Assembly: GCA_016788405.1 (NCBI GenBank)
Contig: JAEUSX010000222.1
Span: forward strand, 1 to 37,031
From: Flavobacteriales bacterium
GTDB taxonomy: Bacteria; Bacteroidota; Bacteroidia; Flavobacteriales_F; PHOS-HE28
Direction of reading: 5' to 3'
Length of the DNA stretch: 37,031 nt
Below are positions 1 to 37,031 of the stretch, piece by piece. Made by a program: the position numbers and the translations under genes. Under the pieces are notes generated by a model. It searched no databases. It worked only from the letters and a program-made list of their open reading frames with translations, and was not told where the DNA came from. The stretch's first letter is position 1; every line of letters begins with the position of its first letter.

Positions 1-1
1 C

Positions 2-166
2 CTGGACGACTTGCTCACGGAGGAAGCGGTTCGCGCCGCCGGGCTCGAATGGCGCGCGGTCCAAGCCATTCGCCAGCGCAACCGGCCGGGTGCCTCCGGC
101 GGCAGCGAGGCAACTCTGCATGCCCTGGCCGTCTTCATGGCGTGGTGGAAAAGACGGGCGCATTGA
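2..166 (+). CDS. C-terminal end of a probable asparagine synthase (5' truncated by window)
   Basis: An open frame enters from the left edge and ends at TGA 164-166, giving the last 54 residues of a protein. The tail ends with HALAVFMAWWKRR, which resembles the closing helix of glutamine-hydrolysing asparagine synthases (usually a Leu-Trp-x-Leu-Leu-x-Phe-x-x-Trp pattern). Asparagine-synthase-like genes are common in exopolysaccharide clusters such as the one that follows. The call rests on a short tail and context only; the catalytic parts lie outside the window. The next gene begins 45 bases downstream with its own promoter-like element. Confidence 0.45.
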   Translation: MDDLLTEEAVRAAGLEWRAVQAIRQRNRPGASGGSEATLHALAVFMAWWKRRAH

Positions 167-193
167 GCGCCCGCCGCGCATTGTCAGCCTCGG

Positions 194-201
194 TACATTC
201 G
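194..201 (+). promoter_or_regulatory. Bacteroidota-type -7 element (TACATTCG)
   Basis: TACATTCG matches the TAnnTTTG -7 consensus of the Bacteroidota housekeeping sigma factor in seven of eight positions. It lies 10 bases before the ATG at 212, which would give a very short leader. No clear -33 TTG was confirmed. Confidence 0.5.
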
Positions 202-211
202 CCAGCCCAAC

Positions 212-1438
212 ATGCCCCGCGTCCTTCAGATCCTCAACCGGTTCAACCTGGGCGGCCCTACGCACAACGCTGCTTACCTGACCCGGTACATGGCGCCGGA
301 ATTCGAGACCATGCTGGTCGGCGGCAGCCAGGAATCCACTGAGGCAGGCAGCCACTACATCACGCGCAGCATGGGCGTTGAACCCGTGATCCTGCCGGAG
401 CTGCAGCGGGAGGTGGCCCCATGGCGGGACCGCAGTGCGTACCGACGGATCAAGCAAGTGATCAGGGATTTCAAGCCGGACATCGTGCACACGCATGCCG
501 CCAAGGCCGGTGCTGTTGGACGGATGGCGGCTGCCGACCTGGGCGTGAAAGGCATCGTGCACACCTTCCACGGCCATGTCTTCCATAGCTATTTCGGGCC
601 GGTGCGCACCGCGATGTACAAGAGCATCGAGCGCTTCCTGGCCAAACGATCGTCCCGCATCGTGGCCATCAGCGACCGGCAGAAGGAAGAGCTCGTGGAC
701 GAGCACCGCATCTGCGATCCGGACAAGGTGGAAGTGATCCCGCTCGGCTTCGACCTCACGCCCTTCCAGGAGGACCAGGAGCGCAAGCGCCGGCTGTTCC
801 GCCACGTGTATGGCGTGGCCGATGACGAACTGGCCATCGGCATCGTGGGGCGCCTGGTGCCCATCAAGAACCACGACCTCTTCCTGGAAGTGATCGCCAA
901 AGTGGGCGCTCGCACGGGCCGCAAGCTGCGCGCCTTCATCGTCGGCGATGGCGAGGCGCGCGACCACCTCCTGGAGCGCACCACCGAATTGGGCCTCAGT
1001 CTCGCTCGCGGCCCCTATTTCAATGGACATCCATTCGGCCATGGCGTGAACGGCAAACCGATGGTGCCGCGCGCCACGGTGACCTTCACCAGTTGGATCA
1101 AGGAAGTGGACATCGTGAATGCCGGCCTGGACATCGTGATGCTCACCAGCCTGAACGAAGGCACCCCCGTGAGCCTGATCGAGGCCCAGGCGAGCAACAA
1201 GCCCATCGTCACCACGGATGTCGGCGGCATCCGCAACGTGGTGCTGGACGGCCGGACCGCCCTGCTGAGCGCATCGGGCGACTCCGATGCCCTCGCGACC
1301 GACCTCGAAAGGCTGGTGAATGATGATGCACTGCGCCTGCGGCTGGGCATGGGCGGCTGGGACCATGTACGGGACCGGTTCCATTACACGAGGCTGGTCG
1401 AGGACACCGCCCGATTGTACAGGTCCCTGCTATCCTGA
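212..1438 (+). CDS. GT4-family glycosyltransferase
   Basis: A 408-residue cytoplasmic GT-B glycosyltransferase, probably adding a sugar to a lipid-linked exopolysaccharide unit. Near the N-terminus it has RFNLGGPTHNAAY, the glycine loop of GT4 enzymes, then DIVHTHAAKAG and HTFHGHVFHSYF in the acceptor domain. The C-terminal donor-binding domain has GRLVPIKNHDLF, IVGDGEA and the E-x7-E motif in NEGTPVSLIEAQ, followed by TTDVGGI. There is no signal peptide. A stretch of about 25 residues before TSWIKEVDIVNAGLD is longer than in textbook GT4 enzymes. The neighbours are Wza and Wzc homologues, so the product is likely an exported polysaccharide. Donor and acceptor cannot be read from sequence. 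The ATG is supported by the -7 element just upstream. Confidence 0.9.
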   Translation: MPRVLQILNRFNLGGPTHNAAYLTRYMAPEFETMLVGGSQESTEAGSHYITRSMGVEPVILPELQREVAPWRDRSAYRRIKQVIRDFKPDIVHTHAAKAGAVGRMAAADLGVKGIVHTFHGHVFHSYFGPVRTAMYKSIERFLAKRSSRIVAISDRQKEELVDEHRICDPDKVEVIPLGFDLTPFQEDQERKRRLFRHVYGVADDELAIGIVGRLVPIKNHDLFLEVIAKVGARTGRKLRAFIVGDGEARDHLLERTTELGLSLARGPYFNGHPFGHGVNGKPMVPRATVTFTSWIKEVDIVNAGLDIVMLTSLNEGTPVSLIEAQASNKPIVTTDVGGIRNVVLDGRTALLSASGDSDALATDLERLVNDDALRLRLGMGGWDHVRDRFHYTRLVEDTARLYRSLLS

Positions 1439-1458
1439 GCCTCCCGGTGCGCGATCCC

Positions 1459-1466
1459 TACATTTG
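1459..1466 (+). promoter_or_regulatory. Bacteroidota-type -7 element (TACATTTG)
   Basis: An exact TAnnTTTG match 7 bases before the ATG at 1474. It favours the ATG over an in-frame GTG at 1447, which would lie upstream of the element. The mRNA would be almost leaderless. Confidence 0.55.
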
Positions 1467-1473
1467 GCCGCGC

Positions 1474-2256
1474 ATGCCCCAGCCTTCCCGCTCGCTCGTT
1501 GCAGCCCTTCTGGTTCTGGCCTTGGCCACCGGATGCACGGTGAATCGCAACATCATGTTCAAGACGCCCTTGGATTACAACTTCGAGGCGTTCCCCGACA
1601 GCAGTTCGAAAGCCAAGGCCCTCATCCTGCAGCCCAACGACATGCTGATGTTCAGGCTGTTCGCCAACGATGGCTTCAAGATGATCGACCTGGTCTCCGA
1701 GGGCGGAACGCGCGAGGCCGCCTTTCTGAACCGTATAACATTCACCTACACGATCGAGGCCGATGGCCTGTGCAAGCTGCCTTTGTTGACGCGGGTGCCC
1801 CTTGCCGGCAAGACCCTCCGTGAGGCGGAGCTTTTCCTGGAGGGTCTGTATGCCAAATACTACAACCGCCCGTACGTGCAGCTCATGGTGAGCAACAGGC
1901 GGGTGGTCGTCTTCCCCGGCGGGGGCGGCGATGCCATCGTTGTGCCTCTGGAGAACAACAACACCACATTGCTCGAGGCGCTGGCCCGCGCAGGCGGCCT
2001 TGCCACTCGAGGCGATGCACGGAGAGTGAAGCTCTTCCGCCATCATGCGGATGGCTCGCGGACCGTTCATCAATTCGACCTTTCCGACATCGAAGGGCTG
2101 AAGCATGCGGACATCGTGATGCAGGGAGATGATGTGCTCTACGTGCAGCCCAACCCGGAGATCGCCAGGGAAGCGCTGCAGGACCTCACACCCATCATCA
2201 CGCTGCTCACCAGCGTCGTGCTCGTGATCGGCGTGATCCGAGGCTTCTCCCGGTAG
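1474..2256 (+). CDS. Polysaccharide export outer-membrane lipoprotein (Wza family)
   Basis: A 260-residue lipoprotein expected to form the periplasmic/outer-membrane channel of the polysaccharide exporter. The signal peptide ends in a lipobox with Cys21 (LALATGC). The middle holds the export domain, with the QPNDMLMFRLF stretch typical of the N-terminal half, followed by an SLBB-like region (LLEALARAGGLATRGDARRV). A hydrophobic C-terminal helix (IITLLTSVVLVIGVI) is common in Bacteroidota Wza proteins. It sits 11 bases upstream of the Wzc-type partner, so the two are probably co-transcribed. An in-frame GTG at 1447 is possible but would spoil the signal peptide. Confidence 0.88.
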   Translation: MPQPSRSLVAALLVLALATGCTVNRNIMFKTPLDYNFEAFPDSSSKAKALILQPNDMLMFRLFANDGFKMIDLVSEGGTREAAFLNRITFTYTIEADGLCKLPLLTRVPLAGKTLREAELFLEGLYAKYYNRPYVQLMVSNRRVVVFPGGGGDAIVVPLENNNTTLLEALARAGGLATRGDARRVKLFRHHADGSRTVHQFDLSDIEGLKHADIVMQGDDVLYVQPNPEIAREALQDLTPIITLLTSVVLVIGVIRGFSR

Positions 2257-2267
2257 CCCTCCTGCCC

Positions 2268-4730
2268 ATGGTCGCAGAGGAAGTCACCAACAGGGCCGTC
2301 AGCTTCGAGAGCTACAGGCAGCGGATCACCAACTTCAGCAACGAGTTCGACCTCGGGCTGTTCTTCTACATCTTGAAGCGCAGCATGCCGGTGGTGGTGC
2401 TCGTGCTGCTGCTCGCCGGTGCATCCGCAGCGCTGTACCTGCGCTACACGGTTCCCGTTTTCGAGTCCAAAGCGGTGCTGCAGCTGGGTGAGACCAACAC
2501 GGCCAAGCAGGTGCTTCTCATGAGCAGCTATGGCGAGGAGCAGAACATGTCGGTGGACCTGATCTTCATGCGCAGCCGCCTTTTCCTAGGGATGGCGCTG
2601 GACCGGCTGCCCCTTCAGCTGAGCTACTTCAATCGCGGGCAGATCCTCACCGAGGAGTACTATAAGTACTCCTTCTTCCGGCTGGAGGACCTCGTTCTCA
2701 CCGACAGCGCCGTGATGGATGTGCCGATCTACCTCGACTTCACCTTGCCCGGCAAGGCCGAGGTGAGCTATACCGCGAACGGCCGCCCCTACAAGAACAC
2801 TGTTCAGCGCGGGAGCATCATCACCATGCCGCACTTCACCGGCCGTCTCGTGGTGCATGAGCACCCGATCCTGAGCGACCCCGACGCCCAGTCCACGTTC
2901 TACCTGAAGATCAACAGCCGTGACAAGCTGCTGGACAAGTACGCGAGCCAGGTATGGATCAACTCCCAGGATTTCGCCACCAAGTCCATCGACATCGTGT
3001 GCCGCGATTCGAACCCCTGGGTGGCCCGGGACCTGGCGCAGGCCCTCGCGCAGACCTACATCGATTACGACCTGCACCGCCAGAGCAGCAGCGCGGCCAA
3101 TGTGATCGAGTTCATCCGCACGCAGAAGGACACGGCCTATCGCGAACTCCGGGACTCGGAGTACACCATGCAGAATCTCCAGGGCGAGAACCGCGTAGCC
3201 GACATGGAAGCGCTCACGCCCCTGCTCTTGGAGCGATCGGAGCGCTACGAGGATGAACTGGTGCGACTCACGCTGGATGTGGAATTGCTCAAGGGATTGG
3301 AACGCGCCACCGACCGTCCGAACGGTGAGATCAACGCGCACGACCTCCTGCCATTGCTGCTCGGGACCAAGTACGAGAGCACCCTCTCCATCCCCTTGCG
3401 CACACTTCAGGAGCGCTTGGAAGAACGTGAGGTCGTGCGTGTTGATGCCACCGCGCAGCACCCCGCCCTCGTTGCGGCAGACGACCGGGTGGCCGTGCAG
3501 AAGCGCGTGCTGATGGAAACGCTGCGCCGCCTGCGCGAGAGCGCGGAGAAGCAGCGGGCCGACCTCACGGTGCAGCTGCGCGAGCTCGATGCCCGGTTCC
3601 TGAAGCTCCCGGAGAAGGAGATCGAGTTCGCCCGCGTGGAGCGCGTGTTCACCATCAATCAGAAATTCTACAACCTGCTTCTGGAGAAGGAGGTCGAGTA
3701 CCGCATCAGCAAGGCCGGATTCGTCCCGCAGAACCGCATACTGCAGGACGCCTCCTTCTCGAAGAGCCCGGTCTCACCGAACAAGGAAGTGGTGGTGGGC
3801 TCCTACCTGCTTGCCGGCGTGATCTTGTGCCTGCTCATCCTGCTGGTGCGCTACATCCTTCACGACAACCTCACCAGCTTGAACGATGTGGCCAAGCTCA
3901 GCCACGCGAGCATCGGGATCCTGGGCATGATCCCCAAGTACAAGTACGACATCCCGGTATCGGAGCTGCTCATCGACAAGAACCCGAAGAGCTTGATCGC
4001 CGAGGCGTTCCGGACCGTGCGCACCAACATGCAGTTCGTGGACAATACGCCAGGTCCCAAGGTGGTGGCCATCACGAGCACGATCTCCGGCGAAGGGAAG
4101 ACGTTCGTGGCGATGAACCTGGCGGGCATCATCTCCTTCAGCGGTAAGCGCGTGATCATCCTCGACCTTGACATGCGCAAGCCCAAGATCCACTTGGGAT
4201 TCGATGTCGACAATGAGCGTGGCATGAGCACCATCCTCATCGGCAAGGATGACATCGACTCCTGCATCCGGCACAGCAATCTGGAAGGCCTGGATTACAT
4301 CACGGCAGGCCCGATCCCGCCGAACCCATCGGAACTGATCATCAGCCCGCGCATGCTCGAAGTGCTCGGGACCCTGAAGCAGCGCTATGACATGGTGCTC
4401 TTGGATAATCCGCCAGTGGGCCTGGTGACCGACGGCATCCCGATGATCCAGCTGGCCGATTACCCGATCTACATCTTCAGGAGCGATTACAGCAAGAAAC
4501 ACTTCGTGCAGAACGTGGACCGCCTCATCAACGAGAACAGCATCAAGCGCCTCTCGTGCGTGCTGAACGGGGTTGATGTGGACCGGAACAAGTACGGCTA
4601 CAACTACGGATACGGATACGGTTACGGGTACGGTTATGGATATGGCAGCGGCTATGCCGGTGGATACTACGAGGACAAACCTTCACGACCCAAGCGCGGC
4701 CTCTTCGGCGGCCTCTTCGGAAAATCATGA
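2268..4730 (+). CDS. Wzc-type polysaccharide co-polymerase with BY-kinase domain
   Basis: An 820-residue inner-membrane protein that controls polysaccharide chain length and export. The first membrane helix is near residues 40-60, followed by a large periplasmic region rich in coiled coil, and the second helix is near 505-530. The cytoplasmic bacterial tyrosine kinase domain has a Walker A (TISGEGKTFVAMN, about 600-612), a Walker A' (IILDLDMRKPK, about 628-640) and a Walker B (VLLDNPPVG, near 710). The C-terminal tail carries 12 tyrosines in Gly-Tyr repeats, matching the autophosphorylated tyrosine cluster of this family but unusually regular. Its stop overlaps the ATG of the epimerase gene (ATGA), suggesting translational coupling. 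Confidence 0.93.
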   Translation: MVAEEVTNRAVSFESYRQRITNFSNEFDLGLFFYILKRSMPVVVLVLLLAGASAALYLRYTVPVFESKAVLQLGETNTAKQVLLMSSYGEEQNMSVDLIFMRSRLFLGMALDRLPLQLSYFNRGQILTEEYYKYSFFRLEDLVLTDSAVMDVPIYLDFTLPGKAEVSYTANGRPYKNTVQRGSIITMPHFTGRLVVHEHPILSDPDAQSTFYLKINSRDKLLDKYASQVWINSQDFATKSIDIVCRDSNPWVARDLAQALAQTYIDYDLHRQSSSAANVIEFIRTQKDTAYRELRDSEYTMQNLQGENRVADMEALTPLLLERSERYEDELVRLTLDVELLKGLERATDRPNGEINAHDLLPLLLGTKYESTLSIPLRTLQERLEEREVVRVDATAQHPALVAADDRVAVQKRVLMETLRRLRESAEKQRADLTVQLRELDARFLKLPEKEIEFARVERVFTINQKFYNLLLEKEVEYRISKAGFVPQNRILQDASFSKSPVSPNKEVVVGSYLLAGVILCLLILLVRYILHDNLTSLNDVAKLSHASIGILGMIPKYKYDIPVSELLIDKNPKSLIAEAFRTVRTNMQFVDNTPGPKVVAITSTISGEGKTFVAMNLAGIISFSGKRVIILDLDMRKPKIHLGFDVDNERGMSTILIGKDDIDSCIRHSNLEGLDYITAGPIPPNPSELIISPRMLEVLGTLKQRYDMVLLDNPPVGLVTDGIPMIQLADYPIYIFRSDYSKKHFVQNVDRLINENSIKRLSCVLNGVDVDRNKYGYNYGYGYGYGYGYGYGSGYAGGYYEDKPSRPKRGLFGGLFGKS
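4593..4670 (+). repeat. Gly-Tyr codon repeat in the Wzc tail
   Basis: A run of alternating TAY and GGN codons encodes 12 tyrosines within 26 codons. The six-base unit varies at third positions (gga, ggt, ggg, tac, tat), so it is a degenerate microsatellite, longest between 4605 and 4645. Confidence 0.85.
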
Positions 4731-5275
4731 TCGAAACTCAGACCTTCCCCATTCAGGGCCCCGTGCTGCTTCGCCCGCGCGTGTTCAAGGATGACCGCGG
4801 CGCATTCCTGGAGACTTGGAGCCAGCGCGCCATGGATGCGGCGATCGGACCGCAGCGCTTCGTTCAGGACAATGAGAGCACCTCGCGCGCCGGCGTGCTC
4901 CGCGGGCTCCATTTCCAGCTGGACCCGCATGCGCAAGGCAAACTCGTGCGCGTTTCCCGAGGAGCTGCGCTGGATGTATGCGTGGACCTTCGACCGGGAA
5001 GCCCGACCCGCGGGCAGCATGTGAAGGTGCTGCTCAACGCCGACGAAGCCTCCCTGTTCTGGATACCTCCTGGCTTCGCGCACGGATTCGCCGCCCTCGA
5101 AGAAGGCACGGTCTTCAATTACAAGTGCACCGATTACTACCATCCGGCCGCTGAGCGCACCATACGATGGGATGACCCGGAACTCGCCATCGATTGGGGC
5201 GTGCGCGACCCGATCGTGAGCCTGAAGGACCGCGAGGGCTTCGCCTTCAGCGACGATTGGGCCAAGCCCCGTTGA
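4727..5275 (+). CDS. rfbC: dTDP-4-dehydrorhamnose 3,5-epimerase
   Basis: A 182-residue cupin enzyme that epimerises dTDP-4-keto-6-deoxyglucose at C3 and C5 on the way to dTDP-L-rhamnose. The catalytic His62 is in GVLRGLHFQ, and FWIPPGFAHGF and YKCTDYYHP (tyrosines 132-138) are the usual family blocks. Length is normal for RmlC/RfbC. It starts inside the stop codon of the kinase gene. The other dTDP-rhamnose genes (rfbA, rfbB, rfbD) are not in the window and may lie to the left. A related epimerase specificity, such as that for 6-deoxytalose or similar sugars, cannot be excluded. Confidence 0.92.
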   Translation: MIETQTFPIQGPVLLRPRVFKDDRGAFLETWSQRAMDAAIGPQRFVQDNESTSRAGVLRGLHFQLDPHAQGKLVRVSRGAALDVCVDLRPGSPTRGQHVKVLLNADEASLFWIPPGFAHGFAALEEGTVFNYKCTDYYHPAAERTIRWDDPELAIDWGVRDPIVSLKDREGFAFSDDWAKPR

Positions 5276-5278
5276 CCC

Positions 5279-6367
5279 ATGGCATTCAGCGGCGCGCAGC
5301 TCTTCCTGCTCTACTCGGGGCTCTTCTTCGCCGCGCTCGTCTTCAGCCTGCTCATCAACTCCCTCTTCATGCGCTTCGCGCGCACGCTGGGCATGCGCGA
5401 GAAGGACCTCGGGCTGGAACGCTGGAGCGCCAGCCACAAGCCGGCATTCGGCGGCATCGGCTTCTACATCATCTTCCTGGTGAGCTTCACCCTTCATGGC
5501 GTCCTCTTCCCCGGCGATGGCGCCGTGCTCCGCCCCGAGCTCCTGGGCCTGCTCGCCGCCACCGGACTGGGCTTCCTCATGGGTCTTGCCGATGATGCGT
5601 ACAACACCCAGCCGCTGCTCAAGTTCCTGGTGCAGATCGCCTGCGGAGCCATCCTCATCGCCAGCGGCACGGAGATCGAACTCTTCCAGTCCCGCTGGGC
5701 CAACATCGCGATCACGGTCTTCTGGGTCGTGGGCATGATGAACTCGATCAACATGCTGGATAACATGGATGGCGTGGCCACCGCGGTGACCATGGCCATT
5801 CTTGCGGCGGCCACGGTGCTGATGATCGGCACTGGCGCCATGGACCCGGTGTACATGGTGCTCTTCGTGGGCACCATGGCCTCGCTTGGAGGCTTCCTCT
5901 TCTACAACTGGAATCCTTCGCGCATGTTCATGGGCGACACCGGGAGCCAGTTCCTCGGCGTGCTCATCGCCTTCATCGGGGTCCGCTTCTTCTGGAACGC
6001 GGTGAGCCCGGCGGGCGCGCACGAGCCTGCCCGGCAGATCCTAGCGCCCATCATCGTGTTCCTCCTGCCCATCTGCGACACCACGACGGTCTCCATCAAC
6101 CGCATCATGCGCGGGCGAAGCCCTTTCGTAGGCGGTCGCGACCACACGACGCACCATCTGAGCTACCTCGGCTTGAGCGATGCCCAGGTGGCCTTCACCT
6201 TCATCGGCCTCAGCCTGCTCAATGTCTTCCTGGCCTACGTGATGCTGCGGTACATCGAGGTGTGGGAGAACCTCCACACCGCGATCTTCGTAAGCTATGC
6301 CTTGCTCGTCCTGGCATCGCTCTTCACCATCACGCACCGTTCAAAGCCACCTGCATCCTCGGAATGA
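5279..6367 (+). CDS. WecA/MraY-family undecaprenyl-phosphate sugar-1-phosphate transferase
   Basis: A 362-residue multi-spanning membrane enzyme that loads the first sugar-1-phosphate onto undecaprenyl phosphate at the inner membrane. The family motifs are in order: the DD pair at 105-106 (GLADDAYNT), N-x2-D-N-x-DG at 158-165 (NMLDNMDG), MGDTGS at 218-223, and a His-rich cytoplasmic loop GGRDHTTHHL. This loop is WecA-like rather than MraY-like. It begins 3 bases after the epimerase stop and its own stop overlaps the next ATG. It most likely starts the repeat unit exported by the Wza/Wzc pair. The sugar (GlcNAc or another HexNAc) is not determinable here. Confidence 0.9.
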   Translation: MAFSGAQLFLLYSGLFFAALVFSLLINSLFMRFARTLGMREKDLGLERWSASHKPAFGGIGFYIIFLVSFTLHGVLFPGDGAVLRPELLGLLAATGLGFLMGLADDAYNTQPLLKFLVQIACGAILIASGTEIELFQSRWANIAITVFWVVGMMNSINMLDNMDGVATAVTMAILAAATVLMIGTGAMDPVYMVLFVGTMASLGGFLFYNWNPSRMFMGDTGSQFLGVLIAFIGVRFFWNAVSPAGAHEPARQILAPIIVFLLPICDTTTVSINRIMRGRSPFVGGRDHTTHHLSYLGLSDAQVAFTFIGLSLLNVFLAYVMLRYIEVWENLHTAIFVSYALLVLASLFTITHRSKPPASSE

Positions 6368-7311
6368 AGCGCCTCCTGCTCCGCACAACCGCCTGGCTGG
6401 TCCTCCTCGCGAGCGGCTCGCTGGCAGCTCACCTGCTGGTCTATTCGACGAGCAGCGAAGGAACGGACCTGGACCATCTGCAACGCTTCAATGATGGCTA
6501 CAAGGTCTTCTCGCTCACATTGCCTGATGAGCTCAGCTTCTGTGGCGAGCCCGTGCCCATGGACCGCATCGATGTGCGTGAGCGGCTGGACCGGGAGCTC
6601 CTGGTGAACACGTATTGGCAGAGCAACACCTTGCTCGCCCACAAGCGCGCCAACCGCTGGTTCCCGCTCATTGAAGAGGTGCTGAAGCGCGAGGGTGTCC
6701 CAGAGGACATGAAGTACCTGGCGCTCGTGGAGAGCAACTTCACCAATGCCGTCTCGCCTATGGGCGCTGCCGGCTATTGGCAGTTCTTGAAGGAGACCGG
6801 ACAACATCACGGGCTCGAGGTGAACGCCGAAGTGGATGAGCGCTACAACGTGGAGAAGAGCACCGAGGCGGCTTGCCGTTACCTGAAGAACGCTTACGCG
6901 AAGCATGGATCCTGGGCGCTGGCAGCGGCCGCGTACAACCTGGGCTCGGGCGGTGTGGATAAGCAGCTCGGCCGCCAGAAGAAGGAGAACTATTTCGATC
7001 TGTTGCTGCCCGAGGAGACGAGCCGGTACGTTTTCAGGATCCTGGCCATGAAGGAGATCATCCGGAACCCAGAGAGGTACGGCTTCCATCTGCGGCAGCG
7101 CGACCTCTATCCGCCGTACAAGACCAGGAGCCTGGAGGTGCGCGGGCCCATTGAGGACATCGCGGCGTTCGCTTCGGCCAACGGAACGGATTACAAGACG
7201 GTGAAGCTCCTGAACCCCTGGCTGCGCGAAGCGAAGCTCTCGAACCGGGAAGGCCGGGCGTACGAGATCCTGCTTCCCGGAACGGGTTTCCATGACGCAA
7301 TGGCCGAGTAA
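6364..7311 (+). CDS. Lytic transglycosylase (SLT, GH23)
   Basis: A 315-residue periplasmic or membrane-anchored enzyme that cleaves the glycan strand of peptidoglycan. An N-terminal hydrophobic segment (TTAWLVLLASGSLAAHLL) serves as signal or anchor. The catalytic glutamate is Glu123 in LALVESNF, followed by PMGAAGYWQF and AAAAYNLGSGG, as in MltD/Slt enzymes. The C-terminal 55 residues (DIAAFASANGTDYKTVKLLNPW) resemble a LysM-type module. The ATG at 6364 overlaps the preceding stop, which is more plausible than an upstream in-frame start at 6262 inside the transferase. Coupling to the polysaccharide genes may help open the wall for the exporter; that is inference. Confidence 0.9.
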   Translation: MKRLLLRTTAWLVLLASGSLAAHLLVYSTSSEGTDLDHLQRFNDGYKVFSLTLPDELSFCGEPVPMDRIDVRERLDRELLVNTYWQSNTLLAHKRANRWFPLIEEVLKREGVPEDMKYLALVESNFTNAVSPMGAAGYWQFLKETGQHHGLEVNAEVDERYNVEKSTEAACRYLKNAYAKHGSWALAAAAYNLGSGGVDKQLGRQKKENYFDLLLPEETSRYVFRILAMKEIIRNPERYGFHLRQRDLYPPYKTRSLEVRGPIEDIAAFASANGTDYKTVKLLNPWLREAKLSNREGRAYEILLPGTGFHDAMAE

Positions 7312-7316
7312 GTCGC

Positions 7317-7324
7317 CACCTTTG
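7317..7324 (+). promoter_or_regulatory. Probable -7 element upstream of uvrA (CACCTTTG)
   Basis: CACCTTTG fits TAnnTTTG except at the first base. It is just after the transglycosylase stop and 26 bases before the TTG at 7351, so uvrA probably has its own promoter. Confidence 0.4.
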
Positions 7325-7350
7325 CGCCCCCGCGAAAAGCGGGCTCCACG

Positions 7351-10227
7351 TTGACCACCGAATCTCCAGCAGCCATCGGCGGGAACGCCATGGCCGATGA
7401 CCATATCGAAGTGCTCGGCGCCCGGGTGCACAACCTGAAGGGCATCGATGTGCGCATCCCGCGCGATCAGCTCGTCGTGATCACGGGATTGAGCGGGAGC
7501 GGCAAGAGCTCGCTGGCGTTCGACACCATCCACGCGGAGGGCCAGCGCCGTTACATCGAGACCTTCAATGCGTACGCGCGTCAATTCCTGGGCGGCATCG
7601 AACGGCCCGATGTGGACCTGATCACCGGGCTGAGCCCCGTGATCGCCATCGAGCAGAAGACCATCAGCCGGAATCCGCGAAGCACCGTGGGCACCGTGAC
7701 GGAGATCTATGACCTGCTCCGCCTGCTCTACGCCCGCACCGCTGACGCGTACAGCCATGTCACGGGCGAGCGCATGGTGCGCTACACCGATCAGCAGATC
7801 GTGCAGCTCGTGGCCGAGACCTACGACACGAAAGAGGTTCTGATCCTGGCCCCTTTGGTGCGCGGCCGCAAGGGCCACTACCGGGAGCTGTTCGAGCAAA
7901 TGCTGCGTCAAGGATTCCTGCGCGCGCGCGCCGATGGCGACGTGCTGGACCTCACCAGCCGCCCGCGTTTGGATCGGTACAAGGTGCACGACATCGAGCT
8001 TGTGGTGGACCGCATCAAGGTGAACGAGAGCGCGACCAAGCGATTGGCCGAGACCATACAGACCGCGATGAAGTATGGCAAGGGCAGCTTGATGGTGGTC
8101 GAGGCCAAGGGTCAGCATGAACCACGCTTCTTGAGCCGCCATCTCATGTGCCCGACCAGCGGCATCGCGTACGAGGAACCGGAACCGAACCTATTCAGCT
8201 TCAACAGCCCCTATGGCGCCTGCCCGCGCTGCAGCGGTCTTGGGCAGGTGACCGAAGTCGCGCTCGAAAAGATCGTCCCCGACCCCAGGAAGAGCATCCG
8301 CAAGGGGGCCATCATCGCCATCGGAAGCGCCAAGAACTCGTGGGTCTTCAAGCAGATCGAAGCGGTGCTCGAGAATTTCGGGCACGATCTGGACACCCCG
8401 GTGGAAGAGATGGACGACGCGGTGATCGCCGCGCTGCTCAACGGCATGGACGAGCCGTTGCGCGTGAGCAGCAGCATCGGCCTCAGCGATCGCACGGTGC
8501 AGTTCGAGGGTATCATCCCCTTCATCCTGGAACAAGCCGAGGAAGGCCCGAAGAGCGCTCAGAAGTGGGCAGCGGGCTTCACGCGCATGGTGGCCTGCCC
8601 TGAGTGCAAAGGCGCCCGCCTGAAGAAGACGGCGTTGCATTTCCGTGTGGACGGCAGGAACATCAGCGAGCTGGCTCAGCTCTCGTTCACGGAACTGCAC
8701 GCCTTCATGGGGGGCCTGGTCGACCGGCTCGAGGGAACCAAGGCCGTCATCGCGAAAGAAGTCGTGAAGGAGATCACCGCGCGGAGCGGATTCCTGCTCG
8801 ACGTGGGCCTGGAATACCTCACGCTCGACCGCAGCGCGCGATCGCTCAGTGGCGGGGAGGCGCAGCGCATCCGTCTGGCCACGCAGATCGGCAGCCAGCT
8901 CACCGGCGTGCTTTACATCCTTGACGAGCCTAGCATCGGTCTGCACCAGCGTGATGACCAGCGCTTGATCGGCAGCTTGCGGAGCCTGCGCGACGGCGGC
9001 AACAGTGTGCTGGTGGTGGAGCACGACAAGGAGATGATGATGAGCGCCGACCATTTGATCGACATCGGCCCCGGGGCCGGCGAGCACGGTGGCCGCATCG
9101 TGGCGCAGGGTCATCCCGCGGAACTCGCGCAAGGCGACAGCGTCACCGCGCGTTATCTGCGGGACGAGCTGCGCATCGAGGTCCCGGAGCAGCGCCGGCC
9201 CGGAAATGGCAAGCGCTTGCTGCTGCAAGGGGCCAGCGGGAACAACCTCAAGGACGTGTCGCTCGACCTGCCGCTGGGCAGCTTCATCTGCGTGACCGGC
9301 GTGAGCGGGAGCGGCAAGAGCACACTTGTCGGAGACACTCTGTACCCCATCCTCAGCAAGCATTTCTATCGCAGCGAATCGCAGCCCCTGCCCTATCAAT
9401 CCATGAAAGGGCTGGAGCACATCGACAAGGTGATCGAAGTGGACCAAAGCCCCATCGGGAGGACGCCACGCAGCAATCCGGCCACGTACACCGGCCTGTT
9501 CGATCACATCCGCGAATTGTACGCCCAGCTGCCGAGCGCCAAGATCCGCGGCTACAAAGCCGGTCGCTTCAGCTTCAACACCGCTGGTGGGCGCTGCGAG
9601 ACGTGCAAAGGCGCGGGTGTCCGCACCATCGAGATGAATTTCCTGCCGGCTGTTCATGTGCCGTGCGAGACCTGCCGAGGAAAGCGGTACGACCGCGAGA
9701 CGCTGGAGGTGCGGTTCAAGGGCAAGAGCATCGCCGACCTGCTCGAGATGCCGGTGGAAGAGGCCGCGATGATCTTCGCCGACATCCCGCAGATCAACCA
9801 GAAGCTGCGCACCTTGCTTGATGTAGGCCTCGGCTATGTGAAGCTGGGTCAGAGCAGCACCACGCTCAGCGGCGGCGAGGCCCAGCGGATCAAGCTCGCG
9901 ACGGAGCTCACCAAGAAGGGCACCGGCAATACCTTCTACATCCTCGATGAGCCCACGACGGGCCTGCACTTCGATGATGTGAAGCAGCTCATCCGTGTGC
10001 TGCAACGCCTGGTGGACCAAGGCAATACCGTACTGGTGATCGAGCACAACCTCGATATCATCAAGGTGGCCGACCACCTGATCGACATGGGGCCGGAGGG
10101 CGGTGCCGGAGGGGGCACCATCGTGGCGCGCGGGACCCCGGAAGAAGTGGTGATGATGGGCCGAGGGCATACCGCGCCCTTCTTGAAGAAGGAATTGTCC
10201 CCGGCGCGGGCAGTCCACCAACGCTGA
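7351..10227 (+). CDS. uvrA: Excinuclease ABC subunit UvrA
   Basis: A 958-residue DNA-damage recognition ATPase of nucleotide excision repair. It has two ABC ATPase halves: Walker A motifs GLSGSGKSS (Lys52) and GVSGSGKST, two signature motifs (LSGGEAQRIRLA and LSGGEAQRIKLA), and Walker B regions ending ILDEPSIGLH and ILDEPTTGLH. The C-terminal zinc module has CETCKGAG and CETCRGKRYD. The N-terminal zinc site reads CPTSG then CPRC, so one classical cysteine is replaced. Length fits the family. The start shown is a TTG; an ATG at 7390 (MADDHIEVLGARVHN) is an equally credible start and closer to typical UvrA N-termini. Confidence 0.97.
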   Translation: MTTESPAAIGGNAMADDHIEVLGARVHNLKGIDVRIPRDQLVVITGLSGSGKSSLAFDTIHAEGQRRYIETFNAYARQFLGGIERPDVDLITGLSPVIAIEQKTISRNPRSTVGTVTEIYDLLRLLYARTADAYSHVTGERMVRYTDQQIVQLVAETYDTKEVLILAPLVRGRKGHYRELFEQMLRQGFLRARADGDVLDLTSRPRLDRYKVHDIELVVDRIKVNESATKRLAETIQTAMKYGKGSLMVVEAKGQHEPRFLSRHLMCPTSGIAYEEPEPNLFSFNSPYGACPRCSGLGQVTEVALEKIVPDPRKSIRKGAIIAIGSAKNSWVFKQIEAVLENFGHDLDTPVEEMDDAVIAALLNGMDEPLRVSSSIGLSDRTVQFEGIIPFILEQAEEGPKSAQKWAAGFTRMVACPECKGARLKKTALHFRVDGRNISELAQLSFTELHAFMGGLVDRLEGTKAVIAKEVVKEITARSGFLLDVGLEYLTLDRSARSLSGGEAQRIRLATQIGSQLTGVLYILDEPSIGLHQRDDQRLIGSLRSLRDGGNSVLVVEHDKEMMMSADHLIDIGPGAGEHGGRIVAQGHPAELAQGDSVTARYLRDELRIEVPEQRRPGNGKRLLLQGASGNNLKDVSLDLPLGSFICVTGVSGSGKSTLVGDTLYPILSKHFYRSESQPLPYQSMKGLEHIDKVIEVDQSPIGRTPRSNPATYTGLFDHIRELYAQLPSAKIRGYKAGRFSFNTAGGRCETCKGAGVRTIEMNFLPAVHVPCETCRGKRYDRETLEVRFKGKSIADLLEMPVEEAAMIFADIPQINQKLRTLLDVGLGYVKLGQSSTTLSGGEAQRIKLATELTKKGTGNTFYILDEPTTGLHFDDVKQLIRVLQRLVDQGNTVLVIEHNLDIIKVADHLIDMGPEGGAGGGTIVARGTPEEVVMMGRGHTAPFLKKELSPARAVHQR

Positions 10228-10316
10228 GGGCTGGAAAACCGGCAACTGGACCGGCCCTGGGCCACGCCCTTGTCGCGTTCCTTAGCGCTCGCCCGCATCC
10301 ACGGGGCGCATCACGC

Positions 10317-11048
10317 ATGAAGAACGACCAGAAAGCCAAGGAGGAAAGCGAGCGACGCATCAAGCGCGCTTTCAAGCGCAAGGGCTGGAGCGAGGTGAAG
10401 GCCAACGACAGCTGGGCCATCTTCAAGATCATGAGCGAATTCGTGGAGGGCTTCGAGGCCTTGCAGCGCATCCGCCCCTGCGTGAGCGTGTTCGGCAGCG
10501 CGCGCACCAGACCGGATGCGGGTGAGTACAAGCTGGCCGAGGAGATCGCCTACCAGCTCACGCAGAACGGCTTCGGCGTGATCACAGGCGGCGGGCCCGG
10601 CATCATGGAGGCTGCCAACAAGGGCGCGCAGCGCGGAGGCGGCACGAGCGTTGGGCTCAACATCGAGCTCCCCTTCGAGCAATCATCCAACCCGTTCATC
10701 GACAAAGAGAAGAGCCTGCACTTCGACTACTTCTTCGTGCGGAAAGTGATGTTCACGAAGTACTCGCAAGGCTTCGTGGTGCTGCCGGGAGGGTTCGGAA
10801 CGCTCGATGAATTGTTCGAGGCGCTCACGCTGATCCAGACCCAGAAGATCGGCCGCTTCCCGATCATACTCGTGGACAGCAGGTACTGGCAGGGCCTCCT
10901 GGATTGGATCAAGAGCACCATGGGCACCAAGCACGCCTACATCAACCCGGAGGATCTTGAGCTCTTCACCGTGGTCGACAAGCCGCAGGAAGCCGTTGAG
11001 GCCATCAACGCATTCTACAGCCGGTACATGCTGAAGCCGAACTTCTGA
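10317..11048 (+). CDS. LOG-family protein (TIGR00730 type)
   Basis: A 243-residue cytoplasmic Rossmann-fold protein of the 'lysine decarboxylase-like' LOG family, whose characterised members are nucleoside 5'-monophosphate phosphoribohydrolases (cytokinin activation in plants, nucleotide cleavage in bacteria). It has GGGPGIMEAANKGA from residue 91 and the PGGFGTLDE signature at 157-165. The first 60 residues are a charged helical extension (KAKEESERRIKRAFKRKG). It ends 7 bases from the convergent DoxX-type gene with no terminator between. Its substrate is unknown. Confidence 0.88.
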   Translation: MKNDQKAKEESERRIKRAFKRKGWSEVKANDSWAIFKIMSEFVEGFEALQRIRPCVSVFGSARTRPDAGEYKLAEEIAYQLTQNGFGVITGGGPGIMEAANKGAQRGGGTSVGLNIELPFEQSSNPFIDKEKSLHFDYFFVRKVMFTKYSQGFVVLPGGFGTLDELFEALTLIQTQKIGRFPIILVDSRYWQGLLDWIKSTMGTKHAYINPEDLELFTVVDKPQEAVEAINAFYSRYMLKPNF

Positions 11049-11055
11049 GGAAGGT

Positions 11056-12402
11056 CTACCTCAACGCCTCCGCCGCCTCCGCGATGCTGGGAGCGTTGTT
11101 GCCGTGCCAGATCCCCTTGGTGACGCCGTCCTTCAGCAATAGGATACCGGGATTCGCGCGCACCATGGTCTTGATCACCTTCTCGTCGCATTGAACGAAT
11201 TCGAAGGCGAGCTGATGCTCATGCCGCACGCTATCCACGACGTCCCAGCTGTTCGTCGTGACGCCATACACGTACCAGCCTTTCCGCTGCGCGTCATCAG
11301 CGAGCTGCGCGATGGCCTTGATGTTCGAGCAATCCGTCTTGCGCAGGTTGTAGGTCGCGACGAGCATCACCGGGCTCGGCTCGTTGAGCAAGTCGTCCGT
11401 GAGCTCGTACCCGTCACGGTCAGTCAAGCGGAAATCCTGCACCGGTGAAGGCACGCCCGCCTCCAGCTCCACTATCCGCATGCTCTCCTTCACCTCTTCA
11501 TAGTTCGGATCATCCCACGGGTAGGGCTTCGCGGTGTCGAACTCCTCCACTTTGCCCGTCGACTTATTCCTGTAGCTCATGAAGATCTGGTTCACAGCGG
11601 CCTTGCTCACGCGCTGATCCTTGATGCTCTTGCCCACAGCATAAGGCCGGTAATCGCGCACAGGCAGATTCGTGTAGCACCACCAGGTGAAGCCGAGCGC
11701 GATGAGGGCGGCCCAGGCGGCCGTGCTCCACTCCGCCTTGCTGCCTTGCATGCCCCGCTTGATGAGCGCATAACCAAGATACCCCGCCAACGTGAACCAT
11801 ACCGGCCCCCACCAGGTGAAGATCCAGCTCCACACGGCGACCAGGAACAGGCCGCCGGGCAGGAGGATCAGGTCATCGCTCTTGGAATTCCAATGCGGGC
11901 CTTTGCGCAAGAACGCGTGGAGCAGGATGGGGATGATGAGCACGAACAGGATGGCGTCCTTGTAAAAGCTCTCCCATGGCGTCAGGCTGCGGCCCACGCT
12001 GCCTTTCATGGCATCCCCGAAACAACCGCAGTCGGTCACGCAGGTCACTGGACGCTCCTCGGCGACGCCATTCACCATCACGGTGTACATGCCATGGGGG
12101 TCGCAGGTGGCCGTATAGAGCGTGAGCCAGCCGAAAAAGATGGTGAGCACGAAGAGCGCCACGGAGGCCAGGCGCAGTTTCCCGCCGAAGAGCACGGCGA
12201 AGCCCAGCACGACTTCCGCCAGGCAGGCCAGGATGCCGAGCCCGAGCGCGTAAGGCTCCAGTGAAGGCAGGTTCAGCGCGCTCTCCGCGAAATACTCCTG
12301 CAGCTTATAGGAGAATCCCAGCGGGTCGTTGGCCTTGATGAGGCCGCTGACGATGAAGAGCGAGCCGACGATGAGCCGGGAGATGAGCACGAGGGTCCGC
12401 AT
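11056..12402 (-). CDS. BT_3928-type DoxX/MauE membrane protein with thioredoxin-like C-terminus
   Basis: A 448-residue inner-membrane protein. The start (RLIVGSLFIVSGLIKANDPLG) is the DoxX/BT_3928 signature. Several membrane helices follow, with a cysteine cluster CVTDCGCFGDAMK like that of MauE-type proteins. After more helices the last 130 residues look like a thioredoxin-fold domain (PVMLVATYNLRKTDCSNI, then ANPGILLLKDG) without a CxxC. DoxX/MauE proteins are linked to disulfide or redox maturation, but the function of this subfamily is not established. A -7 element and an upstream terminator suggest it is transcribed alone. Confidence 0.82.
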   Translation of the reverse strand: MRTLVLISRLIVGSLFIVSGLIKANDPLGFSYKLQEYFAESALNLPSLEPYALGLGILACLAEVVLGFAVLFGGKLRLASVALFVLTIFFGWLTLYTATCDPHGMYTVMVNGVAEERPVTCVTDCGCFGDAMKGSVGRSLTPWESFYKDAILFVLIIPILLHAFLRKGPHWNSKSDDLILLPGGLFLVAVWSWIFTWWGPVWFTLAGYLGYALIKRGMQGSKAEWSTAAWAALIALGFTWWCYTNLPVRDYRPYAVGKSIKDQRVSKAAVNQIFMSYRNKSTGKVEEFDTAKPYPWDDPNYEEVKESMRIVELEAGVPSPVQDFRLTDRDGYELTDDLLNEPSPVMLVATYNLRKTDCSNIKAIAQLADDAQRKGWYVYGVTTNSWDVVDSVRHEHQLAFEFVQCDEKVIKTMVRANPGILLLKDGVTKGIWHGNNAPSIAEAAEALR

Positions 12403-12424
12403 GTGCGAGATGATTGGCTGGCGC

Positions 12425-12432
12425 CCAAGATA
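12425..12432 (-). promoter_or_regulatory. -7 element for the DoxX-type gene (TATCTTGG on minus)
   Basis: On the minus strand TATCTTGG resembles TAnnTTTG and lies 22 bases before the ATG at 12402. It begins immediately after the hairpin at 12434-12462. Confidence 0.45.
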
Positions 12433-12433
12433 G

Positions 12434-12462
12434 AAGGGGCTCCGCCCGGCGCTCGGCCCCTT
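12434..12462 (-). terminator. Hairpin after the small paralog gene
   Basis: Arms AAGGGGC (12434-12440) and GCCCCTT (12456-12462) pair perfectly around a GC-rich interior that can pair further. It lies 22 bases beyond the stop of the gene at 12484-12996 and just before the DoxX-type promoter, a position fitting a terminator. Confidence 0.55.
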
Positions 12463-12483
12463 AACAAGCGATCAACACCCGGC

Positions 12484-12996
12484 TCAGGGATTCTTCGCCA
12501 AAGCTTGATCGCGCCGCTGCAAGGCCTCCGCTGTGAGCCGAGCGGCCTCGGGCTGCACGCGCTCCTCGTATTCGCGGTTCCAACTGAGGAAGCCCGTCAT
12601 GGGCGTGAAGCGAGCCAGGCCCATGGGCATGTCGAAGAAGGAGAGATCCATGTCCTCCACACGCTCGAACAGGGTCATCTCCACTTCGACCATCGCCGTG
12701 CTTACATCGCCTTCCCAGGCCGGCCCATGCGTATCGATCCCGAAGCATTTGGTGACGTGCCCGGGCATGCTGAATCGGATCACGTAATCCGCCCCGTTCT
12801 CGAGAACGATATCGTAGCGGCCGTTCGCGCCCGTGGTGAAGGCGTGCTCCTTCACGCCGTTGCGGTACACCCTGACCAGCGCGCCTTCGAGCGGCTCGCG
12901 CGATGCGGCATCCGTCACATTGCCTTTGAGATGCAAGCGAGCGGCCTCGGCATGGAGGGCGACAAGGCACAGCGCAAGGAAACCCAGCGTTCGCAT
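12484..12996 (-). CDS. Secreted protein with carboxypeptidase-regulatory-like module (short paralog)
   Basis: A 170-residue secreted protein. A signal peptide (LGFLALCLVALHAEA) is followed by a beta-sandwich-like domain reading GNVTDAASREPLEGALVRVY then RNGVKEHAFTTGANGRYDI, the pattern of CarboxypepD_reg-type domains. After it come GHVTKCFGIDT, MGLARFTPMTGFLSWNREYE and a short helical end. The whole N-terminal part aligns by eye with those of the genes at 13630-14883 and 25669-29856; this copy lacks their spacers and C-terminal module. No function is known. It is transcribed away from the NTF2-like gene and probably terminates at the hairpin just downstream. Confidence 0.78.
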   Translation of the reverse strand: MRTLGFLALCLVALHAEAARLHLKGNVTDAASREPLEGALVRVYRNGVKEHAFTTGANGRYDIVLENGADYVIRFSMPGHVTKCFGIDTHGPAWEGDVSTAMVEVEMTLFERVEDMDLSFFDMPMGLARFTPMTGFLSWNREYEERVQPEAARLTAEALQRRDQALAKNP

Positions 12997-13140
12997 GATG
13001 AATCGGTATTTACAGAACGCCCGCGCCGTCGTGGTAAGCGGTTCCGGCTGGGGCGGAGGGCGAACATACCGGGAGGCACTGGGCGCCTGATGCGTTCTGG
13101 ACGGCAGCTTGCCAACATGCTAATGTGGATTGCCAGCCGG

Positions 13141-13148
13141 TACCTTGG
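13141..13148 (+). promoter_or_regulatory. -7 element (TACCTTGG)
   Basis: TACCTTGG matches TAnnTTTG at seven positions and lies 4 bases before the ATG at 13153. It supports that start over an in-frame ATG further upstream and implies an almost leaderless mRNA. Confidence 0.45.
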
Positions 13149-13152
13149 CCCG

Positions 13153-13629
13153 ATGACCCTGCTGCAACGCCTGCTCACGCTCAGCGCATTCGCCACGTCC
13201 ACGTGCTTCGGCCAAGCGGCCGGTCAGGAGCGCGCGGTGCTGCAAGCGCTGGATCGGTTCTTCCACGCCATGACGGAACGCGACACCGCGCTGATGGCGT
13301 CGACCGTGGTGCGTGAAGGCGACCTGCACATCATCCAAGCGGAAGCATCATCGCCTGTGCGAACGGTCTCGTTCATGGACTATCTCGCTCGCCTGGCCCA
13401 AGGCAAGGAGCGGCTCGTTGAGCGGTACTGGGATGCGCGAATCCAGGTGAGCGGACCCATCGCCACGGCCACCATGCCCTACGACTTCCACATCGACGGC
13501 GTGCTCTCGCACTGCGGCATCGATGTCTTCACATTGGTGAACGACGGTGTTTGGCGCATAGCGAGCGTGAGCTTCACGCGGCAGGTGGAAGGATGCCCGG
13601 AGAGCCCGCTTGGGCCTTTGAAGGAATGA
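13153..13629 (+). CDS. Secreted NTF2-like (SnoaL/DUF4440-type) protein
   Basis: A 158-residue protein with a signal peptide (LLQRLLTLSAFATSTCFGQ). The mature part begins AVLQALDRFFHAMTERDTA, the helical opening of NTF2-like fold proteins, and ends with FTLVNDGVWRIASVSFT, the closing strand with the usual tryptophan. Such domains bind small molecules or act as scaffolds; no catalytic residue can be assigned. A much longer open frame extends upstream but runs antisense through the neighbouring gene and was not accepted. Its TGA directly abuts the stop of the convergent gene, forming TGATCA. Confidence 0.75.
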   Translation: MTLLQRLLTLSAFATSTCFGQAAGQERAVLQALDRFFHAMTERDTALMASTVVREGDLHIIQAEASSPVRTVSFMDYLARLAQGKERLVERYWDARIQVSGPIATATMPYDFHIDGVLSHCGIDVFTLVNDGVWRIASVSFTRQVEGCPESPLGPLKE

Positions 13630-14883
13630 TCACTCGTGCTTGGAGCGCGGTGATGCGCCCGCGAGCTGTTCGTGCGGCAAAGCCTCGTTCTCGTAGATCA
13701 GCGCCGTGCATGGCTGGCCGTCCTTGAAGTAGAAGACGCCGCCCCACTTGTGGTAGACGCGCCGGTATTCCGTGAGCTTGCCAGCGGTTTCCAGCTTCAC
13801 CACCGTGGTCACTTTGCCCGCTTCCACGAGCAGGTCCTCGGTACGCACCACTTCTGGCTCCTCCACGACGGGCTCGGGACGCAGGTCCTGATGCTCAGTG
13901 GCGCGCGCAGGCGCTACGCGCGAAGGCTCCTCGGCCATCACAGGTTCCTGTGTGCGTCGTCCATCCTCACCAGAACGAGGCTCAGAAGCCAGGGTGCTGC
14001 GCTGAGGCGCTGGCGCCGGCGGTAACGGCTTCGGGCGCTCGGCCTTCTGAACGGGCGGGGGCGCTGGCGGAGGCTCGGTCTTCGCCACGGCCTTGGCTTG
14101 CTTGGCGGCGTCGGCCGCGGACTTGGCCTCATCGGCCTTGCGCTTCTCATCGGCTGCCGCGAGCGCCTTCGCCTCTTCGGATCGCCGTTTGTCGGCTTCC
14201 GCTGCGGCTTTGCGCTCGGCTTCGGCCGTGGCCTTCTCTGCTTCAGCCTTCGCCTTCGCCGCAGCGGCTTCCTGAGCCGCGGCCTGCTTCTTCGCCTCCG
14301 CTTCAGCCTTTGCCTGGGCCTTGGCGTCTTCGGCTTTGCGCTTCTCCGCTTCAGCAGCGGCCTGGGCTTCCTGCTTCTGTTTCTGCTCCACCTGCGCGGC
14401 GGCCTCCTGCAGCTGCGATTGGATGGACTTGGTGTAATCGGTATCGTAATCGAAGTCGCCCGCGGACCCATCGTACCGGATCATGCCCACCGGCTGATTG
14501 AAGACCACGGTGTTCACGTCGTCGTACTGCTTGAACAACGAAACCGCGAAGTCGAAGGGCGTGAATCCATTTGCGACCGCATCGGCAGGGACACGGGTAT
14601 CGAACGAGAGTTTCTTGGCCACGAAGCCCGGCTTCTCGAAGGAGACGATGTAGTTGGCGTTCAGGTCGAGATCGAGCGTGAACTTGGAGAGGGCATCCGT
14701 GATGGTCCGCTCCTTGGCCCCGTTCTTATACACGATCACGCGCGCACCATCGAGGTTGCCGCCATCGATCTTCACCCGGCCGTGCGCGATGAACTTGGTC
14801 TGACCCAGCAGGGACATGCCGAACGGGAATACAGCCGCGAGCAGCAGGATGCTTCTGATCGCGAATCGGGTGGTGATGATCAT
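13630..14883 (-). CDS. Secreted Ala/Lys/Glu-rich protein, middle paralog with KWGxFYF end module
   Basis: A 417-residue secreted protein. The signal peptide (AIRSILLLAAVFPFGMSLLGQ) is followed by the shared N-terminal module (about 29-165): LDGARVIVYKNGAKE, KPGFVAKKLSFDT, QPVGMIRYDGSAGDFDYDTD. Residues about 165-280 are a low-complexity Ala/Lys/Glu helix, about 280-340 are proline-rich, and the end holds a second module (about 345-400) with LTEYRRVYHKWGGVFYFKDGQ. The same end module closes the giant protein at 25669-29856. I do not recognise a named family. The long charged helix plus proline hinge suggests a periplasm-spanning or wall-associated spacer, as in TolA-like proteins, but this is inference. 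The start is chosen for the signal peptide; an upstream in-frame ATG at 14937 overlaps the divergent gene. Confidence 0.78.
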   Translation of the reverse strand: MIITTRFAIRSILLLAAVFPFGMSLLGQTKFIAHGRVKIDGGNLDGARVIVYKNGAKERTITDALSKFTLDLDLNANYIVSFEKPGFVAKKLSFDTRVPADAVANGFTPFDFAVSLFKQYDDVNTVVFNQPVGMIRYDGSAGDFDYDTDYTKSIQSQLQEAAAQVEQKQKQEAQAAAEAEKRKAEDAKAQAKAEAEAKKQAAAQEAAAAKAKAEAEKATAEAERKAAAEADKRRSEEAKALAAADEKRKADEAKSAADAAKQAKAVAKTEPPPAPPPVQKAERPKPLPPAPAPQRSTLASEPRSGEDGRRTQEPVMAEEPSRVAPARATEHQDLRPEPVVEEPEVVRTEDLLVEAGKVTTVVKLETAGKLTEYRRVYHKWGGVFYFKDGQPCTALIYENEALPHEQLAGASPRSKHE

Positions 14884-14928
14884 GGAAGAGCCGAACCTCG
14901 GGCGCCCGTGTACGTAACACGCCGCGCC
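14884..14928. promoter_or_regulatory. Compact divergent promoter region
   Basis: Only 45 bases separate the divergent starts at 14883 (minus) and 14929 (plus). At 14909-14921 lies GTGTACGTAACAC, whose arms are complementary and whose TACGTA core can provide a TA-rich -7 candidate in both directions. No -33 element can fit on either side without entering the opposite gene. Confidence 0.4.
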
Positions 14929-15384
14929 ATGGTTCACCGCATCACGCTGACGCTGCTGCTCCTTGCCTTGCTAGCTCCCCAGGCGGCCTGGTCCCAGACC
15001 GCGGAACTTGAGGCGTTGAACACCCTCTTCTCCGGGAGCGTGGTGATGAAGCTTGATCGCAAGCAGCAACTGGTGATCGACCTGTACGATGCTTCGGGCA
15101 GGTTCCGCCAGGACGTTGTTGCCGCATCGAGCGTCGATCCGGCAACCATCCATTTCTCGGCCGATGAGGATGCCATCATCCTAGGCTGCGTCTCCGCAGA
15201 TGCGCGATGCTTCCGCAAGGAACTCTTCAAGAGCAACAGCGTTCGGATGACAGGCCGGTGCAATCTGCCTCGCCCGCTGGAAGACGCCGACGGATCGGCG
15301 ACCATCGAGGCGCTGCGAGCGTTCATCGGAGCGCATGCCGCCACCGCTGCGGAAACCCGTTCGAGCGGACAGCGTATGAAGTGA
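14929..15384 (+). CDS. Secreted protein of unknown function
   Basis: A 151-residue protein with a clear signal peptide (ITLTLLLLALLAPQAAWSQ). The mature chain starts AELEALNTLFSGSVVMKLD and alternates beta-like stretches (KQQLVIDLYDASGRF, AIILGCVSADARC) with three cysteines. The end is an Ala-rich helix. I do not recognise a family. It is divergent from the middle paralog and is followed after 16 bases by a TPR gene, so these small secreted genes may form one operon with 15928-16332. Confidence 0.68.
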   Translation: MVHRITLTLLLLALLAPQAAWSQTAELEALNTLFSGSVVMKLDRKQQLVIDLYDASGRFRQDVVAASSVDPATIHFSADEDAIILGCVSADARCFRKELFKSNSVRMTGRCNLPRPLEDADGSATIEALRAFIGAHAATAAETRSSGQRMK

Positions 15385-15400
15385 CCGTTTCACGGACCCC

Positions 15401-15931
15401 ATGCGCAGAATATCCTCCATCGCCGCCCTGTTGCTGTGTGCCGCGGCCAACGGTCAGTACTTGGCCGACGCCGGCAGGCCCGACCCGGCTGAAGACTTCT
15501 TCAAGGCGGGCGATAAAGCTTATCGCTCTGGCGACCATGCAACCGCCATCGCAGCCTACTCAAAGGCCATTGAGCTCTCACCGGAGCATGTGAATGCATA
15601 CTTGCACCGGGGCTTCTGCCACAGCCTCCTGAAGGAATACGCCGAAGCCGTCGCGGATTTCACTGCCGTGATCGAGGCCAAGCCCGAGCATAGCCAGGCC
15701 TATTTGAGCCGCGGAAGCGCGCTGGCCAAATTGGGCAGGCACGACGAGGCCATCAACGATTTCGACCACGTGATCGCGCTCGATGCGCGCAATGGCGAAG
15801 CGTTCAACAACCGCGGCTGGAGCCGGAAGGCCTTGGGCGATCAGGCCAACGCTTGCAAGGACTGGAAAGAGAGCAAACGCACCGGCAACGCCGAAGCGCG
15901 CATCATCCTGGAGAACAACCGCTGCAAATGA
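15401..15931 (+). CDS. Secreted tetratricopeptide-repeat protein
   Basis: A 176-residue protein with a signal peptide (SIAALLLCAAANGQ) and about four consecutive TPR units: AGDKAYRSGDHATAIAAYSK, AYLHRGFCHSLLKEYAEAV, AYLSRGSALAKLGRHDEAI, AFNNRGWSRKALGDQANAC. TPR proteins mediate protein-protein contacts, and this one would act in the periplasm or at the outer membrane. Its stop overlaps the ATG of the next gene (ATGA), so the two products are probably made together. The repeats differ from the TPR-coil repeats of the giant protein, having normal 34-residue spacing. Confidence 0.83.
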   Translation: MRRISSIAALLLCAAANGQYLADAGRPDPAEDFFKAGDKAYRSGDHATAIAAYSKAIELSPEHVNAYLHRGFCHSLLKEYAEAVADFTAVIEAKPEHSQAYLSRGSALAKLGRHDEAINDFDHVIALDARNGEAFNNRGWSRKALGDQANACKDWKESKRTGNAEARIILENNRCK

Positions 15932-16332
15932 CCCGCAACCTTACCCTTATCGCATCACTCGCCCTGGCACTGACCACCATGGCGCAGGACCAGAGCTACG
16001 CCGATTGCCTGGTGAAGACCCAGAGCCGTTGGGGCGCTCCCTGTGAGCATTGCTTCAACTACACCGAAGGCTATAAGCGCGATTTCAGCGGCACCTACCA
16101 GATCGACCTGCGCAACAGCTGTCGCGACCTGATCGAGGTGAAGGTGGCCGTGCAGGAGAAGAATGGCACCTGGCGCACCTTCCCGGTGCGCGCGCTCGGC
16201 CCGGAGGAAAGCATGAGCGCCTACGCGTGCGAGGGAAGCGGCAAGTACCTTTACTGGGTGCGACGTGCCAACGACACCGAGATCGTGCTTCCCAGCGATC
16301 GCGAGATCATCACCGCCTACCGCGGCAAATAG
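15928..16332 (+). CDS. Small secreted cysteine-containing protein
   Basis: A 134-residue protein with a signal peptide (LTLIASLALALTTMAQ). The mature part has five cysteines in two groups (CLVKTQSRWGAPCEHC near the start, then NSCRDLIEV and YACEGSG), suggesting disulfide bonds in the periplasm or outside. The middle (GTYQIDLRNSCRDLIEVKVA) looks like a beta-sandwich domain. I know no family name. It is translationally coupled to the TPR gene and ends 15 bases before a strong terminator hairpin. Confidence 0.7.
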   Translation: MTRNLTLIASLALALTTMAQDQSYADCLVKTQSRWGAPCEHCFNYTEGYKRDFSGTYQIDLRNSCRDLIEVKVAVQEKNGTWRTFPVRALGPEESMSAYACEGSGKYLYWVRRANDTEIVLPSDREIITAYRGK

Positions 16333-16347
16333 GTCGGGCAGCGAGCG

Positions 16348-16385
16348 CGCAGCGAGCCGCTGGCCAATGTCAGCGGCTCGCTGCG
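16348..16385 (+). terminator. Rho-independent-type terminator hairpin
   Basis: CGCAGCGAGCCGCTG (16348-16362) and CAGCGGCTCGCTGCG (16371-16385) form a perfect 15-bp stem with an 8-base loop, followed by TTCTT. It lies 15 bases after the stop at 16332 and closes the secreted-protein operon. Confidence 0.8.
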
Positions 16386-16448
16386 TTCTTCACCCCGCTT
16401 TGTTGATGCGCAACCCGCGCGGCTCGTGATCCAAGCCGGCGGGACCGG

Positions 16449-16456
16449 CACTTTTG
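16449..16456 (+). promoter_or_regulatory. -7 element (CACTTTTG)
   Basis: CACTTTTG fits TAnnTTTG except at the first base. It lies 15 bases before the ATG at 16472, downstream of the terminator, and would start a new transcript. Confidence 0.45.
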
Positions 16457-16471
16457 GCTGCACACGCCGCC

Positions 16472-16864
16472 ATGACCACCAAGCGCTTCCACCTCGACCG
16501 CACGGAAACCTCCCCGCAGATCGACCTGGATCTCGACAACGGCGTCATGGAATTCGTCGGACGCTCGCTGCCGCACAATTCCGAGCAGTTCTACTCGCGC
16601 GTGTACCGCTGGCTCGAAGAATACCTTGAAGCGCCCAGGGAAGAGACCACCGTGAACATGCGCCTCGACTACCTGGATACCAGCAGCAGCAAGCATCTCT
16701 ATAACATCTTCCAGAAGCTCGACGCCGTGAATGAGCGCGGCCAGCATGTGCTCGTGAACTGGCATTTCGAGACCGGCGATGAGGAGATGGCCGAGACGGG
16801 CAAGGATTACGAGAGCCTGTTCCGGTTGGACTTCAAGTTCGTCGAGGTTCAGGACCTCTTCTGA
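16472..16864 (+). CDS. DUF1987/SiaC-family regulatory phosphoprotein
   Basis: A 130-residue cytoplasmic protein matching the DUF1987 family, whose Pseudomonas member SiaC is switched by threonine phosphorylation and activates the diguanylate cyclase SiaD. Visible family features are the N-terminal TSPQIDLDLDNGVMEFVGRS, SLPHNSEQFYSRVYRWLEEY, RLDYLDTSSSK (which carries the likely phospho-acceptor threonine) and VLVNWHFETGDEEMAE. In Bacteroidota this family often sits beside a SiaB-like kinase, but no SiaA, SiaB or SiaD homologue is in this window. The ATG at 16472 is preferred over an upstream TTG at 16454 because of promoter spacing. Confidence 0.83.
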   Translation: MTTKRFHLDRTETSPQIDLDLDNGVMEFVGRSLPHNSEQFYSRVYRWLEEYLEAPREETTVNMRLDYLDTSSSKHLYNIFQKLDAVNERGQHVLVNWHFETGDEEMAETGKDYESLFRLDFKFVEVQDLF

Positions 16865-16890
16865 GCGCAGCACCCCTCGCTGTTCAAAAC

Positions 16891-16912
16891 TCGCCTGTTT
16901 TTCAACAGGTGA
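16891..16912 (+). terminator. Hairpin after the DUF1987 gene
   Basis: A 9-bp stem (TCGCCTGTT with AACAGGTGA, one G-T pair) closes a TTTC loop 27 bases after the stop at 16864. There is no clear T-run on the plus strand, so termination is only possible. Confidence 0.4.
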
Positions 16913-16945
16913 AACCACCATTCTCCGCTGTTCTTTGCTCCTGCT

Positions 16946-16966
16946 GAAGCGTTGGGCCAACGCTTC
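16946..16966. promoter_or_regulatory. Perfect 21-base palindrome upstream of the metallo-hydrolase gene
   Basis: GAAGCGTTGG (16946-16955), one G, then CCAACGCTTC (16957-16966) make a perfect inverted repeat ending 11 bases before the ATG at 16978. It could be an operator for a dimeric regulator or an RNA hairpin close to the start codon. Confidence 0.5.
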
Positions 16967-16977
16967 GCGCGGGATAG

Positions 16978-17655
16978 ATGAAGCTCACCTACTACGGACA
17001 CTCGTGCATCGGCGTGAATACAGCCGGGCATGATGTGCTCTTCGACCCCTTCATCTCCGGGAATCCGCTGGCCGGGGACATCGACGTGGCAAGGATACCT
17101 GCGACGGAGATCCTCATATCGCACGGGCATGGTGACCATGTCGCCGATGCGGAGTCCATCGCCAAGCGGACCAACGCAACGCTGGTGAGCAACTATGAGA
17201 TCGCTTCGTGGTTCGAAGCGAAGGGCGTGAAGCCGTGCATCGGCATGAACATCGGCGGATCGGTAAACGTGGGACCATTCCGAGTGAAATACGTGAACGC
17301 GGTGCACAGCAGCCAGCTACCCGATGGCACCTACGGGGGCAACCCCGGCGGCTTCGTAGTAAATGGTCCGGATGGCAGCTTCCACCATGCGGGCGATACC
17401 GCCCTGACGCTGGACATGCAACTGCTCCGTCCATTCAACCTGCGCTTCGCCTGCCTGCCCATCGGCGACCATTACACCATGGGCGTGAGCGATGCCATCG
17501 AGGCGGCCAAGCTGATGGGCGTCACCAAGGTGGTCGGGATCCATTACAACACCTTCCCTCCCATCGTGATCGATACCGAGGCTGCGAAGCGGGATTTCGC
17601 GAAAGAGAGCATCACCCTGCTGCTTCCGGGCATCGGAGAGACCATCGAGATCTGA
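16978..17655 (+). CDS. UPF0173-type metal-dependent hydrolase (metallo-beta-lactamase fold)
   Basis: A 225-residue cytoplasmic protein of the YtkL/UPF0173 group. His8 lies in YYGHSCI, the main metal motif HxHxDH is at 49-54 (HGHGDH), and HHAGDTALT and GIHYNTFPP carry further expected ligands. Length and layout are standard. The substrate is unknown. A perfect palindrome just upstream may control it. It is followed 58 bases later by parA and could be read into that operon. Confidence 0.88.
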   Translation: MKLTYYGHSCIGVNTAGHDVLFDPFISGNPLAGDIDVARIPATEILISHGHGDHVADAESIAKRTNATLVSNYEIASWFEAKGVKPCIGMNIGGSVNVGPFRVKYVNAVHSSQLPDGTYGGNPGGFVVNGPDGSFHHAGDTALTLDMQLLRPFNLRFACLPIGDHYTMGVSDAIEAAKLMGVTKVVGIHYNTFPPIVIDTEAAKRDFAKESITLLLPGIGETIEI

Positions 17656-17713
17656 AACCGCTGAAAGGGCCGTGAATCCGCAGCCCCGACCAACAACCTC
17701 CAAACCAACCACC

Positions 17714-18529
17714 ATGGCCAAGATCATCTCGATTGTGAACCAGAAAGGCGGCGTGGGCAAGACCACTACGGCAATCAACCTCGCGGCCAGCCTGGGAGCG
17801 CTGGAGCGCCGCACGCTCCTGGTGGATGCCGACCCTCAGGCCAACGCCACCAGCGGCACCGGGCACGATCCGCGCGCGGTGAAATCGAGCATCTACGAGT
17901 GCATCATCAATGGGACGCCCGCCCAGCAGGTGATCGTGCACACGGACAACCCCGGCCTCGACCTCCTGCCCGGCCATATCGACCTCGTGGGCGCCGAGAT
18001 CGAGATGATCGACATGCCCGAGCGGGAGCACCAGATGAAGAAGGTGCTGGAGCCGCTGCGCGAGCACTACGACTTCATCATCATCGACTGCTCGCCTTCG
18101 CTGGGCCTGGTCACCGTGAACAGCCTCACGTGCTCCGACAGCGTGATCGTCCCCGTGCAGTGCGAGTACTTCGCCCTCGAGGGCCTGGGCAAACTGCTCA
18201 ACACCATCAAGATCGTGCAGCAGCGACTCAATCCGGATCTGCTGATCGAGGGCATGCTGCTCACCATGTACGACAGCCGCTTGCGCCTGGCCAATCAGGT
18301 GGTGGAGGAAGTGAAGACGCACTTCCAGCAGCTCGTGTTCGACACGGTGATCCACCGCAACGTGGCCTTGGGCGAGGCGCCCAGCCATGGCAAGAGCATC
18401 ATCATGCACGACGCCAGCAGTAAAGGGGCCACCAACTACCTGAATCTCGCCCGCGAGATCCTCCAGAAGAACAGCCTGACCCGCATCCCCGACAACGAGC
18501 GCATGATGAGCGTGGAGGCCTCCGAATAG
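17714..18529 (+). CDS. parA: Chromosome-partitioning ATPase ParA (Soj)
   Basis: A 271-residue ATPase that drives segregation of ParB-bound origin regions by nucleoid-bound dimer cycling. The deviant Walker A is KGGVGKTT at 11-18, Walker A' is LLVDADPQAN (Asp38, Asp40), and Walker B is FIIIDCSPSLG. There is no N-terminal DNA-binding domain, so this is the chromosomal Soj type. The ATG at 17714 (MAKIISIVNQ) is typical; an in-frame start at 17672 would add 14 unlikely residues. parB follows after 18 bases. Confidence 0.96.
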   Translation: MAKIISIVNQKGGVGKTTTAINLAASLGALERRTLLVDADPQANATSGTGHDPRAVKSSIYECIINGTPAQQVIVHTDNPGLDLLPGHIDLVGAEIEMIDMPEREHQMKKVLEPLREHYDFIIIDCSPSLGLVTVNSLTCSDSVIVPVQCEYFALEGLGKLLNTIKIVQQRLNPDLLIEGMLLTMYDSRLRLANQVVEEVKTHFQQLVFDTVIHRNVALGEAPSHGKSIIMHDASSKGATNYLNLAREILQKNSLTRIPDNERMMSVEASE

Positions 18530-18547
18530 CGCGATACACCGGAACAC

Positions 18548-19432
18548 ATGATCAAGAAGAAAGGTCTGGGCCGCGGCCTCAGCGCGCTGCTCGACGAACC
18601 CGCTGCCGACATCACCTCTCGCGAGGTGGGCGCGGCGCACCAGCGCCCCATGGGCGGCACCACCATGCTGCCCGTCACGCAGATCGAGCCGAACCCGTTC
18701 CAGCCCCGAGCGCACTTCAGTGAGGAGGCCCTGGCGGAACTCGCGCAGAGCATCCGTGAGCTGGGCATCATACAGCCGGTCACCGTGCGCAAGGTGGGCT
18801 ACGAGCGCTACCAGCTCATCAGCGGCGAACGGCGGTTCCGCGCTTCGCAACTGGCGGGCCTCACCGAAGTGCCTGCGTACGTGCGCGTGGCGAACGACGA
18901 AGCCATGCTGGAGATGGCGCTGGTGGAGAATATCCAGCGCGAGGAGCTCGACCCCATCGAGGTGGCCGTGAGCTTCCAGCGCCTGATCGACGAAGTGAGC
19001 CTGACCCAGGAGAAGCTGAGCGAGAAGGTGGGCAAGGACCGCGCGACCGTGAGCAACTACCTGCGCTTGCTGAAACTGCAGCCGGAGGTGCAGCTGGGCC
19101 TCCGCAACCGCAGCATCGGCATGGGCCACGCCCGCGCCCTGATCACCATCACCGACCCGGGCCGCCAGGTCGCGCTCTTCCACAAGATCGTGGAGAGCCA
19201 GCTGAGCGTGCGGCAAGTGGAAGAGATCGCACGCGGCCTCACGCCCGTTGCAGGCATCGCCAAGCCGTCATCCGCCCGCAAGCCGCTCCTCGACAAGGCC
19301 CTGAGCAAACAGCTCAGCGAGAAGCTGGAGACCCGTGTGACGGTGAAGGTGGATGGCACCGGCAAGGGCACCATCGAGGTGCGCTTCAAGAGCTCCGATG
19401 AATTGGATTGGCTGGTGAAGCGGATGGGCTGA
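18548..19432 (+). CDS. parB: Chromosome-partitioning protein ParB (Spo0J)
   Basis: A 294-residue CTP-dependent DNA clamp that loads at parS. The N-terminal RGLSALL helix is the ParA-stimulating peptide. CTP-binding boxes are at GERRFRA (93-99) and ENIQRE (127-132). The helix-turn-helix spans about 152-176 (LTQEKLSEKVGKDRATVSNY), and the C-terminal dimerisation domain ends SDELDWLVKRM. No full parS was found in the window. Confidence 0.96.
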   Translation: MIKKKGLGRGLSALLDEPAADITSREVGAAHQRPMGGTTMLPVTQIEPNPFQPRAHFSEEALAELAQSIRELGIIQPVTVRKVGYERYQLISGERRFRASQLAGLTEVPAYVRVANDEAMLEMALVENIQREELDPIEVAVSFQRLIDEVSLTQEKLSEKVGKDRATVSNYLRLLKLQPEVQLGLRNRSIGMGHARALITITDPGRQVALFHKIVESQLSVRQVEEIARGLTPVAGIAKPSSARKPLLDKALSKQLSEKLETRVTVKVDGTGKGTIEVRFKSSDELDWLVKRMG

Positions 19433-19441
19433 GGCTTTCGC

Positions 19442-19449
19442 GACCTTTG
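19442..19449 (+). promoter_or_regulatory. -7 element (GACCTTTG)
   Basis: GACCTTTG fits TAnnTTTG except at the first base. It lies 9 bases after the parB stop and 4 bases before the GTG at 19454, so DUF5683 may have an internal promoter. Confidence 0.35.
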
Positions 19450-19453
19450 CCTC

Positions 19454-19996
19454 GTGCGCTCCTCGTCATTCGCTCTGGTCGCAGTGCTGTCGTTGGCCGC
19501 ATTGAGGGTGAATGCGCAGGCTGGTCGCGACACCTCGGATTGGCGCTACCGCCACTCCCCGCGCACGGCCAGCTTGCTGAGCTTGGCAGTTCCCGGCGCC
19601 GGTCAGATCTACAACCGCAAGTATTGGAAAGCGCCCATCGCCTGGGCTGGGCTGGGCACTTGCGTTCATTTCATCCAAGAGAACACACGCGAGTACAAAC
19701 GCTACCGCACGGCGTACATCGCCTTGGTGGACAACGACCCGGCGACCACGGACGAATTCAACGGCCGCTACAGCTCCAACCAGGTGCTGAAGGTGACGGA
19801 CACCTACCGCAAGTGGCGCGACATCAGCTACATCTGCCTGGGCGCGGTGTACCTGCTGAACGTGGTGGATGCCAGTGTCGACGCCCATTTCGTGCGCTTC
19901 GATGTGAGCCGGGACCTGAGCGCGAGCCTGGGCCCTTCGCTCTCGACCGCTGCGATGGGAGCACCGGGCATCAGCCTCTCGGTGGCCCTTCGTTGA
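19454..19996 (+). CDS. DUF5683 domain protein
   Basis: A 180-residue envelope protein with a signal peptide (FALVAVLSLAALRVNAQ). The DUF5683 signature is SPRTASLLSLAVPGAGQIYN then RKYWKAPIAWAGLGT, followed by a second hydrophobic segment (DISYICLGAVYLLNVVDASV) and a beta-like tail. Its role is unknown, but it lies between parB and dapB in many Bacteroidota genomes. It starts with GTG; no better in-frame ATG exists before the signal peptide. Confidence 0.85.
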   Translation: MRSSSFALVAVLSLAALRVNAQAGRDTSDWRYRHSPRTASLLSLAVPGAGQIYNRKYWKAPIAWAGLGTCVHFIQENTREYKRYRTAYIALVDNDPATTDEFNGRYSSNQVLKVTDTYRKWRDISYICLGAVYLLNVVDASVDAHFVRFDVSRDLSASLGPSLSTAAMGAPGISLSVALR

Positions 19997-20045
19997 CAGC
20001 ATCCGCCATTCACACATGTTTGGCAAGCCCACAAGGGCAGCCGGT

Positions 20046-20053
20046 TACCTTCG
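20046..20053 (+). promoter_or_regulatory. -7 element (TACCTTCG)
   Basis: TACCTTCG matches TAnnTTTG at seven positions, 9 bases before the dapB ATG at 20063. Confidence 0.45.
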
Positions 20054-20062
20054 GCGCCTGCC

Positions 20063-20803
20063 ATGCGGTTAGCGCTTTACGGGTACGGGCGAATGGGCAA
20101 GGCCATTGAGGCGGCAGCCACTGCGCGCGGGCATGAAATCGTGCTGCGGGTGACCGCTGCCAATGCCGGCGCGCCACCGAAGGATGCAGATGCCGCCATC
20201 GAATTCAGCAAGCCGGACCAGGCGCTGGCGAATATGAGGCTGTGCCTGGAGATGGGCGTTCCGGTGGTGGTGGGCACCACGGGCTGGTACGACCGGCTTC
20301 CCGACGTGCGCGCCTTGGTGGATACATACAAGGGCAGTCTTCTCTGGGCCAGCAATTTCAGCATCGGCGTGAACCTGTTCTTCCGCGTGAACCGCCAGCT
20401 CGCCGCGCTCATGGACAAGCAGCCGTACTACGCGGCTCGAATCGACGAAGTCCATCACATCCACAAGCTTGACGCCCCTAGCGGCACGGCGATCACGCTA
20501 GCCCACGACATCGACCTGCGCACGCAACGTTACAGCGGCTGGGAACCGGTGAAAGGCGATCTCCATCAACCTTCAACCGGAAGCAGCCCGCATCCCTCCC
20601 CCGTGAGGATCGCGAGTGAACGCGTCGGCGAAGTCACGGGCAAGCACAGCGTCACCTGGGCATCGGCCAATGACCGCATCACGATCACGCATGAAGCCTT
20701 CGACAGAAGCGGGTTCGCTGCGGGCGCTGTCATCGCCGCCGAGTGGCTGCGAAGCCGCCAAGGGCTCTTCACCATGGACGACGTGCTGGATGCAGCAACA
20801 TGA
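20063..20803 (+). CDS. dapB: 4-hydroxy-tetrahydrodipicolinate reductase
   Basis: A 246-residue cytoplasmic enzyme of lysine and diaminopimelate synthesis. The nucleotide-binding loop is LYGYGRMGKAIE at the N-terminus, GTTGW is at 71-75, and the catalytic block EVHHIHKLDAPSGTA has His131, His132 and Lys135 in the E. coli spacing. It is shorter than E. coli DapB, as usual for the Bacteroidota form. It provides diaminopimelate for the wall and sits in the same run as the partition and signal-peptidase genes. Confidence 0.95.
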   Translation: MRLALYGYGRMGKAIEAAATARGHEIVLRVTAANAGAPPKDADAAIEFSKPDQALANMRLCLEMGVPVVVGTTGWYDRLPDVRALVDTYKGSLLWASNFSIGVNLFFRVNRQLAALMDKQPYYAARIDEVHHIHKLDAPSGTAITLAHDIDLRTQRYSGWEPVKGDLHQPSTGSSPHPSPVRIASERVGEVTGKHSVTWASANDRITITHEAFDRSGFAAGAVIAAEWLRSRQGLFTMDDVLDAAT

Positions 20804-20867
20804 GCATGCCGCTGCGTGGCCGAGCCAGCAGGACCCGCTTCAGCCGCCTAACCAATAACCTTCCACC

Positions 20868-22451
20868 TTGATCCCCTACATCCTCCTCTACGCCTACTTC
20901 GCGCTGCTGATGGCCAGCCTCTGGAAGCTGTTCCAGAAGGCGGGCAAGCCGGCGTGGGCCGGCCTGGTGCCCGGTTACAACATCCTCGTGTGGCTGAAGA
21001 TCGCCGGCAAGCCGTGGTGGTGGATCGTGCTCTTCATCGTGCCCGGCGTGAACCTGCTCATGTTCATCATCATGAACGTGAACATCTCCATCGTGCTTGG
21101 CCGCCGCAACTACAAGGAGTACGTGCTCATGACCTTCCTCCCGTGGTGGAAAGTCCCCGAGACCATCTTCTCGAAGGACGCCTACATCGGCCCCATCCCG
21201 CCAGAGAAGCGAAAGCGCAACCTCTTCGAGCAATGGGGCGATGCCATCCTCTTCGCTGTGATCGTGGCGACGGTGTTCCGCACGTACACGTTCGAGGCCT
21301 TCACCATCCCCACGCCTTCGATGGAGAAGAGCCTGCTGGTGGGCGATTACCTCTTCGTGAGCAAACTGAGCTACGGCCCGCGGCTGCCCATGACACCGCT
21401 CACCTTCCCGTTCACGCACCACACCATGCCCTTCACGACGAGCACACCCTCGTTCGTGGAGTGGTTCAAGCAGCCGTACCGCCGCCTGCCCGGATTCGGC
21501 GAGCCGCAGCGCGGGGATGCCGTGGTGTTCAACTTCCCGGAAGGCGATACCGTGGTGGCCAATTTCCAGAACCAGAGCTACTACCAACTGGTGCGCGATA
21601 AAGGGCGCAAGAAGCTGAATGACCCCAGATTCAGGCTGCCCAACCAAGTGGATGGACAAACGGTGAGCATGCCGATGGGCGGGATCCTCGTTCGCCCCAT
21701 CGACAAGCGCGAGAATTACATCAAGCGGTGCGTGGCCGTAGCCGGCGATTCGCTGGAAGTGCGCGATGGCGACGTGTACGTGAACGGCGTCAAGGAGATG
21801 CTTCCGGAACAGGCGCAGTACAGCTACAACACCACCTTCAAAGTGGGCTACACCGAGCGAACGCAGAAGACGATGAAGGAGAAGCTTGACATCGGCATCG
21901 GCGACATGTCCGCTGGATCCCTGTTCAATGGCATGCGCCCCGTGACCGGCGAACCGGTGAACGTCGCCCTCTCCGCGGCCCAAGTGAAAGCCTTATCGAA
22001 CGGCAATCCTTACTTCAACACGCTCGAGCGGCAGGTGACTCCGAAGGGCACCGAGTACGCGCAGCAGAAGCGACGGATCTTCCCGAACGATGAGCGATTC
22101 GATTGGAGCGAGGATTTCTTCGGACCCATCTGGATCCCGAAGCAAGGCGCCTCCATTCAGCTCACGGTGGACAATCTGCCGCTCTACCGACGCGTGATCG
22201 ATGTGTACGAAGGGCATGACCTGCAGGTGAAGGGCGACCAGATCCTCATCGACGGCAAGCCGGCCACGAGCTACACCTTCGCGCAGGACTACTACTGGAT
22301 GATGGGCGACAACCGCCACCGAAGCCAGGATAGCCGCTTCTGGGGCTTCGTGCCATTCGACCACATCGTGGGCAAAGCGGTGCTGGTGTGGTTCACGAAG
22401 GATCCGGAGACGGGAATCCGCTGGAAACGGATGTTCTCCGGCGTGAAATAG
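20868..22451 (+). CDS. lepB: Signal peptidase I with N-terminal membrane domain
   Basis: A 527-residue inner-membrane serine protease that removes signal peptides. The first 100 residues form a DUF5684-like hydrophobic domain (AGLVPGYNILVWLKIAGKPW), then a membrane anchor near 125-138. The catalytic Ser151 is in TPSMEKS and the general base Lys286 in YIKRCVAVAGD. The two are 135 residues apart against 55 in E. coli, because of a large insertion usual in this phylum. The C-terminal MMGDNRHRSQDSRFWG box is intact. The start is TTG at 20868; the next in-frame ATG would cut the first helix. Confidence 0.93.
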   Translation: MIPYILLYAYFALLMASLWKLFQKAGKPAWAGLVPGYNILVWLKIAGKPWWWIVLFIVPGVNLLMFIIMNVNISIVLGRRNYKEYVLMTFLPWWKVPETIFSKDAYIGPIPPEKRKRNLFEQWGDAILFAVIVATVFRTYTFEAFTIPTPSMEKSLLVGDYLFVSKLSYGPRLPMTPLTFPFTHHTMPFTTSTPSFVEWFKQPYRRLPGFGEPQRGDAVVFNFPEGDTVVANFQNQSYYQLVRDKGRKKLNDPRFRLPNQVDGQTVSMPMGGILVRPIDKRENYIKRCVAVAGDSLEVRDGDVYVNGVKEMLPEQAQYSYNTTFKVGYTERTQKTMKEKLDIGIGDMSAGSLFNGMRPVTGEPVNVALSAAQVKALSNGNPYFNTLERQVTPKGTEYAQQKRRIFPNDERFDWSEDFFGPIWIPKQGASIQLTVDNLPLYRRVIDVYEGHDLQVKGDQILIDGKPATSYTFAQDYYWMMGDNRHRSQDSRFWGFVPFDHIVGKAVLVWFTKDPETGIRWKRMFSGVK

Positions 22452-22470
22452 CTGGCGGTTGTCAGCGAAC

Positions 22471-23394
22471 ATGGACGAGGAGCCAGGGACCGCGCGCATC
22501 GGACAACCGCGTGCTGTGCTCATCCGGATCTGGCGCGATCAGTGGTTCAGGGCTTTCCTGCTCGCCATCGGGCTGCTCGTCGCACTGAACGCCTTCGTGC
22601 TGAGGCTGGTCACCGTGCGCAGCACGAGCATGTTCGCCACGCTGCGGCCCGGCGATCTGCTGCTGGTGCAACGCTGGGCCAATTGGACCGGGTATGCGCG
22701 CGGTGACATGGTGGTATTCCGTGATCCGCTCAAGGACCGCGGACCCTGGTGGCGATCGGCCCTGCTGGTGAAGCGAATAGCGGCCCTTCCGGGCGACACC
22801 TTGGAGATCCGCGACGGCGTCCTGCTGGTGAATGGCTCCCAGGCCGAGGAACCGACCGGGCTTGCATTCAGCCACCTGATCCGGCTGCGCCCGAATGCCG
22901 ATGCGCTATCCGTGCTCCGGCGGCACGGCATACCCACCGAAACGGTGATGACCGGACGAAGCAGCATCGAAGCGCCATTGACCAGCGCGTTGCGCGACTC
23001 GTTGGAATCGGATCGCGATGTGATCAGTGTGGCGCCTATGAGCCTGGCCAAGGGCGGCCGCATGCACATCTTCCCCTTCAGCCCGCGCTACGCCTGGAAC
23101 GGTGACGACTTCGGCCCGCTGATGATCCCGCGACGTGAAGACACGCTGCGCATCGACGCGCACAATCTCCCGCTGTACGACCGACTGATCAGCATCTACG
23201 AAAGGCACCGATTGAGCAACAGCGGCGACCAACTGCTCATCGATGGCCTGCCGCTGGAACGCTATCGGGTGGAGGAAGACTACTGCTTCGTGCTGGGAGA
23301 CAGCCGCCACTTCAGCGCCGACTCTCGCTATTGGGGCTTCCTGCCGATGAACCGCATCGTGGGTCGGGCCGTTGCGCTGCACCGGGCGCCTTGA
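22471..23394 (+). CDS. Second signal peptidase I (lepB paralog)
   Basis: A 307-residue S26 peptidase lacking the long N-terminal domain of its neighbour. One membrane anchor (FLLAIGLLVALNAFVLRL) is followed by the catalytic Ser53 (RSTSMFATLRPGD) and Lys101 (LVKRIAALPGD), and the end has FVLGDSRHFSADSRYWG. Both catalytic residues are present, so it should be active, perhaps with different substrate choice. It follows lepB by 19 bases and looks like a tandem duplication that has diverged. The ATG at 22471 is preferred to a TTG at 22459. Confidence 0.9.
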   Translation: MDEEPGTARIGQPRAVLIRIWRDQWFRAFLLAIGLLVALNAFVLRLVTVRSTSMFATLRPGDLLLVQRWANWTGYARGDMVVFRDPLKDRGPWWRSALLVKRIAALPGDTLEIRDGVLLVNGSQAEEPTGLAFSHLIRLRPNADALSVLRRHGIPTETVMTGRSSIEAPLTSALRDSLESDRDVISVAPMSLAKGGRMHIFPFSPRYAWNGDDFGPLMIPRREDTLRIDAHNLPLYDRLISIYERHRLSNSGDQLLIDGLPLERYRVEEDYCFVLGDSRHFSADSRYWGFLPMNRIVGRAVALHRAP

Positions 23395-23439
23395 GCGCTG
23401 GCACAGGCTTTGACTCCGGCGCACGAACTTCGCCCCGCC

Positions 23440-24087
23440 ATGAAGAACGCACTGCTCCTCGCCGCCCTGCTCCTCGCTCCCATCGCATCGCGCGCCCAGG
23501 ACGACCCGAAGGCCAAGGCCATCGTGGACCGGCTGATGGCGCAGGCCAAGGGCTGGACCAGTTTCGAGGCCGACTTCAGCAGCCGTTTGCAAAGCGCGAA
23601 GGACAAGCTCGATGTGAAGCAGGAAGGCAACATGAAGGTGAAGGGCAAGCGCTTCCGACTGGTACTGGACAAGAACACGATCATCAACGATGGCGCCGTG
23701 CTCTACACCTATAGCAAGGAGACCAACGAGGTGACCCTGAACGACCCCGCCGAGATGGAGCAGGAGATCGATCCGACCAAGATGTTCACTCAGTACGAGA
23801 AAGGATTCAAGAGCCAGTTCGTGGAGGAGAAGGCCGATGCCGCCGGCATGATGACCCAAATCGTGAAACTCTTCCCCATCGACCCGGCGAAGAAGCCCTT
23901 CCACACCGTGATGCTCACCGTGGACAAGGCGAAGGGCGAGCCGCGCAGCGTGCAGGTGCTGTACAAGGATGGCAACGTGGTCACGTACAACGTGAAGCGC
24001 TTCGCCGCCAATGTGGACCTCGCCGATGCGCTCTTCACCTTCGACAAGGGGAAATACCCCGGCGTGGAGGTGAACGACATGCGCTAG
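23440..24087 (+). CDS. LolA-like outer-membrane lipoprotein carrier protein
   Basis: A 215-residue periplasmic protein. The signal peptide (NALLLAALLLAPIASRAQ) is followed by DRLMAQAKGWTSFEADFSS, then KGKRFRLVLDKNTIINDG and LYTYSKETNEVTL, the half-barrel pattern of LolA/LolB-fold proteins. LolA carries lipoproteins from inner to outer membrane; Bacteroidota LolA-like proteins of this type are often annotated from fold only. A weak -7-like sequence (AGGCTTTG, 23405-23412) precedes it. The ATG at 23440 gives the signal peptide. Confidence 0.82.
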   Translation: MKNALLLAALLLAPIASRAQDDPKAKAIVDRLMAQAKGWTSFEADFSSRLQSAKDKLDVKQEGNMKVKGKRFRLVLDKNTIINDGAVLYTYSKETNEVTLNDPAEMEQEIDPTKMFTQYEKGFKSQFVEEKADAAGMMTQIVKLFPIDPAKKPFHTVMLTVDKAKGEPRSVQVLYKDGNVVTYNVKRFAANVDLADALFTFDKGKYPGVEVNDMR

Positions 24088-24124
24088 CACGTTACGCGTT
24101 CGCGATCCGCGCATTCACCGGGGC

Positions 24125-24880
24125 ATGCGGGTCCTCCTTCTCTCGCTCATTCTCCCGTTCAGTTCATTCGCCCAGCAGCCGCGCGTGGTGCATGTGCTGG
24201 TGGCGCTGTGCGACAACCTCCATCAAGGCATCGTGAAAGTGCCCGTCGGGATCGGCAACGGGCAGAATGCGCGCACCAACCTCTATTGGGGCGCGGGCTA
24301 CGGCGTGAAGACGCACTTCGATCGGGCCGCCGAATGGAAGCGCGTCCCCTGCGATAGCGCGACAGAGCCGCACATCCTTGACCGTGCCGTCTGGAGGCAC
24401 CGGGACAGCGCGGTGCACGTCGTGGCAGAAGCCTACGATGGTCGCTACATCGGCAAGGCCACGGAGGATCTGCTCACCTACGCCAGCGGCAGGACCGCGC
24501 GAACGATCAAGGCCGGGGGGATCTCGCTCAACGCAGGTGGCGGCGCAGACCTTATCGCCTATGCGGGGCATGATGGCCTCATGGACTTCCAGCTGGAAGA
24601 GACCTTCACCGGGCCGCCGACGAATACGCGCCAGACCATCATCCTGGCGTGCCTCAGCAAGCGCTACTTCGCGGAGCACCTCCGGACCACGGGCGCCGAG
24701 CCGCTGCTCTGGACCACCGGGCTCATGGCGCCGGAGGCCTACACGCTGAAGGCCGCGCTGGAAGGCTGGGTGCGGCGCGAGAAGCCTGCCGCCATTCGGG
24801 AGCGCGCCGCTGCCGCCTACGACAAGTACCAGAAATGCGGGATCAACGGGGCGCGCCGTCTGTTGGTGACGGGCTGGTGA
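24125..24880 (+). CDS. Secreted protein of unknown function with caspase-like His/Cys pattern
   Basis: A 251-residue protein with a signal peptide ending SSFAQQ near 16-18. The mature chain starts HVLVALCDNLHQGIVKVPVG and NLYWGAGYGVKTHF. Two later strands read LIAYAGHDGLMDF (His149) and TIILACLSKRYF (Cys176), the order and spacing of the His and Cys in caspase, gingipain and CHAT-type folds. I do not recognise a named family, and the protease idea is inference. Its last 38 bases overlap the 3' end of the convergent RDD gene. Confidence 0.72.
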   Translation: MRVLLLSLILPFSSFAQQPRVVHVLVALCDNLHQGIVKVPVGIGNGQNARTNLYWGAGYGVKTHFDRAAEWKRVPCDSATEPHILDRAVWRHRDSAVHVVAEAYDGRYIGKATEDLLTYASGRTARTIKAGGISLNAGGGADLIAYAGHDGLMDFQLEETFTGPPTNTRQTIILACLSKRYFAEHLRTTGAEPLLWTTGLMAPEAYTLKAALEGWVRREKPAAIRERAAAAYDKYQKCGINGARRLLVTGW

Positions 24881-25628
24881 CGCGTTCGCCCTTGAAGTGG
24901 CCGGAGCCCGCACCCTGCTGGCCGGTGAGGTGCACGTAATCGCGCAGCACGGCCTGCAGGAACTCCATGGCTTTCATGCCATCGCCGGTGATCCCGGTGG
25001 CTTCGCGCACCTTGGCGGCCATCTCCTCCATGAGCGCCCAGCGGTTGGCCTGCTTGGTGCTGGTGACCACTTCCTTCACCAGCGCGGCCTGCGCGTCCGT
25101 GAGGCGCGTGACTTCCGGGAAGCGCACCTGATGCTCCTCACGCACTTCGGTGAGCAGAGTCTCGGTGAGCTTGGTGCGCTGCTTCAGCGACACCACTGTT
25201 GTGCCGGCAGCGAGGTCACCCAAGCGCTGCCCCCTGCCGTTGATGAGAATGACCACCAATCCTATTCCGTAGAACCACACATCGAATGGCCCAATCAACC
25301 AACGCAATAGGTACTGACCTAAGGTGGGCTGGCCTCCGTCCAGACGGGCCACCTTAATATTCATCGAGCTCTTGCCAATGCTCTTGCCATCCATGAGCAG
25401 TTCGCTTGCCAGGTGATAGAAGGACATAGGCAGCGCCACAAGCGTCCAGTAGATGATCTGGCTCTCGTAATCATCGAGGTCGATGATGAAGAAGACCATC
25501 GTGAACAGGAGGAACCATGCCGACTTCACCAAGAAATCCAGGATCCAAGCCACCATGCGATCACCCACGCTGGCCACTTCATGATGGATGACGACGTTCT
25601 GCGCCGTCTCGATTCCAACCGTGCTCAT
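24843..25628 (-). CDS. RDD-family membrane protein
   Basis: A 261-residue inner-membrane protein. The RDD domain is seen in ASVGDRMVAWILDFLVK, with hydrophobic helices (FLLFTMVFFIIDL, IIYWTLVALPMSFYHLASEL), MDGKSIGKSSMNIKV, and a third helix before INGRGQRLGDLAAGTTVV. The last 90 residues are a soluble helical tail. RDD proteins are thought to move ions or small solutes, but the substrate is unknown. It starts 40 bases after the giant protein gene on the same strand, so the two are probably co-transcribed. The ATG at 25628 fits the family better than an upstream in-frame start. Confidence 0.85.
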   Translation of the reverse strand: MSTVGIETAQNVVIHHEVASVGDRMVAWILDFLVKSAWFLLFTMVFFIIDLDDYESQIIYWTLVALPMSFYHLASELLMDGKSIGKSSMNIKVARLDGGQPTLGQYLLRWLIGPFDVWFYGIGLVVILINGRGQRLGDLAAGTTVVSLKQRTKLTETLLTEVREEHQVRFPEVTRLTDAQAALVKEVVTSTKQANRWALMEEMAAKVREATGITGDGMKAMEFLQAVLRDYVHLTGQQGAGSGHFKGERVTSPSPTDGAPR

Positions 25629-25668
25629 GCGCTGCGCTTCGACCTTGATTCGGACGGGGATGCTGGGA

Positions 25669-28600
25669 TCAGCCCTCCGTCTCACGGGTCCAGATGGCCT
25701 CCGTGATGCTCTGGCCGTTCTTGAAATAGAAGATGCCCCACTTCGCGATCACCTTGCTGTACTCGTCGCCACGATTGCCGTTCACCACCACCCGGCGGAT
25801 GATCACCTTGTTGCCCTCGGTGTAGCTCTCCTCGGTGACGCCCGGTGGATACTCCTGCGCGAGCTTGTTGCGGTTGTAATCGGCGAAATCGCGCGGCTGA
25901 TCCACCGGTGTGGCGTCCAGAGCGGCTTTGTTCCGCGCACGGGCCACATCATTTCCTTGCACATAGCCGGCCTCGCGAGCGATGGTCGCGCGCTTGGCGT
26001 CGTCGATCGCGCGAAGACGCTCCTCGCTCTGGGCCGCGCCTTTCCGCCGCCGGTCCGCCTCCTGCTCGATCACCTGCTCCACTTGGCTTCGCTGACTGCT
26101 GGAACGCTGGGCGCTGGCACTGGCCCGCTGGCTCTCGGCTGTCCGGATGGCATTGCTCTGCTCAACCACGGTGCTGGCGGCCTGCACCTGCCGCGTGGAA
26201 AGGTCCTGCTCGCGCGAGAGCACCCGTTCCTGGGTCGCCACTTTCAGATCATACTGCTGCGCGGAGACCTGGCCCGAACGGTCGCGGCGCTGCAGCTCGC
26301 TCTCAGCCACGCGGTCCTTCAGCGCCTGCACCTCGGCTGCGCTCAATTCGCGACGTGTCTCGTCGCCACGGTACAGGCCAGCCTGACCATCGACGATCCG
26401 CTCCTTCTCGTTGACCGCTCCGTTGCGACGCGCCGAGGCATCGGTGGCGTTCGAAGCCTCCTCCGCCATCACATCCTCGCGCTGCTTCTTGATCCGCTGC
26501 CATTTCTCGAACTCCTCCCGCTCGCGCGCCTTGCGCATGAACTCCTCGGCCTGTTGCTCGTTGCTGCGATCAATGCTGGTACTGGGCCGCGTTCGCCGTT
26601 GCGAATCATCTTCGGCCGCCTTGCGGGCAGCGAGCTCGGCCTCCTGCCGCTGCCGCTCCAGCTCAGCCAGCAGGCGATCGATCTGATCGATCTTGGCCAG
26701 CGGATAGGTCTCCTGCGGCTTCAAGTCGCTGGCCTCCGCGTACAGGCCTCGTGCCCGTGGGTAATCCTTTGAAGCCATCGCCTCATCGGCGCTTACGAGC
26801 GCGCTGCGATAACGCTCGTCCAGCGCCTTCGCTTCGCCTCGTGCCAGCCGGTCGCGCTCCTCGGCGAGACGGCGGGCCTCGGCATCCGCGTCCTCCTGCG
26901 CTTTCCGCTCCGCTTCCAGCCGTGCGCGCTCCGCATCGGCCGCGAGGCGCGCGCGCTCAGCATCCTCCGCCTCTTTGCGGCGACGCTCCTCCTCCTCCTT
27001 CCTCCGCTGTTCAGCCAGTCGCTCCGCCTCGCTTCGGTTGAGCTCACGTTTGGCGACCTCCGCGTCGATGGCTGCCAGCCGGTCCTTCGGGTACTTCTCC
27101 TGCGGACGAAGACCCAAGGCCTCGGTGAATCGCTCGCGAGCCTGGTCGAAGCTCTCCTGCGTGAAAGCGAGGTCACCTGCGGCGATGGCTTCGCGGTACT
27201 GCTGCATCAGTGCTTCCTCCTCGGACTTCTTGCGCCGTGCTTCTTCCTCCAGGCGCGCTTTCTCGGCAGCGGCAAGTTCAGCGGCCAGCTTATCGGCAGC
27301 CTCCTTGGCAGCTCGATCCGCAGCGGCCTTCGCAGCGGCATCGCGCGCAGCGGCATCCTTCTCCGCCAGCTCGGCGAGGATGCGCTCGATCTCCGTCAAC
27401 CGGTCCTTGGGCTTCTGCTCCTCCGGCTTCACGGCGAGCGCCTCGGTGTAGCTGGTGCGCGCCTGCTCGTACTTCTTGGCAGTGAAATCGCGGTCAGCTG
27501 CCGCGATCAGCTCACCGTACCGCTTGTCCTGTTCCGCCTTTTCCCTGGCCAATCGTTCCTCCTCGGCTCTGGCCTTCGCCGCTGCATCCATCTTCGACTC
27601 GATATCGATGATGCGCTCGCGCGGGTGGGCCTCATCGGGCTTCAGAGCCGCTGCATCCTTGTAATCCACCAGGGCGGCGGATAGCTTCTCGCTTACATAA
27701 GCCTTGTCTGCCCGGCTGATCAGCTCCTGGTACTTGGCGTCGCGCTCACGGGCAAGTCGCTCCTCCTCCTCCCGCTTCGCTTTCTCGGCCATCCTGGCCT
27801 CGGACTCGGCGATGCGGTCCTTGGGATATCGTTCGGCAGGAAGCAAGGATGACGCTTCGGTGTATTTCGTCTTCGCCGTGGCGAAGTCCTCTTTGTCGAA
27901 CGCGCCGTCGGCAACGGCGATGATCGCGTCGTATCGCGCTTTGACCTCTTCCTGGCGCTTGCGCTCCTCGGCTGCTGCCTTGCGCTGCGCGACAACAGCG
28001 AGCTGATCCTTCGGATAGTGCTCGCCGGGCTTAAGCGTGGAAGCCTCCGTGTATTTCGCCGTGGCGGCGGTCCAGTCCTCGGCGTTCAAGGCGGCGTCCG
28101 CTGCTACGACCGCCGCATCGTACTTGTCCTGAAGTTCCTTCGCCTTGCGCTCCTCTTCAGCTTTCTTGGCCAGTTCTTCGTTCTTCTTGTTGATCAGCGC
28201 GATCTGATCCTTGGGATACTGTTCCTTCGGCTTCAGGCTGCTCGCTTCGGTGTACTTCGCGATGGCCTCATCGTATCGTTCGCCGGTGAAGGATTGCATG
28301 GCAGCGGCCAGCGCGGCCTGGTACTGCGCATCCAAGTCCTTCGCCTTACGCTCTTCCTCTGCCTTGGCCGCTAGTTCCTCACGCTTCTTCGCGATGGCAG
28401 CGAGCTGGTCCTTGGGGTACTTCTCCTCGGGCTTGAAGCCGATGGCCTCGTTGTACTTGGTCTCGGCGTCGTCGTAGCGCGCACCGTTGAAGGCGATATC
28501 GGCCGCGGCGATGGCGGCTTGGTACTTCTGCTGGTTCTCCTTCGCCAATCGCTCTTCGTCGGCCTTCCGTTTCTCTTCCTCCTTCTTCGCAGCGATGGCG

Positions 28601-29856
28601 GCGAGCTGATCCTTCGGGTATTTCTCCTCCGGCTTCAACGTTCCTGCCTCGGTGTATTTGGCGGTGGCGATGTCCCAGCTATTGGCCTTGAAGGCTGCGT
28701 CGCCAGCCGTTATCGCGGCGTCGTATTTCTGCTGCAGCTCCCTGGCTTTCTTCTCGTCTTCGGCTTTCTTGGCCAGTTCCTCCTTCTTCTTCGCGATGGC
28801 CGCGATCTGGTCCTTGGGGTAGCGCTCCTCCGGCTTCAAGCCACCGGCCTCCGTGTACTTGGTGGTGGCCTGATCCCAGTTCTCGGCCTTGAAGGCCGCA
28901 TCGGCGGCGGCAATGGCCGCATCGTACTTCTGCTGAAGCTCCTTGGCCTTCTTCTCTTCCTCGGCCTTCTTCGCGAGATCAGCCAGGATCGTGTCGATCT
29001 CCTTCACCCGTTGCTTGGGATGGGCCTCATTCTCCTTGATGTCGAGCGCGGCTTCGTATTTCGCCTTGGCCGGCTCGTAGCTCTTCTTGCCGAACAGTCC
29101 ATCCGCCTCCTTGATCAGCGCAGCATACTCTTCGTCCAGCTTCTTCGCGCCCTCTGATGCTTCCAATCGCATGCGCGCGTCGCTGAGCTTGGCCGTGGCC
29201 ACCGCATCCCCGACCTTCAGCGTCAGCGCCTCGGTGAAGCTCTCCACCGCCTTCTTGAAATCACTGGCCCCCATGGCCGTGCTGCCCTGGGTCATGAGCT
29301 TCGCGAACTCGGCCTCAGCGTTGGCCTCGCGCTTCTTCCTCTCGTCGTACTCCTTGAGCAGTCGCGCCTGCGCGTCGCGCATGCGGTTGGTGTACTCCAT
29401 GTCCCACTCGAAGTTGCCGGTGGCGCCCACGTACTTGGCCTTGCCGAATGCTTCCTGAAGGATCGAGAAGTCCACGCCGGGGATCTCGGACAGCATGGTG
29501 AAGTCTATGTTCATGCCGTGACCGCCCTGCCTCTCCTCTTCCGGTATGTTGCGCGTATCGATGACGATGTTCTTGCTGACGAAGCCCTTCTTCGAGCACA
29601 TCACCTTGTATTCCGACCCGTAGTCAAGGTTCACTTCGTACTTGCCGCTGGCGTTGGTGGGCACCTCCACCAGCTTCGCCCCGTTCTTGAACACGGAGAT
29701 CACGACGCCATCGATCTTCTTGGCCGTGGTGAGGTCCTTCACCGTGCCGAAGACCATGACCACATCGACCTGCGACCATGCCGCAACAAAGAGGAGCAGG
29801 CAAGCCATGCTGGCTACGCCACGCTTCCAGGTGTACTGCAATTTACTGGCGTTCAA
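25669..29856 (-). CDS. Giant secreted TPR-coil repeat protein, long paralog with KWGxFYF end module
   Basis: About 1,395 residues from a TTG at 29856, or 1,379 from an ATG at 29808. The TTG gives a better signal peptide (basic YTWKRG before VASMACLLLFVAAWSQ). Residues about 30-183 form the shared N-terminal module (VISVFKNGAKL, KKGFVSKNIVIDT, VGATGNFEWDMEYT). From about 184 a degenerate TPR is followed by 11 TPR-like units (244 to about 1056), each a TPR helix pair ending YPKDQ-type plus a charged third helix. A Gln/Arg/Glu-rich stretch follows, then the end module DEYSKVIAKWGIFYFKNGQ. An open frame continues upstream to 31104 but runs antisense through the FAD gene and is rejected. The repeats suggest an extended periplasmic or surface rod; function unknown. 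Confidence 0.82.
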   Translation of the reverse strand: MNASKLQYTWKRGVASMACLLLFVAAWSQVDVVMVFGTVKDLTTAKKIDGVVISVFKNGAKLVEVPTNASGKYEVNLDYGSEYKVMCSKKGFVSKNIVIDTRNIPEEERQGGHGMNIDFTMLSEIPGVDFSILQEAFGKAKYVGATGNFEWDMEYTNRMRDAQARLLKEYDERKKREANAEAEFAKLMTQGSTAMGASDFKKAVESFTEALTLKVGDAVATAKLSDARMRLEASEGAKKLDEEYAALIKEADGLFGKKSYEPAKAKYEAALDIKENEAHPKQRVKEIDTILADLAKKAEEEKKAKELQQKYDAAIAAADAAFKAENWDQATTKYTEAGGLKPEERYPKDQIAAIAKKKEELAKKAEDEKKARELQQKYDAAITAGDAAFKANSWDIATAKYTEAGTLKPEEKYPKDQLAAIAAKKEEEKRKADEERLAKENQQKYQAAIAAADIAFNGARYDDAETKYNEAIGFKPEEKYPKDQLAAIAKKREELAAKAEEERKAKDLDAQYQAALAAAMQSFTGERYDEAIAKYTEASSLKPKEQYPKDQIALINKKNEELAKKAEEERKAKELQDKYDAAVVAADAALNAEDWTAATAKYTEASTLKPGEHYPKDQLAVVAQRKAAAEERKRQEEVKARYDAIIAVADGAFDKEDFATAKTKYTEASSLLPAERYPKDRIAESEARMAEKAKREEEERLARERDAKYQELISRADKAYVSEKLSAALVDYKDAAALKPDEAHPRERIIDIESKMDAAAKARAEEERLAREKAEQDKRYGELIAAADRDFTAKKYEQARTSYTEALAVKPEEQKPKDRLTEIERILAELAEKDAAARDAAAKAAADRAAKEAADKLAAELAAAEKARLEEEARRKKSEEEALMQQYREAIAAGDLAFTQESFDQARERFTEALGLRPQEKYPKDRLAAIDAEVAKRELNRSEAERLAEQRRKEEEERRRKEAEDAERARLAADAERARLEAERKAQEDADAEARRLAEERDRLARGEAKALDERYRSALVSADEAMASKDYPRARGLYAEASDLKPQETYPLAKIDQIDRLLAELERQRQEAELAARKAAEDDSQRRTRPSTSIDRSNEQQAEEFMRKAREREEFEKWQRIKKQREDVMAEEASNATDASARRNGAVNEKERIVDGQAGLYRGDETRRELSAAEVQALKDRVAESELQRRDRSGQVSAQQYDLKVATQERVLSREQDLSTRQVQAASTVVEQSNAIRTAESQRASASAQRSSSQRSQVEQVIEQEADRRRKGAAQSEERLRAIDDAKRATIAREAGYVQGNDVARARNKAALDATPVDQPRDFADYNRNKLAQEYPPGVTEESYTEGNKVIIRRVVVNGNRGDEYSKVIAKWGIFYFKNGQSITEAIWTRETEG
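26691..29307 (-). repeat. Tandem 201-base (67-residue) TPR-coil repeats
   Basis: Unit starts (tyrosine codons, minus strand) fall at 29127, 28926, 28725, 28524, 28323, 28122, 27933, 27732, 27519, 27198 and 26811, preceded by a degenerate unit from 29307. The first five intervals are exactly 201 bases; later ones are 189, 201, 213, 321 and 387 as the charged helix lengthens. The core is A-x3-A-x2-A-F, KYTEA, LKPEE and YPKDQ. Confidence 0.9.
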
Positions 29857-29889
29857 GGGGTGGGGCTCCCTGCCTGCGGCTGAAGAGCC

Positions 29890-29897
29890 GCAATTTA
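29890..29897 (-). promoter_or_regulatory. -7 element for the giant gene (TAAATTGC on minus)
   Basis: On the minus strand TAAATTGC partly matches TAnnTTTG and lies 33 bases before the TTG at 29856. It is 3 bases from the opposite-facing element at 29901-29908. Confidence 0.4.
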
Positions 29898-29900
29898 GGA

Positions 29901-29908
29901 CATCTTTG
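29901..29908 (+). promoter_or_regulatory. -7 element for the FAD oxidoreductase gene (CATCTTTG)
   Basis: CATCTTTG fits TAnnTTTG except at the first base and lies 17 bases before the ATG at 29926. Confidence 0.45.
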
Positions 29909-29925
29909 ACGGCCACCCTGTCACC

Positions 29926-31056
29926 ATGCATAGCCTCTGGCAGCAACGCGCCTTCCACAGCCAGCCCGATCTGGTGGTCGTCGGCGCGGGAATCGTTGGC
30001 CTGTTCATCGCGCTTTTCCACCAACGGCGGCATCCCAAGCATCGAGTGATGGTGCTTGAACGGGCCGCCTTTCCGGACGGAGCAACGGTGAGGAACGCCG
30101 GCTTCGCGTGCTTCGGGAGCCCGAGCGAGCTGCTGCACGACCTCGATAAAGAAGGTGAAACGGTCGCGCTGCAACGCGCTGAAGAACGCTGGCATGGCCT
30201 GCTGGAGCTCAGGGCCGAATTGGGTGATGAAGGGATCGGTTATGAGGCAACGGGTGGACATGAGGCGTTCGTGACGGGCGATGCGCTGTACCCGCCTGTC
30301 GCCGAAGGGTTCGAGCGGCTCAACGATATGATGCGGCCGATCACCGGTACCACCACCTTCTGCTGGGCCGATGACCTCATCGAGCATCTCGGCCTGGGCG
30401 GGGTCGATCATCTGGCCCGGACTGAATTCGAAGGCGCGATTGATTCCGCGAAGCTCATTAGAAGCCTGATGCAGAAGGCACAGGAAGAAGGCGTGCTGAT
30501 CAGAGGGAACGCTGATGTGGCCCGGATCGCATCGGATGCCTCGCATGTGGACCTCATCCTCCGTGATGGGACGGTGATCACCACCGAGCGCGTCGCGGTG
30601 GCCACCAACGGCTTCACGCCAGCCCTGATGCCGGAGTTGGATGTGGTGCCTGCCCGCGGCCAAGTCCTGCTCACGGCGCCGATTCCAGCCCTTCGCCTTC
30701 GGGGCACCTTCCACATGAACGAGGGCTTCTACTATTTCCGCGATTGCGACGGGGGCATTCTGCTCGGCGGTGCACGCCACTTGGATGTCGAAGGTGAACG
30801 CACGATGCAGGAAGGATTGACCTCCTTGATCCAATCGGACCTTGAACGACTCTTGCGCGATGTGATCCTCCCTGGTCAGGAATTCAGCATCGCGAATCGT
30901 TGGAGCGGCACCATGGCCTTTGGCAGCGCGGGCAAGACCCCTTTGGTGGAGCGCATCACCGACCGGGTCGCAGTGGCAGTGCGCTTGGGCGGCATGGGCG
31001 TCGCCATCGGCATCCGGGTGGCGAGGCGCGCAGCGGCATTGCTGGATGAAGCTTGA
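29926..31056 (+). CDS. FAD-dependent oxidoreductase (DAO family)
   Basis: A 376-residue flavoenzyme of the D-amino-acid/glycine oxidase superfamily. The dinucleotide-binding motif is VVGAGIVGLFIAL (Gly20-Gly25) with the ribose-binding Glu45 in VLERAAFP. VRNAGFACFGS contacts FAD, and the C-terminal part has VRLGGMGVAIGIRVA. There is no signal peptide, so it acts in the cytoplasm or at the inner face of the membrane. The substrate amine or hydroxyl acid cannot be told. It faces away from the giant protein gene across an about 70-base divergent region. Confidence 0.88.
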   Translation: MHSLWQQRAFHSQPDLVVVGAGIVGLFIALFHQRRHPKHRVMVLERAAFPDGATVRNAGFACFGSPSELLHDLDKEGETVALQRAEERWHGLLELRAELGDEGIGYEATGGHEAFVTGDALYPPVAEGFERLNDMMRPITGTTTFCWADDLIEHLGLGGVDHLARTEFEGAIDSAKLIRSLMQKAQEEGVLIRGNADVARIASDASHVDLILRDGTVITTERVAVATNGFTPALMPELDVVPARGQVLLTAPIPALRLRGTFHMNEGFYYFRDCDGGILLGGARHLDVEGERTMQEGLTSLIQSDLERLLRDVILPGQEFSIANRWSGTMAFGSAGKTPLVERITDRVAVAVRLGGMGVAIGIRVARRAAALLDEA

Positions 31057-31128
31057 ACCGTGGAATTGCTGACCTTCGTCAGGCGCCGACGGAGGCCGCG
31101 ACAAGGAACTTTACCCAAAACACCCATC

Positions 31129-31533
31129 ATGACAACCACCACTGGAATCGCACCGAAAAAGGTCCGCATCGGGGACCTTCACATGGACCATAAGGAATGG
31201 CTCAACGCCCTTCGCTTCTTCAAGGACGAGCTCATGATCTTCGAGCATCGGCTGGAAGAGGTGGTGAGGCTCAATACGAAGCAGGAGGTGCTGGCCGAGC
31301 TCGAGCATTTCCAGAACCAGTTCATTCGCGAGAAGGAAGTGATCGATGAGCTGCGGCACGACATCAAGAAGAGCGAGAACGAGGTGGAGAAGGAGCATAA
31401 GGACAACCCGGTCGCCATCGAGCACCGCTGGTTCCGTGACCATACTGACCTGCGTGACCGCTTCGAGACCTTCGAGCGCCTCTATGCCGAGCTGAAGACC
31501 GAATACAGGCGCTGGCTCGCGCAGCGGCTGTGA
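31129..31533 (+). CDS. Small cytoplasmic coiled-coil protein
   Basis: A 134-residue, highly charged protein predicted to be almost all helix from FKDELMIFEHRLEEVVRLN to the end (RFETFERLYAELKTEYRRW). There is no signal peptide or membrane segment. I do not recognise the family. The ATG at 31129 is preferred to one at 31060 because the extra 23 residues are a basic, non-conserved-looking stretch, and an AACTTTAC sequence (31106-31113) resembling a weak -7 element precedes 31129. It begins a plus-strand set with a membrane protein and stress genes. Confidence 0.7.
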   Translation: MTTTTGIAPKKVRIGDLHMDHKEWLNALRFFKDELMIFEHRLEEVVRLNTKQEVLAELEHFQNQFIREKEVIDELRHDIKKSENEVEKEHKDNPVAIEHRWFRDHTDLRDRFETFERLYAELKTEYRRWLAQRL

Positions 31534-31555
31534 TGGAGGCTGTTCTGCCGATGGC

Positions 31556-31563
31556 TACATTCG
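31556..31563 (+). promoter_or_regulatory. -7 element (TACATTCG)
   Basis: TACATTCG matches TAnnTTTG at seven positions, 22 bases before the ATG at 31586. The same octamer precedes the glycosyltransferase at 212. Confidence 0.5.
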
Positions 31564-31585
31564 CCGCACCAATCGCAACCGCAGC

Positions 31586-31804
31586 ATGAAGAAGCTCATC
31601 GGCCTGGCCCTCTGGCTCGTCGCGTTCCTCATCCCCTTCCGGCATGCCATCCTGGACACCGACGACATGGTGCTGGAGAATGGCCGCGCGAACAACACCG
31701 TCGGCCTGATCAGCTTCGTGGCGATGCTGGCTCTCCTCTTCATCGGCTACTGGCTGGTCGATTCGGGCGGCAAGAAGCCGAGCGCCGAAGGCCACGGTCA
31801 TTAA
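31586..31804 (+). CDS. Small two-helix membrane protein
   Basis: A 72-residue protein with two hydrophobic segments (LIGLALWLVAFLIPF and VGLISFVAMLALLFIGYWLV) and a His-containing cytoplasmic or periplasmic tail (GHGH). No family recognised. It is 15 bases from the universal stress protein gene and has its own promoter-like element, so it may be the first gene of a small stress operon with 31820-33774. Confidence 0.7.
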   Translation: MKKLIGLALWLVAFLIPFRHAILDTDDMVLENGRANNTVGLISFVAMLALLFIGYWLVDSGGKKPSAEGHGH

Positions 31805-31819
31805 TCCGCGTTCTTGAGC

Positions 31820-32641
31820 ATGGCGCGCATCATCGTCCCCACGGACTTCAGCGCCGGCGCACTGAATGCAGCAGTTCATGCCGTCCGGCTCTTCGGCGCC
31901 GAAGGCAACACCTTCATTCTGCTGCACGCGTACAAGCTCCCGGCCTCCGACCCCGCGGCGACGTTCAATCTGGACGAGTTGCTGGCCCGCGAGGCGCTGC
32001 GCGGCTCCCACGCTTTCGAGGGATCGGTGCGTGAGCGGTTCCCCGGAGAGAAGCTTCACCTCGAGACCATCTGCGAGCATGGCGACCTGCCCAACGTGAT
32101 CGACCGCTTCGCCGACGACGCTGAGCGGCCCATGTGCGTGGTGATGGGCACCCAAGGCGCGAGCGGCGTGAAGGAAGTGCTCTTCGGCAGCAACACCGCA
32201 GCGGTGATCAAACAGTGCAGCCTTCCGGTGCTGGCCGTGCCCACGGATGCCGGGTTCCGCGCTCCGCGCCGGATCGTGCTGGCGGATGATGGCGGTCCGG
32301 TGCAGAAGCCGTCGCTCTCCTTGCTGCTCGACCTGGCCCGCTGGTACCACGGTGAGGTGCGCGTGACGCGCGTAGTCAACGAATCGGTGGCGGCCGCGAG
32401 CGAGCAGGAACCCGCCTACGACACGATCCTGGGCGCCATCCCGCACACGCAGCAATTCCTGAGCGCGGATGACGTCGAGGCCGCGCTGAATGATTTCGCC
32501 GAGCAAGGCGATGCCGACCTGCTGGTGGTGCTGCACCGCGAGCGCGGCATCTTCCACGGCCTCTTCCAGCGCAGCATGTCGGCCAAACTGGCCATGCACA
32601 CCCATTTGCCGCTGCTGGTGCTGAGGCAAGCCGAACACTGA
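31820..32641 (+). CDS. Two-domain universal stress protein
   Basis: A 273-residue cytoplasmic protein made of two tandem Usp domains. The first has the nucleotide-binding pattern G-x2-G-x9-G-S (GTQGASGVKEVLFGS), so it may bind ATP. The second is degenerate in that loop (HRERGIFHGLFQRS), a common asymmetry in tandem Usp proteins. The ATG at 31820 is preferred to a TTG at 31814. Its stop overlaps the ATG of the site-2 protease gene (TGATG), so both are probably translated together. Confidence 0.88.
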   Translation: MARIIVPTDFSAGALNAAVHAVRLFGAEGNTFILLHAYKLPASDPAATFNLDELLAREALRGSHAFEGSVRERFPGEKLHLETICEHGDLPNVIDRFADDAERPMCVVMGTQGASGVKEVLFGSNTAAVIKQCSLPVLAVPTDAGFRAPRRIVLADDGGPVQKPSLSLLLDLARWYHGEVRVTRVVNESVAAASEQEPAYDTILGAIPHTQQFLSADDVEAALNDFAEQGDADLLVVLHRERGIFHGLFQRSMSAKLAMHTHLPLLVLRQAEH

Positions 32642-33774
32642 TGGCGGGGCTGCTGAGCGGCGGTGCGCTTCCGCTTTTCTCCTTCAGGGGCATCGCGGTG
32701 AGGCTGCACTGGAGCTTCGCGCTCCTGCCTGCATACGTGCTCTATTCCGACCTTCATGATGGCGACGCCTGGGGCTCCATCGCGATGCACCTGGGCATGG
32801 TGGGGATCACCTTCGCCTGCGTGGTGCTGCATGAGTTCGGCCATGCGCTCACCGCGCGCAGGTACGGCATCGGCACCAAGTCGATCACCCTGCTTCCCAT
32901 CGGTGGCGTGGCCGCGCTGGAGCGCATGCCCGAGGAGCCGCGCCAGGAATTCTGGATCACCGTCGCCGGCCCGGCGGTGAATCTGGCCATCGCGCTGCTC
33001 GCCGTGCTGCTCATGGCCGCGCTTGGCCTCACGGCCTTCTTCACCGACCTGTTCCTGGGCGGCGCATCGGCCTTCACCAATCTGCTGCTCTTCCTGGCCG
33101 CCATCAACGTGTGGCTCTTCCTCTTCAACCTCATCCCCGCCTTCCCCATGGATGGCGGCCGCATCCTGCGCTCCGCGTTGGCGTTGCGCATGCCGCGCGT
33201 CAAGGCCACGCGGATCGCCGCGAACCTGGGCCGCGCGGTGGCCATCGGCGGCATGGCCTACGGGCTGCTGCAGGGCGAGCCCATGCTGGCCCTCGTGGGC
33301 TTCTTCGTGTTCACCGCGGCAGGCGCCGAAGCGCGCCAGGCGGAACAGCGCGAAGGATTGCGCGGCATCACCGTGGAGCAGGTGATGCGCACGCTGTTCT
33401 GGAGCACTGGAGCCTCCACGACGGTGCGCCAGGCGGCCCAGCAATTGCTGCAAGGGGGAGACAAGGCCGTCGTGGTCGTCGGCCTCGATGGCCAGCCGCA
33501 AGGGGTGCTGCATAAGCGCGACATCATTCACGCGGTCGAGGCAGGGCATGCCGATTTGCGGCTCGTCGACCTGCCGCCACGAACAGCTCCCGTGATCGCG
33601 CCCCACGATGACGCCCATGAATGCGTTCAGCGCATGCTGCAGTCCGGATTGCCTTTGCTGCCCGTGGTGCAGGACCGCCGCCTCGTCGGGGTGCTGGAGT
33701 TGGAGAATCTCGATGAATACCTGAAACTGCGCAGAGCGCAGGGCGGCGCCGAGGTCAGCTCCGGGATGAGCTGA
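32641..33774 (+). CDS. Site-2 protease-like M50 metalloprotease with CBS domains
   Basis: A 377-residue inner-membrane zinc protease. The HExxH motif is HEFGH (64-68) in the third membrane region, and the second zinc ligand Asp171 lies in PAFPMDGGRIL. Six or so hydrophobic segments are followed from about residue 245 by two CBS motifs (EQVMRTLFWSTGASTTVRQA, then AHECVQRMLQSGLPLLPVV). CBS domains often sense adenine nucleotides, so proteolysis may respond to energy state. Family members cut membrane-embedded regulators; no anti-sigma target is in the window. It ends 5 bases from the convergent DUF5777 gene. Confidence 0.92.
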   Translation: MAGLLSGGALPLFSFRGIAVRLHWSFALLPAYVLYSDLHDGDAWGSIAMHLGMVGITFACVVLHEFGHALTARRYGIGTKSITLLPIGGVAALERMPEEPRQEFWITVAGPAVNLAIALLAVLLMAALGLTAFFTDLFLGGASAFTNLLLFLAAINVWLFLFNLIPAFPMDGGRILRSALALRMPRVKATRIAANLGRAVAIGGMAYGLLQGEPMLALVGFFVFTAAGAEARQAEQREGLRGITVEQVMRTLFWSTGASTTVRQAAQQLLQGGDKAVVVVGLDGQPQGVLHKRDIIHAVEAGHADLRLVDLPPRTAPVIAPHDDAHECVQRMLQSGLPLLPVVQDRRLVGVLELENLDEYLKLRRAQGGAEVSSGMS

Positions 33775-33779
33775 TTCGG

Positions 33780-34709
33780 CTAGCCGTTCCGCTTCTTCGG
33801 CTCGTTCACGGTGAAGACGCGCGATATGTTGAAGCCGAAATGGATGCCGGCACCGTCGCCAGGCCGCCCGAAGGTGCGGGCCCAGTCGCCATTGGTCTCG
33901 GTGATGAACGCGCGATCGAACATGCCGGCGCTATTGGAGAGGTGCAGCTGGAACACGTGCCCCCCGGTCTCGACATCGAAGCCGACGGAGAGTGAATTCT
34001 GAAAACCCTCATCGAGCCCATTGCGCAGCACATGGAAGTACTCGGCATTGAAGGCGAGGCGTTTGGTGATCTTCACACGGCCCGCCCCACTGGCATGGAA
34101 AACGTCGTTGGGGTCATCGGCGCCGGCCACCAGATTGCGGTGCACCACGCCGGGATTGATCTGGAGGCTGATGGCCTCGCTGAACTTGCGGCCCAGGATA
34201 ACGGTCCACGCGTATGAGAGGCGGTGCGTGAAATAGTCCTTGCGGTTCGGGTCGTACCAGGGCACCTCCTGCGCATCGAGCGTGGTCATGGAGCTGGCCG
34301 CGACGATGGCCAGCGTGATCGGCGCGGAGCAACCCGCGTCGCATTGGCGCACGAGCTTGTACTTCACGAAACCGTCAAGGGTCTTCTGATAGCCGCTGCG
34401 GCCGAAGCCCACCATCAGGCGGTCGGTCACTCCGTAGTCGAAGCCGAGGCGCACCGTGGCGCCGTCGAGCCCGAAAAAGTCCTGCAGGCCGCCATTGCCC
34501 GGACCGAAGCGGTGGCCGATGCGGAAATCGAGCACCCCCGGCGCCGTGTTCTCCAAGCTGTGCGCATTGATGACGCGCGTGGTCTTGAATGCTGCGTTGG
34601 TGTACTCCGGACCGGTCTCCTCCTCGCCCAGCATCCCGAGCAGGTCGTTCTGCGCGGTGGCGCTCGCTGAGAGCAGCAGGGCAACGACGAGGAACTGAGG
34701 CTTGGTCAT
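33780..34709 (-). CDS. DUF5777-type outer-membrane barrel protein
   Basis: A 309-residue envelope protein. The signal peptide (FLVVALLLSASATAQ) is followed by a short linker and repeated amphipathic beta strands, beginning with DFRIGHRFGPGNGGLQDFFG and FDYGVTDRLMVGFGRSG, a pattern characteristic of DUF5777. The last strand region has IHFGFNISRVFTV. It is likely an outer-membrane barrel. It is the last gene of the minus-strand cytochrome/YceI cluster, 43 bases after the YceI gene. DUF5777, YceI and cytochrome genes are often neighbours in Bacteroidota. Confidence 0.82.
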   Translation of the reverse strand: MTKPQFLVVALLLSASATAQNDLLGMLGEEETGPEYTNAAFKTTRVINAHSLENTAPGVLDFRIGHRFGPGNGGLQDFFGLDGATVRLGFDYGVTDRLMVGFGRSGYQKTLDGFVKYKLVRQCDAGCSAPITLAIVAASSMTTLDAQEVPWYDPNRKDYFTHRLSYAWTVILGRKFSEAISLQINPGVVHRNLVAGADDPNDVFHASGAGRVKITKRLAFNAEYFHVLRNGLDEGFQNSLSVGFDVETGGHVFQLHLSNSAGMFDRAFITETNGDWARTFGRPGDGAGIHFGFNISRVFTVNEPKKRNG

Positions 34710-34752
34710 GCGGTTCGGGAATGATGGCGTGAATATCCGACGCGAGCGCCGA

Positions 34753-35310
34753 TCAGGGCATCTTGCTGTAGTCCATGCGCACGGTAACGGCGATGCTCTC
34801 GGCGATGTTCTTGCGCACGGCGCCGGGGATCTTGATGTCGTGATCGGCCGGCTTCACCTGGAACTTGCTCTCGGCGCGGATACCGCCCTTCCCATCCACG
34901 GTGATGGTGCCTTCCGCCTTGGCCGGCTTCTCCACGCCATGGATCGTGAGCAGGCCATCCACGGTGACCGGGTAGGTGCCGGCGGTGGCGAGCTGGGCGC
35001 CTAAGACTCCCTTCAACGCGCCCTTGAAGAGGGCCTTGGGGAAGGTGTTGCTCTCCATGTAGTTCTCATTGAAGTGCTCCTGCATCAGCGCCTTCTCGAA
35101 GGTGAAGGCCTTGATGAGCACCGCGAACTCGATGGCACCGGTGGTGGCGTCCCACACGCTGGTCACCTTGTCGTTCTCGGCATGGATGTTCTCCAACGGC
35201 GTAGCCGAGTGGAACTCGATGTGGCCGGTGCGCGTCATGTAACGCTCCTGGGCAACGAGGGTGAGCGGGACCAGGGCCAGGCTCACGAGGACGATCTTCT
35301 GCAGGTTCAT
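34753..35310 (-). CDS. YceI-family periplasmic protein
   Basis: A 185-residue protein with a signal peptide (IVLVSLALVPLTLVAQ). The YceI fold, which binds isoprenoid lipids such as ubiquinone in known structures, is seen in GHIEFHSATPLENIHAEN, FAVLIKAFTFEKALMQEHF, NENYMESNTFPKALFKG and the closing GAVRKNIAESIAVTVRMDY. It is expressed with the cytochrome-like genes upstream, 28 bases from the OB-fold gene, suggesting an electron-carrier or lipid role in the envelope. Confidence 0.9.
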   Translation of the reverse strand: MNLQKIVLVSLALVPLTLVAQERYMTRTGHIEFHSATPLENIHAENDKVTSVWDATTGAIEFAVLIKAFTFEKALMQEHFNENYMESNTFPKALFKGALKGVLGAQLATAGTYPVTVDGLLTIHGVEKPAKAEGTITVDGKGGIRAESKFQVKPADHDIKIPGAVRKNIAESIAVTVRMDYSKMP

Positions 35311-35338
35311 GCTCTTGTGGTTTCCTTGATGCTTGCAA

Positions 35339-35791
35339 TCACTGTTCCGCGGCCACGCAGCGCTGCAGGATCACATCGCCGGGCATCATGCCTTCGCCGG
35401 TGTAGCCCTGACAGATGCCCTTCAACGCCACTTGGTCGCCGACCTTCCATTCGGCGGGCAATTGGTCCGCCGCGAACTCGCAGACCACGCTGGCCATCGG
35501 GTCGCCGGCATCCAGCCGGACGTTCGTCGGCGCTGAATCGGTACCCGGCTCGATCGTGGAGATCACGCCGAGAACGCGGATGGCCTGCTCGGTCGCACCG
35601 ACGTACTTGGCGCGCGCTGCCTGGTCATCGGCCACGAAAGCGGCGAGCAAAGCCGATGCATCCACGGACTCGACGGCATCCATGGCTTCCACCTCCGCAA
35701 GGCCGCGGTTGAACTCCTTGAGGCCGTAGGCCATGCCTGCTGCGACCGCGACCGCGCCGATGATGATCCACGTCCTGGCTCTCATGTGCAT
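35339..35791 (-). CDS. Secreted or anchored OB-fold (tRNA_anti-like) protein
   Basis: A 150-residue protein. An N-terminal hydrophobic helix (WIIIGAVAVAAGMAYGL) anchors or exports it. The rest looks like a tRNA_anti-like OB fold: SALLAAFVADDQAARAKYVG, AIRVLGVISTI, VVCEFAADQL and WKVGDQVALKGICQGY. Proteins of this kind occur beside YceI and cytochrome genes in Bacteroidota. Its ATG at 35791 overlaps the preceding stop (TGATG), indicating coupling; a second ATG lies at 35785. Confidence 0.78.
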   Translation of the reverse strand: MHMRARTWIIIGAVAVAAGMAYGLKEFNRGLAEVEAMDAVESVDASALLAAFVADDQAARAKYVGATEQAIRVLGVISTIEPGTDSAPTNVRLDAGDPMASVVCEFAADQLPAEWKVGDQVALKGICQGYTGEGMMPGDVILQRCVAAEQ

Positions 35792-36156
35792 CAGTTCTGT
35801 GGCGCGCCGGCATCGAGCCAGGCTTGCAGATGGTTCTGGTCGCACGCCGGCAGCTTCCCCGAAGGCGGCATGAAGTAGGGCGTCCCATTGATCACGACGC
35901 CCCGCAACTTCCCATCGTCGGCGATGGCCTTCACAGCCGTGTAAGACGTCAGGCTCGGCGATTGCCCACCGGGCACATGGCAGCCGGGGATGGCGCAGTT
36001 CGATTGGATCAGCGGCTCGATGGTGCCGCTCCAGGTCACCGCGCTCGTGTCGCAGAAGGTGTCCGGATAGAGGTACTCTTCATTGTCGTAGTAACAGCCG
36101 GGAAGGACGGAGAGACCGGATGCCACAAGGAACAGGAAGAACAATCGCTGATGCAT
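35791..36156 (-). CDS. Cytochrome-c-like lipoprotein with CX4CH motif
   Basis: A 121-residue lipoprotein. The signal peptide (RLFFLFLVASGLSVLPGC) ends in a lipobox. The domain has a CX4CH motif (CAIPGCH), a possible distal ligand in FMPPSG, and ends HLQAWLDAGAPQN. This matches the Planctomycete-type cytochrome c domain, with two extra residues between the cysteines. Whether heme is attached to CX4CH is uncertain. The ATG at 36156 gives the lipoprotein signal. It is homologous by eye to the second domain of the neighbouring protein at 36236-36991. Confidence 0.72.
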   Translation of the reverse strand: MHQRLFFLFLVASGLSVLPGCYYDNEEYLYPDTFCDTSAVTWSGTIEPLIQSNCAIPGCHVPGGQSPSLTSYTAVKAIADDGKLRGVVINGTPYFMPPSGKLPACDQNHLQAWLDAGAPQN

Positions 36157-36187
36157 GGTGGGAACGCGCGAGCTGCGGCACGCCTCG

Positions 36188-36195
36188 CGAACATA
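36188..36195 (-). promoter_or_regulatory. -7 element (TATGTTCG on minus)
   Basis: On the minus strand TATGTTCG matches TAnnTTTG at seven positions, 31 bases before the ATG at 36156. The cluster may have an internal promoter here. Confidence 0.4.
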
Positions 36196-36235
36196 AGCGC
36201 ATTCGCGCATGCCCATGCCCAGTCCCTCTTCCATG

Positions 36236-36991
36236 CTAGTTGTTCGGCGCGCCCTGCGCGATCCAAAGCTGGATCTGCCGGATGCGGCAATCTGACAGAC
36301 GCGGGCCCGACGGTGGCATGGGAATGAAGGGATCGGCGAGGTGGCGGACCGAACCTTCAAGCGTCCCGTTGGCGGCGGCCGTGTTCACCACGCTCCATTG
36401 AGTGAGGTTCAATCCGCCCGATGGCGTTGAACCGCTGTGGCAGCTGTTGCAGCGCGCCTGAAGGATGGGCACGATGTTGCCGCTGTAAGTGACATCGATC
36501 GTATCGCATGCCGAAGGCTCGCAGCTGTTGTTCTGCGCGCCTTGCTGAATCCAGAGCGCGATGAGGTTGATCTGCTCCTGGGTGAGCGGCGTGTGCGGCG
36601 GCGGAGGCATGATGTCGTCCGGGTCGGTCTCGGTGATCGCCTCCATCAGGTCGCCATCCTGGACGATACCGCTGCCCATGAGCGTCTCGTAGCTCGTGAT
36701 CTGGATATTGTCGTTGTCGTCCACCGCGGTGTGGTGGCAATTCAGACCCTCGCCCGGGTTGGTGCAGCTGCTGGTAAGAATGGGCAGCACCTGTTGCTGG
36801 AACCAGATGATCGTGCTGTCGCAGACCACGGTCTCCTCGGGGTCCACGCCACCGTTGCCACCGGAGGTATCCGCAACGATCGGGCCCATCACCGGCTCGT
36901 GCCGGCACGCTTCCAACAGCATGACCGCCATGACCAAGGCGCAAGCCCCACATACCCACCTTACCAAACCCGTGGAACTCATGCCGGTCAT
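36236..36991 (-). CDS. Two-domain cytochrome-c-like lipoprotein
   Basis: A 251-residue lipoprotein from ATG 36991 (ATG 36982 is also possible). The signal peptide ends LLEACRHEP. Domain 1 has a C-x8-CHH arrangement (CTNPGEGLNCHH) and a possible Met ligand in DIMPPPPH. Domain 2 has a normal CNSCH heme motif, FIPMPPSG and an end LQLWIAQGAP-like sequence shared with the next gene (here QLWIAQGAPNN). It probably passes electrons at the outer membrane or surface. A further in-frame TTG at 37018 near the window edge is less likely. The gene opens the minus-strand cluster. Confidence 0.75.
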   Translation of the reverse strand: MTGMSSTGLVRWVCGACALVMAVMLLEACRHEPVMGPIVADTSGGNGGVDPEETVVCDSTIIWFQQQVLPILTSSCTNPGEGLNCHHTAVDDNDNIQITSYETLMGSGIVQDGDLMEAITETDPDDIMPPPPHTPLTQEQINLIALWIQQGAQNNSCEPSACDTIDVTYSGNIVPILQARCNSCHSGSTPSGGLNLTQWSVVNTAAANGTLEGSVRHLADPFIPMPPSGPRLSDCRIRQIQLWIAQGAPNN

Positions 36992-37031
36992 GACGGTCGT
37001 TGCTGGTTTCGTCGGCAAATCAACGCGCAGG

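Follow-up and report, generated by a model that had tools for sequence, protein, structure and literature searches.

Does the regular repeat array of an unnamed exported protein record recent duplication of its gene, or a constraint on the shape of the protein? The question arises from a window of 37,031 nucleotides, a contig of a Flavobacteriales bacterium (GCA_016788405.1, JAEUSX010000222.1), in which one long gene encodes the following parts:

25672..29856, minus strand: whole gene, an open reading frame of about 1395 codons
25669-25671, minus strand: stop codon of this TPR-array gene
29773..29856, minus strand: predicted signal peptide, read from the sequence, with cleavage likely before the Q, between ...AWS and QVDVV
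29404..29760, minus strand: N-terminal beta-sandwich, carboxypeptidase-regulatory-like (CRD), from PF13620 and AlphaFold2
25918..26553, minus strand: C-terminal long charged helices of 57 and 148 residues without TPRs (AlphaFold2 H397-453, H461-608)
25672..25851, minus strand: C-terminal conserved five-stranded domain (GVTEESYTEGNKVIIRRVVVNG...YSKVIAKWGIFYFKNGQSITEAIW)

The gene most likely starts at TTG 29856 or TTG 29841; ATG 29808 is a less likely alternative because a signal peptide beginning there would carry no positive charge. The nearest relative (G002) has an identical TTG-to-TTG spacing at its gene start, the motif AQVDNV at the cleavage point is common to relatives, and the signal peptide has no lipobox cysteine. 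PF13620 matches the window protein at E=1.2e-5 with 25.9 bits, against a curated gathering cut-off of 32.3, which one relative, L137, passes for the same CRD / CarboxypepD_reg family (33.7 bits); AlphaFold2 places the strands of this domain within residues 28-146 at a pLDDT of about 90.

Between these ends lies the array, whose 11 joints begin, on the minus strand, at codons 29022, 28821, 28620, 28419, 28218, 28017, 27828, 27627, 27414, 27093 and 26706. Re-measurement of these positions returned exactly the intervals given by the first-pass annotation: 201 bases five times, then 189, 201, 213, 321 and 387. A unit profile built from the window protein recovers 12 units, indicating that they are related by homology and not by chance; the first two are degenerate (15.9 and 42.3 bits) and the rest score 72-99 bits. 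The units fall into three blocks:

28960..29337, minus strand: units 1 and 2, degenerate TPR units (unit profile; AlphaFold2 helices 148-268), with the first joint, HPKQRV at 29022, in unit 2
28017..29022, minus strand: units 3-7, the even block, with five exact 201-base intervals between joints (joint positions)
26704..28017, minus strand: units 8-12, with intervals of 189, 201, 213, 321 and 387 bases (joint positions)

At the DNA level, Tandem Repeats Finder recognized only 28487-28969 as regular enough (period 201, 73% match). An exact DNA period need not imply recent duplication.

In the AlphaFold2 models, the 67-residue unit consists of one long charged helix (41-46 residues) and one short helix (14), so that the array helices alternate between short and long, the latter reaching 50, 86 and 108 residues in later units. 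The longest two are as follows:

27160..27417, minus strand: 86-residue continuous helix of the 107-residue unit (AlphaFold2 H109-194), its spacer 46% charged and 38% Ala
26773..27096, minus strand: 108-residue continuous helix of the 129-residue unit (AlphaFold2 H216-323), its spacer 60% charged

The later units are thus longer because the long helix grows, as had been proposed from the sequence. The proposal of a 67-residue module that contains a long charged helix likewise holds, as does the placement of YPKDQ at the joint, in that the long helix begins there in the model; the motif is not invariant, since the last joint, like the first, departs from it (YPLAKI). The earlier view that each unit holds a pair of TPRs has to be replaced, because predicted secondary structure and profile matches both give one TPR per unit. 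The continuity of the helices is a prediction: mean pLDDT was 86 and 81 in the two models, one long helix is interrupted at low confidence around residues 357-363, and pTM was low in both (0.34 and 0.24), so that the overall shape is not predicted. Across the array the spacers are 46-67% charged and 5-21% hydrophobic, most of them 5-10% hydrophobic.

Assignment of the array to the TPR repeat family rests on sequence profile matches together with a modelled helix hairpin. The helix A-turn-helix B hairpin is present in the AlphaFold2 secondary structure and in Foldseek matches to TPR proteins, and a profile of the family (A2) matches CTPR390 at 1.1e-8 and OGT at 2e-6, with SGT2 also matched. Against the window protein TPR_2 scores only 17.8 bits (cut-off 27), and a relative, L138, scores 53 bits. 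With either model as query, Foldseek returned ordinary TPR proteins only, with a TM of 0.10 or less over the query, and no solved structure alike overall. Pfam matches of L137 and L138 to glyoxalase and tyrosine decarboxylase had no single passing stretch and were set aside as artefacts of repetitive sequence.

The first-pass annotation had read the even N-terminal units and the drift after them as recent tandem expansion of the 201-base unit from that end. Units 3-7 are indeed the most alike, sharing 51-78% of their protein sequence. In a unit tree, unit 2 and units 8-12 group by position, units 8-12 each forming one clade, but units 3-7 are not cleanly separated in this way; some other family members do contain recently duplicated units, 90-95% identical in DNA. 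In this gene, however, the best DNA identity between units is only 77%, and fourfold-site divergence is 0.54 among units 3-7 and 0.62 over all unit pairs, against 0.55-0.66 between orthologous units and a saturation value of 0.655. Divergence between units is near saturation at fourfold sites and unequal at the protein level, where units 3-6 also rank among the best conserved across species. Copy number is constant as well: 12 of 13 clade members have 12 units in essentially one length series, and among these 12 species the others are 59-76% identical to the window protein. Recent expansion is therefore rejected for this gene by the fixed unit number and near-saturated synonymous sites, and we consider it very improbable; as judged by sequence comparison, the array is old. 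Old conversion or unit exchange within units 3-7 is possible.

What the unit lengths may record instead became apparent in relatives, where joint-to-joint lengths step by an alpha-helical turn (53, 56/57, 60, 63/64, 67, 71, 75, 78, 82 and onward). The quantisation hypothesis was fixed before 38 test loci (L136-L173) were collected, which supplied 553 intervals from 14 families. Over all intervals the best period is 3.56 (R=0.66), and 87% lie within 0.75 residue of 60+3.6k, compared with an expected 39%. Since lengths that spread with duplicated units are not independent observations, the safer count takes each distinct length once per family (n=87); it gives a best period of 3.60 (R=0.41, p=5e-5 against a smoothed null), with 69% of lengths on the lattice. 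This lattice also holds within the genus, for lengths from 59 to 129 residues (R=0.60, p=0.0009), and for the long units taken separately (p=0.008). As controls, two other distances measured in these proteins have no periodicity (R=0.16, p=0.63 and R=0.09, p=0.80). A count that took every distinct length a single time across the pooled set had no power and gave no peak near 3.6, and one family at the class level (f5) follows the lattice much less cleanly, with lengths of 59, 65, 66 and 69 also present.

Such a pattern could arise without structural selection if slippage acted on in-frame DNA repeats just 4, 7 or 11 codons long, as low-complexity spacers rich in E, K, R and A would favour. A fixed slip size would not, however, produce steps that alternate between 3 and 4 (60, 63/64, 67, 70/71) on one lattice over 14 families, and the control distances are flat although they cover the low-complexity C-terminal helices; we regard slippage as improbable. 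Somewhat less improbable, yet still unlikely, is that the long helices pair, either with another chain in a parallel coiled coil or within their own chain, and that their lengths follow the heptad rule known for coiled-coil linkers. The test-locus period falls between 3.5 and 3.6, and a seven-residue dependence of linker length is known in photoreceptor histidine kinases (PMC6798134). Against this, a strict 3.5 period fails on the genus lengths, which extend to 129 residues (R=0.13 at 3.5 versus 0.59 at 3.6), and most spacers have the low hydrophobic content given above.

We favour, with a probability of roughly two in three, an exported beads-on-a-rod TPR scaffold in which continuous helices set the spacing and module orientation is kept. 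Along the protein, the CRD-like beta-sandwich is followed by 12 single TPR hairpins carried on long, mostly charged helices, then by long helices and the conserved C-terminal beta domain. Each long helix would begin at the YPKDQ joint, pack there on the TPR hairpin just completed, continue as a charged spacer and become helix A of the next TPR. Every junction would then be a three-helix bundle, connected to the next through an unbroken helix common to both, as in spectrin repeats. Adding a single residue would rotate the following TPR through about 100 degrees; because the helix would be continuous, length changes would be accepted almost only as whole helical turns. The spacers would thereby fix distance while preserving the azimuth of successive TPRs, and neighbouring modules probably keep facing one way. 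From this scheme we infer the three-helix packing, a rigid rod in the cell and a spacer or scaffold role for partner proteins in the envelope or outside. The anatomy, conservation and quantised lengths of the array are direct observations.

A variant of this scaffold reading with another location and role would place the protein on the cell surface as an adhesin or make it part of a gliding filament, with the array as a stalk that holds the ends at a distance from the cell. The predicted signal peptide, an extended length of some 60 nm as estimated from the helix lengths, and a repeat number that varies over the class are in its favour. The window protein, however, has no NCBIfam match to a type IX secretion C-terminal sorting domain, and its own conserved C-terminal domain, near-invariant within the genus and with a motif that closes most class-wide members, also occurs on short paralogues with one or no TPR unit. 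We view this variant as doubtful, though a real contender.

The array family is widespread but patchy in Bacteroidia, with shared ends, about 9-25 units and one TPR per 53-129 residues in relatives. It was found in 80 of 295 genomes in one draw, a figure that should not be read as the prevalence in the class at large, because a second draw with a shorter query found it in only 2 of 247 genomes of the phylum; family- and order-level searches returned the 45 genomes of the genus only. Upstream lies a divergent neighbour:

29926..31056, plus strand: FAD-dependent oxidoreductase (DAO, PF01266; E=1.5e-34)

It is conserved at 17 genus loci and at 13 of 41 class loci. Scanning the divergent intergenic region for promoters and terminators gave no hit, and an operon with the downstream RDD gene was rejected, as that gene is not kept beside the array gene in relatives.

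TPR hairpins, charged helices and the CRD domain are known parts; their combined architecture has no name in the library entries searched, and a literature search within that library found no description of it. The chances seem to us about even that this unnamed, widespread exported family of Bacteroidia represents a natural ruler-like rod, with TPR modules on monomeric helices whose lengths come in whole turns (3.6, not 3.5), so that spacing varies and orientation is kept. The phase-locked lengths of the spacers document, with unusual clarity, a geometric constraint acting on a repeat protein in nature. They point to a rule by which rods could be built so that spacing is adjustable while orientation stays fixed. 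The rule predicts that inserting 1 or 2 residues should alter the shape and that inserting 4, 7 or 11 should not.

Among known systems, PorE (PG1058) of the type IX secretion system has TPR, beta-propeller, CRD and OmpA_C domains in that order (PMC5053529). It resembles the window protein in combining TPRs with a CRD fold in a Bacteroidota envelope protein, whereas the CRD comes first only in the window protein; membership of PorE was rejected, Pfam finding no propeller or OmpA domain at E<=0.1. TPR arrays such as OGT and the designed CTPR proteins share the hairpin of helix A and short helix B, but standard TPRs have 34 residues and stack directly, whereas here the period is 67 and a continuous spacer helix would separate the TPRs. 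Spectrin repeats, as in dystrophin and utrophin, are three-helix bundles whose linking helix continues into the next repeat (PMC3401230). The shared continuous helix resembles those predicted by AlphaFold2 for the array, in which bundle packing is our proposal; the array differs in that its bundle would rest on a TPR hairpin with the charged spacer outside it, and the window protein has no Pfam match to the spectrin profile. In sensor histidine kinases (YF1 and relatives), helical phase restricts linker length (PMC6798134); those linkers are dimeric coiled coils that follow a seven-residue rule and serve in signalling, whereas in the repeat array the best period is 3.56-3.62. Single alpha-helix (SAH) domains, finally, are stable, monomeric charged helices in solution; for the array spacers, the analysis gives a charged content of 46-67% and a predicted continuity.

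The whole repeat stretch lies in one minus-strand ORF, in which joints of the YPKDQ type recur at fixed positions:

25669-25671 (stop) to near 29856/29841 (start), minus strand: TPR-array gene
29022, 28821, 28620, 28419, 28218, 28017, 27828, 27627, 27414, 27093 and 26706, minus strand: eleven joints

The intervals between joints (201 bases five times, then 189, 201, 213, 321 and 387) match exactly the series reported in the first-pass annotation. A unit-profile search identified 12 units, of which units 1 and 2 are degenerate, and Tandem Repeats Finder detected regularity in the DNA over only ~2.4 copies (28487-28969).

Expressed in residues, the window intervals (63, 67, 71, 107 and 129) differ by near-multiples of 3.6, and the hypothesis that they change by helical turns was set down before retrieval of the 38 class loci used as its test. 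The 553 intervals in these loci, representing 14 families, clustered at 53, 56/57, 60, 63/64, 67, 71, 74/75, 78 and 81 residues, with a best period of 3.56 (periodicity strength R=0.66), and 87% fell within 0.75 residue of the lattice 60+3.6k, versus 39% expected. When each distinct length was counted once per family (n=87), 69% remained on the lattice and the best period was 3.60 (R=0.41, p=5e-5, smoothed null); quantisation was less clean in one class-level family, f5. Within the genus, lengths as great as 129 residues stayed on the lattice (R=0.60, p=0.0009), as did the long units by themselves (p=0.008), and two control distances from the same proteins showed no periodicity (p=0.63 and 0.80). 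The genus lengths did not follow a strict heptad period of 3.5 (R=0.13, versus 0.59 at 3.6). Quantised lengths are what a continuous helix would impose, keeping the azimuth of the next TPR constant while its distance varies.

The window protein comprises, in order, a signal peptide, a beta-sandwich resembling a carboxypeptidase-regulatory-like domain (CRD; 25.9 bits against PF13620, under the cut-off), the 12 units, a long stretch of charged helix and, at the C-terminus, a conserved domain of five strands; an NCBIfam search found no type IX sorting domain in it. AlphaFold2, run on the protein in two pieces with two alignments of relatives (A2 and A3) as input, gave mean pLDDT values of 86 and 81; since pTM was low (0.34 and 0.24), only local structure is claimed. 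Each unit was predicted to form one long helix (mostly ~39-46 residues long, but 50, 86 and 108 in late units) followed by one 14-residue short helix, with a low-confidence break in one long helix near residues 357-363. Because the predicted long helix starts at the YPKDQ joint and its far end forms helix A of the next TPR, each unit holds a single TPR in place of a TPR pair; the module first proposed is right once this point is corrected. Matches of profile A2 to designed CTPR proteins and OGT, together with a TPR_2 score of 53 bits in a relative (L138), support homology of the units to TPRs.

Relatives were sought in named genomes and by one search of the genus, and occur in all 45 genus genomes, some matching through the N-terminal domain only. 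In one clade, twelve species have twelve units in the series 60, 67 (five times), 63, 67, 71, 107 and 129 residues, from which four of the 12 deviate by one residue at one interval; the window's species is among the twelve, and the rest of them are 59-76% identical to the window protein. Thirteen units occur in the clade's thirteenth member, and the number is 10 or 11 in other clades. All 12 window units are nearest to the same-numbered unit of the nearest relative. In the unit tree, units 2 and 8-12 each form one clade by position and units 3-7 are mixed to some degree, so that occasional exchange within this block is possible. Divergence at fourfold-degenerate sites is 0.54 within the block of units 3-7 and 0.62 for all unit pairs taken together, compared with 0.655 expected at saturation and 0.55-0.66 for orthologous units. 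The recent tandem expansion suggested by the first-pass annotation is therefore rejected for the window gene, given near-saturated fourfold sites and a series common to 12 of the 13 clade members. Near-identical units (90-95% DNA identity) exist in other family members, indicating that the family is capable of expansion although the window gene has had no recent one. Those in five relative loci (L141, L153, L140, L151 and L150) are real recent unit duplications, sometimes spaced three or four units apart, which suggests block duplication.

The family is widespread yet patchy in Bacteroidia. Outside the genus, a sample of 284 class genomes had the array in 69 (with the genus included, 80 of 295 genomes and 41 of 155 genera), and a different draw of genomes with a shorter query gave only 2 of 247. 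Complete-looking members have roughly 9-25 units, and most end in a common motif, KYPxGVTEE...RRIVVxG...YxKxxxxWGGxYYFKNGxxIT. Loci pertinent to gene context and domain composition are:

29926-31056, plus strand: FAD-dependent oxidoreductase (DAO), divergently transcribed neighbour of the TPR gene
13633-14889, minus strand: paralogue with the same CRD-like N-terminal and KWGGVFYFKDGQ C-terminal domains, without TPR
G000:C70:3427-4080: L007, a 300-residue ORF of the genome that the window comes from, comprising a signal peptide, one TPR unit and the same C-terminal domain

The divergent oxidoreductase adjoins the TPR gene at 17 loci within the genus and, across the class, at 13 of 41 loci. The paralogue has a Lys/Ala/Glu-rich coil where the TPR array would be, and L007, whose sole unit has the joint YPKVKI, is a one-unit version of the long TPR protein; together they indicate that the end domains and the array are separable.

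Elsewhere in the window, features named by reading only are:

20868-22451 and 22459-23394, plus strand: adjacent ORFs resembling signal peptidase I genes
4605-4642: 12-base repeat encoding YGYGYGYGYG, the Tyr-Gly-rich tail with which a Wzc-like tyrosine kinase ORF ends, within an exopolysaccharide-type gene cluster

We infer that the long helices are monomeric and stiff and that the chain is a rod of three-helix junctions with common continuous helices; going by helix lengths, the TPR part could reach some 60 nm. Judged from this form, the protein may be an exported scaffold or spacer offering TPR faces at set distances in one orientation. The 34-residue stacking of a canonical TPR array is absent, and identity with PorE (PMC5053529) is ruled out, as neither a propeller nor an OmpA domain was found. 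The length of coiled-coil signalling linkers also obeys helical-phase rules (PMC6798134), at 3.5 residues, whereas here the rule sits in a repeat array, at 3.56-3.62 residues. Spectrin repeats have continuous helices common to neighbouring repeats (PMC3401230); helices would likewise pass between neighbouring junctions here, although there is no spectrin sequence match, and the window protein may work like a TPR scaffold made on the spectrin principle.
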